A stretch of DNA of 46,189 bases, taken from positions 1-46,189 of IMG/VR virus record IMGVR_UViG_3300048922_000134; one strand, written 5' to 3'. How positions within the stretch are numbered: position 1 is the first letter of the stretch; each line of letters opens with the position of its first letter. Position numbers and translations under genes: made by a program. The stretch is from a virus. Below, one piece after another: positions 1 to 46,189 of this stretch. The notes beneath the pieces are model-generated. The model was not told where the DNA came from and ran no database searches. It saw only the letters and a program-made list of their open reading frames with translations.

Positions 1-2
1 AG

Positions 3-128
3 GATGTCCCGGCCATTCCGGTCTATCACTACGTGCGCACCCATCTGGTCAAGCCATGGGTAGGCGGATTTACGCCGGATAAGCTGGGGTATTACTACAG
101 CAAAGATATGTACATCAAAAAACATTAA
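3..128 (+). CDS. C-terminal end of an OppA/MppA-type oligopeptide-binding protein (5' truncated by window)
   Basis: An open frame enters from the left edge and gives 41 residues before TAA. It ends in a run containing VKPWVGG and, at the very end, MYIKKH. Those features are typical of the C-terminus of periplasmic oligopeptide-binding proteins of the OppA/MppA family (solute-binding family 5), which deliver peptides to an ABC importer. Only the last few percent of the protein is present, so the exact paralogue cannot be named. It is the left chromosomal flank of the prophage and reads toward the tRNA gene. Confidence 0.7.
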   Translation, partial: DVPAIPVYHYVRTHLVKPWVGGFTPDKLGYYYSKDMYIKKH

Positions 129-230
129 CCTGCAGAGGGCATTTTGCGCTGAAAATCTGCGCAAACTGCCTGAATTTCAGTCGAATAACGCGTTTTTGTT
201 TAATTTTAAGGCAGTTGAATAAATTGGTGC

Positions 231-259
231 TTTACAGCCGGAACAGAGGTGTTTATAGT
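231..259 (+). promoter_or_regulatory. Promoter of the tRNA-Ser gene
   Basis: TTTACA (231-236) and TATAGT (254-259) are separated by 17 bp and stand 11 bp before the tRNA. The G+C-rich stretch GCGCC just after the -10 box looks like the discriminator of stable-RNA promoters, which would make it growth-rate or stringently controlled. The control is inferred; the boxes are seen. Confidence 0.7.
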
Positions 260-269
260 GCGCCTCATT

Positions 270-357
270 GGAAGCGTGGCCGAGCGGTTGAAGGCACCGG
301 TCTTGAAAACCGGCGACCCGAAAGGGTTCTAGAGTTCGAATCTCTACGCTTCCGCCA
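270..357 (+). tRNA. serT: tRNA-Ser (anticodon UGA)
   Basis: The 88-nt gene has the long variable arm of serine tRNAs, a GTTCGAATC T-loop, an encoded CCA end (355-357) and anticodon TGA at 304-306, reading UCN serine codons. It closely matches enterobacterial serT. The gene is intact at attL: its last 60 nt lie inside the 63-bp att repeat, so the phage copy restores the tRNA 3' end after integration. Only the 5' 28 nt are unique to the chromosome. Confidence 0.97.
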
Positions 358-360
358 AAT
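298..360. repeat. attL: 63-bp att core repeat (left)
   Basis: This stretch is identical over all 63 bp to 43948-44010. It covers the anticodon arm, variable arm, T arm and CCA end of the tRNA gene plus AAT. The match stops at 297 (C against G at 43947) and 361 (A against T at 44011), so the limits are sharp. A tRNA 3' end duplicated at both edges, with an integrase gene nearby, is the standard signature of prophage insertion. Confidence 0.97.
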
Positions 361-362
361 AA

Positions 363-394
363 AACAAGGGGTTACCGAAAGGTAACCCCTTGTT
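363..394 (+). terminator. Perfect 14-bp hairpin behind the tRNA gene, probable terminator
   Basis: A perfect 14-bp stem (363-376 with 381-394) closed by GAAA begins 6 nt after the CCA end, followed by a weak T-rich run. It lies just inside the prophage, so the phage supplies the 3' processing and termination context of the host tRNA. Confidence 0.65.
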
Positions 395-404
395 GCTTTG
401 GGCG

Positions 405-437
405 CTTAGAATACTGTTAGAATATTCAGTTAGAATA
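405..437. other. Putative integrase arm-type sites, P' side (three direct repeats)
   Basis: Three direct copies of KTTAGAATA-like sequence occur at 405-413 (CTTAGAATA), 416-424 and 429-437 (both GTTAGAATA). The same motif returns at the other prophage end (43836-43844 and a variant at 43899-43907). Three copies beside one att core and two beside the other resembles the P'1-3 and P1-2 arm sites of lambda integrase. This assignment is inferred. Confidence 0.5.
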
Positions 438-585
438 AACCTCCCAATCAAGGGCATCTTCAAATGTTCTCCTGTGACGAAGCTCATACCAATTATGTTC
501 CTTAGGAAATAAAATTTTACAATATCTTGAATTTTAGAGAAAACTATGGATAGTTGGAGAGTAAAATTTAAGGAGAATGGAATCT

Positions 586-1608
586 ATGTCCACAGCAACG
601 ATTCACAATTTCATAGTTCATCAGATCAAACGTGATTCTCTTAAAACTGCTCTTTTGGTGGAACGCTTTGAAGAAAACGATATCGATGAACTAGCCAAAG
701 AGGTCGTAACCAGCCTTTTAACCTTGTTCAACAAGACTGGTTTACAGACAGGTACTTTTGGCCAGGGTAGTGGGAAACCAAGATTTGAGCAAGTCCTTGA
801 AAAAAATGCATCTGTTGCTGATGAAATATTCACTTTTGATAATTTTACTCAAATGACAATTGATCTTGCTCGTATTTTAGAGCGTGAGATGAATACTGGC
901 GGAGGAAAAAATGCTAAAGCAACATATGTCGTTTTTTTACATCATTCATTCAATTTAAAACATTATCTTTCTGTCATCACCTTATTAGAAACTAAAGGTT
1001 TTACATTAGAGGAGTTATCTTTCAAGAAAATAGATCGACTTGATTTAGATAAGTTGCACTTAGCTGCAAGAATAAGGCTGAATGATTGGTGTGATGGAAT
1101 TGATGAGCGATATATCTCTTTTCGTGTGGGCAAAGCAAGTGTAGTACGAGATTACTTTAAAGAATTTATTGGTTGTGAAGAGTTTACTCAGGCAAAAATT
1201 GAAACCAAAGGTCTAGTTGATGCCATTAGACATTGCTTACAAGAAAAGTATGGTGATAGGCCTGAAGTCGTTACAGAAAAGCTTGAACTTGCCGAGAAAT
1301 ATTGTAAAGAGTCTAAAGATGATGATGGTAAAATAAGCATTGAATTTCTTGGTCGTCATTTATTTCCTGAGCATGAAAATTATTTCATAGAAGTCGCACA
1401 AAACGAACCATTCAATCTTAGTGAACGTGTTAGCATTGATAACGGTGGCTTGAAGGCTCTAGTTAGATATCGTGGTAGCGATAAAACTATGAGTATTAGT
1501 TTTGATTCTGACTTGATTAATTCTAAAACGGTAGTGTTTGATAAAAAAACAGGTAGGTTGACCTTCAATAAAATACCTGTATCTCTTCGGAAAGCTTTAG
1601 AAGGATAA
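586..1608 (+). CDS. NdpA/YejK-like nucleoid-associated protein
   Basis: The 340-residue product resembles the 37-kDa nucleoid-associated protein family (NdpA/YejK, NA37), whose chromosomal member is a dimeric DNA-associated protein. Family-like features are the N-terminal ATIHNFIVHQI block, an early GKPRFEQ segment, and a C-terminal block with YRGSDKTMSISFD. It has no signal peptide or membrane segment, so it is cytosolic. ATG 586 is preferred because AAGGAG (570-575) is 10 nt before it; ATG 577 would sit directly on that site. The gene is AT-rich, lies between attL and the integrase, and has a partner 14 bp downstream. It is a cargo gene of unknown role, not part of the phage replication or virion set. 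Confidence 0.75.
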   Translation: MSTATIHNFIVHQIKRDSLKTALLVERFEENDIDELAKEVVTSLLTLFNKTGLQTGTFGQGSGKPRFEQVLEKNASVADEIFTFDNFTQMTIDLARILEREMNTGGGKNAKATYVVFLHHSFNLKHYLSVITLLETKGFTLEELSFKKIDRLDLDKLHLAARIRLNDWCDGIDERYISFRVGKASVVRDYFKEFIGCEEFTQAKIETKGLVDAIRHCLQEKYGDRPEVVTEKLELAEKYCKESKDDDGKISIEFLGRHLFPEHENYFIEVAQNEPFNLSERVSIDNGGLKALVRYRGSDKTMSISFDSDLINSKTVVFDKKTGRLTFNKIPVSLRKALEG

Positions 1609-1622
1609 TTTAAGGAGGGCGT

Positions 1623-2834
1623 ATGGGTAGGTTTGAGAGCATAAAGGATTTACTTGCCCATTCAAATAAGTCCTTTAATTATTCAGATAATAATCTAAAA
1701 GTAGATTTGCCTCTGGAGGAACTGGTATACAACAAAGCTCTAGTATGCGCAGAGCAAAATTTGATTGATCCGGTTTATTCGTTTTGGTTTAAAAACAAAT
1801 CACACGATAAAAATTTTGTTCTTTGGTCGTTATTGCCGGAACCTCTAAAGAATGGAGCAGTTAAACACTTTACTATTTCTATAAATCTTCAGTCTTTAAG
1901 ACTTGATGGTTTGCATATTTATTATGATGAAAATGAGTTGATTAATACTTGTCCATTGTCACCAGAAAGATTTTTGGTTATTAACCTTGGCATTAATAAT
2001 GGGGAATGTACAATTTGTCCTGAAGAATATTCCAAAAATGAAATTTCTCGATATAGACAGGTTAGAAAGATTTGGGAATTATTAAGTGATTGTGCAGATC
2101 ATCAGAATGGAACAGAGCTGATATTTCTATACAAACAAAAGCTATCTATTAATTTAATTTATGAACTTTCAGATTTAGAGAGTGATTTTGATGGGTTAGC
2201 TAAACTAGAAATGATTTTTACCGATCAACTTCATGTTGAAGCCAAAAAAAATATTATGCGTAGTACTTTACATTCATTTCTATGGAGAGAAAAAGGTGCG
2301 AATGCATTAAAAAAACTTTTATCCGATTTTACATTGTTCAGTTTGATGTTCCAGGAAAACTTCAGCGCATATTCGGTAGGATTTAGTTTTGATAAAATTC
2401 GCAAAGAGTACTCTGAGAAGTTTCGCGACTACCTATCGCGATTAAATGGTATTATGTATGACACTCTAACAAGATCATTATCTATTCCAATATCTAGTTT
2501 GGTGAGTTTTGTCGCAATGAAAGGTGGTTTATCTGGTAATGAGGTAATCATCAATATAGGAGCTTTGCTTTTAATTATATTTGCTTCCTTCAATATTCAT
2601 TACCTTGTTAAGTTTCAACTAACAATGATAAAAATTTCATGTGCTGAGTATAAAGAATTATTCAAGGGAATAAGAACTGAATTGAATCAACTTGAGCTTA
2701 TTGAATTAAGTGAAAAAGAGAATGACTTAAATAAACAGTCCGATAAAGTTAAATCGATATTGCATTTTGTATATTCAATATCAATTTGTAATCTCATTCT
2801 AAATGGGGTTTTGTTTGTTACTACAACTTTCTGA
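1623..2834 (+). CDS. Unknown membrane protein, partner of the NdpA-like gene
   Basis: I do not recognise this 403-residue protein. Residues 1-280 are soluble and without familiar motifs. Hydrophobic stretches follow at about 285-299, 308-330 and 380-402, with a charged helical segment (about 340-378) between the last two. That makes it a C-terminally membrane-anchored protein with a large N-terminal domain, probably cytoplasmic. The start has a strong AAGGAGGGCGT ribosome site, and the gene follows the NdpA-like gene by 14 bp, so the two form one operon closed by the hairpin at 2882. A nucleic-acid-linked sensor paired with a membrane effector is one possible reading, but function is not shown. 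Confidence 0.75.
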   Translation: MGRFESIKDLLAHSNKSFNYSDNNLKVDLPLEELVYNKALVCAEQNLIDPVYSFWFKNKSHDKNFVLWSLLPEPLKNGAVKHFTISINLQSLRLDGLHIYYDENELINTCPLSPERFLVINLGINNGECTICPEEYSKNEISRYRQVRKIWELLSDCADHQNGTELIFLYKQKLSINLIYELSDLESDFDGLAKLEMIFTDQLHVEAKKNIMRSTLHSFLWREKGANALKKLLSDFTLFSLMFQENFSAYSVGFSFDKIRKEYSEKFRDYLSRLNGIMYDTLTRSLSIPISSLVSFVAMKGGLSGNEVIINIGALLLIIFASFNIHYLVKFQLTMIKISCAEYKELFKGIRTELNQLELIELSEKENDLNKQSDKVKSILHFVYSISICNLILNGVLFVTTTF

Positions 2835-2881
2835 ATAGTGAACTTACTAAAAGATGAATGTTCTTTTTCTAAGAAATATAT

Positions 2882-2905
2882 AAAACCGCACAGGCGGTTT
2901 TATAT
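2882..2905. terminator. Bidirectional terminator between cargo operon and integrase
   Basis: AAAACCGC (2882-2889), loop ACAG and GCGGTTTT (2894-2901) form an 8-bp stem with A and T runs on the two sides. It can therefore stop both the rightward cargo operon and the leftward integrase transcript, whose stop codon is at 2926. Confidence 0.75.
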
Positions 2906-2925
2906 AAATCAAAAAAGTGGTAGGT

Positions 2926-3951
2926 TTAATTTTTTTTAATCTTTATAATAGGTATGTCTAGTGATGGTGTGATTTTTATTTTTCTATCATATACAATCAC
3001 TTGATTTTCGGTCTTGTGTCCCGAAAATAATTGCTTATCCCTACTCGAACCTTCGTAATCAGAAATTCCTTTAGCTTTTATATCGTGAAAATTGCATCCA
3101 AACGGTACGCCTGATTTTTGTTCTGCTGCTCGTTTCGCATTGTTCCACCAGTTATTCAATGTTTTTGTTATTACTTTTCCGCCTTTGCTGGTGGTTATCA
3201 CAAATTCAGTATCAGAAGCGCTGGTATTGCGGGCTAATTGGATTGCAGAACGCAGACGTGGCGTCCATTCCTTAATCTGTTTTGCCCCAGTTTTGTTTTG
3301 CTCTATATAGAGGCCGGTATCCATAACTTCATTCCATCGCAGATCGAGCACGTCGCCCAGGCGTGCAGCACAAAGATATGAAATCTCCATTGCCACTCTT
3401 AGTGCTGGCGATGCTTCTTGATAAATCGCTGAATATTGCTCATCGGTGATATAAACCGTACGAGCCTTAGAGGTAAATTTCCTGACCCCTTTGCAGGGGT
3501 TACCCTTCACATAACCACGCTCGAACCCCCACCCATAGACACGGCTTAAACTTGCAAGCTCGTGGTTAGCTTGGGTCTTACTTTCTAATCCACGCTTATC
3601 CATGAAGATCCTTACTTGTTCAACCTTTACGCTATCAGCTCTTACTTTCCCGAAGACACTCAGTAATGCGCGTTGGTGTTGCCGGTAGTCTTTTTGAGTT
3701 CTTGGAGCTAATTCAGTAAACACAGGGCTTTCAAGAAATAGATTCCAAAGTTTTGCTACAGTCATTTGATCGTGCTGCTTTGCTTTAATGGCTTCATATT
3801 TTGCCCATAGTGCAGACATACTCGTACCTAGTATTGGGGCGAGTGTAATACACGTTTCATTCCCGTTTGGTTTCCAAATATAACTATATTTATTTTTATA
3901 TACCCTGGGAGGAAGTCGATTATCTTTGAAATATTTACGTGGTCTTCCCAT
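2926..3951 (-). CDS. int: Tyrosine-type site-specific integrase
   Basis: The 341-residue recombinase catalyses integration and excision between attP and the tRNA-Ser site. Catalytic positions are visible in order: R197 in AARLGD, a lysine around 220-224, H289 with K292 in HDIK (Lys replaces the commoner Arg of HxxR, as in several phage integrases), H312 in SGHKT and nucleophile Y321 in VYDRK. The N-terminal part (about 1-60) would bind arm sites and residues 60-155 are the core-binding domain. It overlaps the upstream DUF4224 gene by 17 bp and is the last gene of the leftward operon. Confidence 0.95.
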   Translation of the reverse strand: MGRPRKYFKDNRLPPRVYKNKYSYIWKPNGNETCITLAPILGTSMSALWAKYEAIKAKQHDQMTVAKLWNLFLESPVFTELAPRTQKDYRQHQRALLSVFGKVRADSVKVEQVRIFMDKRGLESKTQANHELASLSRVYGWGFERGYVKGNPCKGVRKFTSKARTVYITDEQYSAIYQEASPALRVAMEISYLCAARLGDVLDLRWNEVMDTGLYIEQNKTGAKQIKEWTPRLRSAIQLARNTSASDTEFVITTSKGGKVITKTLNNWWNNAKRAAEQKSGVPFGCNFHDIKAKGISDYEGSSRDKQLFSGHKTENQVIVYDRKIKITPSLDIPIIKIKKN

Positions 3952-4171
3952 TGTCTAGTGCTCCAAAATCAGGTTCTTCAGATACATACTCATTAATTTT
4001 TTTTAGCGGTTCCCTGAATGCTTGCACATCACGGCGTAATACAATCGGCTCATTTTTGGGGCCAGGAGTAAACGGGATACCGTGACAGCGCAACTGGTGT
4101 TGCTGCTGTGTATATCTCTTATAACGAGTAAGGTCCTGAATTTCTTGTGGTGATAAAGTTAACTCGTACAT
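3935..4171 (-). CDS. DUF4224 family small protein, possible excisionase
   Basis: The 78-residue protein begins with LSPQEIQDLTRYKRYTQQ and continues with GIPFTPGPKNEPIVLRRDVQ. This is the DUF4224 pattern, commonly found directly upstream of phage integrases. It resembles a small winged-helix or MerR-like fold that chooses a DNA site, so a directionality (Xis-like) role is likely but inferred from position. Its 3' end overlaps the integrase start, so the two are translationally coupled. Confidence 0.8.
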   Translation of the reverse strand: MYELTLSPQEIQDLTRYKRYTQQQHQLRCHGIPFTPGPKNEPIVLRRDVQAFREPLKKINEYVSEEPDFGALDNGKTT

Positions 4172-4297
4172 GGCCGTACCTCTGGCCGACCAACAATTTA
4201 ACGCTGGTCGGATATTAAAACTGATTATCGAAAATCACTTACGCAATCTTGCTCTTTCGTATTTTTCGCTTAGATTGATGTGGAATTCAAAGCTGAC

Positions 4298-4555
4298 CTA
4301 ATCACCTTTCTCTGAACCAATTTTAGTAATGAGTTCAACCTCTACTTTATCGATTTTGGTGATTTTAAATAACAGCGCCTGACAGAAAGGGCAGGTAGAG
4401 AATGTGTCCCAATATTCGCCAGACTGTGGCTGTATTGTTTTTAATTTTTCAAGGCAAGCGGGGCAGTTATACGCAATAAGTTTTTCCCCGTTTTGTTCTG
4501 CTACCGCAAGCCATGTTTTATAAGAATGGGTTAATGAGTTAGTTACCTTATTCAT
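4298..4555 (-). CDS. Small protein with two CxxC pairs
   Basis: The 85-residue product has CPAC (near residue 30) and CPFC (near residue 55), suggesting a four-cysteine zinc site. The start at 4555 is chosen because it has a GGAAGGAAT ribosome site and overlaps the preceding small gene by 8 bp. The open frame extends back to 4714, but that part reads over another gene (4548-4727). Function is unknown. It belongs to the leftward early operon. Confidence 0.65.
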   Translation of the reverse strand: MNKVTNSLTHSYKTWLAVAEQNGEKLIAYNCPACLEKLKTIQPQSGEYWDTFSTCPFCQALLFKITKIDKVEVELITKIGSEKGD

Positions 4556-4727
4556 TATTCCTTCCGGTTTCATTTTTCTGCTTTTCTTGATTCCAGGCTT
4601 TTTCCATAAATTCATTACTGAATTCCATTTCAGGGGCTTGAACAAAAGCGATATAAGCCTCTTCCTGGCAGTTCGTGCAGTAGCCTGATACTTTTCTGCA
4701 CCCACAATTTTCACAGTAATAGCTCAT
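4548..4727 (-). CDS. 59-residue Cys-rich protein, probable zinc ribbon
   Basis: Translation from ATG 4727 gives a protein starting MSYYCENCGCRK and continuing with GYCTNCQEE. The two CxxC pairs within the first 20 residues are typical of a zinc ribbon. Its ATG overlaps the TGA of the ParB-domain gene (ATGA), and its end overlaps the next gene by 8 bp, so it fits exactly into the operon. The tail is acidic and polar. Partner and function are unknown. Confidence 0.7.
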   Translation of the reverse strand: MSYYCENCGCRKVSGYCTNCQEEAYIAFVQAPEMEFSNEFMEKAWNQEKQKNETGRNNE

Positions 4728-5548
4728 ACTGCGGCCCTGCTGCGCTGCGCTTCTATGTCGCGCTGTTCAGTGATGATTTCCTGCACTTCGTTTAATAGCT
4801 CGCCTGAGAGCGAAATAGTGCCGCTCTCGTCGATTCCTGCAAGAGTGATAAGCTCAACCAAGCGGCGGGCTTTCTTAACACTGATTTCAGGTGCTATAAC
4901 GCTACGGGTTACTTTCTTTTTGCCAATGGCAGCAGCTTTGGCTTTATCTTTTTCCAGCACTTCCCCGGCCTTCTCACCGTGTTCTTTAACACGATCAACG
5001 GCAACAGCTATGGATACCTCCCCAGATTTAACCGCTTCCTGGACGTCATGATTTGCAACGCTTAGTGTCAAAAGGTTTTCAACCGTTGGGATTGCCTTGT
5101 GGACCAGCTTTGCGATTTCCGCCGTCGTCAGGTTGAATGCGGCAAGGTCACGAACAACCGCTGCTTGCTCAATAGTCGTGAGTGGTAGCTGATTATTCGA
5201 CGTCATGATGCGTGCAATGCGCTGCACGTCGTTTCCGGTGAATGGCACGATGTGGATACGGTCTACAGGCTTCCCGGCCTCACGGCAGCGCAGAAAGCAA
5301 CGCTGGCGGCGATGGCCTTCAACAATCCACACTCCGCCCTCATCACGGGGTATCACCTCAAGCGCCGGGACAACGCCGCCCGCCATCATGAAGGCGAAGG
5401 TGTCATCATCAGCGTTACGAGTACGTTCGTTATCTTCGCGGCGGTTGAAGTTAGGCCGAACGTGAATATCGTCGATAGAAATAAACATGCCGGTGTCAGA
5501 GCGTTTGATGATGCCGCCCTTGATCATTTTCTTAAATGAATTAGCCAT
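4724..5548 (-). CDS. ParB N-terminal-domain protein
   Basis: The 274-residue protein carries a ParB/Srx-type nucleotide-binding fold at about residues 20-130, with the motif VEGHRRQRC (GHRR at 78-81). A helical HTH-like region follows (about 110-180: TTIEQAAVVRDLAAF, then TTAEIAKLVHKAIPTVENLL). In plasmids such proteins bind centromere sites, and CTP hydrolysis drives clamp sliding. With no ParA gene nearby, a role in partition is unlikely; DNA binding linked to recombination or regulation fits the operon better. It couples to the zinc-ribbon gene by an ATGA overlap. Confidence 0.85.
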   Translation of the reverse strand: MANSFKKMIKGGIIKRSDTGMFISIDDIHVRPNFNRREDNERTRNADDDTFAFMMAGGVVPALEVIPRDEGGVWIVEGHRRQRCFLRCREAGKPVDRIHIVPFTGNDVQRIARIMTSNNQLPLTTIEQAAVVRDLAAFNLTTAEIAKLVHKAIPTVENLLTLSVANHDVQEAVKSGEVSIAVAVDRVKEHGEKAGEVLEKDKAKAAAIGKKKVTRSVIAPEISVKKARRLVELITLAGIDESGTISLSGELLNEVQEIITEQRDIEAQRSRAAV

Positions 5549-5549
5549 A

Positions 5550-5822
5550 TCATAGCCCTCTTAATTTATTAACATACTTCATGCATTTAGTCGGACTGCA
5601 TTCCTGCCATTTATTTTTGTGCTGCATTTTTTGGCTTGGAGTGTAATAACAGACCGTTCCTGATGGCGTTCGGAATACCAGCGTGTTGTTACCTTCCTCA
5701 AATGCGATCCTGTTTTTGATAAAGAAGGCTTTGATTCTTTCGTGAGCACCATCCCTTGCTTTTTTTCTACCTTCTTTCAGATAGGGAGCAATATCACGAT
5801 AATAATCACCTACATCACCCAT
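5550..5822 (-). CDS. Hypothetical early phage protein
   Basis: I do not recognise this basic 90-residue protein. It is rich in Lys and Arg and has an internal hydrophobic beta-like stretch (NNTLVFRTPSGTVCYY) that would suit a small nucleic-acid-binding fold. It overlaps the preceding 53-codon gene by 8 bp and ends 1 bp before the ParB-domain gene, so it is transcribed and probably translated together with them. Confidence 0.6.
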   Translation of the reverse strand: MGDVGDYYRDIAPYLKEGRKKARDGAHERIKAFFIKNRIAFEEGNNTLVFRTPSGTVCYYTPSQKMQHKNKWQECSPTKCMKYVNKLRGL

Positions 5823-5976
5823 TCTTATTATTCCTTTTCTTTCTCAGATTACGACGATTAGATAATTCAGCGACGATTTTTCTCGTATAGTCGATTGCAG
5901 GATTCAAAGGCTGCTTGCGCGGATATCTCAAATCATCGTTTTTTTCTTCGAGAATTTCATTTTCAAATACAAACAT
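5815..5976 (-). CDS. 53-residue hypothetical protein
   Basis: The start at 5976 follows a very strong GGAGGG ribosome site 4 nt upstream, and TGA overlaps the next start by 8 bp. The protein has an acidic N-terminal third and a strongly basic C-terminal third (RRNLRKKRNNK). It has no membrane segment or known motif. Support comes from the ribosome site and the perfect operon fit, not from homology. Confidence 0.6.
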   Translation of the reverse strand: MFVFENEILEEKNDDLRYPRKQPLNPAIDYTRKIVAELSNRRNLRKKRNNKNG

Positions 5977-6014
5977 ATCACCCTCCTGTCAGGCCGCATG
6001 AGCGGCCCACAGCG

Positions 6015-6575
6015 TTACCGAACTGACAGAGTGTCTTCTCCGCGAACTACGCGAGCACCAGGAATAAGGTTCAGTTGCTCTGGTGTTGGTTCTTCGCCTT
6101 TCGCTCGCAGAGCTTCAATAGCTTTCAAGTTTTCAGTCAGGATTTTTTTAATTGCTTCCTTATCAATTTCATTAACTATCTCTGTATGAGACGTTACATA
6201 ATCATCAGGCAATAATGTTTCATCAATAATATCAAGTGAGATACTTCCCTTTCTCACCGAATAAGTATTGACTGCCGTTTTGAAGGATGTGCGACCAGTA
6301 GCAATTAAACAATCAAGCAGATATTTTTTAAGGTTAAAGCTCTGACGGTCCCAATGCTTTGAGCGTTCAGTGAGTCTTGCCGCTTCTTCTTTGCATTTCT
6401 TTTTGTTTGCTTCAAAGTCGCGAATAACTGACATGGTGGCATCGAATTTATCTTCCATCATGCCTTCGATGCCTTCCAGTGTATCCGCAATAGTTTGTGG
6501 GTCCATTTCGCCACTTTCAGCAAGTGAAAGGATTTTGCTAATCTCGTTTGCTAAATCTATTGTGCGAGTACTCAT
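6015..6575 (-). CDS. Siphovirus Gp157 family protein
   Basis: The 186-residue protein matches the Gp157 family of phage early proteins. It opens with a helical N-terminus, then a long coiled coil (about 45-90, with FDATMSVIRDFEANKKKCKEEAARL), then a compact C-terminal part (SFKTAVNTYSVRKG, ending PGARVVRGEDTLSVR). Members sit beside phage recombination genes; the family name comes from a Streptococcus phage in which it was linked to phage resistance. Its ATG overlaps the stop of the recombination gene by 4 bp. A single-strand annealing accessory role is plausible but unproven. Confidence 0.85.
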   Translation of the reverse strand: MSTRTIDLANEISKILSLAESGEMDPQTIADTLEGIEGMMEDKFDATMSVIRDFEANKKKCKEEAARLTERSKHWDRQSFNLKKYLLDCLIATGRTSFKTAVNTYSVRKGSISLDIIDETLLPDDYVTSHTEIVNEIDKEAIKKILTENLKAIEALRAKGEEPTPEQLNLIPGARVVRGEDTLSVR

Positions 6576-8878
6576 GCTTTTTCCTCCAGATTTTTAAGAC
6601 ATTCAGCCTTAACTTCTTCAAGACGGCGCAAGCGGCCTTCTAAATATTTTGCATATTCATTATCAGCAGTCTCTTTTGCAGATTTTAAATGCACAGCAAT
6701 TGTGCGTGTCAGGCTACTGGCAATTTTAGATACTTCATTCTGAGTAACAGCTTTGCGCATGGTTTCAACGTTGCCTTTAAAACGCTCGTCCAGTTCTTCA
6801 CGAATACGCGCAGTATCATCGGCTTTATCACTGGCGTCTTTAATTTCAAACTCCAGTTTACTTTCTGCTTTATAAACAGCGTCATCATAAAGCCCAAGCC
6901 AGATATCAGCAGAAAAACCGAGGGTCGATAATGCTTTTTTGATTGCATCTGTTAGCGATTTTTTATGAACTTCGCTATCGCAATAAATCCCATGTTTAGT
7001 TGTTTGCCGATAAACAGTTGAGCCATAACTTTCAACAGTGGCACGTTCACCCTCAGCTAAATACCAAAGCTCAATTTTGAGATAATGGTTTAATTCATAA
7101 ATTAAAGAACCATCAGAATCACGAAGAGTTCTTTTTCCGATGAACTTATTACCTTCAAATATTTTTTCTGATAATGGGGAGCCTTCTAGCATTTTATCTT
7201 CGATAACTTTCCAGCCCCAGCCTAAACCCACAGGGCCAAACATTTCTGTTGCACGCATAATCATGTATTCGGCATTAATACTTGTTCCTCCGAATCCAAG
7301 ATCGCTCATGTCTTTTGTATAACGAGGGTTTGTGCGCATGACGTTACGCCACAGCTTCAGGTTCTCGCTATCTCCCAGCTCCTTATCCAGTTCATCGGCA
7401 CGTACAATAAAACTGGTGTCTGGTTCTGTGACGATGGTAGGGGCTGGTACTTCTTTCGGTTTACCTTCAACCCAGCGGGGATCATCCTTGTCGCTGATTC
7501 CTTCTACATACTCCCCACGGTGAGCTGCAAGTTGCTTGTCCACTTCTTCAGATGATGGAGTATTATTTTCCGGTTCAGGTTTTACCCCGTTTTTAAGCTG
7601 CTGGTGTTCTTCTTTGCTGATTTCGATAAAACCATCTTCGCTGAGGATCTCAACCAGTCTTTCGTATTTATTTACTCGTCCCCAGCGATCGCCGTTCACC
7701 TCCTTGTAATAGAACGGGCCAGTACGCTCTACATGTGGCGCAGTTTCCAGCGTCCCCGCTGTTGAGTCATCGTCGTGCTGTTCCGGTTCCACTGTGCCAG
7801 TCGTTGACGCTGAAGAGTCCAGAGAGCTATCTGCGTTCGACGTGTCCTGTTTGGTTTCATCTTCAAAAACCCCGTGAGATAACAGAAAAGCATTTATGTA
7901 ATCATTCAGATGCACCGCGTCTTTGTGAATATCGTCAGGGCGCATCTGAACCAGATCACGGATAGTCAGCAGGTCATATTCGAGCGCACGTTTAATGGTG
8001 CGCAATGCTGCGGAGAATCGCTTCCAGTCGTCCCTGTCCTTGTCGATAATTTCCTTTTTAGCCCAACGATAAATCTCACCGTCAACGCTGCCAGGATTAA
8101 CGTCACCCGGCCAAAACGCGTTAGCGAGTTCCTGATCCAGAGTTTGATATGTATGCTTGTACGTCCGCTTAGGACGTTCGCCAGCATCATTTGCAGGACT
8201 CATGTTTACTGCGTTATTTGCCGCCTTATCTCGTACGATACTGGCAACTGATTTTGAAGGGCCGCCAGGTTTGCGCTCACCCTCAAGGCGCTTCTTCCAG
8301 TTCACTAATTCTGCTTTAATTTCAGGCCATTTAGCAGTAGGGGCGCATTTAGCCATAACCCATCCAATTGCGTTTAAAATACGCTCTGAGTGCATGGCGG
8401 AAATTTCTGGCGTCTTAGTGATTGCTTCTACAATATGGCCCTCAAATGAAGGCGTTTCTTCTTGTAGAAGCGTGCGAGCAGCAGGGATGAGATCCTTGGT
8501 TAACTCATCATGTCCATACATTACCAGCGCCGCAATCTTGGTATCAGCCGATAAGGTATTAATATCTACTGCCTCTTTTAGTTCGGCTTTAATTACGGGG
8601 TGCCCGACCTCTTCATCCCAATCATGTTCGTACATGAAATTTTCATCCCAGCAATCAATAGACGGACAGGGGATCTCTGATGCAGCTTCGCAAATGAGGA
8701 ATTTATAAGCGGCATCCTGCGCACCTGGATAATCTTCCACAAAACTTAAAGAGCATTTTGCCCGAGCATGGCGCTCGTCTTTAGCTTCGAATGCGCGTGC
8801 AACTTTAAGGGCTCCGCTTTCTTCAATAGATTTTTCATCTGGTATCGCTGCACAGATAAAAGTTTTTAAGTCAGACAT
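6572..8878 (-). CDS. Composite recombination protein: RecE-like N-region and linker with Rad52-like annealing domain
   Basis: The product is 768 residues from ATG 8878, which has GGAG 7 nt upstream; ATG 8890 would add four residues. The last third, about 500-685, carries NPRYTKDMS, GGTSINAEYMIMRATEMFG and TDAIKKALSTLGFSADIWLGL, which I read as a Rad52-like single-strand annealing domain. Just before it, about residues 446-470 (AAHRGEYVEGISD, then DPRWVEG) closely match the linker of Rac-prophage RecE that precedes the exonuclease domain. No RecB-like nuclease motif follows. A Ser/Thr/Asp-rich spacer covers about 340-385 and the C-terminal 80 residues are coiled-coil-like. It probably pairs strands during replication and recombination. 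No separate exonuclease gene is obvious nearby. Confidence 0.75.
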   Translation of the reverse strand: MSDLKTFICAAIPDEKSIEESGALKVARAFEAKDERHARAKCSLSFVEDYPGAQDAAYKFLICEAASEIPCPSIDCWDENFMYEHDWDEEVGHPVIKAELKEAVDINTLSADTKIAALVMYGHDELTKDLIPAARTLLQEETPSFEGHIVEAITKTPEISAMHSERILNAIGWVMAKCAPTAKWPEIKAELVNWKKRLEGERKPGGPSKSVASIVRDKAANNAVNMSPANDAGERPKRTYKHTYQTLDQELANAFWPGDVNPGSVDGEIYRWAKKEIIDKDRDDWKRFSAALRTIKRALEYDLLTIRDLVQMRPDDIHKDAVHLNDYINAFLLSHGVFEDETKQDTSNADSSLDSSASTTGTVEPEQHDDDSTAGTLETAPHVERTGPFYYKEVNGDRWGRVNKYERLVEILSEDGFIEISKEEHQQLKNGVKPEPENNTPSSEEVDKQLAAHRGEYVEGISDKDDPRWVEGKPKEVPAPTIVTEPDTSFIVRADELDKELGDSENLKLWRNVMRTNPRYTKDMSDLGFGGTSINAEYMIMRATEMFGPVGLGWGWKVIEDKMLEGSPLSEKIFEGNKFIGKRTLRDSDGSLIYELNHYLKIELWYLAEGERATVESYGSTVYRQTTKHGIYCDSEVHKKSLTDAIKKALSTLGFSADIWLGLYDDAVYKAESKLEFEIKDASDKADDTARIREELDERFKGNVETMRKAVTQNEVSKIASSLTRTIAVHLKSAKETADNEYAKYLEGRLRRLEEVKAECLKNLEEKA

Positions 8879-9155
8879 GATTTTCTCCATCTTTCACAGT
8901 TTCAAATGTTTCATTTAATTTTTTTAAGACTATTTCTGGTAAAACATGCTCGAGGTGCTTCTTGTCAGAAAGTTTTATCTGACCAATAGCCAGAATTATT
9001 AGTTCTTCAGTAGTTAGATAACCGTTTGCTACAAGTCCCATCACCATTTTTTTCATTGCACTATGTGTGATGCTCAGTGTGATTTCTTCACCGTTATTGA
9101 GAACCATTTGTTTAAAATCAAGATTAATTTCCAAATCGATACCCTCATTTATCAA
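8871..9155 (-). CDS. Hypothetical early phage protein
   Basis: I do not recognise this acidic 94-residue protein. It opens with a beta-rich segment (IDLEINLDFKQMVLNNGEEITLSITHSAM) and continues with two or three helices. Its last 8 bases overlap the start of the recombination gene, which suggests coupling. No catalytic motif is visible. Confidence 0.6.
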   Translation of the reverse strand: MINEGIDLEINLDFKQMVLNNGEEITLSITHSAMKKMVMGLVANGYLTTEELIILAIGQIKLSDKKHLEHVLPEIVLKKLNETFETVKDGENHV

Positions 9156-9214
9156 GCTGAAAACTTGATTAAATTTTCATGTTGATAAATGCCCCGCGAA
9201 CGGGGCGTTCTGAA

Positions 9215-9340
9215 TCAGTCTTCACTGCCGAGTTGCTCATATATTTGTTGAGCATCATCGCCGTTTTGATCACATAAGGCTTCCCACGCCTCCCAATTGT
9301 CGGACAGGAACTCTCGAACCCGCATTAATTCGTATTCCAT
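9215..9340 (-). CDS. 41-residue acidic hypothetical protein
   Basis: ATG 9340 lies directly after the TAA of the preceding gene (TAAATGG) and opens a frame of 41 codons. It encodes a short acidic helical protein with three Trp or Phe positions, followed by DDAQQIYEQLGSED. A hairpin of GCCCCG/CGGGGC lies just after the stop (9191-9206) without a T run. The operon fit supports a gene; function is unknown. Confidence 0.5.
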   Translation of the reverse strand: MEYELMRVREFLSDNWEAWEALCDQNGDDAQQIYEQLGSED

Positions 9341-9649
9341 TTATTTACCCTTTGTTAATATGTTTAAGAAATTTTCAATGTTCACTTTCATGATTCTATT
9401 TTTATAATTTTTGTACGAACCATTAATAATGTCGTATTGAATTAAAAGTTCTCCTGTATTGTTAATAGCCTCCATAGCATCAAGCGGACTATCGAATTTA
9501 CCGAGCACGTCACCGCCATCAAAAGCAACGGTGTACCCCTCATCATCGCTGGTCTGAATAAAGCCAGAAAGATTACCAGCCGTTTTGAACGCCGCGAGAT
9601 TTTTATTGATTGCCTTAAGTGTGGTGATGTTAATATTTAAATTAAACAT
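9341..9649 (-). CDS. Hypothetical early phage protein
   Basis: The 102-residue product begins MFNLNINITTLKAINKNLAAFKTAGNL and looks like a small alpha/beta protein with a Gly-rich middle (GYTVAFDGGDVLGKFDS). It has no signal or membrane segment. I do not recognise a family. It is placed in the leftward operon 1 bp before the 41-codon gene. Confidence 0.55.
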   Translation of the reverse strand: MFNLNINITTLKAINKNLAAFKTAGNLSGFIQTSDDEGYTVAFDGGDVLGKFDSPLDAMEAINNTGELLIQYDIINGSYKNYKNRIMKVNIENFLNILTKGK

Positions 9650-9715
9650 AGTGCCTTCTGAATTTTATGTATAAAAATCCCCGCCAGATGATGGCGTGTT
9701 AACTAATGATTGAAA

Positions 9716-9829
9716 CTAGTCGTTATCTTGTTCGTCAAATACTCTGAATATAAATATGACCAACAAATAAAATATAATTGTTGCTAATGAAAATACGTTT
9801 AATACGGTCTTAACGTTTTGCCAATCCAT
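9716..9829 (-). CDS. 37-residue single-pass membrane peptide
   Basis: ATG 9829 shares one base with the TGA of the DUF1482 gene (TGATG overlap). The peptide has a short polar start (MDWQNVKT), one hydrophobic span of about 20 residues (ending FYLLVIFIF) and an acidic tail (DEQDND). That topology suggests an inner-membrane small protein, perhaps acting on a host membrane complex. Function is unknown. Confidence 0.5.
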   Translation of the reverse strand: MDWQNVKTVLNVFSLATIIFYLLVIFIFRVFDEQDND

Positions 9830-10017
9830 CATAACCCCGCTGGTGTTTCTCCATTATTTCGAATAATGCCTTCTACCGGGTAACATTCACCAGTGATGTG
9901 TTGTTCTACCGCAACCGCTTTACATTCTGAAAAGCTGTCATAAACACCGATTACCTGATCCTGTACTTCTCCGGTAGTTAAATAAACAGTCATTACAAGT
10001 GCGAACAGAGTATTCAT
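9829..10017 (-). CDS. DUF1482 family small protein
   Basis: From ATG 10017 the 62-residue product starts MNTLFALVMTVYL, with a hydrophobic N-terminus, a Cys in a DSFSECK context and a second Cys in GECYPVE. This is the pattern of the DUF1482 family found in enterobacterial lambdoid prophages. The hydrophobic start and the two Cys residues suggest a secreted or membrane-anchored form with a disulfide. An upstream ATG at 10047 exists, but the family-like start is at 10017. Role unknown. Confidence 0.7.
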   Translation of the reverse strand: MNTLFALVMTVYLTTGEVQDQVIGVYDSFSECKAVAVEQHITGECYPVEGIIRNNGETPAGL

Positions 10018-10138
10018 TTTTAAACTTTTTACCTGTAGCAATGGCATGTTGAATAATTGCCTGTTGAAACATCACTTCATCCTGAAGATAAACAGCAATT
10101 GCGAATTTACTTTGAGCCGCTTCTATCGGTGTTATCAT
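9938..10138 (-). CDS. Possible 66-residue early protein overlapping DUF1482
   Basis: ATG 10138 has AAGG 8 nt upstream and opens a frame starting MITPIEAAQSKFAIAVYLQ, a clean amphipathic helix. The 3' end runs 80 bp into the DUF1482 gene in another frame, which is unusually long, and the final 20 residues look uncharacteristic. The N-terminal half has the look of a real phage protein. The ending, or the gene itself, is uncertain. Confidence 0.4.
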   Translation of the reverse strand: MITPIEAAQSKFAIAVYLQDEVMFQQAIIQHAIATGKKFKNEYSVRTCNDCLFNYRRSTGSGNRCL

Positions 10139-10283
10139 TATATTTGCCTTCATTTTTATCAACGTTATAAAAGGTGAGGGCGGTTGGTAAACTCCAGTAA
10201 TTATTCTCAAGATATCTTTTTGCAGTTTCCTTTGCCTCACCAGTGCGAATCATGAATAAATAGATCAATTCTCTTTTATTCAT
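10107..10283 (-). CDS. 58-residue small protein with UBA/TAP-C-like pattern
   Basis: Translation from ATG 10283 (with AAGG 9 nt before it) gives a helix-rich start, then GEAKETAKRYLENNYWSLPTA followed by LTFYN. Short three-helix UBA or TAP-C-like folds show this spacing of a Leu-rich helix, an aromatic turn and a Leu-Ala helix. The likeness is by eye only. It overlaps the next gene by 32 bp, in line with the packed leftward operon. Confidence 0.5.
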   Translation of the reverse strand: MNKRELIYLFMIRTGEAKETAKRYLENNYWSLPTALTFYNVDKNEGKYNDNTDRSGSK

Positions 10284-10306
10284 ATGGCATCCTTAGAACG
10301 TTATTT

Positions 10307-11005
10307 TTAACTCCTGAGCCATTGCTCATATGTTTTGAGGGGGTTGCCAGTCATAAACTCGTTGCCTTTCCCATCGTCGGCGCATGAACGGTATATCTGA
10401 TATTCCTGGTCGTTGCTTCCACGTCCTCTGGTTTGCCAGGTGTCGCTGGCTACCAGCTTCTGATGTTGCTGATTGGAATTAATCTCAGCATTTATTGCCA
10501 TAGCTTCCGCGTGCATAGCATCCCATGCTTCCACATCCGTTGCTGAGTTACCTGATTTTGATTTCAACCAGTAGGCGCGGAATGCACGATTTTTTGTCGC
10601 GTAGTCGATGAATATATTTGTTTCCAGCGCATCAGCGTGGCACTGTTCGATTGCTGCATTAATGTCAGCTTTCAACTGGTGGGCCACAATCACATCTCGG
10701 TCGCTGATTGCGTCATTGAACTCTTCAATCATGTTCTCTATGGCAATGCGCGACTGGTCGAAAATCTTCATCACGCCATCAACAAAACAGAGAACCCGTG
10801 TAGGCAGGCGGGAACAATTAACGAATTCTTCGCCTACCAGCTCGTAATCGTCATCGATGACAATGTTAAATTCTGCTGTACACCATAAAGCTGATTTGTG
10901 CGGGCGAGCCAGAAATTCCATACCATTTTCGAGGCGAGTACCGGTAGCTTCTTCTGCAATTTGAAAACCGTCGCGGCGCTGATAAACCATGAATTTTCTT
11001 TCCAT
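10307..11005 (-). CDS. Hypothetical phage protein, first gene of the leftward operon
   Basis: The 232-residue product starts at 11005 behind AAGGAGATAGGTT, a strong ribosome site. It has a beta-rich N-terminal part (KFMVYQRRDGFQIAEE, then CTAEFNIVIDDDYELVGEEF), a coiled-coil-like middle (about 85-125) and a C-terminal part ending in TYEQWLRS. I do not recognise a family. As the first gene after PL it is likely expressed early and silenced by the repressor in the lysogen. Confidence 0.65.
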   Translation of the reverse strand: MERKFMVYQRRDGFQIAEEATGTRLENGMEFLARPHKSALWCTAEFNIVIDDDYELVGEEFVNCSRLPTRVLCFVDGVMKIFDQSRIAIENMIEEFNDAISDRDVIVAHQLKADINAAIEQCHADALETNIFIDYATKNRAFRAYWLKSKSGNSATDVEAWDAMHAEAMAINAEINSNQQHQKLVASDTWQTRGRGSNDQEYQIYRSCADDGKGNEFMTGNPLKTYEQWLRS

Positions 11006-11087
11006 AACCTATCTCCTTTGTCGTTGCCCTTAAGCCAGGCGGGCTGAACGTTTTTGCTGAGAACACTGTGCGTGTTTCGATGGTTGA

Positions 11088-11142
11088 AGATTAGCTTTAG
11101 CTAACACTTAGATCAAGAGAAAAATGTAAGCTATGGCTAACA
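11088..11142 (-). promoter_or_regulatory. PL promoter with two operators (OL)
   Basis: On the minus strand TTGATC (11111-11116) and TAATCT (11088-11093) are 17 bp apart and face the leftward operon. One copy of the palindrome GTTAGCTWWAGCTAAC (11090-11105, first base A) fills the spacer and overlaps the -10 box. A second copy (11126-11141, GTAAGCTATGGCTAAC) lies upstream of the -35 box. Repressor or Cro bound at the inner site would block polymerase directly. Boxes and repeats are seen; the regulator assignment is inferred. Confidence 0.75.
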
Positions 11143-11181
11143 TTTTTAATGTGGGAGGTTAACAGTATGAAAATTAATGGA

Positions 11182-11589
11182 TTATTTTTTTATAGTTCGC
11201 TTACGTGCTTGGAGGAGTTCTTCGAATAGGATATTGAAGCTTTCTACTCGGGCGCGCATTTCGCTAAGCTGAGCTTCCTGTTCTGACTCTGGGAGAGCAT
11301 TAAACAGGTCTAATAACTCTTGCTGACGTTCATCAAGAGGAGGGGTTTGTTCAACAGGAGCGCCCGGCGAAACCTCTTCATCACCGTACATTATCCAAGT
11401 TGGTGAGCACTGGAGCACTTTACTGAGGGCGAAAAGATTCTTCCCTGAAGGCTCGCTGTCATCACGTTCCCACTGAGAAACAGATACATGCGATATCTTC
11501 AGAGCCTTCGCTAGCGTTCGTTGGGTAAACTTCAGATCTTTTCTGCGCGATCTGATTCGTTCACCGATTGTTAGTTTTGACATATCCAT
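11182..11589 (-). CDS. Short XRE-family prophage repressor without a peptidase domain
   Basis: The 135-residue protein has a classical XRE helix-turn-helix at about residues 7-62 (RTLAKALKISHVSVSQWERDD). Its C-terminal half is a helical, probably dimerising region (DERQQELLDLFNALPESEQ). It lacks the Ala-Gly cleavage site and the Ser-Lys S24/LexA-type domain of lambda CI, so RecA should not trigger self-cleavage. Its size is like the short Gifsy-type repressors that are relieved by antirepressors. An operator copy (11591-11606) ends 2 bp from the ATG, implying autoregulation. M3 at 11583 is an alternative start. Confidence 0.9.
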   Translation of the reverse strand: MDMSKLTIGERIRSRRKDLKFTQRTLAKALKISHVSVSQWERDDSEPSGKNLFALSKVLQCSPTWIMYGDEEVSPGAPVEQTPPLDERQQELLDLFNALPESEQEAQLSEMRARVESFNILFEELLQARKRTIKK

Positions 11590-11590
11590 A

Positions 11591-11656
11591 GTTAGCTAAT
11601 GCTAAATCTAATTGACTCTGTTATTGTTACCTTCTATTGTGTTAGCTAAAGCTAAC
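11591..11656 (+). promoter_or_regulatory. PR promoter with two operators (OR)
   Basis: TTGACT (11612-11617) and TATTGT (11635-11640) with a 17-bp spacer face cro. One operator copy (11641-11656, GTTAGCTAAAGCTAAC, nearly perfect) lies immediately after the -10 box at the expected transcription start. Another (11591-11606, GTTAGCTAATGCTAAA) lies upstream of the -35 box and against the repressor start codon. The arrangement lets one set of sites control both cro and the repressor. Confidence 0.75.
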
Positions 11657-11672
11657 AAATAGAGGTCGAAAA

Positions 11673-11906
11673 ATGCTTACAAAGGATGCATTGGGTTACT
11701 TCGGTAGTAAAAGCAAATTAGCCAGCGCTGCTGGAGTAAAAATCCAATCAATTTATAACTGGGGAGAACTAGTTCCAGAGGCTCGGGCGTCAAGATTACA
11801 GATTGCTTCAGGCGGTGAGCTTGTCTATGACTCCGCTGTATACGACGCACATGCTAAAGCAAAGCACGCAAAGGGACTGAATCATGAAAATCACCCCAAC
11901 GATTGA
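11673..11906 (+). CDS. cro: Cro-type regulator
   Basis: The 77-residue protein opens with LTKDALGYFGSKSKLASAAGV and continues to SIYNWGELVPEARASRLQIASGGELVYD. This is the typical Cro pattern in which the recognition helix is followed by a W-G-E/x-V-P-E-x-x-A turn. It is divergent from the repressor across OR and should bind the same palindromes to favour lytic growth. GAGG lies 7 nt before the ATG. Its end overlaps the next gene by 23 bp. Confidence 0.88.
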   Translation: MLTKDALGYFGSKSKLASAAGVKIQSIYNWGELVPEARASRLQIASGGELVYDSAVYDAHAKAKHAKGLNHENHPND

Positions 11907-12327
11907 GCAAATCGCCTCTGGTGTTGAATCATGGGCGCAAGCAGATGGCTGGAAAACAGTAGCCGTCCGTTTTGCTGACGAGTATCAGCAGAAAGTTGGG
12001 GGAGAGTTAATCCCTCCTGCTGTCGATGAACACGGGATCAGGAACGCCACGCAACGTGTAAAACGTATCTTTAGCTTAAGTGGTCCTCGCTACGTCAAAA
12101 TGGCATCGAGTTTGTCTGATATCGCGCTTGACGCAATGCCCACACGCCGACGCATGGAAATTGAAGAACCTGATTCTCCAGCTCTGCTAACTGCTAAAGC
12201 AATGGAGGCGTATAGCGCTGCAATTGCTGCACTAACAATCAGGTGTCCTACCGCCACTATCAAACTGAATAAGGCGATGGAACACCTTCAGGCTTTGATA
12301 CCAGTAGCGGATATGCTGATTCATTAA
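11884..12327 (+). CDS. YdaT-family phage regulator (CII position)
   Basis: The 147-residue protein resembles YdaT of the Rac prophage: an N-terminal helix with W and TVAVRFADEY, a GGELIPP turn, the segment NATQRVKRIFS, and a C-terminal region with AKAMEAYSAAIAAL. YdaT was first labelled a toxin; later work supports a DNA-binding role comparable to CII. Its place directly after Cro agrees. It may activate an establishment promoter, but no target is identified here. Confidence 0.7.
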   Translation: MKITPTIEQIASGVESWAQADGWKTVAVRFADEYQQKVGGELIPPAVDEHGIRNATQRVKRIFSLSGPRYVKMASSLSDIALDAMPTRRRMEIEEPDSPALLTAKAMEAYSAAIAALTIRCPTATIKLNKAMEHLQALIPVADMLIH

Positions 12328-12339
12328 ATTGGTGGCTGT

Positions 12340-13119
12340 ATGAGTATGTCTTTGATGGTCTTGGCTATGAAAGCGCGGGTGGGAAATCCTCTCCGGAAAT
12401 TAGTGCTGATAAAGCTTGCTGATAATGCCAGTGATAGCGGTGAATGTTGGCCTGCGGTTGCGACCATAGCGTTTGAATGCGAAATATCAGAACGCTCAGT
12501 TCAGAACCATATTAAACAGCTTGTGGCTGATGGTTTTGTACGCGTTGAAGAGCGTAGAGGGGCAAACGGCGTAAATCGTTCCAACATCTACCATTTATCC
12601 TTTAATAATAACGGTGCAAATGCTGCACCCTATCAGAACGGGAGCATTTCAGAGGGTGCAAATGCTGCACCCTATGGTGCATCTCCTGCCCCCCAGGGTG
12701 CAAATGGTGCAGGGGGGGAGGGTGCATCTCCTGCACCCAGAATCAGTCAGTTATTAGATCCAGTCATTGAACCTAAAGATCCCCCTTTATCCCCCAAGGG
12801 GAAATCAACCAATAAAAAATTTGACCCGCTGCTTGTGGATCTTCCCGAATGGTTACCACGACAAGTTTGGTCTGAGTGGGTCGCGTACCGACGACAACTC
12901 CAGAAGCCAATTAAGACGCAATACGGTGTAACAGGCGCTATCAACAAACTGGAAGAATTCAGACGACAAGGTTACACACCTCTGGTGGTGATTGCTCACA
13001 GCATGGCAAATGAATATCGCGGGTTATTTGCTCCGCCAGTTGTTCCAGCGACGTTGAAAAATTCAGTGGTAGGAATTTCGACACCAGATGCCGAAATTCC
13101 TACAGGCTTTAAGGGGTAG
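12340..13119 (+). CDS. O-type replication initiator with origin repeats inside the gene
   Basis: The 259-residue protein starts with a winged-helix domain (about 10-85: CEISERSVQNHIKQLVADGF, then VRVEERRG), as in phage initiators. A low-complexity Gly/Ala/Pro/Asn middle (about 92-132) is encoded by the five 17-bp iterons. The C-terminal part (about 160-225, with DLPEWLPRQVWSEWVAYRRQ) should contact the helicase loader encoded next. Initiator gene, internal iterons and downstream loader repeat the lambda O-ori-P plan. M3 at 12346 is an equally possible start. Confidence 0.8.
   Translation: MSMSLMVLAMKARVGNPLRKLVLIKLADNASDSGECWPAVATIAFECEISERSVQNHIKQLVADGFVRVEERRGANGVNRSNIYHLSFNNNGANAAPYQNGSISEGANAAPYGASPAPQGANGAGGEGASPAPRISQLLDPVIEPKDPPLSPKGKSTNKKFDPLLVDLPEWLPRQVWSEWVAYRRQLQKPIKTQYGVTGAINKLEEFRRQGYTPLVVIAHSMANEYRGLFAPPVVPATLKNSVVGISTPDAEIPTGFKG
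12613..12737. repeat. Five 17-bp iterons: probable phage replication origin
   Basis: Copies of GGTGCANNNNNTGCACC occur at 12613-12629, 12655-12671, 12676-12692, 12697-12713 and 12721-12737. The first, second and fifth are fully palindromic at their ends; the third and fourth diverge in the right half. Copies two, three and four start exactly 21 bp apart, two helical turns, so bound proteins would line up on one DNA face. An AT-richer stretch follows at about 12740-12830. The initiator role is inferred from lambda. Confidence 0.75.
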
Positions 13120-13121
13120 TC

Positions 13122-13844
13122 ATGAAGAATTTATCTGATGCCATGAAAAGATTGCAGCGGATTATTCCGGCAGGTATATCACCGAAATTTTCCAGTGCTA
13201 AGGAGCTGATGGAGTGGCAGCAGGAAGAGGGGCGCAAACATTCAGAGCAACTAAATCGAGAAAACCAGCGTACCAGAATTGAAAAAAAATTCGGTCGCTC
13301 TGGCATTCGTGATCGATATCAGAACTGTACTTTTAAAAACTACACAGTTGCGAATGAAGGTCAGAAAAAGGCCCTCACAATGGCTAAATCCTGGCTAAAT
13401 AATTTTGGTTCAGGCTGTGCGTGCTTCGTGTTTAGCGGCTCTCCTGGAACCGGGAAAAATCATCTTGCGGCAGCAATTGGTAATGCATTACTGGCACAAC
13501 AAAAAAGTGTGTTGATTATTACTATAGCTGACCTGATGACTGAATTTAAAGCCAGCTTCAACGGAGGAAAGTCTGAAGCAGAGCTTATGGACGACATTTG
13601 TCGTGTTGATCTGCTGATTCTTGACGAAGTTGGTGTCCAAATGGATTCGAAGTACGAAAAGGTAATTCTTCACCAGATCATTGATCGCAGAACTTCAATG
13701 TTTAAGCCCGTAGGAATCCTTACAAATCTGAATTTTGCAGAACTCAGCCACGCCATCGGAGAGCGAGCGATCGATAGATTGCAAATGGAAGGAGGGGTAT
13801 GGGTGATTTTCAACTGGGACAGCTACAGATCGAGAGCGAAATGA
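13122..13844 (+). CDS. DnaC-like helicase loader ATPase
   Basis: The 240-residue AAA+ ATPase has Walker A GSPGTGKN (106-113) inside a PGTGKNHLAAAIGNALL stretch like that of E. coli DnaC, and Walker B LLILDE (164-169). The N-terminal 70 residues are helical and would hold the helicase-binding region. Length is close to DnaC (about 245). It probably loads host DnaB at the iteron origin, replacing lambda P. It follows the initiator gene by 2 bp. Confidence 0.9.
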   Translation: MKNLSDAMKRLQRIIPAGISPKFSSAKELMEWQQEEGRKHSEQLNRENQRTRIEKKFGRSGIRDRYQNCTFKNYTVANEGQKKALTMAKSWLNNFGSGCACFVFSGSPGTGKNHLAAAIGNALLAQQKSVLIITIADLMTEFKASFNGGKSEAELMDDICRVDLLILDEVGVQMDSKYEKVILHQIIDRRTSMFKPVGILTNLNFAELSHAIGERAIDRLQMEGGVWVIFNWDSYRSRAK

Positions 13845-13983
13845 TACGTGCTTTGTCGAAAAATTGATAAACATTCCCTATTAAATCTAATAATAAAAAA
13901 AAGTTCCTGTCAGTACAAAAACTGTGCAACTAATTGAAAATATGTATTTTTATCAAAAATTGTATGTTTAGGCTGGTAAGAAT

Positions 13984-14003
13984 CACTGTATGAATGTACA
14001 GTA
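13984..14003. promoter_or_regulatory. LexA (SOS) box
   Basis: CTGT-N8-ACAG is met exactly at 13986-14001 and the flanks extend the match (ACTGT left, ACAGTA right). It sits in a 230-bp AT-rich gap after the replication genes and before a small unknown gene. LexA binding here would repress a promoter close to 13990, tying that gene, and possibly the genes up to Q, to DNA damage. Confidence 0.75.
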
Positions 14004-14074
14004 AAAGGCGTAACACAAAGTTAAGGTACTCAGCGATCACTTACTGCTGGGAAACTGTAACGAACAGACTCGCG

Positions 14075-14320
14075 ATGGAGGCGGTAGGGACAAATCCATG
14101 CAGCAGACAGAGGACAATCACTGTGTATATACCTGATGATCTAGTTAGAGGTTTACACGACAGTACACGACCGCTTCTCATTTTTCGCAATGATGATGGT
14201 TCGTTCAAATGTGGATTTGTTCTGCGTCCTGATGAGTTCGTTACAAGCCTAATCAAATTAAACGAAGCAAGAAAAGCTGCGGGATTGCCGATTGTAGACG
14301 TGTTGGGTAATCCTCTATAA
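14075..14320 (+). CDS. Hypothetical protein behind a LexA box
   Basis: The frame is open from before 13994, but an ATG at 13994 lies inside the LexA box. ATG 14075 is a reasonable start (81 residues), although it lacks a clear ribosome site. GTG 14123 has GAGG 9 nt upstream and is an alternative. The conserved-looking core reads RTITVYIPDDLVRGLHDSTR, followed by LLIFRNDDGSFKCGFVLRPD, and ends RKAAGLPIVDVLGNPL. I do not recognise the family. Position suggests an SOS-responsive accessory protein. Confidence 0.6.
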   Translation: MEAVGTNPCSRQRTITVYIPDDLVRGLHDSTRPLLIFRNDDGSFKCGFVLRPDEFVTSLIKLNEARKAAGLPIVDVLGNPL

Positions 14321-14373
14321 TGTTATTCAGGGTCTGAACAACCCGCTGAAACACTGTGCCACCGGAGAGAACG

Positions 14374-14973
14374 ATGGCACATATACATATAGTTAAAATC
14401 AATACTGAGTTACTGGCTCCGGCAACTGAAGAGGCCAGGATTTTCTTGCATCGCGTTAAACTTGGCGAGTGGATTCACGCCGATTTTAAACGAGTGAGAA
14501 ATTACCGCTTTCACAAGAAATTTTTCAAACTCCTGCAACTCGGTTTTGAATACTGGACACCGACAGGCGGCATGGTAACGCCTGAAGAATGTCAGTTTCT
14601 GGACGGGTTCATCGCATTCGTGTGTAAACGCGTTGGTGAGGGGCATAGCGCAGCATTTGATGAAGCAGCAAATCTCTATATCAACGAACAGTCAATTCAT
14701 CGGTCAAACGATACGGCGTTACTGAAAGATTTCGAAGCGTTTCGCGAATGGGTAACTGTCCAGGCTGGATACTTCACGGCGCATATTAATCCTGATGGTA
14801 GCCGCTGGCTCCGCGCAAAATCGATATCATTTTCAAATATGGATGAGTCCGAGTTTGAAGGGCTATATAAATCCGTTCTGAATGTGCTCTGGAACTACAT
14901 TCTTTATCAGAAATTTTCCTCTCAAACTGAGGTGGAAAACGTTGCGGCTCAGCTTCTGGAGTACGCAGCATGA
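14374..14973 (+). CDS. DUF1367 family phage protein
   Basis: The 199-residue protein has DUF1367 features: residues LGEWIHADFKRVRNYRFHKKFF near the N-terminus, then FEYWTP, a central helical part, and SRWLRAKSISFSNMDESEF near the end. DUF1367 genes lie beside NinX/YbcN-type genes in lambdoid phages, and their role in recombination or replication is not settled. ATG 14374 is chosen for its GGAG 7 nt upstream. It overlaps the next gene by 4 bp (ATGA). Confidence 0.85.
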   Translation: MAHIHIVKINTELLAPATEEARIFLHRVKLGEWIHADFKRVRNYRFHKKFFKLLQLGFEYWTPTGGMVTPEECQFLDGFIAFVCKRVGEGHSAAFDEAANLYINEQSIHRSNDTALLKDFEAFREWVTVQAGYFTAHINPDGSRWLRAKSISFSNMDESEFEGLYKSVLNVLWNYILYQKFSSQTEVENVAAQLLEYAA

Positions 14974-15272
14974 AGAGAAAAGCGGCAGACCTACGCAAAG
15001 CTGCACGCGGGCGCGAATGCACAATTCGCATCCCTGGCATCTGCAACCACAATCCTGATACATCATGTCTGGCGCATTACCGGCTGGCGGGTACTTGTGG
15101 TACCGGATGCAAGCCTGACGATGAACAGGGGGCTATTTCCTGTAATGCCTGTCACGACGTTATCGACGGGAGGGTTAAAACGACAGAGTTCAGTTATGAA
15201 GAGCTTCGGCTTATGCACGCCGAGGGGATCCTCCGCACTCAGTTAATCTGGAGAAAGGAGGGGCTACGATGA
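14970..15272 (+). CDS. ybcO: YbcO-like (DUF1364) putative nuclease
   Basis: The 100-residue protein has the DUF1364 pattern: ARGRECTIRIPGICNHNP, LAHYRLAGTCGTGCKPDD and CNACHDVIDGR. His, Asp and the Cys pairs form an HNH-like metal site, as in E. coli DLP12 YbcO. A DNA nuclease role in phage recombination is presumed. It overlaps its neighbours by 4 bp on both sides. Confidence 0.88.
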   Translation: MKRKAADLRKAARGRECTIRIPGICNHNPDTSCLAHYRLAGTCGTGCKPDDEQGAISCNACHDVIDGRVKTTEFSYEELRLMHAEGILRTQLIWRKEGLR

Positions 15273-15946
15273 ACGCTCAGCAGCTCGAGTATATTCGGAT
15301 TAAGCTTCGCCAGGCGCTGGTGGATGACTCAGGAAACACCAAAGGCCAGCTTGAGGCATTCGCAGAACACCCACCAGCTGATAAGAACCGCAATCCCCGC
15401 CAGCGTATTCATGTTGTAGAACTGGATAACGGTCGAGGGGGACTGAGAAGAGTCAAAGCCGAAAATACAGCCCTGTACGTGCTGGAGACGCGTAGTCGCC
15501 TCAGCCCGATGCCTCCGATAAGAGAAAAGGCCTTCTCTTCTTGTGCGTGGCGTCGAGCCGTTCTGGCGCTAAATGCCAGCCAGCAGGCCTGGCTGAAATA
15601 CTGCTATGGTTTTGATCTTCATTTCGGTTATCAGACTGAAATTTGTCGCTATATATGGAATAACTACGAAAGCGGTCTGGATGGTGCAAAGTTGCAAAAG
15701 AGGATTAAGCGCCGATTGATTTCCCTTGTGTGGCTGGCTGCGCAGGAAGTTGCGGCGAGGAACAACAACGACACATATAAAGAATATGCAGCCACGGCGT
15801 TAGCTAATTTTCTCTCTATTAATCGCGATACGTGGTATCAGACCTATGCTGAACCGTGGCGGGTTTTTAAGCTGCTGGCATCTGAACTGGATAGAAGGGG
15901 GTTATGTGATATTGGACTGATTTTAAAGATTGGCGAAAAAGAGTGA
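15269..15946 (+). CDS. Q: Late antiterminator Q
   Basis: The 225-residue product matches the antitermination protein Q family of DLP12 and phage 82-like elements. It has the N-terminal QQLEYIRIKLRQALVDDSGN and TKGQLEAFAEHPPADKNR, then ALYVLETRSR, WRRAVLAL and AWLKYCYGFD. Q binds a site near the late promoter and modifies RNA polymerase to read through terminators ahead of the lysis and head genes. It is the last gene of the rightward early operon. Terminators at 16611 and 17247 lie downstream, as expected for Q targets. Confidence 0.92.
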   Translation: MNAQQLEYIRIKLRQALVDDSGNTKGQLEAFAEHPPADKNRNPRQRIHVVELDNGRGGLRRVKAENTALYVLETRSRLSPMPPIREKAFSSCAWRRAVLALNASQQAWLKYCYGFDLHFGYQTEICRYIWNNYESGLDGAKLQKRIKRRLISLVWLAAQEVAARNNNDTYKEYAATALANFLSINRDTWYQTYAEPWRVFKLLASELDRRGLCDIGLILKIGEKE

Positions 15947-15948
15947 TA

Positions 15949-15977
15949 TTGCAAAACCCGACAATTTATGCCATATT
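15949..15977 (+). promoter_or_regulatory. Possible late promoter (pR')
   Basis: TTGCAA (15949-15954) and CATATT (15972-15977) are 17 bp apart just behind Q, where lambdoid late promoters lie. A second option is TTGATA (15989-15994) with TACTTT (16011-16016). Neither is a strong match, and no Q-binding motif can be identified by eye. Confidence 0.3.
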
Positions 15978-16055
15978 TAAGCCTAATTTTGATATGTTGT
16001 CATAATTACATACTTTTCAATACTTGGCGCTTAACATCGGCTTTTGGTAGCATAA

Positions 16056-16601
16056 ATGGAACAGCTTGAAACTGACTTCACAGCTCTTTTCACTGGTGGA
16101 GATATGCCCGAACCGCATGCGCGTTTGGCCATACTTCGTTTTACTACTATTTTTTCTCTTTATGAGGCTAAGCTTTGTAACTGTGAAGCGAAACAGAGTA
16201 GTTCTAATGATTATGCAAAAGAGTTTCTGCGCTCAGGGTTTAGCGATGTTGCGAAACTATGCGATGTTTTTCAACATTGCAAAAAACGCTATTTTCCCGG
16301 CGGTGAAGAAAGCTCAAAGTTTAAGAGCCTGTGTGGTTTCAGGAATGGTGGAAAAAAATCAGCCACACCGACAGAACTTAGGAATAGCATAACAGAGATT
16401 TTGCAACACCCCGAACCTACCATAGAAGATAAATTGACTGTGTGTTTGTTCTTTTGTTTTCGACTACGGAACAATTTATTCCATGGGCCAAAATGGAATT
16501 ATAATATAAACCATCAAAGTGAAAATCTTAATTTGGCCGCTGATTTGCTTTTATCTATATTGCTTGAGACAAAAGAAAAATCATGGAGTTTTTATAAATA
16601 A
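16056..16601 (+). CDS. HEPN-motif protein between Q and the lysis genes
   Basis: The 181-residue AT-rich gene ends in a helical region with FCFRLRNNLFHGPKW. R138-N-N-L-F-H143 fits the R-X4-6-H motif of HEPN ribonucleases, close to the ApeA-like HEPN type. Other conserved spots, such as acidic residues and Trp, cannot be judged alone. HEPN proteins often cut RNA in abortive infection or toxin systems. The gene has no antitoxin-like neighbour, is placed downstream of the late promoter, and is followed by a strong terminator, so it looks like an inserted accessory gene. Activity is inferred only. Confidence 0.65.
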   Translation: MEQLETDFTALFTGGDMPEPHARLAILRFTTIFSLYEAKLCNCEAKQSSSNDYAKEFLRSGFSDVAKLCDVFQHCKKRYFPGGEESSKFKSLCGFRNGGKKSATPTELRNSITEILQHPEPTIEDKLTVCLFFCFRLRNNLFHGPKWNYNINHQSENLNLAADLLLSILLETKEKSWSFYK

Positions 16602-16610
16602 TGGTATTCA

Positions 16611-16636
16611 AAACCCGCCATAAGCGGGTTTTTTTA
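16611..16636. terminator. Bidirectional terminator after the HEPN gene
   Basis: AAACCCGC (16611-16618) and GCGGGTTT (16624-16631) with a 5-nt loop, then a T run, form a rho-independent terminator. It also faces the leftward gene ending at 16655. Q-modified polymerase would be expected to read through on the way to the lysis cassette. Confidence 0.8.
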
Positions 16637-16654
16637 ATAAAATTGGCTTCATGA

Positions 16655-16918
16655 TTATTTTGTTGTTGCGCCTATTTGCTGCATTTTGCTGATTACCCGA
16701 TCCAGTTCTTCGGGTGTCAGGGCCAATTGTGCTGCCATATAAAACAGGATATGCGGCGACATAGCGCGAGGCGACTCCCCGCCGGTATACTTTCTCCACT
16801 GGCTATTACTCGCGACGCCAGCAAGGTCTGCCATCTGGTTCCCTGTATATCCCAGCTCATCTTTCAAGCGGTTGAGATCATCAGGTGAAGGTGGCGTGTA
16901 ATCGTTAATTAATCGCAT
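16655..16918 (-). CDS. Small HTH-like regulator, reverse strand
   Basis: The 87-residue protein has a helix-turn-helix-like region, DDLNRLKDELGYTGNQMADL then AGVASNSQWRKYTGGES, about residues 13-48, resembling XRE-type regulators. Its C-terminal helix (about 60-85) may dimerise. It lies antisense to the late operon between Q and the holin, a common place for such genes in enterobacterial prophages. It is likely expressed in the lysogen from its own promoter. Target unknown. Confidence 0.65.
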   Translation of the reverse strand: MRLINDYTPPSPDDLNRLKDELGYTGNQMADLAGVASNSQWRKYTGGESPRAMSPHILFYMAAQLALTPEELDRVISKMQQIGATTK

Positions 16919-16930
16919 ATATCGCCTTTT

Positions 16931-16954
16931 AAAAAAAAGCCCCTTTCGGGGCTT
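16931..16954 (-). terminator. Leftward terminator of the small membrane protein gene
   Basis: Read on the minus strand, AAGCCCC, loop GAAA and GGGGCTT are followed by eight T. The stem lies 5-30 bp behind the stop codon at 16959. Confidence 0.85.
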
Positions 16955-16958
16955 CTTG

Positions 16959-17135
16959 TCAGAAAAATTTGAGTAGCACTGTCGTTATGGTAGCTACTGC
17001 ACCGATTAAGCTGGTTGCTACTACTATCGGATACCAAGCTGATTCCCGGTTCAGTTTAGATGTTTCAGCAATCAGCTTTGCAATCTCTGCGTTAACTTTT
17101 GCTAATTCTGCCTGAGTCATTTCAGCGTTGCTCAT
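16959..17135 (-). CDS. 58-residue membrane protein antisense to the late transcript
   Basis: From ATG 17135 (AAGAA 3-7 nt upstream) the protein has a polar, coiled-coil-like first half (MSNAEMTQAELAKVNAEIAK, then LIAETSKLNRES) and a hydrophobic second half (about 36-56, IVVATSLIGAVATITTVLL). It is a tail-anchored small membrane protein. It is transcribed against the late operon from its own unit, with a strong terminator. Similar genes occur near prophage lysis cassettes. Superinfection or lysis control is a guess. Confidence 0.65.
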   Translation of the reverse strand: MSNAEMTQAELAKVNAEIAKLIAETSKLNRESAWYPIVVATSLIGAVATITTVLLKFF

Positions 17136-17246
17136 ATGTTCTTCCTTTCGGGTTCGGGCTGCGGCCTTTCCGCTACCTCATGTGATTAATAATAGCCCCT
17201 TTGGTGCTAGCTGTCAATCTCAGAAAGATAAAAAATTCACCAATTC

Positions 17247-17267
17247 CCGCATCAGTGCGGTTTTTTT
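17247..17267 (+). terminator. Rightward terminator before the lysis cassette
   Basis: CCGCA, loop TCAG, TGCGG and seven T (17247-17267) make a short but typical terminator. Placed between Q and the holin, it is a candidate for the stop that Q must override. Confidence 0.6.
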
Positions 17268-17373
17268 GTTCTCAGACTCTCGGGATCATCATCGATGCGC
17301 TTCGTTGTTAAATCCAGCCCGAAGTGTCTGACCCTCTATAACTACAGCGCCATCCGTCTATCGGAGGTGGGAC

Positions 17374-17589
17374 ATGTATCGAATGGACAAACTTACAACA
17401 GGAGTTGCCTACGGAGCATCAGCAGGCAATGCGGGATTCTGGTTGCTGCAACTACTCGACAAAGTATCTCCTACGCAATGGGCGGCTATTGGCGTTCTCG
17501 GGAGTCTGGTTTTTGGATTACTGACGTATCTGACGAATTTATATTTCAAAATTAAAGAAGACAGGCGGAAAGCCGCCAGGAGGGAATAA
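17374..17589 (+). CDS. Phage-21-type pinholin with dual start
   Basis: The 71-residue protein closely resembles S of phage 21 and EssD of DLP12: [40 protein letters not shown] and a basic C-terminal tail ([13 protein letters not shown]). Two transmembrane helices are seen, the first a weak, Gly/Ala/Ser-rich signal-anchor-release helix. ATG at residue 1 and ATG at residue 4, with Arg between them, reproduce the dual start that yields antiholin and pinholin. It forms small membrane lesions that depolarise the cell and activate the SAR endolysin. Confidence 0.93.
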
Positions 17590-18086
17590 TGTCTCCGGCA
17601 TTTCGGAAAACCGTTCTTGCGGCGGTCAGCGGTGGGGCGATTGCTATAGCTTCAGCACTAATCACAGGCACTACCGGTAATGATGGCCTTGAGGGTGTTC
17701 GGTATGAGCCTTACCGTGATGTTGTTGGCGTTTGGACGGTCTGCTACGGGCATACAGGAAACGACATCATACAAGGAAAGACATACACAAAAGCCGAGTG
17801 TGACGCCCTGCTGAATAAAGACCTGGCTTTAGTAGCTCGCCAGATTGATCCGTTCATTCAGAAACCAATCCCAGAAGCAATGCGCGGGGCGCTGTACTCA
17901 TTCACCTATAACGTTGGTGCGGGAAATTTCAAATCCTCAACACTGCTACGCAAAATAAACCAGGGTGACATGAAAGGTGCTTGCGAACAGCTTCGACGCT
18001 GGACATATGCAGGAGGAAAACAGTGGAAGGGACTGATTACCCGGCGCGAGATTGAACGGGAGGTGTGCTTGTGGGGGCAGGAATGA
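17589..18086 (+). CDS. SAR endolysin (lysozyme-like muramidase)
   Basis: The 165-residue enzyme is of the R21 type, glycoside hydrolase family 24. The N-terminal helix (about 8-28, rich in Ala, Gly, Ser) is the signal-anchor-release segment exported by Sec without cleavage. The catalytic triad E35, D44, T50 is present in [20 protein letters not shown], with C52 available for disulfide control. It cleaves peptidoglycan once released by membrane depolarisation. It overlaps the holin by 1 bp. Confidence 0.95.
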
Positions 18087-18427
18087 AGTGCGTAATAGTT
18101 CTTTCTGTTGCGGTTTGGATTACGGTTATCGTCCTTTCGTGGCGGGCTGGCTGGAACTCCCACGCTGAGCACGTAAACGCCATGGCGGCAAAGAAAAGAG
18201 AAGAGGCCGAAAAATCAATACAGCAGGTTGAGAAAAAAGCTGCTAACGCTACTGAAACCGGAAAGGTCATTTACAAAACAATAACCCGTGACGTGGTGAA
18301 ATATGTACAGACTCCGAATCGCACTGTGTGTCAGTTTGATAGTCATGCTGTGCAGTTGCGCCAGCGTGCAATCGACGCTGCCAACACCATCCCCGGATTT
18401 GATGAATCCTCCTTGCAGGGCCAGTAA
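18083..18427 (+). CDS. Rz: Rz-type i-spanin
   Basis: From ATG 18083 (ATGA overlap with the endolysin) the 114-residue protein has an N-terminal transmembrane helix (about 3-20, [17 protein letters not shown]) and a charged periplasmic coiled coil (about 35-70). It anchors the inner-membrane half of the spanin complex that disrupts the outer membrane in the last step of lysis. An upstream start at 18065 has no support. Confidence 0.88.
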
Positions 18428-18542
18428 TGCTGGAAACAATTCCGACGAGGATTTGCAGGCCGATATTGAAACGGCTGAATGTCTGCGACAATTGCGATTA
18501 GACAAATACCGCTGGCAGGCCTACTACAAGGCCATTATCTGA
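18303..18542 (+). CDS. Rz1: Rz1-type o-spanin lipoprotein, nested in Rz
   Basis: A second frame inside Rz encodes a 79-residue protein with a lipoprotein signal: positive N-terminus, hydrophobic core and lipobox LCS|C near residue 18. A Pro-containing mature start ([14 protein letters not shown]) follows. This overlapping arrangement is typical of lambdoid Rz/Rz1. It runs past the Rz stop for 115 bp. Its long Asp/Glu-rich tail is longer than most Rz1 proteins. Confidence 0.85.
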   Translation: MYRLRIALCVSLIVMLCSCASVQSTLPTPSPDLMNPPCRASNAGNNSDEDLQADIETAECLRQLRLDKYRWQAYYKAII

Positions 18543-18892
18543 AATGGGTAATCGATCATATGTGCATCTATTTCGCCGATTATGAAAAATCAGAAAGTGG
18601 CCTGAAGGGGTTTTTTGAGTCTGGGATTTGAAGTGTGAGGATTTTCGGCATTACAGAAGGCCTTCCCAGCGAGGGGCTTCGATAATGCAAAGCTGTTGGC
18701 AGTTTCCCACCGCGTACCTAGCGCTCAATTTTTGACAGCTTTTTTATTATGCAGATGAGAAGAAAAGGAAGAATGGGCGACCGCCGGCAGCTTGGACCCT
18801 GCCGACAGTCATCATACCCATAGAGCAGGTCATGAGTATAACCGAGGCCCACCAGCTCTCGAGAGCCGGGCCAGTTTACGCAGGTTTGAGCC
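18543..18892. other. Gene-free gap before the terminase region
   Basis: No convincing gene is present; the longest frames are about 20 codons and without ribosome sites. A TTGACA hexamer occurs at 18732-18737 but without a well-placed -10 box. This is where cos or pac sites of related phages lie, but no known site is recognised. Confidence 0.5.
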
Positions 18893-19528
18893 GTGACTGA
18901 ACAAAAAATTTCTATTCGTTATCTTGAGCGCTCAAAATTAAAACCGTTTGAGCGCAACGCGATGATCCATTCCGATGCTCAGGTGGCACAGATTGCAGCC
19001 AGTATTGAAGAGTTTGGATGGACAAACCCGGTTTTGATTGATGAGAACAGCGAAGTGATTGCTGGGCATGGTCGGCTGGCTGCAGCCGAGTTGCTGGAGA
19101 TATTTTCGATACCAACAATCACCCTTCGTGGCCTGACTGACGCACAAAAGCGTGCGTATCGCATTGCAGATAATAAATTGCCGCAGGGCGCAGTATGGGA
19201 CGATGCGTTACTGAAGGCTGAGCTTGAATCATTGAGTGCGGAAGGATTCGATCTGAATCTGACGGGCTTCAACGATTTTGAAATCGGTTCTATGAAAGGG
19301 GATGCAGGGGATATTCCTGGCGAGCACTGGATCGGAATGCCCGAGTTTGAGCAGGAAGAAAAGCAGGGAGTTAAACAGCTTATCGTGCACTTCGAAACAG
19401 AAAGTGATGTTCACGCGTTTGCTGAACTGGTAGAGCAGACCATTACCGATAAAACGAAGTATATCTGGTACCCGGCTAAGGCGAGGGAACGTCTCAAAGA
19501 TAAGGTGTATCTCAGCGATGAATCCTAA
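18893..19528 (+). CDS. ParB/Srx-domain protein next to the glycosyltransferase
   Basis: The 211-residue protein begins at GTG 18893. Its N-terminal 80 residues form a ParB/Srx-like fold with the motif EVIAGHGRLAAAELL (GHGR 58-61), preceded by a beta-strand unit (PVLIDE). The rest is helical with a basic C-terminus. ParB/Srx domains bind nucleotides, and in phage gene sets they often accompany DNA-modification enzymes or methylases. It overlaps the next gene by 11 bp. No ParA partner is present, so plasmid partition is unlikely. Confidence 0.85.
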   Translation: MTEQKISIRYLERSKLKPFERNAMIHSDAQVAQIAASIEEFGWTNPVLIDENSEVIAGHGRLAAAELLEIFSIPTITLRGLTDAQKRAYRIADNKLPQGAVWDDALLKAELESLSAEGFDLNLTGFNDFEIGSMKGDAGDIPGEHWIGMPEFEQEEKQGVKQLIVHFETESDVHAFAELVEQTITDKTKYIWYPAKARERLKDKVYLSDES

Positions 19529-20390
19529 GTTCCCCCTCTACATCGTCAGCAAAGGGCGCTGGGAAAGCCGATTGACGGCTAAAACACTTGAGCGCCTGCA
19601 GGTACCGTATTTTATCGTTATTGAAGAACAGGAATACGCGCAGTATTCAGCGGTTATCGATAAAGAAAAAATACTGGTTCTGAATAAAAAATATCAACGT
19701 GATTACGACACATTTGATGAGCTTGGACTGACTAAAAGCGTCGGCCCTGGCGCAGCGCGTAACTTTGTATGGGACCACTCAATCGCTGGTGGTTATCCGT
19801 GGCATTGGGTGATGGACGATAACATTCGTGCGTTCTACCGGTTGCACAAAAACAAGCGTTTGAGGGTTGGTGACGGGACGATATTCCGCTGTATGGAAGA
19901 TTTCGTTTTGCGTTATGAAAATGTCGCTATGGCGGGACCGAATTACTACATGTTCGCGCCTGACAGACAAAAATGTCCTCCGTTTATCACGAATACACGG
20001 ATTTATTCCTGCAATCTGATTCGTAATGATTCGCCGTTCCGCTGGCGCGGCCGTTACAACGAGGATACGGACTTATCTCTGCGTATGTTGAAGGCTGGCT
20101 GGTGCACTATCCAGTTCAATGCTTTTTTGCAGAATAAAGTTGCGACTCAAAAAATCAAAGGTGGGAACACTGCTGAGTTTTATGCTCAGGAAGGGACCTA
20201 TAACAAATCCCGAATGCAGGTCGAAATGCATCCTGATGTGTCTAGGATGGTTTTTAAATTCGGCCGGGTACATCACCACGTTGACTATTCGCGGTTTAAA
20301 TCTCTCCGGTTACGTTTACGTTCTGATATTCAAATCACCGATGGAGCAGACAACTACGGAATGGTTCTGAAAGAGAACTATACGGAGTAA
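19518..20390 (+). CDS. GT-A-type glycosyltransferase, TET/JBP-associated-like
   Basis: The 290-residue protein has features of a GT-A fold enzyme: an N-terminal PLYIVSKGRWESR nucleotide-binding start, the metal-binding motif WVMDDN (D100, D101) and the acidic motif RYNEDTDLSLRMLKAG (NEDTD 181-185). I recall this pattern from the TET/JBP-associated glycosyltransferases (TAGT), proposed to add sugars to modified DNA bases. No TET/JBP or other hydroxylase is visible here, so the acceptor is unknown. The close coupling to a ParB-domain gene suggests a two-gene module placed just before the terminase. Confidence 0.75.
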   Translation: MNPKFPLYIVSKGRWESRLTAKTLERLQVPYFIVIEEQEYAQYSAVIDKEKILVLNKKYQRDYDTFDELGLTKSVGPGAARNFVWDHSIAGGYPWHWVMDDNIRAFYRLHKNKRLRVGDGTIFRCMEDFVLRYENVAMAGPNYYMFAPDRQKCPPFITNTRIYSCNLIRNDSPFRWRGRYNEDTDLSLRMLKAGWCTIQFNAFLQNKVATQKIKGGNTAEFYAQEGTYNKSRMQVEMHPDVSRMVFKFGRVHHHVDYSRFKSLRLRLRSDIQITDGADNYGMVLKENYTE

Positions 20391-20392
20391 TC

Positions 20393-20647
20393 ATGTTCGA
20401 TCGGCAAAAAGTGCAGGTTTTAGCTGCTCGCCGTCTAACCGAGCAGCAAATTGCGGATGTTCTGGAAATCGACCTTCAGGAACTGAAACAAAACAGGGAT
20501 GAGCTTTCCAGTTTCCGGAAAGAAATCAGGATAGGCAGAGCGAAAAGCGAGGCTGAGTTACGAGGGGCTTTGTATAAAAAAGCGAAAAGTGGCGATGTAG
20601 GTGCTTACCATGAATTACTGAGGCGTGAAAAGGATAGTGACCCATGA
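20393..20647 (+). CDS. Small HTH protein upstream of the terminase
   Basis: The 84-residue protein has a helix-turn-helix-like pattern in RRLTEQQIADVLEIDLQELK (about 14-33), then a charged helical segment and GALYKKAKSGDVGAYHELLR, as seen in small DNA-binding helpers of terminases. It overlaps the next gene by 4 bp (ATGA). Its role may be in DNA recognition for packaging; this is inferred from position. Confidence 0.65.
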   Translation: MFDRQKVQVLAARRLTEQQIADVLEIDLQELKQNRDELSSFRKEIRIGRAKSEAELRGALYKKAKSGDVGAYHELLRREKDSDP

Positions 20648-21663
20648 GTAAACCGGAAGAGGGCAACCTGGAGCGTGATTATTGTGCCGGCGTTCTCTCT
20701 CTCCGGGATCTCGGGAAGAAGTACGGAAAGACGGAAGGCGCAATAAGGAAGCAGGCTAAAAAAAACGGCTGGGTACGCATAAAAAAAAACGGTACGCAGG
20801 TACGCAAAAACGGTACGCAAAAAAAGGACCGCGTACCGGTCATTGCACCTGATGACCGAGCATCAAAAGATAGGGCGATTTCCCCTGGAGGTAGAGACAT
20901 AGATCAGGAAGAAAGTTTTTCCTTTGATCCTGATGAATTCGGACTCACAGAGAAAGAATCCAGATTTGTATTTTACTTTTTAAAAACAGGAAATCGTGCA
21001 GAAGCATATCGACAAGCTGGCTACGAGGGAAAGGGCAATACAGCCTATGTAGAAGGCAGTCGGATGTATCGAAAACCTAAGATTTCAAAAGCTATCCGTT
21101 ATCTGAAAGAACGGTTTCGTAAACGCTATACCGCAGATATAGATGAACTTGTCGATCAACTGATGGCTATCATCCGCGCCGACCCGAACGACATCGCCTT
21201 CTATCGGCGTGTTAACTGTCGTTACTGCTGGGGCGAGAATCATCTTTATCAGTGGCGTGACATTGCAGAGTTCGATAAAGCGGCGGAAGCGGCAAGCAAG
21301 GAAGGGAAAGAATCACCGGAATATGGCGGTCTCGGATTTGTTGATGTGATGGATCCGAATCCTGATTGCCCCCGATGCTATGGAGAAGGAAAAGGACAAA
21401 TGCACATCAACGATACCAGGGATCACGAAGGTCCAGAAAAACACCTGTTTGCTGGGGTAAAGCTCGGAAAATTCGGTATTGAAATACTAACCGAAGATAA
21501 AAAAGCGGCGCGGCAATTACTGGCCCAGTTGATAACGAAATTCGACCTGGGCAGCAATTCAGAAAACGTCCCTCGGAGCCTTAACGATTACTATGCAGAT
21601 ATTAGAAAGACCAAGCCTGAATCCGGCGCTCAGGGAATTCTGGGAGACGCAGGCGAGGAATAA
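20644..21663 (+). CDS. Terminase small subunit with zinc-ribbon insert
   Basis: The 339-residue protein is a Terminase_2-like small subunit. It starts with an HTH (LRDLGKKYGKTEGAIRKQAK), then a linker of KNGTQ repeats, then the core LTEKESRFVFYFLKTGNRAE with AYRQAGYEGKG, and the pattern KPKISKAIRYLKERF. A CRYC...CPRC pair (about residues 193 and 239) is an inserted zinc-ribbon-like unit, longer than the typical small subunit. It binds the packaging site and regulates the large subunit. It overlaps terL by 71 bp. Confidence 0.85.
   Translation: MSKPEEGNLERDYCAGVLSLRDLGKKYGKTEGAIRKQAKKNGWVRIKKNGTQVRKNGTQKKDRVPVIAPDDRASKDRAISPGGRDIDQEESFSFDPDEFGLTEKESRFVFYFLKTGNRAEAYRQAGYEGKGNTAYVEGSRMYRKPKISKAIRYLKERFRKRYTADIDELVDQLMAIIRADPNDIAFYRRVNCRYCWGENHLYQWRDIAEFDKAAEAASKEGKESPEYGGLGFVDVMDPNPDCPRCYGEGKGQMHINDTRDHEGPEKHLFAGVKLGKFGIEILTEDKKAARQLLAQLITKFDLGSNSENVPRSLNDYYADIRKTKPESGAQGILGDAGEE
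20772..20819. repeat. Four GGTACGCA repeats inside the small terminase gene
   Basis: GGTACGCA occurs at 20772-20779, 20791-20798, 20799-20806 and 20812-20819, separated by A-rich runs. They encode the KNGTQ repeats. Short direct repeats inside the small terminase gene resemble pac-type recognition sites in headful phages. Alternatively they are simple protein-coding repeats. Confidence 0.45.
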
Positions 21664-22975
21664 AGTTTTGGTTGGCGGCCGTTCATCATCCAAGTCGTGG
21701 GATGCTGCTGGCATTGCGACGTTCATGTCTGATAACTACCGACTTCGATTTTTATGTACCAGACAGATTCAGAACAAAATCGATGAGTCCGTTTATGCGC
21801 TACTGAAAATTCAGATCGAGCGCTTTGGATTACGCCATCGCTTCAGAATTCTTGATAATAAAATAATCAATCGATATACGGGGTCGGAATTTATTTTTTA
21901 TGGGCTGTGGCGACACATTGAAGAAATAAAATCGATTGAAAGCGTTGATGTTCTCTGGAATGAAGAGGCGCACGGCATGACCGCCGGACAATGGGAGATT
22001 CTGGAGCCTACGATAAGGAAAGAAGGATCAGAGTGTTGGTTTATATTTAACCCCCGGCTGGCGACTGATTTTGTCTGGAAAAACTTTGTCGTAAACCCGC
22101 CACCTGATACGTTGATCAGAAAAATAAATTACGACGAAAACCCTTTCCTCAGCGACACAATGATAAAGGTCATCGAGGCTGCAAAGCAGCGAGATCCAGA
22201 GTTATTCGAACACATTTATCTAGGGGTGCCTAATACCGATGATGATGATTCAATAATTAAACGTTCGTGGATTGAAGCGGCTGTTGATGCTCATAAAACG
22301 CTAGGGTTTAAGGCTGAGGGGCGCGGGCGTCTTGGGTTTGATGTTGCTGATAGCGGTAAGGATAAATGCGCTAATGTTTACGCTCGCGGTTCTGTGGCTC
22401 TATGGGGCGATGAATGGAAAGCTGCTGAAGATGAGTTAATGAAAAGCTGTAAGCGGACTTTTAATGCGGCGCTTAAATACGATTCAGAAATCATCTATGA
22501 CTCAATAGGCGTCGGAGCATCCAGCGGTTCAAAATTTAAAGAAATAAATGAGGACCGTCGCCAAAAGGAAAGATTTGCTAAACAAATCGAGTATCACAAA
22601 TTTAATGCTGGTGATGGAATTTTTCAGCCTGACAAAATTTATCAACCCGGTATTCGCAACAAAGATTTTTTCTCAAACCTTAAAGCGCAGTCCTGGTGGC
22701 TGGTAGCAGACCGTTTTCGTAACACGTTTAATGCTGTTAAACGCGGGGAAGTTTATCCGACCGACGATCTGATCAGTATCGACAGTGATTTCCCATTACT
22801 GGAGAAGTTGAAGGATGAGCTATCGGCACCGAAGCGTGATTTTGACAAAAACGGACTTGTGAAAGTGGAAAGTAAGGATGATTTGGCAGATCGAGGCATA
22901 CCGTCACCAAACATTGCAGACGCGTTCATCATGGCTTTCGCTCCGGTAAAAACGAGGCGGAGCGTATTTGGTTAA
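21593..22975 (+). CDS. terL: Terminase large subunit
   Basis: The 460-residue PBSX-type packaging motor has Walker A GGRSSSKS (28-35), Walker B VDVLWNEE (118-125) and a C-terminal RNase H-like nuclease with FDVADSGKD, IYDSIGVGAS and NIADAFIMAF acidic residues. It uses ATP to pump DNA into the prohead and cuts the concatemer. Lower GC than the head genes that follow, it sits at a composition break. It starts inside terS, 71 bp before its stop. Confidence 0.95.
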   Translation: MQILERPSLNPALREFWETQARNKVLVGGRSSSKSWDAAGIATFMSDNYRLRFLCTRQIQNKIDESVYALLKIQIERFGLRHRFRILDNKIINRYTGSEFIFYGLWRHIEEIKSIESVDVLWNEEAHGMTAGQWEILEPTIRKEGSECWFIFNPRLATDFVWKNFVVNPPPDTLIRKINYDENPFLSDTMIKVIEAAKQRDPELFEHIYLGVPNTDDDDSIIKRSWIEAAVDAHKTLGFKAEGRGRLGFDVADSGKDKCANVYARGSVALWGDEWKAAEDELMKSCKRTFNAALKYDSEIIYDSIGVGASSGSKFKEINEDRRQKERFAKQIEYHKFNAGDGIFQPDKIYQPGIRNKDFFSNLKAQSWWLVADRFRNTFNAVKRGEVYPTDDLISIDSDFPLLEKLKDELSAPKRDFDKNGLVKVESKDDLADRGIPSPNIADAFIMAFAPVKTRRSVFG

Positions 22976-23020
22976 ACAGGCCGGGAATATCCGGCTTTTT
23001 ATTTGCAGGAGGCTTATCTG

Positions 23021-24571
23021 GTGGGATGGTTATTTAAACGCAAAAAAGCTGAGGATAAAGCGAATACCGTCCCGCCGCGGGAAAGCTTTTTCAGTACCCA
23101 TCGGGAAAGCAGCGATCCGTCGGCTGTCTCGACCGCACTTTCCAGGGTAACGCAGGCTATCAGGGCATCACTGCCGCGAGCGGTCGCCAGTGACGGGACC
23201 AATGACAGCTATGATGACGGCGGCAACCTGGCATCACCTCATGTCTCCGCAGGCGGCACAGTCAGCGACAGCCTGTTTCTCTGGTACGCCAATAATAATT
23301 TTATCGGCCACACGATGTGCGCCATCATCGCCCAGCACTGGCTGGTATTTAAAGCCTGTGACATGCCGGGGCGCGATGCTATTCGTAACGGATACACCGT
23401 ACAGTCTGAGGACAGCGAAGAACTGCCGCCGGAAGCGGTCAAGATGCTGACCCGTTACGACAAGAAATTTAACGTCAATGAAAAGTTGCGGAACTTCATC
23501 ACCTTTGGTCGCGTATTCGGGATCCGCGTTGCGCTGTTTAAAGTCAAAAGCACCGACTCGAAATACTACGAAAACCCGTTTAACCCGGACGGGGTGACGC
23601 CTGGCAGCTATAAGGGCATAACACAAATCGATCCGATGTGGTGTGTGCCGGAGCTGGACGCTGACAGCGTGAGCAACCCGGCGAGCCTCCACTTCTACGA
23701 GCCGATTTACTGGTTGATTAACGGCAAGCGCTATCACCGTTCACACCTGATTATCTATATTCCGCATCCTGTCGCCTCGATTCTGAAACCGTCTTATCAA
23801 TACGGCGGCGTGTCGGTACCGCAGAAAATTATGGAGCGGGTATACGCGGCAGAACGGACAGCAAACGAGGCCCCGGCGCTGGCGCTGAGCAAGCGCACCA
23901 CGGTGTTAAAAACCGATATGGCCAAATTTATGGCCAACGAGGATAAAGCCACTGAGAACCTGGCGAAATGGGTCCAGTACCGCGATAACTACGGCGTGAA
24001 GCTGGCCGATAAAGAAGAAGATGACATCAGCCAGTTTGATACGGCGCTGGCGGACTTTGACGCTCTGATCATGACGCAATACCAGATTGTTGCTGGCGTT
24101 GCTGAGGTGCCGGTGACGCGCCTGATGGGGACTCAGCCGAAGGGGTTTAACTCCAATGGCGACTATGAAGAGAACACGTATCACGAAACGCTGGAATCTA
24201 TCCAGACCCACGACATGACGCCGATGCTTGAACGCCATCACCTGCTGGTTATGCGGTCCTACGTCGCGCCGAAGCTTGGCATAGAACCGGTAGAAACGTC
24301 AGTGAACTGGAACACGCTGGAAAGCCTGACCCTGAAGGAAAACGCGGAGGTGAACGAAATCAACAGCCGCACCGATCTGAACCTCGTCAACGTAGGCAGC
24401 ATTGACCAGTACGATTCACGCGATCGACTCATCAGGGATAAAGACAGCGGTTACAGCAATCTTGCACCAGCTGAGCCGCCGGACGACAGCGACTTATCCG
24501 GGGAGGGTAACGCCAATGGCGAAACGGGTTCGAAAAATGCCCCGCCGACAGCGCCCGATATCACGCGCTAA
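23021..24571 (+). CDS. Portal protein, DUF1073 family
   Basis: GTG 23021 lies 6-7 nt after AGGAGG and is preferred to earlier codons. The 516-residue protein is a DUF1073-type portal: SHVSAGGTVSDSLFLWYAN-like N-terminal region, central PMWCVPELDADS and SHLIIYIPHPV, then MTQYQIVAGVAEVPVTRLMG and TYHETLESIQTHDMTP. As the dodecameric ring at one vertex it is the entry for DNA and the join to the neck. The tail is acidic and Pro-rich. The next gene overlaps its last 56 bp. Confidence 0.9.
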   Translation: MGWLFKRKKAEDKANTVPPRESFFSTHRESSDPSAVSTALSRVTQAIRASLPRAVASDGTNDSYDDGGNLASPHVSAGGTVSDSLFLWYANNNFIGHTMCAIIAQHWLVFKACDMPGRDAIRNGYTVQSEDSEELPPEAVKMLTRYDKKFNVNEKLRNFITFGRVFGIRVALFKVKSTDSKYYENPFNPDGVTPGSYKGITQIDPMWCVPELDADSVSNPASLHFYEPIYWLINGKRYHRSHLIIYIPHPVASILKPSYQYGGVSVPQKIMERVYAAERTANEAPALALSKRTTVLKTDMAKFMANEDKATENLAKWVQYRDNYGVKLADKEEDDISQFDTALADFDALIMTQYQIVAGVAEVPVTRLMGTQPKGFNSNGDYEENTYHETLESIQTHDMTPMLERHHLLVMRSYVAPKLGIEPVETSVNWNTLESLTLKENAEVNEINSRTDLNLVNVGSIDQYDSRDRLIRDKDSGYSNLAPAEPPDDSDLSGEGNANGETGSKNAPPTAPDITR

Positions 24572-25385
24572 CCTGCTACGCGGCGCGGCGGTATTTGTCC
24601 CGATCAGCGCCGGGCAGGAGTACCAGCACCGCATCACCCGAGAGTTTGACCTGATGCGCGCGGACGTCCTGCAACAAATTACCACCCTTTTTAAAAACAC
24701 CGATTCCCCTGTTATGGATGCAACTATGGACGCCAGCATAGTGAACGCTGCCGCCGGGCTGTTGCGTCGTCTGCGCCGGACGTGGCAGGGGCTTTTTGAT
24801 GAAATGACCGAAGACGCCACGAAATGGATGATTGAGCGGGTGACCGGCAGCGCCGGAACCGCGGTTAAACGGTCCCTGGAGGAAATTGGCGAAGGGGTAT
24901 CCCTGAATCTCAATATGCAGTCGGCGGCGGTGAAGGAGGTTATCAGAGCGGGCAGCTACGAAGCCGCAAACCTGATTAAGCGCGTACCAGGGCGGTATCT
25001 GGACGATATCGGCGATGAGGTCATGCGCTCTATCTCTGCCGGGCGAGGCCTGGCGGACCTGCAACCGGCGCTTGATTCCTATGGCGTGAAGGTCAGGAAC
25101 TGGACGCGGAATGTCGCGCTGGACCAGACCCGCAAGGTTTACAACAGCGTCACCCGGGAAGGCTTCAAAAGCGCGGGGATCCGGCGGTGGGAATGGGTTC
25201 ACAGTGGAGGCAGTAACGACCCTCGCGAGTATCACCTGATGGACGCACCGGCAGGTCTGAACGGTGGCATTTTCAGCTTTGACGATCCCCCGATTATTGA
25301 CAAACGAACCGGCGAGCGGGGTTTCCCCGGCCAGTTGCCTTACTGCCGCTGTACGCTGCGGCCGGTCGTGGATTTTGAGGATTAG
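24516..25385 (+). CDS. SPP1 gp7 / Mu gpF-like head morphogenesis protein
   Basis: ATG 24516 with GGAGGG 9-14 nt upstream gives 289 residues. The N-terminus is basic (KRVRKMPRRQRP). The C-terminal minor-head domain has the family pattern ARNVALDQTRKVYNSV-like, ending LPYCRCTLRPVVDF with the typical CRCT turn and the DPREYHLMDAPAG segment. These minor capsid proteins associate with the portal and may leave with DNA. It ends 2 bp before the next gene. Confidence 0.88.
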   Translation: MAKRVRKMPRRQRPISRANLLRGAAVFVPISAGQEYQHRITREFDLMRADVLQQITTLFKNTDSPVMDATMDASIVNAAAGLLRRLRRTWQGLFDEMTEDATKWMIERVTGSAGTAVKRSLEEIGEGVSLNLNMQSAAVKEVIRAGSYEAANLIKRVPGRYLDDIGDEVMRSISAGRGLADLQPALDSYGVKVRNWTRNVALDQTRKVYNSVTREGFKSAGIRRWEWVHSGGSNDPREYHLMDAPAGLNGGIFSFDDPPIIDKRTGERGFPGQLPYCRCTLRPVVDFED

Positions 25386-25387
25386 CA

Positions 25388-26575
25388 ATGCCAGACACAA
25401 AACGCGTTTACGACGTCAACGGGTGGGCTGAGATACGCGATAACCCGATATTGCGCGCCGGTATTTTTGAGTACCTGGGGCGCAATCTTCCTGGCGCACC
25501 GGACCCCAACAAAGTTTACAGAGTCTGGCGACCGGAAGAAGAACTGGAAGACCCGGAGTGTGCGGCATCCTTCAGGCTGCTGCCCTGGATTGATGATCAT
25601 CCCTCCGGCCTGCTGGGCGAAGAGGAGGACGGCTACACGCCGCCCGAGGATGCAGGAGTACACGGCACGATCGGCGAGCGGGTTTATTACCGCGACGGCG
25701 TGCTGTTGGGGAATATCAAATTATTTTCTACTGCGCTGGCCGGGCTGGTGGCTGCGGGGAAAAAGGAGTTATCGCCGGGGTATCGCGCCCGATACAAATT
25801 TGTACCCGGAATAGCGCCAAGTGGGGTGGCTAAAGGCCAGCCTTACGATGTGATCCAAAGCCGTCTACGGGGTAATCACCTGGCGTCGGTTTTAGAAGGT
25901 CGGCAGGGTCCGTCAGTGGCGGTACTCGACGGCATAACGTTAGATGCAAAGGATATTTATATGGCAGATGAAAACACCGAAAACACACCAGTTGTGGCGA
26001 CTGATGGCGAGACTGCCAGCACCGTATCGCTGGAAGAGGGCATGAAGATTTTTTTAACCATGCTCCCTGTATTGCAAAAACTGATTGCGGCTACCAGTGA
26101 AACACCGGCAGAACCGGCACCAGCGGAAACGCCAGCGACCGCAGATAACGACCAGACACTGGACAATGACGATGAAGAGGATGGCACGCAGGACAGCGAA
26201 GACGGTGACGGTGACGATAAAACCGCCGTTGCGGTCACGCTGGACGCCATGGACAGGCGGATCCGCAGCGTGGAAACCAACAGCGTTAAATGGATGATGC
26301 GAGAACTGAACAACCGTAACGATCTGGTTAATCGCCTGTCACCGCATGTTGGCACGTTCGACGCCAAAGACATGACCACGGCCGAGGTGGCGAGCTACGG
26401 GCTGAAAAAGCTGGGCATCAGTGCGCCAAAAGGGCAGGAAATGACGTATCTCAGCGGGTACCTGTCCGGCGTGGAAAAGGCACCTGCGCGGGCTGTCGTG
26501 CAGTCTGGCGCAACGCTGGACAGCGCTGATGCTGGTGGGGCTATTGGTCGTTACCTCTCAGGGGAGAAGAAATAA
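25388..26575 (+). CDS. DUF2213 protein: prohead protease with scaffold-like tail
   Basis: The 395-residue protein has an N-terminal DUF2213 domain (about 1-195, with SGLLGEEEDGYTPPE, VHGTIGERVYYRDGVLLGN and KKELSPGYRARY). The conserved His of VHGTIG and the KELSPGY Ser are compatible with a serine prohead protease. An Ala/Pro/Glu/Asp-rich stretch (about 230-280) and a helical C-terminus follow, as in protease-scaffold fusions. It probably guides capsid assembly and is then processed. Confidence 0.85.
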   Translation: MPDTKRVYDVNGWAEIRDNPILRAGIFEYLGRNLPGAPDPNKVYRVWRPEEELEDPECAASFRLLPWIDDHPSGLLGEEEDGYTPPEDAGVHGTIGERVYYRDGVLLGNIKLFSTALAGLVAAGKKELSPGYRARYKFVPGIAPSGVAKGQPYDVIQSRLRGNHLASVLEGRQGPSVAVLDGITLDAKDIYMADENTENTPVVATDGETASTVSLEEGMKIFLTMLPVLQKLIAATSETPAEPAPAETPATADNDQTLDNDDEEDGTQDSEDGDGDDKTAVAVTLDAMDRRIRSVETNSVKWMMRELNNRNDLVNRLSPHVGTFDAKDMTTAEVASYGLKKLGISAPKGQEMTYLSGYLSGVEKAPARAVVQSGATLDSADAGGAIGRYLSGEKK

Positions 26576-27072
26576 TGAAGTTTCAGCAGAAAGTAAATTT
26601 TGATTACGGCTTTGGTATTCCTGGCGAGGTGGCCTTTGACGGCCCGATCCGGGCAAAACCGGGCGTACTGAAAAGCGACGACGAGAAAAACAACGTTTTC
26701 GGGCGCGTTTTCACCCTGAACGCCGACGGCAAAACCATTGGCGCGGGTGGTGAGGGCGAGTTCTGGGGCATCCTCGGGGACCCGAAAACCCATACCTATA
26801 CCGGGCGCGTTGGCGATGATGCCTCCAGCCTGTACGTTTCAAACGGCGTTGTTGGATCGTTTTATGATATGGCCCTTATCAACGTGCTGACCAGCGAGGC
26901 GGCGCAGATCGGCGATAACCTCTGGTACGACACCGGCACCGGCGAAATCATCGCGCAGGACAAGACCGTGACCACCCTTGCGGGTCACCTGCAGGTACCA
27001 AACGCCAAAGTTACGCGCCTGCCGCAGGAAAGCGCCACCGGCGGCCTGATTGTTGCGCAGCTTACCAACTAA
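26575..27072 (+). CDS. Capsid structural cement (decoration) protein
   Basis: The 165-residue protein has an all-beta, Gly-rich sequence with FDYGFGIPGEVAFDGPIRAK near the N-terminus and IGDNLWYDTGTGEIIAQDK later. It resembles the structural cement family (often labelled Gp24) found between protease and major capsid genes. It is likely exposed on the capsid surface. It overlaps the DUF2213 stop by 1 base and ends 12 bp before the capsid gene. Confidence 0.75.
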   Translation: MKFQQKVNFDYGFGIPGEVAFDGPIRAKPGVLKSDDEKNNVFGRVFTLNADGKTIGAGGEGEFWGILGDPKTHTYTGRVGDDASSLYVSNGVVGSFYDMALINVLTSEAAQIGDNLWYDTGTGEIIAQDKTVTTLAGHLQVPNAKVTRLPQESATGGLIVAQLTN

Positions 27073-27084
27073 GGAAATCAGAGA

Positions 27085-28218
27085 ATGAATGAATCAAAAG
27101 TGCTTAGCTCGCTGGCGCCGCGTAACGTCCGACCGCTGCAACTGACGCGAGACGATATTGCGGCCAGCGCACATCGCGAACTGAGTTTGCTGGGGATTAA
27201 CATTCCTCAGAATATCATCGGTGACATGGTAGAGGGCATGGGGCTTGACAGTAATGACGTTGGCCTGATGCCGTCGCCGCTGCCGGGTATGCTTCCGGCG
27301 GGGTCGGCAACGCCGATCCAGTTCCTCCAGGCATGGCTCCCCGGGTTTGTGCGCGTCATGACGGCAGCGCGCAAAATTGACGAACTGATCGGTATTGATA
27401 CCGTCGGAGCATGGGAAGATGAAGAAGTTATTCAGGGTGTTATTGAATTTGTTGGCCAGGCGGTACCTTACGGCGACCATACCAATGTTCCGCTCGCGTC
27501 CTGGAATGTGGGCTATGCGCGCCGTACTGTCGTGCGCTTTGAGTCGGGGATCAACGTTGGCCGTCTTGAAGAAGCGCGGTCCGCTCGCGGTAACATTGCA
27601 TCGGCAGCGGAAAAACGCGCTGGCTCGGGCCTGTTCCTCGAAATCCAGCGTAACCGGATCGGCTTTTACGGCTTCAACAACGGGGAAAACAACACCTACG
27701 GATTCCTGAATGAGCCGAGCCTGTTACCGGCGGTGACTGCCGCGGTCGGGGCGAGCAGCTCAACAAAATGGAACAGCAAAACGTTCCTGGAAATCACCGC
27801 GGACATTCGCCAGCTGGCGAACTTGCTGCAGGTACAGAGCATGGACAACTTCGACCCGGGGACCTCATCCTGGACGCTTTCCCTCCCGACCGGTACAAAC
27901 CAGTATCTGACCGTCGTTTCTAACTTTGGCGTGTCTGTCCGCCAGTGGGCGCGTGAGAACTACCCGGGACTGCGCTTTGTGACGGCACCGGAGCAACAGG
28001 CCGCAATCGGGGGTGCCGATGTGATGTATGGCTACCCTGAGACTTTCGACGATGGCTCCAGCGATGGCGGCAAAATCTGGCAACAGCTGGTGCCGAGTAA
28101 ATTCTATGCGCTGGGCGTTGAAAAACGTTCTAAATCCTACGTCGAAGACTATTCCAACGGCACCGCGGGCACGCTACTGAAACGCCCTGTGATGGTCGTG
28201 CGTATGGTTGGCATTTAA
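27085..28218 (+). CDS. Major capsid protein, DUF2184 family
   Basis: The 377-residue protein matches the DUF2184 capsid family: ARKIDELIGIDTVGAWEDEE, AVPYGDHTNVPLASWNVGY and a C-terminal VVRMVGI. An HK97-like fold is expected. It follows the cement gene and is followed by two hairpin terminators, suggesting that its transcript level is set here. Confidence 0.88.
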   Translation: MNESKVLSSLAPRNVRPLQLTRDDIAASAHRELSLLGINIPQNIIGDMVEGMGLDSNDVGLMPSPLPGMLPAGSATPIQFLQAWLPGFVRVMTAARKIDELIGIDTVGAWEDEEVIQGVIEFVGQAVPYGDHTNVPLASWNVGYARRTVVRFESGINVGRLEEARSARGNIASAAEKRAGSGLFLEIQRNRIGFYGFNNGENNTYGFLNEPSLLPAVTAAVGASSSTKWNSKTFLEITADIRQLANLLQVQSMDNFDPGTSSWTLSLPTGTNQYLTVVSNFGVSVRQWARENYPGLRFVTAPEQQAAIGGADVMYGYPETFDDGSSDGGKIWQQLVPSKFYALGVEKRSKSYVEDYSNGTAGTLLKRPVMVVRMVGI

Positions 28219-28237
28219 GCCGGACAAAGCAGGACGC

Positions 28238-28292
28238 AGGGGGCGAAAGCCTCTTTTTTTATGCCCACAGGGAGCCGTCAGGCTCCTTTTTT
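28238..28292 (+). terminator. Tandem terminator-like hairpins behind the capsid gene
   Basis: The first hairpin (stem 28238-28244 with 28249-28255, loop GAAA) is followed by seven T; the second (GGAGCC 28271-28276, loop GTCA, GGCTCC 28281-28286) is followed by six T. Both lie between the capsid gene and 28309. They could reduce downstream transcription so that capsid protein is made in excess. Confidence 0.7.
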
Positions 28293-28308
28293 ACTGCAGG
28301 TGATAATT

Positions 28309-28671
28309 ATGTTTTACGTATTTTCCACAATGTCCACAGACGTTGCCTACGCGGTGTACGGCGAAATGGTCAACGATATGCCGACGATTGAGCGACAGAT
28401 TGTGATTAATGGCGGCGCGAATGTTGCCACAAAAAACCTGATCACGCCTCGCGGAGTGATGACTCCCGTCAGTGATGAAGACATGGAATTGTTGAGTGCT
28501 GATCCGGTATTCCAGATGCATAAGCAAAACGGGTTCATTGCCGTGGAGAAGAAAGCAGCAGACCCGGAGAAAGTGGCGGCGGGAATGGAAGCGCGCGATC
28601 AGTCTGCGCAGCTGGAGGCCGGTGATTTTGAGGAAGGCAAGGAGCCAAAAACGAAGGTTAAGAAAAAGTAA
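28309..28671 (+). CDS. Hypothetical virion-region protein
   Basis: ATG 28309 has GCAGGTGAT upstream and gives 120 residues. The first 85 are a mixed fold with VFSTMSTDVAYAVYGEMVND and NLITPRGVMTPVS; the final third is highly charged, ending in KTKVKKK. It lies between the major capsid and the connector genes, where small head or neck proteins are encoded. I do not recognise a family. Confidence 0.65.
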   Translation: MFYVFSTMSTDVAYAVYGEMVNDMPTIERQIVINGGANVATKNLITPRGVMTPVSDEDMELLSADPVFQMHKQNGFIAVEKKAADPEKVAAGMEARDQSAQLEAGDFEEGKEPKTKVKKK

Positions 28672-28682
28672 GAGGCCAGCCC

Positions 28683-29114
28683 ATGGACTACATCATTGAT
28701 GTTAGCCGATTTCGTAAGCTGTTCCCGGCGATGGCCAGTGAAACCAAATATCCGCCTGAGGTCATCGAGGCGCAGTGGTTCCAGGCACAATGCTTTATCT
28801 CTGAGGGAAAAACGCTTCGCGGCGCCTGTTTCGAAAATGTGCTGTACCTCATGACAGCGCACCTGGTCTGGTCGAACTGGTTAATCAGCCAGGGGCAGAC
28901 AACGGCCAACGTAGTAACGGGGGCGACCATCAGCAAAGTCAGCGTATCCATGCAGCCACCCCCGGCGAAATCGGCCTGGCAGTTCTGGCTGTCAACAACC
29001 CCTTACGGTCTCCAGCTCTGGGCGCTACTGAATATCAAGGCCGCTGGTGGCGCGTATATCGGCGGACTGCCTGAGCGTACCGGATTTCGCAAAGTTGGCG
29101 GGGTATTTTACTGA
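28683..29114 (+). CDS. Head-tail connector, DUF4054 family
   Basis: The 143-residue protein has the DUF4054 pattern: RFRKLFPAMASETKYPPEVI, AHLVWSNWL, VSVSMQPPPAKSAWQFWLST and PYGLQLWALLNIKAAGGAY. These proteins form the adaptor ring under the portal. It overlaps the next gene by 1 base. Assigned by sequence resemblance and gene order. Confidence 0.85.
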   Translation: MDYIIDVSRFRKLFPAMASETKYPPEVIEAQWFQAQCFISEGKTLRGACFENVLYLMTAHLVWSNWLISQGQTTANVVTGATISKVSVSMQPPPAKSAWQFWLSTTPYGLQLWALLNIKAAGGAYIGGLPERTGFRKVGGVFY

Positions 29115-29614
29115 TGGCTGCGGGGCGCTGGAAATCGACCGGCGGCGAGCGGGTGAAGCTGTTGCGCCAGCAAATCGCGCTGGCCCGCAAACTGGAATCG
29201 CGCGTCGGGTGGATGGAGAGTGCCCGCTATGTTGACGGTAAACCTGTTGCCGGGATCGCCGTGGTGCAGGAGTACGGCAGCGAGAAAATGAAAATTCCCT
29301 CACGTTCGTTTATGCGCTCAACGCAAGCGGAGCAAAAGGCGAAATGGGATCGCTACATGTATCGGGGTTTTTCTGCTGTCATGGCAGGTAATCAGGATGT
29401 TAGGACGCTGTTCGAGGCGATCGGTCAGATAGCCGCCGGGGATGTGCGTAAAAAAATCACCCTGATTTACTCTCCGCCACTGGCGACCAGCACGCTCAAA
29501 GCCCGCGCACGTCGCGCCGGGCCGGGGGCGAAAATCATTTCCATCAAACCGCTAAATGACAGCGGCTACATGCTCGCCACGCTGACCAGCCTGGTGGTGG
29601 AGGAAGGCAAATAA
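29114..29614 (+). CDS. Neck / virion morphogenesis protein (HK97 gp10-like)
   Basis: The 166-residue protein has a basic N-terminus, VAVVQEYGSEKMKIPSRSFM-type core (about 48-70) and a C-terminal DSGYMLATLTSLV. That order, with EYG and PxRSFMR, is seen in tail completion proteins of the HK97 gp10 and Mu gpG group. It probably joins the neck to the tail. Neighbours overlap by 1 base on both sides. Confidence 0.75.
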   Translation: MAAGRWKSTGGERVKLLRQQIALARKLESRVGWMESARYVDGKPVAGIAVVQEYGSEKMKIPSRSFMRSTQAEQKAKWDRYMYRGFSAVMAGNQDVRTLFEAIGQIAAGDVRKKITLIYSPPLATSTLKARARRAGPGAKIISIKPLNDSGYMLATLTSLVVEEGK

Positions 29615-30003
29615 TGATACCGGGTATCAACATTTTGAATATTGCGCTGGGCGTGATTGGCTCCCAGCCTGTGGAGTATTGCCGGGACTCAGGAATGAGC
29701 TCCACGCTGGAAAATGGCGTGGTTCGTCGAAAATATGAGGAGGGTGTAACCATCCCGAAATGCAGTGTCCAGGCTGTATCCCGCGACAGTGCAGATCGGC
29801 GCGGCCTCGATGTGAACGCTGATTATGTCGAATGGTTCGTACCGCGAGATATCGTCGGTCTGGGGCGGGATAAGTCCGGCGATGAAATCGAGTGGGACGG
29901 TCGCCGCTGGAAAATCATTGGACGCTATGAGAACTGGGCCGGACAAGACGGCTGGTGCTGCGGGCTCTTCCAGGAGATTAAACCAAATGCCAGTCGATCG
30001 TAA
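29614..30003 (+). CDS. Head-tail joining (collar) protein, hypothetical
   Basis: The 129-residue protein is beta-rich with VRRKYEEGVTIPKCSVQAVS and a GDEIEWDGRRWKIIGRYENW strand pair. It looks like a small head-closure or tail-joining protein. The DGRRWKIIGRY part resembles the stopper fold. Function is assigned from position in the connector cluster. It overlaps the 59-codon gene by 17 bp. Confidence 0.6.
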   Translation: MIPGINILNIALGVIGSQPVEYCRDSGMSSTLENGVVRRKYEEGVTIPKCSVQAVSRDSADRRGLDVNADYVEWFVPRDIVGLGRDKSGDEIEWDGRRWKIIGRYENWAGQDGWCCGLFQEIKPNASRS

Positions 30004-30166
30004 TCGTTACGTTAAATTTATTCTTGCCCCTGATTTGTCGAATACCCGCCAGAGTGTTATCCCTCAGCCCGATAAGAAGGGTTTTTATCTGCTCACAGAG
30101 AAAGGCCAGGCACTGCTAACAGAAAACGGCGTCGGGCTGGAGCCGGAGGGCGACGATGACGGATAA
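29987..30166 (+). CDS. 59-residue hypothetical protein
   Basis: ATG 29987 with GGAG 9 nt upstream opens a 59-codon gene inside the end of the preceding gene. The product, NRYVKFILAPDLSNTRQSVI and later GFYLLTEKGQALLTENG, is small and beta-like. It overlaps the next gene by 11 bp. Such short proteins between connector genes are conserved in this group of phages, but their role is unknown. Confidence 0.6.
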   Translation: MPVDRNRYVKFILAPDLSNTRQSVIPQPDKKGFYLLTEKGQALLTENGVGLEPEGDDDG

Positions 30167-30695
30167 CCAGTTATTTTCGCTGCTACGTACCAGCCTGCTG
30201 GCTGAGTTCACCATGATGCGCGGCATGGTGCCGGAGGTGCGTAAAGCGTACCAGCCAGAGCCGGAGGGTATCCCGCTGGCCCCTGCGCTTTATTTGCACA
30301 AAATCGCCGACGTGCGCGTAGGTTTCCCCGGCTTCCGGGAGGAAATGGACACCATTAATCAGGTTATGCGGCAAATCACCACGCAGGTGATGATCGCCAC
30401 ATTCCAGGTATCCGCGACGGTGCTCACGGATGACGCTGATCCGCAGGCGCTGACCGCGCCGGACTTGCTGAAGCAGGCCGCGATGATCATGCAGTCGCGG
30501 GAGTTCCAGGCAACGGTGATGGCAGAGGGCGCTAACTTTCTGCGTGTCAGTCAGATCCAGAGCGTGGACGTTTCCGGCGACTACGCCGGGCGAGAAATTC
30601 AGCCCTTTTTTGAATTCTCCGTTAACCACAAAGATGAATCAGCAAGAGAAATTCCCTTCGTTACCCGCACCGGTTACAGAATCGTGCGCATTTAA
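30156..30695 (+). CDS. Tail completion or neck protein
   Basis: The 179-residue protein shows QLFSLLRTSLLAEFTMMRGM, ALYLHKIADVRVGFP, and a C-terminal RTGYRIVRI. This is the pattern of neck terminator or tail-completion proteins preceding DUF3383 sheath genes. It ends 9 bp before the sheath. Role inferred from gene order. Confidence 0.65.
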   Translation: MTDNQLFSLLRTSLLAEFTMMRGMVPEVRKAYQPEPEGIPLAPALYLHKIADVRVGFPGFREEMDTINQVMRQITTQVMIATFQVSATVLTDDADPQALTAPDLLKQAAMIMQSREFQATVMAEGANFLRVSQIQSVDVSGDYAGREIQPFFEFSVNHKDESAREIPFVTRTGYRIVRI

Positions 30696-30704
30696 GGAAA
30701 AACT

Positions 30705-32198
30705 ATGTCAATCGCAATTGATCACTACGTGAAAATCACGTCCGGTGTGGGCGGTGTCGCGCAGGTGCGCCAGCGTGACCTCATTCTGCGCCTGTTTACG
30801 CCTAACGTCCTTGTATCGCCTGACGGCGTGCTGGAGTTCACCAGCGCCGATGGCGTGGGAGCATACTTCGGATACGATTCTGAGGAATACCGGCGCGCGG
30901 TTTATTATTTTGGCTATATCTCGCCGTCTATTTCAACGCCATCAAAACTGTCATTCTGTCGCGATCAAAGCCAGGCATCGCCGCCGGTGGTGCTGGGGCA
31001 GTCTGCAACCTGGAATATTACCGCCCTGAAAGCCGTCAACGGCACGCTGGACGGGACGGTGGACGGACAAGCCTTCACTACCGCAACGGTGAATCTGTCC
31101 TCTGCCACGTCGCTGGCCAGCGTTGCGTCACAGGTCACTACAGCATTACGCGCACTGAGCTACGACGTCATGAAAGCCGCGACGGTGGAATATGACCCGC
31201 TCCTGGCGCGTTTTGTATTTACCGGCGGCGCTAATGCCGGGGTGGTGGTGAAATTCACCGGCGGTGCTGTCGCGGAGGCGTTACAGCTGGTGGGCGGTGA
31301 GCCTGTGGCGGGCGTGGCTAAACCGCTGTCAGAGGCTGAAACCGTGGCCGTGGCGGATGATATTTCGAATAACTATGGCTCTTTCCTGTTTATGCGCACG
31401 CTGGACCTTGCGCAGCTAATCAGCATGGCTACAGCAAATGCTGCCAAAAATATCCAGTTTATGTTCCTGGCTGGCTGCACTCGTGCGCAGGCCGAATCAT
31501 ACAGCGCTGCGCTGCTGTCAATCGGGAGTATCGGCCTCACGCTGATTGATGCTGACAATACGGAATTTGATGAACAAATCCCCGGCATTTTGATGGCGGC
31601 CACGAATTACAACAAAAAGAACGGCGTCATTAACTACATGTACAAACAGGTAGCGAACGTCACCCCGAAAGTCACCACCACGCCGGACGCAAAGAAATTC
31701 GACGCGCTGCGCATCAACTATTACGGACGCACCCAGAACGCCGGGAATACCATCGATTTTTATCAGCGCGGCTCGCTGATGGGCGGCGGCACGTACCCCA
31801 CAGCAATGAACGTTCACGCGAACGAGCAATGGCTGAAAGATGCGTGTGCGGCGGTGCTGTTAAGCGACCAGCTTGCGCTGGAGCGCATTCCGGCGAATGA
31901 AACCGGGATTACCTCGGTACTGACTGCGCTGCAGGGGGAACCCATCGCCCAGGCGCTGGAAAACGGCGTTATCAGCCAGGGCAAATTCCTGACCACATTG
32001 CAGAAAAAATACATCACGCAGATCACCGGGGATGATACCGCCTGGACAACGGTTCAGACCGCTGGTTACTGGCTGGATGCCGTGGTGGAAAGCTATATCA
32101 ACGACAGCGGCGAAACAGAATATCAAATCGTCTACACGCTGATTTACGGCAAAGACGACGTGATCCGCAAAATCACAGGTACCCACGTTTTAATCTAA
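30705..32198 (+). CDS. Tail sheath protein, DUF3383 family
   Basis: The 497-residue protein belongs to DUF3383, sheath proteins of contractile tails. It has SIAIDHYVKITSGVGGVAQV at the start, AYFGYDSEEYRRAVYYFGYI, and TEYQIVYTLIYGKDDVIRKI at the end. It would form the outer sheath around the tube and contract during DNA injection. Its presence, with a tube gene next, shows a myovirus-like virion. Confidence 0.9.
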   Translation: MSIAIDHYVKITSGVGGVAQVRQRDLILRLFTPNVLVSPDGVLEFTSADGVGAYFGYDSEEYRRAVYYFGYISPSISTPSKLSFCRDQSQASPPVVLGQSATWNITALKAVNGTLDGTVDGQAFTTATVNLSSATSLASVASQVTTALRALSYDVMKAATVEYDPLLARFVFTGGANAGVVVKFTGGAVAEALQLVGGEPVAGVAKPLSEAETVAVADDISNNYGSFLFMRTLDLAQLISMATANAAKNIQFMFLAGCTRAQAESYSAALLSIGSIGLTLIDADNTEFDEQIPGILMAATNYNKKNGVINYMYKQVANVTPKVTTTPDAKKFDALRINYYGRTQNAGNTIDFYQRGSLMGGGTYPTAMNVHANEQWLKDACAAVLLSDQLALERIPANETGITSVLTALQGEPIAQALENGVISQGKFLTTLQKKYITQITGDDTAWTTVQTAGYWLDAVVESYINDSGETEYQIVYTLIYGKDDVIRKITGTHVLI

Positions 32199-32208
32199 GG
32201 AAAATGCG

Positions 32209-32655
32209 ATGAGTAATGATATTTCAGGTTTTGGCCTGCGGGTAACAATCCGGGCCTCAGTGATGTTCCCGGCGGGTATCACGATCACGCAGTTTGCTGA
32301 CGATGCCGACCCGCTGGACAGTCCGTCGCAGCAGTTGGCCGACGTCGGGATGGGGCTGAATGGCGACATGGTTCACTGGCGCACCGCGCAGCCGATCCCG
32401 GTCACTCTCAATGTCCTGCCGAACACCGGCGATGACAGGAACCTGCGCATCCTGGCTGACGCGAACCGCGTGGCGAAGGGCAAAAACCCCACCAATGACG
32501 ATATCACGATGACGATTTATTACCCATCCGGCGAAACGCGAATGCTGACTGGTGGCGTTATTACAGACGGCATGGTGGGGAACAGCGTGGCGAGTGCCGG
32601 CCGACTGAAAACCAAACCCTACGTTTTTAAATTCGAAAATCAGGTGACTGCATAA
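32209..32655 (+). CDS. Tail tube protein, DUF3277 family
   Basis: The 148-residue protein has ISGFGLRVTIRASVMFPAGI, FADDADPLDSPSQQLADVGM and a C-terminal strand VASAGRLKTKPYVFKFEN. It follows the sheath gene as tube proteins do. The DUF3277 family is placed here in this phage group. It overlaps the next gene by 1 base. Confidence 0.85.
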   Translation: MSNDISGFGLRVTIRASVMFPAGITITQFADDADPLDSPSQQLADVGMGLNGDMVHWRTAQPIPVTLNVLPNTGDDRNLRILADANRVAKGKNPTNDDITMTIYYPSGETRMLTGGVITDGMVGNSVASAGRLKTKPYVFKFENQVTA

Positions 32656-33089
32656 TGTTAGAACCACTCAATCAGGAATTTACCTGCGGCGACGGGACCA
32701 AAAAAACCTTCATTCTCTCGAAGTTCCCGGCCATCGCCGGGCGGGAGATTGTCACGCAGTACCCGATCACCGGCGCGCCGAAAATCGGGGAATACAAAAC
32801 GAACGAAGCGCTGATGCTGAAATTGATGGCGTATGTCGCCATCGAGACGCCAAACGGTCCCGTGATGCTGGTTACGCCGGAACTGGTGAATAACCACGTC
32901 CCGGACTTCGAAACGCTGTTAAAAATCGAATGGGCCATGATGGAGTACAACTGCTCTTTTTTCAGGAACGGGAGCGCCTTACGCTCCCTCGATTCGCTGA
33001 AAACGCGGTTCCTCAGCTCGATTTCAAAAACGTTGACGGAGTTATTGGCGCAATTGTCGGGGAAGGCCTCGCCACCCTCCGGGAGCTGA
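32655..33089 (+). CDS. Tail assembly chaperone G-type (zero-frame product)
   Basis: The 144-residue protein begins with beta strands (FTCGDGTKKTFILSKFPAIA) and a helical middle. It has the position and size of the G-type tail chaperone that binds the tape measure. A slippery site at 32957 lets part of the ribosomes change frame so that the C-terminus is replaced by the longer T-type region. Confidence 0.75.
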   Translation: MLEPLNQEFTCGDGTKKTFILSKFPAIAGREIVTQYPITGAPKIGEYKTNEALMLKLMAYVAIETPNGPVMLVTPELVNNHVPDFETLLKIEWAMMEYNCSFFRNGSALRSLDSLKTRFLSSISKTLTELLAQLSGKASPPSGS

Positions 33090-33199
33090 AAGAGCGCTAC
33101 ACCCTGGAGGATGCGCTGGACCTGTACGAAATCATTGCTATCCGGCGCACTAATGAGGCGCTGGCCGTTCAGCACGCAGAGAGGAACAGTCGCCGATGA
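32655..33199 (+). CDS. Tail assembly chaperone GT, made by predicted -1 frameshift
   Basis: Zero-frame reading to 32963 (103 codons), then the -1 frame to 33199, gives about 181 residues. The -1 part (QERERLTLPRFAENAVPQLD and on to ERYTLEDALDLYEIIAIRR) is a continuous, well-coded helical extension, without its own ribosome site. Its TGA overlaps the tape-measure start by 4 bp. The G/GT pair recruits tail tube to the tape measure. Confidence 0.75.
32957..32988 (+). promoter_or_regulatory. Programmed -1 frameshift signal (slippery site and hairpin)
   Basis: T TTT TTC at 32957-32963 is in the zero frame. A 6-nt spacer is followed by a perfect 7-bp stem (GGGAGCG 32970-32976, CGCTCCC 32982-32988) with a 5-nt loop. 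This is the standard layout for -1 frameshifting in tail chaperone genes. Confidence 0.8.
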
Positions 33200-34803
33200 G
33201 CTTATTAGAGGCGTTTTATTACACATTTGGCGCTGATGCCGATCCGCTCGACAAAGCGCTGAAAGAGTCGGAAAAGCGTGCTGACCAGCTTAAAAATAAA
33301 GTCTCAGCAGCAGATGAACAGGCCGCGAAGCTGGGAACGTCGTTTGTCAGCCTGGCGCGCAGCGCAGCGGGGCTTCTGGGCGTCACGGTCACGCTTGCCG
33401 GAATTAAAGCGCTGGCCGTAACTACGGCGGAAACGACGGCCGCGCTGGGGATGCAGGCGCGGGTGATGGGGGTTAACGTCTCGACGCTGGACGCCTGGCG
33501 CAAGGCGGTGACGGAGAGCGGCGGCGATGCGAACGCCTTTACCAGCACGCTGGGCAATCTTGCCCGGCGCTTCCGGGACCCTGAAGCGGCCCTGCTGCGC
33601 CTGAGCGGTTCGCTGGGGAAAATGTCGGCATACCGGGCGCACCGCATCGGTAAAATGCTCGGGCTGGACGAGTCGACGATAGAGCTACTACGGCAGGGGC
33701 GAGTAAAAGTTGAGGAACTGATTAAGAAACAGAAAGAGATGGGGGTGATCACCAAAGCGCAGGTCGAGCAGGCCGAGAAATTCACACTCAAATTACGCCA
33801 GCTTAAAGGCGAATTTGAAAACCTGAAAATGCAAATCGGCACAGCCCTGATCCCCGTCTTCGAAAAGCTGTTAGACGCCTGGAATAAAACCTCAAACTGG
33901 TTAAAGGAAAATAAAGAGGCGGCGGGTGATTTCTTTATTGCCCTGGCGGGGATTATCACCGCTTATTATCTCCCCGCAATGCTCCGGGCTGGTCTTGCTA
34001 CACTTGCGGCGACCTGGCCAATACTCTTGATCGTTGCAGCGTTCGCGGCGCTGGCTTTAGTTGTATCAGATGTTATTGGCTACTTTAATGGTATGAATTC
34101 AGTGACAGGGCGCCTGGTAAAAGCATTTCCACTTCTCGGGGAAATCTTAGATGTCCTGAAAACGACTGTTCTCGGTCTGTGGGACGCATTCGTTACTTTG
34201 CTGACCGATCCGCTTCAGTACCTGCAAAATCTGAAAACTGAGCTTAAAGAGTTCCTCGACCTGCTGTTTGGAGAGGGGGCGGGAGACACAATTTTCACCT
34301 GGATTGAAAAGGGCGCTGACGGCGTTGCGGAAGTCTGGCGGGAACTGGAAAAAATCATTGGCAGGGTTGTTGAGCTGGCGCTAAAAGGTTTTCAGTCTAT
34401 TGGCGACGCATGGAAAAAAGTAAAAGGCTGGTTCGGCGCTGGTAAAGATGCGGTCGAGCAGGCCAAAAAAGAGGCGGCCGACCCTGATATTAAAATTGAA
34501 GGGTGGGAAGATGAAGACTATCTGAACGAAAAAAAGAATGCGCAGGCCGAGAAACGGCAACCGCCTGATTTAACGTATGGGGGGCAGGCGTACTGGAACC
34601 AGTTAGCCAGTAATCCGGTTAATTCTCTAACCAGCAATTCTATCAGCAATATGAATCGCTCAGAGAATAAAGAGCTTAAATTTAATATTGAAAAAATAGA
34701 GGTAAATACTCAGGCGACTGATGCGAAAGGAATTGCTGATGATATGAATGGAGCCGTTCGCGACAGCACGATTAGTCATTTTGCTGATGGACTTGTGGGG
34801 TAA
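33196..34803 (+). CDS. Tail tape measure protein
   Basis: The 535-residue protein has an N-terminal helical segment with coiled coil, hydrophobic stretches at about 55-75 and 245-295, and further helical regions to about 430. Ala/Lys/Glu-rich repeats are typical of tape measures. It is short, so the tail should be short for a myovirus. It lies right after the chaperone pair. The last 170 codons are lower in GC than the first part, indicating mosaic recombination. Confidence 0.85.
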   Translation: MSLLEAFYYTFGADADPLDKALKESEKRADQLKNKVSAADEQAAKLGTSFVSLARSAAGLLGVTVTLAGIKALAVTTAETTAALGMQARVMGVNVSTLDAWRKAVTESGGDANAFTSTLGNLARRFRDPEAALLRLSGSLGKMSAYRAHRIGKMLGLDESTIELLRQGRVKVEELIKKQKEMGVITKAQVEQAEKFTLKLRQLKGEFENLKMQIGTALIPVFEKLLDAWNKTSNWLKENKEAAGDFFIALAGIITAYYLPAMLRAGLATLAATWPILLIVAAFAALALVVSDVIGYFNGMNSVTGRLVKAFPLLGEILDVLKTTVLGLWDAFVTLLTDPLQYLQNLKTELKEFLDLLFGEGAGDTIFTWIEKGADGVAEVWRELEKIIGRVVELALKGFQSIGDAWKKVKGWFGAGKDAVEQAKKEAADPDIKIEGWEDEDYLNEKKNAQAEKRQPPDLTYGGQAYWNQLASNPVNSLTSNSISNMNRSENKELKFNIEKIEVNTQATDAKGIADDMNGAVRDSTISHFADGLVG

Positions 34804-34806
34804 TAC

Positions 34807-35313
34807 ATGGCAGAGGTTACCGAGGTTTTTGGGATATATAGTAATAAATTCCAGTTGCGCTTTGAAAAAATGAAATTACTGAAAGCGTCAATAATGCGTG
34901 AAGCAAAGATAATGGAGCATCCGCTGGAGGATGGGAGCACAATAGCCGATCACCGCATTTTACTACCAATAGAAATTGAGCTTCCCGTATTGCTCCCGGC
35001 GGACGACTATCAGTCATTATACCGGGAGATTAATAAGGCGTGGATCGATACGGAATTGTTTACTGTCCACACCCGAGCGGGGATATTTAAATCAATGGCG
35101 TTCGCTGCGATGCCTCATGATGAAAACCCTGAACAGGTTGATGTAATCCCGATGGTTTTGCGGTTCAAGGAGGTGCGCCTGGTTACAACGCAGTACCAGG
35201 CGTTACCCGCGCGAAAAGTGGCCCGACCCCGGGACCAGAGCACTGTAAATAGAGGGGAACAAACAGGCATTGTTAAAAAAGATGACACACTTCTAGAACG
35301 AATATTATTTTAG
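34807..35313 (+). CDS. Baseplate protein, Dit-like
   Basis: The 168-residue protein has EHPLEDGSTIADHRILLPIE and a later IPMVLRFKEVRLVTTQYQAL. That resembles the Dit-like or tail-hub N-terminal domain family encoded after the tape measure in contractile phages. It should attach tube to baseplate hub. AT-rich codons suggest a module exchange with the tape-measure end and next genes. Confidence 0.7.
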   Translation: MAEVTEVFGIYSNKFQLRFEKMKLLKASIMREAKIMEHPLEDGSTIADHRILLPIEIELPVLLPADDYQSLYREINKAWIDTELFTVHTRAGIFKSMAFAAMPHDENPEQVDVIPMVLRFKEVRLVTTQYQALPARKVARPRDQSTVNRGEQTGIVKKDDTLLERILF

Positions 35314-35318
35314 GTGAG

Positions 35319-35621
35319 ATGATGGCTTTTATTAAAATCCCCTTGGAAGTTTTACCAAATCAATCATTAACTATCAGGCTCGGGGATAACAGATATATCA
35401 TCAGGCTGATAACGATAAGTGATGCTCTTATGGGTATAAGTATTACCAGGGATGATATTATTTTGATACAAAACCAGAGGGCAATACCAAAGAAAAAAAT
35501 ACTTCCTGAACATAAGTCCAGTAAATATGGTAATTTTGTATTCATAACTCCGGATGAAACATATCCCTATTATACTGAGTTTAATAACGGTCATGAGTTA
35601 TATTTCATACCGGAGGGGTGA
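35319..35621 (+). CDS. Baseplate plug-like protein
   Basis: The 100-residue beta-rich protein (IKIPLEVLPNQSLTIRLGDN; NFVFITPDETYPYYTEFNNG; GHELYFIPEG) resembles the small plug protein described in the Pam3 baseplate. It lies between the Dit-like and hub genes. ATG 35319 and ATG 35322 are both possible. Low GC. Confidence 0.65.
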   Translation: MMAFIKIPLEVLPNQSLTIRLGDNRYIIRLITISDALMGISITRDDIILIQNQRAIPKKKILPEHKSSKYGNFVFITPDETYPYYTEFNNGHELYFIPEG

Positions 35622-35623
35622 TA

Positions 35624-36466
35624 ATGTCCACTCTCGATCCTCGAATTATTCGTTGTGAAATAGAAATAGATGGCAGGCTACATGTATACGAAAATGTATA
35701 TATTCAGGCATCCGGGCAGAAAACAGCGAATACCCTGCAAAACGAATGCACGATAAAAATCGGAAACCTGTCTAAACCCGTTCGTGATTATCTGATAACG
35801 GAAACATCGCCCTACAACTGGCCGCGCAAGCGAAAGCGTGTAATTTTGTACGCAGGGCGACAAAGCTATGGCACCTTTAAATTATTTGAGGGGGACATAA
35901 TCGGATGCACGCCAACACAACCGCCTGACGTCAGGCTGACTATGAAAGCAAAAACTGGTGTCTTTTTTATGAGTGATTTTCTCACGGGGAGTTATGCCGA
36001 GCCGGTACCACTCAGCGCAATAGCCAGTGACACAGCAAAGAGTATGGATCTGACGCTGGATTTTCAGGCCCAGGACAAGCTGATCAGCAATTACAACTAC
36101 TCAGGGGCAAAGCTTGGACAAGTTAATAAGCTTGCAGAGGCCGGGAGTTATAACGCCTACGTCGATGATGATCGGCTGGTGGTTAAAAACGCAGATATGC
36201 CGTTAAGTAGCCTGGCTGTCACGATGAATAAAAATACAGGGATGGTCGGGGTTCCAGAAGTTACTGAACAGGGGATCAAGGTTAAATATTTACTGGACCC
36301 GCAGAGCCGCCCCGGTGCGAGCCTCACAATAGAGAGCGAACTTAACCCGGCGGCAAACGGCACGTTTGTTATTTACAAAACAACTTTCGATATTTCTAAC
36401 CGCGATACCGCCTGGTACACAACAGCGGAATGCCGGAGGCCTGGGCTATGGCGGACACTAATTTAA
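35624..36466 (+). CDS. Baseplate hub protein
   Basis: ATG 35624 follows GGAGGGG (35614-35620) and is preferred to the GTG at 35618. The 280-residue protein has a repeated beta design (IIRCEIEIDGRLHVYENVYI, RVILYAGRQSYGTFKLFEGD; GNLSKPVRDYLIT) and resembles gp27/gpD-type hubs that carry the spike. It ends inside the next gene, overlapping by 19 bp. Confidence 0.7.
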   Translation: MSTLDPRIIRCEIEIDGRLHVYENVYIQASGQKTANTLQNECTIKIGNLSKPVRDYLITETSPYNWPRKRKRVILYAGRQSYGTFKLFEGDIIGCTPTQPPDVRLTMKAKTGVFFMSDFLTGSYAEPVPLSAIASDTAKSMDLTLDFQAQDKLISNYNYSGAKLGQVNKLAEAGSYNAYVDDDRLVVKNADMPLSSLAVTMNKNTGMVGVPEVTEQGIKVKYLLDPQSRPGASLTIESELNPAANGTFVIYKTTFDISNRDTAWYTTAECRRPGLWRTLI

Positions 36467-37125
36467 CTGATGCCGATCCTGGTCAAAGTGCGACGCTGGC
36501 CGGAGTCATTGAGTATGTATTCAAAAAAATGCTTCAGGGGATTGATGGACAGCTTCCCGCCGAGATTATCAGTTACGACCGCCAGAGCAATCGCGCCACC
36601 GTTCGCCCCCTCATTACCCGCCTGACAACCACTGGCGAGCGTGTCGAACGTGCGACGGTTGCCAGCGTACCGGTGCTGGCGCTGGGCGGCGGTGATTTCG
36701 GGATTACATTTCCTCTTAAAGCCGGTGACCGTGGCTGGATAGAAGCCAGCGACCGCGATATCTCCCTGTTTCTTCAGACCGACGATACAGCAAGACCAAA
36801 CACCCTACGGCTTCATAATTTTGCTGATGGCCGGTTTATTCCCGATCTGATGGCTGACTATGACCTGCCGGCGGGCCACGATGGCGCGCTGGTTATCCAG
36901 CATAAATCGGGGGAGTCTGCGCTGCTGCTGGGTGAGAAATCGCTGGAACTGAAAATCGGCGATACATCGATTACAGCTACTGAGAATGAAATAAAGCTGG
37001 CAGCTGGAGGTTCTTCCCTGGTGCTCGGTGCCAGCGGCATGACCCATAACGGGAAAAATATCGGCAGTACGCACACGCACCCTGGTGTTTTGCGTGGAGG
37101 GGATTCCACCTACGAACCGGAGTAA
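36448..37125 (+). CDS. Membrane-puncturing spike protein, gp138/gpV-like
   Basis: ATG 36448 has GGAGG 8-12 nt upstream, giving 225 residues. The N-terminal OB-fold-like domain (AEIISYDRQSNRATVRPLIT) is followed by beta-helix-like repeats. Near the C-terminus NGKNIGSTHTHPGVL contains the HxH motif that in P2 gpV and phi92 gp138 binds iron at the spike tip. It should pierce the outer membrane when the sheath contracts. Confidence 0.85.
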   Translation: MADTNLTDADPGQSATLAGVIEYVFKKMLQGIDGQLPAEIISYDRQSNRATVRPLITRLTTTGERVERATVASVPVLALGGGDFGITFPLKAGDRGWIEASDRDISLFLQTDDTARPNTLRLHNFADGRFIPDLMADYDLPAGHDGALVIQHKSGESALLLGEKSLELKIGDTSITATENEIKLAAGGSSLVLGASGMTHNGKNIGSTHTHPGVLRGGDSTYEPE

Positions 37126-37129
37126 CACG

Positions 37130-37483
37130 ATGACAGAAACCCTCAGCCTGGCGTTGGACGGGCGCAATCTCTATCTGGATGCCGCGGGCAATCTGGCGAC
37201 CAAAACGGGCCTCGCGGCCTGCCTTCAGAACTGCGAAACCGCGATGCTGGCACAGCTTAACGAAATGATTTACGCGATGGATGAGGGCATCCCGAGCCGG
37301 GAGACTCTCTGGGACAACTACCAGCCAGCACAATTTCAGGCCGCCGCCGTTGCGACAATTGAAGATGTTCCCGGAGTGCTTCGCGTTCAGTCATTTTCAG
37401 TTAGCCGCAGCGATAACGAATTCAGTTATACCGCCGTTATTGTAACGGAATGGGGAAAGGGAACGATTAACAATGGCTTATGA
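37130..37483 (+). CDS. Baseplate wedge protein, gp25/W-like
   Basis: ATG 37130 with GGAG 8 nt upstream gives 117 residues: LSLALDGRNLYLDAAGNLAT, LNEMIYAMDEGIPSRETLWD, and a beta-rich end. It matches the position and size of gp25-like (W) baseplate proteins. It overlaps the baseplate J gene by 11 bp. Confidence 0.75.
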   Translation: MTETLSLALDGRNLYLDAAGNLATKTGLAACLQNCETAMLAQLNEMIYAMDEGIPSRETLWDNYQPAQFQAAAVATIEDVPGVLRVQSFSVSRSDNEFSYTAVIVTEWGKGTINNGL

Positions 37484-38663
37484 ATATATCAATAGCACCG
37501 GCGTAATTGTTCCGGATACAGCAGACATAAAAAGCGAAGTAGAGCAGGAGTTCAAGGCAGCGCTGGGCGATAACATGTCCACAGCAGACAACACACCCCA
37601 GGGGCGCTTGATCGCCGCTGAAACGTCAGCGCGCCGATCTGTTGCTGAAAATAATGCTCTGTTGGCAAACCAGATCAACCCAAAAGATTCTGTCGGGGTG
37701 TTTCTCGAATCCATTTGCGCCTGGCTAGGAATTGAGCGCAAAGCGGAAAGCGCATCGACGATCGCCAGCGTTACGCTTGGCGGTATTCCGCTGGTGGAAA
37801 TCCCGGCCGGATCACGCGCGCGGAGCGCTGACGGTGATTTGTACGCAACCACCCGCGCTGTTGTTCTGGATACTGCCGGACAGGGTAGCGTGGATTTTGT
37901 GGCGGTGGAAACCGGTGCGCTTACGTGTCCTGTCGGGGGACTGACAACGATTATCGATCCGGTATTGGGCTGGGAGACGGTTTATAACAGCAACGCCGCT
38001 GTACCAGGAGCCGCGGCTCAGAGCGATGAAGCGTTACGCCTGCAGCGCGAGCTGCGACTGGCCAGCCAGGGCATTTCTACCGTTGAGGCGCAGATCAGTG
38101 GTCTGTATGGTGTTGAAGGTGTGCGTTCACTGTCATATCTGGAAAACACTGGCCATGATTACCAGACTATTGAAGGCATCACCATGAAACCGCATAGCGT
38201 GTGGGCGTGCGTGTACGGAGGCGCTGACGATGACATTGCTATGAGCTTACTCAAGAACAAAACAGATGGTTCTGGGTGGAATGGCGCTGTCTCTGTGACG
38301 GTGACAGAGCCGAAGGCTGAAATACCCTACACGGTGCAGTTTGACAGGCCGAAAGAAATTCCTATTACTGTTCAGATCACAGTCCGGCGTGGACAGAGTA
38401 CCGTTAACCCGACTGAAGCTATCCCGGAAGCGCTCATGCAGTACGCCAGCGGAGAAATCGACGGGGAGCGTGGTTTTGTGGTGGGCGCGAATGTTAGCCC
38501 GTTCGAGCTTTCAGGTGCTATCAATATTATTCATCCGGAAATTTTCGTGAGAAACGTGCTTATCTCAAGAAAAGGAAATGCCTTATCTGCTGGTGAGATC
38601 GAAATTATGAGAAATGAGATACCTGTTTTAGATGCCAGCAATGTAACTGTTGTTATAGACTAG
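37473..38663 (+). CDS. Baseplate J-like wedge protein
   Basis: The 396-residue protein has the Baseplate_J pattern: YINSTGVIVPDTADIKSEVE, then DNTPQGRLIAAE, LLANQINPKDSVGVFLESIC, GVEGVRSLSYLENTG and IPVDLQVTVRRG-like beta domain PITVQITVRRGQST. It builds the wedges around the hub. Its stop is followed by the moron gene and then the gpI-like gene, so the usual J-I order is interrupted. Confidence 0.92.
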   Translation: MAYEYINSTGVIVPDTADIKSEVEQEFKAALGDNMSTADNTPQGRLIAAETSARRSVAENNALLANQINPKDSVGVFLESICAWLGIERKAESASTIASVTLGGIPLVEIPAGSRARSADGDLYATTRAVVLDTAGQGSVDFVAVETGALTCPVGGLTTIIDPVLGWETVYNSNAAVPGAAAQSDEALRLQRELRLASQGISTVEAQISGLYGVEGVRSLSYLENTGHDYQTIEGITMKPHSVWACVYGGADDDIAMSLLKNKTDGSGWNGAVSVTVTEPKAEIPYTVQFDRPKEIPITVQITVRRGQSTVNPTEAIPEALMQYASGEIDGERGFVVGANVSPFELSGAINIIHPEIFVRNVLISRKGNALSAGEIEIMRNEIPVLDASNVTVVID

Positions 38664-38697
38664 TTCCCGATAAGGATTTTCCTGGAGGGAACTAAAG

Positions 38698-39510
38698 ATG
38701 AATAAGTTAAAGTTAATATCTATATTGCTGGGTTTTTCAATTATTGGCAATGCTCAGGCTTACACACCCAAAAACATGGACGTTTTTAATAATGTTGTAG
38801 ATGCTATTATCAGCGACGATATATCAGGTTTCGTTTCAAATGATAATGCGATGCTTACGCGAGGGGTAACAAGCATAAATGCAGCAAAAATTATATCGGT
38901 TTACCATAATAATGAGATGGCGGGTGATAAGCAATTCAAAGGTAAGCCTGTTCGAATAAAGACTATAGCATCAGCAATAAAGACGGATTTTTCAGGTGAT
39001 GCATACATAGTAGCGAATGGGCGTAATAGCTATGAAAGTGTTATGTTGAAAATTGATAAGGATGATGAGAGAAACCTTAAAATCAACAAAGGAAATAAGA
39101 TTGATTTTGTTTGCTTTGGTGGTGGTATGATTATGAATACCCCTGTTCTAAATTCATGCATGTATCCTAAAGACTTTGCTGATCTGGTTTATAGTAATGT
39201 TAAAAATAAAATAATGAACATTTCTAATAAAAATTACAAACCATCATCGGTTTTAGAGGGGAAAATTGCTTACGTCTACATTTCCTTTGAAAATCAAGTT
39301 CAGGATCATTGCTTAGGGAGCGAGAAAGAATGTTTATCTTACATTAAGAAATTGGCTGAAAAACCTGATGGGATAAAAAAAGATGATTTGTCAGGTGAGC
39401 AAATTAAAAAAATAAACGAGATTAAGGGGGTTGTTGAAAGTGATAAAAGCCTACCACTTGCCCCAACAAAGCCGGTAGAAAGCACTAGGCTTAAAAAATT
39501 ACTTGGCTAA
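38698..39510 (+). CDS. Secreted OB-fold-like protein, moron gene
   Basis: The 270-residue protein has a clear signal peptide (KLKLISILLGFSIIGNAQA, cleavage after AQA near residue 22). A tRNA_anti/OB-like beta domain follows (about 80-140, with GKPVRIKTIASAIKTDF, GDAYIVANGRNSYESVMLKI and DFVCFGGG), with paired Cys at the domain end. The C-terminal third is Lys-rich. It has a strong GGAGGG ribosome site and its own terminator, is AT-rich, and is foreign to the tail operon. It likely acts in the periplasm of the lysogen; target unknown. Confidence 0.7.
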   Translation: MNKLKLISILLGFSIIGNAQAYTPKNMDVFNNVVDAIISDDISGFVSNDNAMLTRGVTSINAAKIISVYHNNEMAGDKQFKGKPVRIKTIASAIKTDFSGDAYIVANGRNSYESVMLKIDKDDERNLKINKGNKIDFVCFGGGMIMNTPVLNSCMYPKDFADLVYSNVKNKIMNISNKNYKPSSVLEGKIAYVYISFENQVQDHCLGSEKECLSYIKKLAEKPDGIKKDDLSGEQIKKINEIKGVVESDKSLPLAPTKPVESTRLKKLLG

Positions 39511-39527
39511 ATGAATACAAACCGAAT

Positions 39528-39550
39528 AACCCGCTCCGGCGGGTTTTTTT
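39528..39550 (+). terminator. Terminator of the moron gene
   Basis: AACCCGC (39528-39534), loop TCCG, GCGGGTT (39539-39545) and a T run form a strong terminator 18 bp after the stop. It sits in the middle of the late operon, only 12 bp before the next tail gene. Confidence 0.85.
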
Positions 39551-39561
39551 ATGGGTGAAAT

Positions 39562-40173
39562 ATGGCTGAAACTATCCCCGAGATTGAAAACAGCGTTGAC
39601 CTGTTACGCAATATCATCTGGCAGACCGATGAAACCAATATACAAACGCTGATTGAAGCGAAACAGGCCTGGTACACCAAAGAGCAATCACAGTTCTGGT
39701 CTGACTGGTATCGAGACGTTTTCGACATCAGGACAGCTAACGATTTCGGCCTGGGCATATGGGCGCGGGTGCTTCGTGTGTCGTTCACGCTGCAGGAGTG
39801 CCCAAGCTTTTCACTGACTACCGAGCAAAAGCGGCTGGTGTGCCGCCTGCGCTATTACCAGCTGATTACCCGCTGCACGATACCCGAAGTTAACGGCATC
39901 CTGAAAGACCTGTTAGGGGACGAGATTAAGGCCTACGCGCTCGATCCTAATGACATGTCCTGCATCATGTATGTTTTCGATGAACAGCCCAGCGATGATC
40001 TGGCTGTCATCCTCGCGAAATATGATCTGCTACCGCGCCCGGCGACCGTGGGCATTAAATTTCGTGTTCTTGATTATGAGCCGTTCGGGTTCGGCCCGTA
40101 CAACATGAATTTTAATAATGCGCCGTTCTGGTGGGGGGACGGGCTTCACTATGACTTTAAATGTCCGGAGTAA
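39562..40173 (+). CDS. Baseplate gpI-like protein, DUF2612 family
   Basis: The 203-residue protein has the DUF2612 pattern: FDIRTANDFGLGIWARVLRV, LTTEQKRLVCRLRYYQLITR and FGPYNMNFNNAPFWWGDG. DUF2612 proteins follow baseplate J and link the wedges to the fibres, like P2 gpI. The next gene starts 3 bp downstream. Confidence 0.85.
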   Translation: MAETIPEIENSVDLLRNIIWQTDETNIQTLIEAKQAWYTKEQSQFWSDWYRDVFDIRTANDFGLGIWARVLRVSFTLQECPSFSLTTEQKRLVCRLRYYQLITRCTIPEVNGILKDLLGDEIKAYALDPNDMSCIMYVFDEQPSDDLAVILAKYDLLPRPATVGIKFRVLDYEPFGFGPYNMNFNNAPFWWGDGLHYDFKCPE

Positions 40174-40176
40174 ATT

Positions 40177-41217
40177 ATGGCGAATGAAGACGGAATTAAG
40201 ATTTCAGAATTAGACGATGCGGCAGCGCTAACGGGTATAGAAAAACTTCCTGTTGTTCAGGGTGGTGATACAGTAGCCGCAAAAATTGACCAGATTAAGG
40301 CATTGATACCCGCCGGAGAAAAGGGCGAAAAAGGGGATAAAGGTGACACTGGGGCTACTGGAGCTCAGGGGCCTATAGGGCCAGCAGGTCCCACTGGGCC
40401 GAAAGGTGACAAAGGTGACAAAGGTGATAAGGGCGATGAGGGCAGTTCAGCTAATATAGTTATTAGTTCTGAATCTAATAATGCTCTCGTTAATAACACG
40501 GACAGCGCAGCAGGTCCGCTTGGTTTGAAAGTACTTGTGTCTAAAGATATTCAAAATGAATTATTCATTCTTGAGGATGATACTAACCCAGGGCTATATG
40601 CTAGACCAATTAGTGCCATGCTTTTTGCTGAAAATGATTCTATCAAAAAAACATCCTCTTATCAGGGAAACCCTAAAAATGCGGCTATCAGCGTGAGGGT
40701 TAGCAATAAAGAAAATAATAATCTGAAGTTGTTAAGTTATGCTGATGCAGAAAATGAATATGGCCTTTATGCTGAAAAGGCGGCACTCAGTAGGGGAACG
40801 GGCGGAGGGAGTTGGTCGTTTGGGTATCCTGATGTGAAATCCGCGGCAAATGCATGCGGCCATCTCGGAAGCGGTGTTTACTGGAAGACAACAATTACTC
40901 TTAGTGCTGCGCCAGTCGGTGATGTGGGGGTTCACGTCAGAATTTGGTTACGAGAACTACCATGTGATGAAAATGGCGCGATCGTGCCACATTCAATCAT
41001 TACCGATTACATAGAGGCACCTTCAAATACAACACCAAAAGTTGCAATCTGGCTAATATGTCAGTCGGCACCAAGTCATTTGCTGAATATCAATACAGGA
41101 GAAATCCTACAAATAACTAGAAGCCCAGACGCAATTACTTCTGGTTTACCTGAATATACTACTTCCGGTACTCATAAAGAACCGTCATATGTACGAGAGT
41201 ATTTTTTTATCAAATAA
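40177..41217 (+). CDS. Collagen-like tail fibre protein
   Basis: The 346-residue protein begins with a short beta/helical head (about 1-46) and then carries 14 uninterrupted G-X-Y triplets (residues 47-88; mostly GDK, GEK, GPx), typical of phage collagen-like trimers. A C-terminal beta-rich domain of about 250 residues follows (WSFGYPDVKS; IWLRELPC), which may bind the receptor. It is less like other tail fibres in composition (AT-rich), so it may be host-range determining. Confidence 0.8.
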   Translation: MANEDGIKISELDDAAALTGIEKLPVVQGGDTVAAKIDQIKALIPAGEKGEKGDKGDTGATGAQGPIGPAGPTGPKGDKGDKGDKGDEGSSANIVISSESNNALVNNTDSAAGPLGLKVLVSKDIQNELFILEDDTNPGLYARPISAMLFAENDSIKKTSSYQGNPKNAAISVRVSNKENNNLKLLSYADAENEYGLYAEKAALSRGTGGGSWSFGYPDVKSAANACGHLGSGVYWKTTITLSAAPVGDVGVHVRIWLRELPCDENGAIVPHSIITDYIEAPSNTTPKVAIWLICQSAPSHLLNINTGEILQITRSPDAITSGLPEYTTSGTHKEPSYVREYFFIK

Positions 41218-41231
41218 CGCACGGGTAATAT

Positions 41232-43097
41232 ATGGAACAGAAATTTTTCCGCGTCCCCTGGGCTGCCAGTGGTGACCGCGCCAGCATTTCCGAAACTGCG
41301 CCCGCTGATGGTTCTGTAAGTTATCCGAGCGGCTGGGGGCCGGATTACCAACGCAACCCGAAAACAGACACAAAGGCTAAAAACCCCGAGCGCGACGTGA
41401 TGAACGGCGTGCTGAATGTTATCACCGGAGCAATCAGGCAGTACCAGACGAACGGTTATCCAGAATGGATTACCAGCGCTGACAATAACGGCACCGCGTT
41501 CGGCTACGATGCTGGCGTAGTGGTTTCGTATAACGGCGCGCTTTATCTGTCGCTGGTGGCTGGCAATACCGCAACTCCCGGCGCTGATACTGCTAAATGG
41601 CAACCGTATATTCAGCGTGAGGCTACAGAGGCGGAAGCGCTGGACGGTACCGGCTCAACGCAGGTGATGACTCCACGGCGCACAAAAGCACTGGCGGATA
41701 GTCTGGATGAAAAGCTGTTTACGTCTATTGAGCCGTACACGGTGCCAGTTGGCGGCGGTATGATGTGGTTTTCACAAACGCCCCCGGAGGGCTGGCTGGA
41801 AGCAAACGGCCAGAGTTTTGATAAAGCGAAAAACCCTAAACTCTCAGTCGTTTTCCCGAGTGGTTTTGTGCCGGATTTACGCGGTCGCTTTGTTCGGGGC
41901 TGGGCTCATGGCTCATCCGTTGATCCTGACTCGAACCGAGGGATTTTGAGCCTTCAGGAAATGCAGGTACAACGTCATAACCACACAAGCCCGGTTGAGC
42001 GCGCATCTGATGGTATTGATGGCCCGGAAGAGATCCGCGGCTTAATGTGGCCCGGTAGCCCACGAAAAAATACGACCAGGGCGGGGACGTCGTATGTAGG
42101 TGGGGATGAAACCCGACCTGCAAATATTGCTGTTATGTACATTGTTAAAACCGATCAGGCAGAGTCGAGCGGCGGTGATGCTGGCCCATCCAGTATTATC
42201 ATTACACCGGCAACCGATAACATTGAGTCAGGAAAGACTCGCCAGTTTTCCGCTATCGTTGTTCCCTCGAATATTGGGGGTAACTACCCAATATCCTGGA
42301 CTGTCTCTGATACCTCGCTGGGATCTATAACCAGTGGCGGGCTGTATACTGCAAACGCCGGAGCGAGTGGCACGCAGACGATTATCGCATCGATTTCGAC
42401 TGGACTTACATCAACCGCTGTTATTACGCAAAGCGTGTGGTTAACCAGCATCACGATCGGAAGCATTCCGTCGGAGCTGCTGGCCGGTAACACATACAAC
42501 GTCCCGATCACCTACTCACCAACCGGATACACAGAGTCTGTTCTGGCCTCATCGTCGGATAGTAGCGTTGCGGCGTTGAGTAGTTCGGGCGTGCTGGACA
42601 TATACAACGCAGGGACGGCGACGCTCACACTCACGGGTGCAAGTTCAGGCGTAACGCGTTCGGTGACTGTCACGGCGACGGAAGTTGTGGCGCCAGAGGT
42701 TTACCTTGCGATCAGCAAAAACTTTTCTGAGATTAAGGAGGCGGGCGCAGTAGCACAAACGGCAGCACGCGTAAATCTGGGGCTTGGTTCATTGGCTACG
42801 AAAAATAGCCTGGGAGCTGGTGACGTCGGCGCCGTACCGCTTGCCAGCGCATCACTACCCGCAGGAACGGATCTGGACTCCGTAACCGCTGCAGGCGAGT
42901 ATTTCCAGAGCGTGACGAGCAACGCTACAACGGCTCTGCACTATCCTGAGGCGGTAGCAGGAGCGCTTAAAGTTGTTGCTACTGGTGTGAGTGCAGGGGC
43001 TTGCCGCCAGTTCTACTGGCCGTACAGCTCAGGTAAAGAATACCGCCGAGCGGGATTCGGAACTCCCATCGCTTTCACTGAGTGGTCTGAACACTAA
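41232..43097 (+). CDS. Multi-domain tail fibre: collar, Ig-like and pyocin-knob-like domains
   Basis: The 621-residue protein has an N-terminal attachment region (1-145), a tail collar domain (about 175-285, PPEGWLEANGQSF; PDLRGRFVRGWAHG; RHNHT), two Ig-like domains (about 305-385 and 390-480) and a C-terminal knob (about 545-621, DLDSVTAAGEYFQ; CRQFYWPYSSGKEYRR; ending FTEWSEH) resembling pyocin knob domains. It would contact the host surface. No Tfa-type chaperone gene follows. Confidence 0.85.
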   Translation: MEQKFFRVPWAASGDRASISETAPADGSVSYPSGWGPDYQRNPKTDTKAKNPERDVMNGVLNVITGAIRQYQTNGYPEWITSADNNGTAFGYDAGVVVSYNGALYLSLVAGNTATPGADTAKWQPYIQREATEAEALDGTGSTQVMTPRRTKALADSLDEKLFTSIEPYTVPVGGGMMWFSQTPPEGWLEANGQSFDKAKNPKLSVVFPSGFVPDLRGRFVRGWAHGSSVDPDSNRGILSLQEMQVQRHNHTSPVERASDGIDGPEEIRGLMWPGSPRKNTTRAGTSYVGGDETRPANIAVMYIVKTDQAESSGGDAGPSSIIITPATDNIESGKTRQFSAIVVPSNIGGNYPISWTVSDTSLGSITSGGLYTANAGASGTQTIIASISTGLTSTAVITQSVWLTSITIGSIPSELLAGNTYNVPITYSPTGYTESVLASSSDSSVAALSSSGVLDIYNAGTATLTLTGASSGVTRSVTVTATEVVAPEVYLAISKNFSEIKEAGAVAQTAARVNLGLGSLATKNSLGAGDVGAVPLASASLPAGTDLDSVTAAGEYFQSVTSNATTALHYPEAVAGALKVVATGVSAGACRQFYWPYSSGKEYRRAGFGTPIAFTEWSEH

Positions 43098-43143
43098 ATT
43101 TTTCAATAAATCAGTGGGGTGAATCTCACTGAGTAAAACCCCC

Positions 43144-43187
43144 TTGATCTGCTTCAATGCATAAATATACTGTATGTATGAACAGTA
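43144..43187 (+). promoter_or_regulatory. SOS promoter with LexA box
   Basis: TTGATC (43144-43149) and TATACT (43166-43171), 16 bp apart, form a promoter. A LexA box of 20 bp (43168-43187) with CTGT-N8-ACAG and perfect TA..TA flanks overlaps the -10 end. LexA would repress and DNA damage would induce the two genes that follow. Confidence 0.85.
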
Positions 43188-43203
43188 TTTTGAGGGGTGG
43201 AGT

Positions 43204-43440
43204 ATGCCACGTCGCTATGACATTGAAGCAGCTTTCCGTAGTGCAATTGAAATTGACCCTCGTGGGCGGCGTACAGTCACAACGAAGCGGTTTGTTGAGG
43301 AACTCGCAAAAGTGAACTGGATGTGGTCAGGAAGTCAGGCAAATAATTGGATTGAGCATTATGTGACGATTTTTCGTGATGTCTCTCGTGAAGAAGGCGA
43401 GAACAGAACATTCGAACTGAACAGCTATGGGAGATTTTAG
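43204..43440 (+). CDS. SOS-induced small protein, candidate antirepressor
   Basis: ATG 43204 follows GGGGTGGAG; an ATG at 43174 lies inside the LexA box and is ignored. The 78-residue basic protein has IEAAFRSAIEIDPRGRRTVT and KRFVEELAKVNWMWSGSQAN, then NWIEHYVTIFRDVSR, as two or three helices. Similar genes pair with UmuD-like genes at prophage ends. Since the repressor is too short to self-cleave, this LexA-controlled protein is a good antirepressor candidate, like Gifsy or 186 Tum. It is not sequence-proven. Confidence 0.7.
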   Translation: MPRRYDIEAAFRSAIEIDPRGRRTVTTKRFVEELAKVNWMWSGSQANNWIEHYVTIFRDVSREEGENRTFELNSYGRF

Positions 43441-43442
43441 CT

Positions 43443-43832
43443 ATGGCCTTTCCATCGCCAGCTCAAGACTACATAGAACGTCCGATTTCACTCGATGAGA
43501 AGTTGATCAGACACCCTGCTGCGACCTATTTTGTTATTGCTGACAATACAAATTACCAGGCTGGAATTTTGCAGGGAGCAATTTTGGTGATCGATGCTTC
43601 GTTAAAACCATGCGATGGAACATTGCTGGTTTGCGCTGTAGATGGTGAATTTAAAGTTAGGCGTTATCGCACAATCCCACGGCCTCATCTGGAGGATTTA
43701 AGCTCCGGTAAGAAGGAAGCTTTACCAGATGACACCGATGGCTATTCAGGATCACGGGCAATTTTTGGAGTAGTGACGTACATTATCAACAATGCTCGTT
43801 TGGGGGAGTTTGACGACTGTCCTGTGATGTAA
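43443..43832 (+). CDS. UmuD'-like protein without the Ser-Lys dyad
   Basis: The 129-residue protein matches E. coli UmuD from its residue 25 on: MAFPSPAQDYIER begins where UmuD' begins after Cys24-Gly25 cleavage. The fold is kept (HPAATYFV, VIDASLKPCDG, AVDGEFKVRRY, FGVVTYII). The catalytic Ser of SGDSM is lost (ADNTNYQ at 33-39) and K97 is replaced by R73. It therefore mimics the processed form and should not cleave. Like HumD of phage P1 it may pair with host UmuC for mutagenic repair. It is co-transcribed with the 78-residue gene. Confidence 0.85.
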   Translation: MAFPSPAQDYIERPISLDEKLIRHPAATYFVIADNTNYQAGILQGAILVIDASLKPCDGTLLVCAVDGEFKVRRYRTIPRPHLEDLSSGKKEALPDDTDGYSGSRAIFGVVTYIINNARLGEFDDCPVM

Positions 43833-43835
43833 AGT

Positions 43836-43907
43836 GTTAGAATACTATCTCTACAGAAGTCCTTAAGTTGTTGAAATTTCTAATGGTGAAAGTAATGTAT
43901 TAGAATT
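43836..43907. other. Putative integrase arm-type sites, P side
   Basis: GTTAGAATA at 43836-43844 and ATTAGAATT at 43899-43907 repeat the motif found three times beside attL. They stand 104 and 41 bp left of the attR core, comparable with P arm positions in lambda-type attP. Assignment is inferred. Confidence 0.45.
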
Positions 43908-43947
43908 CATGAAATCGCTATGTATTTGATTTATAAATATATTTCTG

Positions 43948-44010
43948 CGGTCTTGAAAACCGGCGACCCGAAAGGGTTCTAGAGTTCGAATCTCTACGCT
44001 TCCGCCAAAT
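43948..44010. repeat. attR: 63-bp att core repeat (right)
   Basis: The 63 bp are identical to 298-360. Here the repeat is only the 3' part of the tRNA gene, so it is not a functional tRNA. It ends the prophage. The prophage element thus extends from about 361 to 43947. Confidence 0.97.
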
Positions 44011-44070
44011 TCTAAATAAAATCAATAGCTTGAAGAATGGTTTTGATTTTATAGTGCATAAAGTAGTACA

Positions 44071-44098
44071 AAAAAGCCCGTTTATACGGGCTTTTTTT
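44071..44098. terminator. Terminator just beyond attR
   Basis: AGCCCGT (44075-44081), loop TTAT, ACGGGCT (44086-44092) plus flanking A and T runs form a strong hairpin. It may be the original chromosomal terminator of the tRNA gene before insertion. The gap from here to 44334 holds no convincing gene. Confidence 0.75.
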
Positions 44099-44334
44099 AC
44101 ATCTAAAGTCCGTCCTTTGCTCAATAAATATCCTTTCAAATACTCATCGTTCAGGTGAGGGCTAATGCATTTCGAAGTGGGCTCTGTAAAGACGTCAGTG
44201 AATAATCCTCCCGGCGTTGAGTCATTTAACACGCTCCGAGCAGATAAACAGGGGAGTATATAAATATACATTACTGCCAATAGAGTGTTACGTTACCCAT
44301 AATATAGACAAATATTGAGAAAAGGATAGGTTCC

Positions 44335-45126
44335 ATGCAAATAATTTACCCAAGTGATTACTTTAATCTGAATAGAGTTGATGAAAATTATGAGGATGAA
44401 TTCAACTGTGCAAGTGATAACGGAGTAAAATGTGTTTTGCTATCATCACAGCATTTATTAGATAGCAAAATTAAACTTTCAGGAAACCTTGAGGCGCATG
44501 CGCCAGTTATTTGGCGAGGCTGGATGCTTAAACAGAAAGAATATAAAACATTATACAATACTGTTAAAAGCCATAGTGCGGAAATGTTAGTTTCTCCTGA
44601 TGATTACGCTTCTTGCCACTATATTACGGGCTGGTACGGAACATGTAGTGATTATACACCTGAAACTATTTTACTTACTGAGAATGATGATTTCGAAAAA
44701 ATTACATCCCGATTAAAATGGCCTTCATATTTTGTTAAAGACTATGTTAAATCACTTACGACATCGCGTGGTTCGATAGCGAAAAATGCCGAGGAAATAC
44801 AGGGGATTTTAGCCCATATTAAACAATATCGCGGAGAAATAGAGGGTGGTGTCGTGCTTAGAAAGGTTGAGGACCTAAAACCCGAAACAGAACGTAGATA
44901 TTTTTCATTCTATGGAAATGTCTACTCTGCTGATGATGTTATCCCTGCTATTGTTCATGAAATAGCGAAGCATATAAGCTCCCCTTTTTTCTCAATAGAT
45001 ATGGTTGAGACAGCTTCATCCAATCTTCGTTTGATCGAAATCGGCGATGGGCAAGTTTCAGATATTAAAGAATGGGACGTCCAAAAATTCGTTAAGATGA
45101 TTGTAAAGGCCAGCGTGTCTGGATGA
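44335..45126 (+). CDS. ATP-grasp domain protein (DUF4343/R2K-like)
   Basis: The 263-residue protein has APVIWRGWMLKQKEYKTLYN, a central SYFVKDYVKSLTTSRGS lysine-containing strand of the ATP-binding grasp, GGVVLRKVEDLKPETERRYF and a C-terminal FSIDMVETASSNLRLIEIGD with the metal-binding acidic and Asn residues. I recall the R2K ATP-grasp clade, DUF4343, which makes amide bonds and occurs in predicted tagging systems. The gene lies in the right chromosomal flank and its low GC suggests an accessory island. Confidence 0.75.
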   Translation: MQIIYPSDYFNLNRVDENYEDEFNCASDNGVKCVLLSSQHLLDSKIKLSGNLEAHAPVIWRGWMLKQKEYKTLYNTVKSHSAEMLVSPDDYASCHYITGWYGTCSDYTPETILLTENDDFEKITSRLKWPSYFVKDYVKSLTTSRGSIAKNAEEIQGILAHIKQYRGEIEGGVVLRKVEDLKPETERRYFSFYGNVYSADDVIPAIVHEIAKHISSPFFSIDMVETASSNLRLIEIGDGQVSDIKEWDVQKFVKMIVKASVSG

Positions 45127-45179
45127 GTATGTTTTAATATCAGCCTGGTTTTAAGTCTTCAGGATATGAGGCTCAAGGT

Positions 45180-45638
45180 ATGAATAAAGTTAACAATATA
45201 TATACTTGTTTTTTTAAATTGCTTGGTAAAAAAATTATCAAGTATGAAACGGCCGAGATTTATTTTGATGACTGGGAACCCTGGAATGATTTACCCATAA
45301 GAATCTACTTTGATGGTGGTGAGGTAATCTCTATTGCCTGGTCTAAATTTGATGAACTATGGTTAAGTAATGATCTAACACTTCCGTTTTCGATTGAGTA
45401 TAATCAAGTTCGCTGGGTGACAAATAGTCCAAAAGAAATCAGTGGATGTCTAAATAATAGGATATCATCGGTAAAACTTGGTGTGGATTATTTGGTTATT
45501 GAAAATAATAAAATAGAAGTATTTACACATTTGTTGGTTTATACAACTAACGGAATTTTGGATGTGTTTAATAATCTGGATGAAAATGGTTATTCTTTGA
45601 CCTCAGGTTTTGATGACAAAACAATGGATATTGTATAG
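45180..45638 (+). CDS. Hypothetical protein, possible immunity-type
   Basis: The 152-residue protein is acidic and beta-rich, with ETAEIYFDDWEPWNDLPIRI, YFDGGEVISIAWSKFD and TTNGILDVFNNLDENG. I do not recognise a family. Its small size, acidic charge and AT content resemble immunity proteins, but no toxin gene is seen beside it. It follows the ATP-grasp gene by 53 bp with an AGG-type ribosome site. Confidence 0.6.
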   Translation: MNKVNNIYTCFFKLLGKKIIKYETAEIYFDDWEPWNDLPIRIYFDGGEVISIAWSKFDELWLSNDLTLPFSIEYNQVRWVTNSPKEISGCLNNRISSVKLGVDYLVIENNKIEVFTHLLVYTTNGILDVFNNLDENGYSLTSGFDDKTMDIV

Positions 45639-45883
45639 AGTGCTTATGTCATAACTTGAATGTTGTTATTAAAGTTGCTGGATTTAATATGTTCATGCTT
45701 AAAAAGGAATGTTTGATTATACTGCGCAGTATTATGGTTTTTAATCCTTTAAAAGTATCAATGTAAGGCGTTATTATAAATAATGTACTATGACAAGGTC
45801 ATGATCTTATATTTAAAGTAATTAATATCATTTCACTAGCAATGCCCCCGTTTCAAGTAAGAGGCATTGCTGTAAGTCGATAC

Positions 45884-46189
45884 CTATGGTAAAGATACTT
45901 CGTTATTAGTGCCCATCAGTATGCTACTTTGTGATGATAAAAATTCCCCTTTATTTTCATCTCTTCCTTGTAATAATATTTTTGCATCATCTTTATTATA
46001 GTCACGAACGGCTTTAGCTGATAACTCACCGATAATAGTGTCAGATGCGCGTAGCCGATTAATAATAAGAACACACTTTGTGTCATTAAAGTCGGACATC
46101 ATGTTTTGATCTCCTTCGCTATCGCCAGCAACTAATATTGGCCCGGTATTTTTGTAATGTTGTTGTATAAATTTTTTTATGGTTTCGGT
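45884..46189 (-). CDS. HAD-superfamily phosphatase-like protein, C-terminal part (runs off window)
   Basis: The frame is open from the window's right edge without a needed ATG, giving 101 residues: a start in TETIKKFIQQHYKNTG, then PILVAGDSEGDQNMMSDFND, which is the HAD motif IV (GDSxGDxxM) region. The N-terminal nucleophile DxD lies outside. An ATG at 46102 is internal to this frame and not the true start. The protein ends 40 bp after an inverted repeat (AGCAATGCC/GGCATTGCT, about 45838-45872) that may be its terminator. Confidence 0.7.
   Translation of the reverse strand, partial: TETIKKFIQQHYKNTGPILVAGDSEGDQNMMSDFNDTKCVLIINRLRASDTIIGELSAKAVRDYNKDDAKILLQGRDENKGEFLSSQSSILMGTNNEVSLP

Follow-up and report, generated by a model that had tools for sequence, protein, structure and literature searches.

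A ParB/Srx-Domain Protein Paired with a TAGT-Family Glycosyltransferase in Tailed Phages: A Candidate DNA Base-Glycosylation Cassette

Introduction

What does a phage glycosyltransferase modify when its gene overlaps that of a ParB-domain protein? The question is raised by the viral record IMGVR_UViG_3300048922_000134, which was analysed over its whole length of 46,189 bp (hereafter, the window). Phage DNA glycosylation as such is known, and so is the PF20691 (TAGT) family of glycosyltransferases. TET/JBP-TAGT base-modification systems, in which the PF20691 transferase is predicted to modify DNA, were reportedly described by Iyer et al. in 2013. Among 753 transferase-bearing phage genomes, 288 have a solitary TAGT homologue, the function of which was called undefined (PMC13216743). 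The homologue from Aeromonas phage Aeh1 is already known as a presumed DNA modifier, being listed as presumably DNA-modifying with the base unknown and with Iyer 2013 cited (PMC8056088). In the literature searched, no paper describes a ParB-TAGT pairing or the MPEF domain defined below, and none links ParB, a glycosyltransferase, and DNA hypermodification. With respect to that literature, the new points are the pairing of TAGT with ParB, the MPEF domain, the interchangeable partners of ParB, the lack of known acceptor-making genes, and the distribution in E. coli.

Results and Discussion

Genomic Setting of the Gene Pair

The window contains integrase, Q antiterminator, lysis, terminase, and portal genes, and from these it is read as a temperate tailed phage or prophage. 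The relatives of the window transferase in cellular genomes that are closest to it come from Pantoea (80% identity) and Erwinia (79%). The pair is located between the lysis and terminase genes; its features and neighbours are as follows.

15269..15946, +, Q-type antiterminator (PF06323, 5.9e-36), which places the cassette in the late region
18893..19528, +, ParB/Srx-domain protein, 211 aa, GTG start, first cassette gene
18893..19303, +, ParB/Srx domain, aa 1-137, motifs GHGR (58-61) and ADN (92-94); a domain that elsewhere occurs fused to DNA methyltransferases
19304..19525, +, C-terminal MPEF domain, aa 138-211 (W-x-gMPEF ... KTKxIWYP), boundary approximate, apparently TAGT-specific
19518..19528, +, 11-bp overlap of the ParB and TAGT genes; among homologous loci, this apparent overlap is also the most frequent one
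19518..20390, +, TAGT-family GT-A glycosyltransferase (PF20691), 290 aa, ATG start
19815..19823, +, DDN motif codons (aa 100-102), invariant in 107 homologues
20058..20069, +, NEDT motif codons (aa 181-184), putative catalytic segment; all 107 homologues retain N, E, and D, and 105 retain T
20393..20647, +, 84-aa TerS/HTH-like small ORF, conserved at this position and shared with Rac-type prophages of E. coli (55% identity)
20644..21663, +, terminase small subunit TerS (PF03592, 3e-23)
21593..22975, +, terminase large subunit TerL (PF04466, 4.8e-37)

A first-pass annotation of the window had placed a ParB-domain gene and a GT-A glycosyltransferase gene at 18893-20390, overlapping by 11 bp and lying directly before the terminase. 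Both genes were recovered (a PHROG profile and a ParB/Noc/Srx-like model for the first, PF20691 and a GT-A model for the second), and the overlap of 18893-19528 with 19518-20390 is exact. The pair does precede TerS and TerL, but the 84-aa ORF intervenes.

The Glycosyltransferase

The 290-aa protein matched PF20691 over its full length with 154.1 bits, against a curated cut-off of 27.5. Its predicted model has a GT-A fold (mean pLDDT 89.9), and GT-A structures matched this model at Z 12-14 in Foldseek/VIA structure searches. On the profile and the predicted fold with a DXD-type motif, the protein is assigned to the TAGT family. The DDN motif presumably represents the DXD-type nucleotide-sugar/metal site. 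Residues D100, D101, N102, N181, E182, D183, H252, and H253 are invariant in the 107 homologues, and T184 was found in 105/107. Both the DDN and the NEDTD motif pointed out earlier are present, and DDN and NED are invariant, but the fifth residue of the latter (D185) is not conserved among these homologues. When PDB sequences were searched with the TAGT profile, no match was obtained, and no TAGT match was found in the plasmid collection. The TAGT tree was used for identities only: most of its forks are unresolved, T6 is placed on an extremely long branch, and the Kuja32 row is mistranslated.

The ParB/Srx-Domain Protein and the MPEF Domain

The 211-aa protein belongs to the ParB/Srx superfamily. 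It is matched by phrog_620 (E=4e-52); PF02195 scored 23.4 bits, slightly under the cut-off of 26.3, and a PADLOC type II methyltransferase model covers the ParB part (E=1.1e-32). The alignment-based model of the ParB domain resembles Noc/ParB first, followed by free serine kinase (SerK) and sulfiredoxin (Srx), and the profile search with this domain retrieved Noc/ParB at 3e-11. No Pfam match to the HTH parS-binding domain was found after ParB_N in the 211-aa protein, its place being occupied by the C-terminal domain; a partition (ParABS) ParB was rejected on this ground.

The C-terminal domain, for which the name MPEF was coined in this analysis, is a conserved block (residues ~138-211) separate from the ParB domain in the alignment. 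Its predicted structure is of low confidence (pLDDT ~50-90 over residues 140-211, pTM 0.58). In phages of Aeromonas, Pectobacterium, Tenacibaculum, and Vibrio, MPEF is fused to the TAGT N-terminus without ParB; for Aeromonas, the phiAS5 locus was inspected and the Aeh1 group was covered by search. The Aeh1 ORF087c group shares the TAGT clade (55-57% identity) and MPEF with the window, but there MPEF and the transferase form one chain, ParB is lacking, and, as seen in phiAS5, no terminase is adjacent. Two loci show complete or partial fusions of the cassette: L025 encodes ParB, MPEF, and glycosyltransferase in a single chain preceding a second TAGT, and in L047 a partial TAGT-like segment is fused to ParB-MPEF.

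With the ParB-domain alignment as bait, at least 80 ParB loci were fetched. MPEF was present in 8 of 80 such loci among the matches listed, all eight also with TAGT, and it was not found in methyltransferase or Mom loci among these 80. From this distribution, MPEF appears to be specific to the TAGT clade of the window. In phiAS5 (L082 3894-4094) and POP12 (L086 3852-4031), the MPEF-TAGT fusion is immediately followed by a small ORF that bears a second MPEF-like domain.

Conservation of the Pair

When viral contigs were scanned with the transferase alone, 80 of 175 relatives were kept, and 24 were added from cellular genome contigs. Upstream DNA was sufficient in 93 loci, which are called informative. 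ParB with MPEF was found directly upstream of TAGT in 75 of them; ParB was located within 2.5 kb upstream in 5, MPEF without ParB occurred in 10, and neither was present in 3. After dereplication at 90% identity, ParB was retained in 56 of the 67 informative clusters, these counts being limited by the redundancy and fragments of IMG/VR and by the use of short patterns to find relatives. By gene order, the ParB and TAGT genes are a conserved two-gene unit in many phages.

ParB Partners and the Proposed Function

Among the 80 matches listed, ParB was fused to an N6/N4 DNA methyltransferase at 38 loci (fusion in 38/38), stood directly next to TAGT at 16, with 3 more at a distance of up to ~2 kb, and adjoined Mom at 9. 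A C5-methyltransferase, a separate N6/N4-methyltransferase, and TET/JBP were represented among these matches by single loci; ABC-ATPase/GNAT proteins were found at a few, and some had no assigned partner. The gene order in Psychrobacter phage Y8A, ParB-Mom-TerS-TerL, parallels the ParB-X-TerS-TerL order of the window. One phage contig carries a compact module (L177 5001-8204) composed of ParB, a TET/JBP oxygenase, a P-loop protein, a T6-like glycosyltransferase, and again ParB, the last similarity being a weak one (4e-07). In addition, 1660 ParBc proteins have been reported near the DNA carboxymethyltransferase CmoX in CmoX-bearing contigs, where the role of the domain was called unknown (PMC12783734). 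A TGT/DpdA-like TIM-barrel transglycosylase of ~300 aa, seen by eye as a ParB partner at L135 2657-3562 and L187 800-1669, was discarded, having neither Pfam nor PDB support.

Judged by these families, the recognisable partners in the ParB slot are mostly DNA-base modifiers, and this is the main argument that the TAGT substrate would also be DNA. With its overlapping genes and the fusions of its relatives, the window pair would fit among the ParB-linked phage DNA-base modification cassettes, TAGT being the putative base modifier. The ParB/Srx domain is shared with ParB-N6/N4 methyltransferase fusions, ParB-Mom, and ParBc-CmoX, the chemistry of which is methyl, Mom-type acyl, or carboxymethyl, whereas that of the window would involve a sugar. 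The earlier suggestion of a DNA base-modification gene set is well supported by this context, in which ParB is coupled to methyltransferases, Mom, TAGTs, and a TET/JBP module.

The pair therefore probably attaches sugars to DNA bases. In the proposed scheme, a late, horizontally exchanged cassette would encode a TAGT that glycosylates a phage DNA base with a nucleotide-sugar as donor, a ParB/Srx domain that may act as an NTP/DNA-handling subunit common to many different phage DNA-base modifiers, and MPEF as a putative adaptor joining the two. Through expression together with the late genes, the pair would label the DNA of the phage ahead of packaging and could thereby provide restriction resistance in the next host. 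Several loci contain candidate tailoring genes, located between ParB and TAGT or just behind them: an FkbM-type methyltransferase (L030-L033), a radical SAM protein (L013 and L121, also L034, where ParB was not detected), an NAD-dependent epimerase with a second TAGT (L056), and a phosphatase/cytidylyltransferase (L180). Their presence is consistent with the building of decorated or extended sugars.

The GT-A fold is also common to many protein and polysaccharide glycosyltransferases, which weighs against a DNA base as the target, and protein glycosyltransferases are among the nearest Foldseek/VIA neighbours of the transferase model. Moreover, RefSeq names some of the homologous E. coli cassette transferases 'GREB1-related', and for eukaryotic GREB1 a protein glycosyltransferase activity has been reported. 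The transferase might accordingly glycosylate a virion or host protein, with ParB merely a DNA-binding or regulatory neighbour. We consider this unlikely: the same ParB domain swaps among DNA methyltransferases, Mom, and TET/JBP, the fused and overlapping arrangements point to a single substrate class, and PF20691 members with assigned activity modify DNA (PMC13216743, PMC13390438). Between DNA and a virion protein, which the first-pass annotation had offered as alternatives, the gene context supports DNA, and nothing found favours the virion protein.

One large group of solitary TAGTs gains from this analysis a conserved partner, a putative adaptor domain, and replaceable partners pointing to DNA. 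If the pair does glycosylate DNA, sequenced phages and widespread prophages may hold an undiscovered DNA modification with possible bearing on restriction, CRISPR, and type IV defence.

The Acceptor Base

Those TAGTs for which an activity has been demonstrated or assigned use a hydroxylated base or one that is glycosylated already. The earlier remark that the window encodes no base oxidase holds at the profile level, there being no PF12851, PF00303, or PF00145 match, and neither PF11440 nor PF09198 (primary alpha-/beta-glucosyltransferase, GT-B) was found among the window proteins scanned with Pfam. Profile searches of 47 TAGT contigs (the window and 46 related viral contigs) revealed no PF00303 hydroxymethylase and no TET/JBP (PF12851); many of these contigs are fragments, and the negative result is firmest for contigs of 30-50 kb. 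As positive controls, the PF00303 search detected T6 gp42 and the TET/JBP search detected the contig of L177. A C5-methyltransferase was encoded in 4/47 contigs. In phiAS5, Kuja, and henriette, one PF00303 gene each was found and read as thymidylate synthase, whereas T6 additionally shows gp42; PTm1 has a second, weak PF00303 match. The lack of hydroxymethylase and TET/JBP genes in the 47 contigs suggests that the acceptor is made differently, is unmodified, or is not DNA. Candidates are a base without modification, a base that a host enzyme or an unrecognised enzyme has modified, or, with lower probability, a non-DNA molecule.

Two known systems can be compared in this respect. The TET/JBP-TAGT systems also use a PF20691 transferase, and the L177 module combines TET/JBP with the same ParB family, but no oxidase is encoded in the window or in the 46 related contigs. 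The T2/T6 beta-glucosyl-HMC-alpha-glucosyltransferase is likewise a PF20691 protein with a predicted GT-A fold, and its role in T2/T6 DNA glycosylation has been assigned (PMC13216743, PMC13390438). This enzyme acts on alpha-glucosyl-hmC and its gene in T6 lies beside that for dCMP hydroxymethylase, the enzyme of the T-even hmC pathway that has no counterpart in the window (no PF00303). The T6 protein is only remotely related, with 37 bits to PF20691 and no match to the window-clade profile.

By analogy with T6, the window enzyme could perform a second step, glycosylating a base that a host enzyme or the product of an unrecognised gene has modified beforehand. The T2/T6 PF20691 enzyme does add a second glucose (PMC13216743), its gene in T6 adjoins the hydroxymethylase gene, and four of the 47 contigs encode a C5-methyltransferase. 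This reading is, in our estimate, improbable, given the missing hydroxymethylase-like and TET/JBP genes in the 47 contigs and the single PF00303 genes of phiAS5, Kuja, and henriette; furthermore, ParB accompanies TAGT in 80/93 loci, yet no common primary enzyme does.

Under the preferred reading of a sugar transferred to a DNA base, the pair may even glycosylate a base that bears none of the known hydroxymethyl/hydroxyl handles. The transfer could be direct, for example at an exocyclic amine, the site of action of the methyltransferases and Mom that take the place of TAGT beside ParB, or it could follow an activation by the ParB/Srx domain. This proposal is a tentative one. If true, it would represent a new kind of DNA base modification, present in prophages of about one-sixth of complete E. 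coli genomes and in many other phages.

Position and Mobility of the Cassette

The terminases downstream of the cassette belong to several families (Terminase_6, TerL_ATPase, Terminase_3, and GpA). Between the window and locus L002, positions 14515-20631 are 97.8% identical, and the homology ends just before TerS; with L003 and the Pantoea locus L089, the homologous block around the cassette comprises 18980-20578. The transferase gene does not adjoin the terminase in T4-like, Tenacibaculum, and Vibrio phages. The cassette thus moves independently of the packaging genes. Since homology stops before TerS and the terminase families vary, no mechanistic tie to packaging is needed, and a specific packaging role was rejected. 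The idea of a module acting at the packaging step, put forward in the first pass, is unsupported in view of the unrelated terminases, the homology break at 20631, and the non-terminase loci. More simply, the region from the lysis to the packaging genes can be seen as a site for late-gene cassettes. A promoter scan gave no excess over shuffles; late expression of the cassette is suggested by gene order.

That two small accessory genes at an insertion-prone site are unrelated chance neighbours, ParB being a partition or nuclease protein, is highly improbable, given that they are adjacent and mostly overlapping in 75/93 loci of many phage types, are fused in L025 and L047, and that the 211-aa protein has no HTH parS-binding domain.

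Related Cassettes in E. coli Prophages

Rac-type prophages of E. coli carry a divergent ParB-TAGT cassette at the same site, and trkG frequently lies upstream of it. Its ynaK and 'GREB1-related' genes are followed by an 83-aa ORF and TerS, as at the homologous site of the window. Identities to the window were 26% for TAGT, 53% for the ParB domain, 55% for the small ORF, and 47% for TerS; besides the low TAGT identity, the E. coli version differs in that the ParB C-terminus is not MPEF. The E. coli cassette, covered to at least 80%, was present in 885 of 5,426 complete genomes (~16%). Among sequenced temperate E. coli phages, vB_EcoS-613R10 (ON470590) is one that has the cassette. The ynaK gene of K-12 is truncated: it is an 87-codon remnant of the E. 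coli ParB start followed by unrelated sequence. This gene, annotated merely as encoding a ParB/Srx-domain protein, thereby gains a likely origin. In L213 (2921-3712), RefSeq lists ynaK as a 'partial' pseudogene (258 nt), yet the ORF there is intact and encodes 263 aa. In several E. coli genomes, annotated CRISPR arrays match the E. coli ParB-TAGT cassette (L119 2929-4812) over short stretches, at its positions 255-288 and 887-925, as if spacers targeted it.

Other Genes of the Window

Four further observations were made in the window. A NA37/YejK-like 37-kDa nucleoid-associated protein and a 403-aa protein without a Pfam or PADLOC match are encoded at 577-2834, between tRNA-Ser (270-357) and the integrase (2926-3951, -), and are possibly an accessory or defence pair. 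A 181-aa protein between Q and the lysis genes (16056-16601) has no Pfam match and contains RLRNNLFHG, which by eye resembles the HEPN RNase RxxxxH motif. Near the right end, past the tail-collar protein, an R2K-clade ATP-grasp enzyme (44335-45126; PF14243, 1.6e-11) is a possible protein-modifying enzyme. The early region encodes a second ParB-related protein (4724-5548, -) with an HTH_ParB domain (PF17762, 3e-07).
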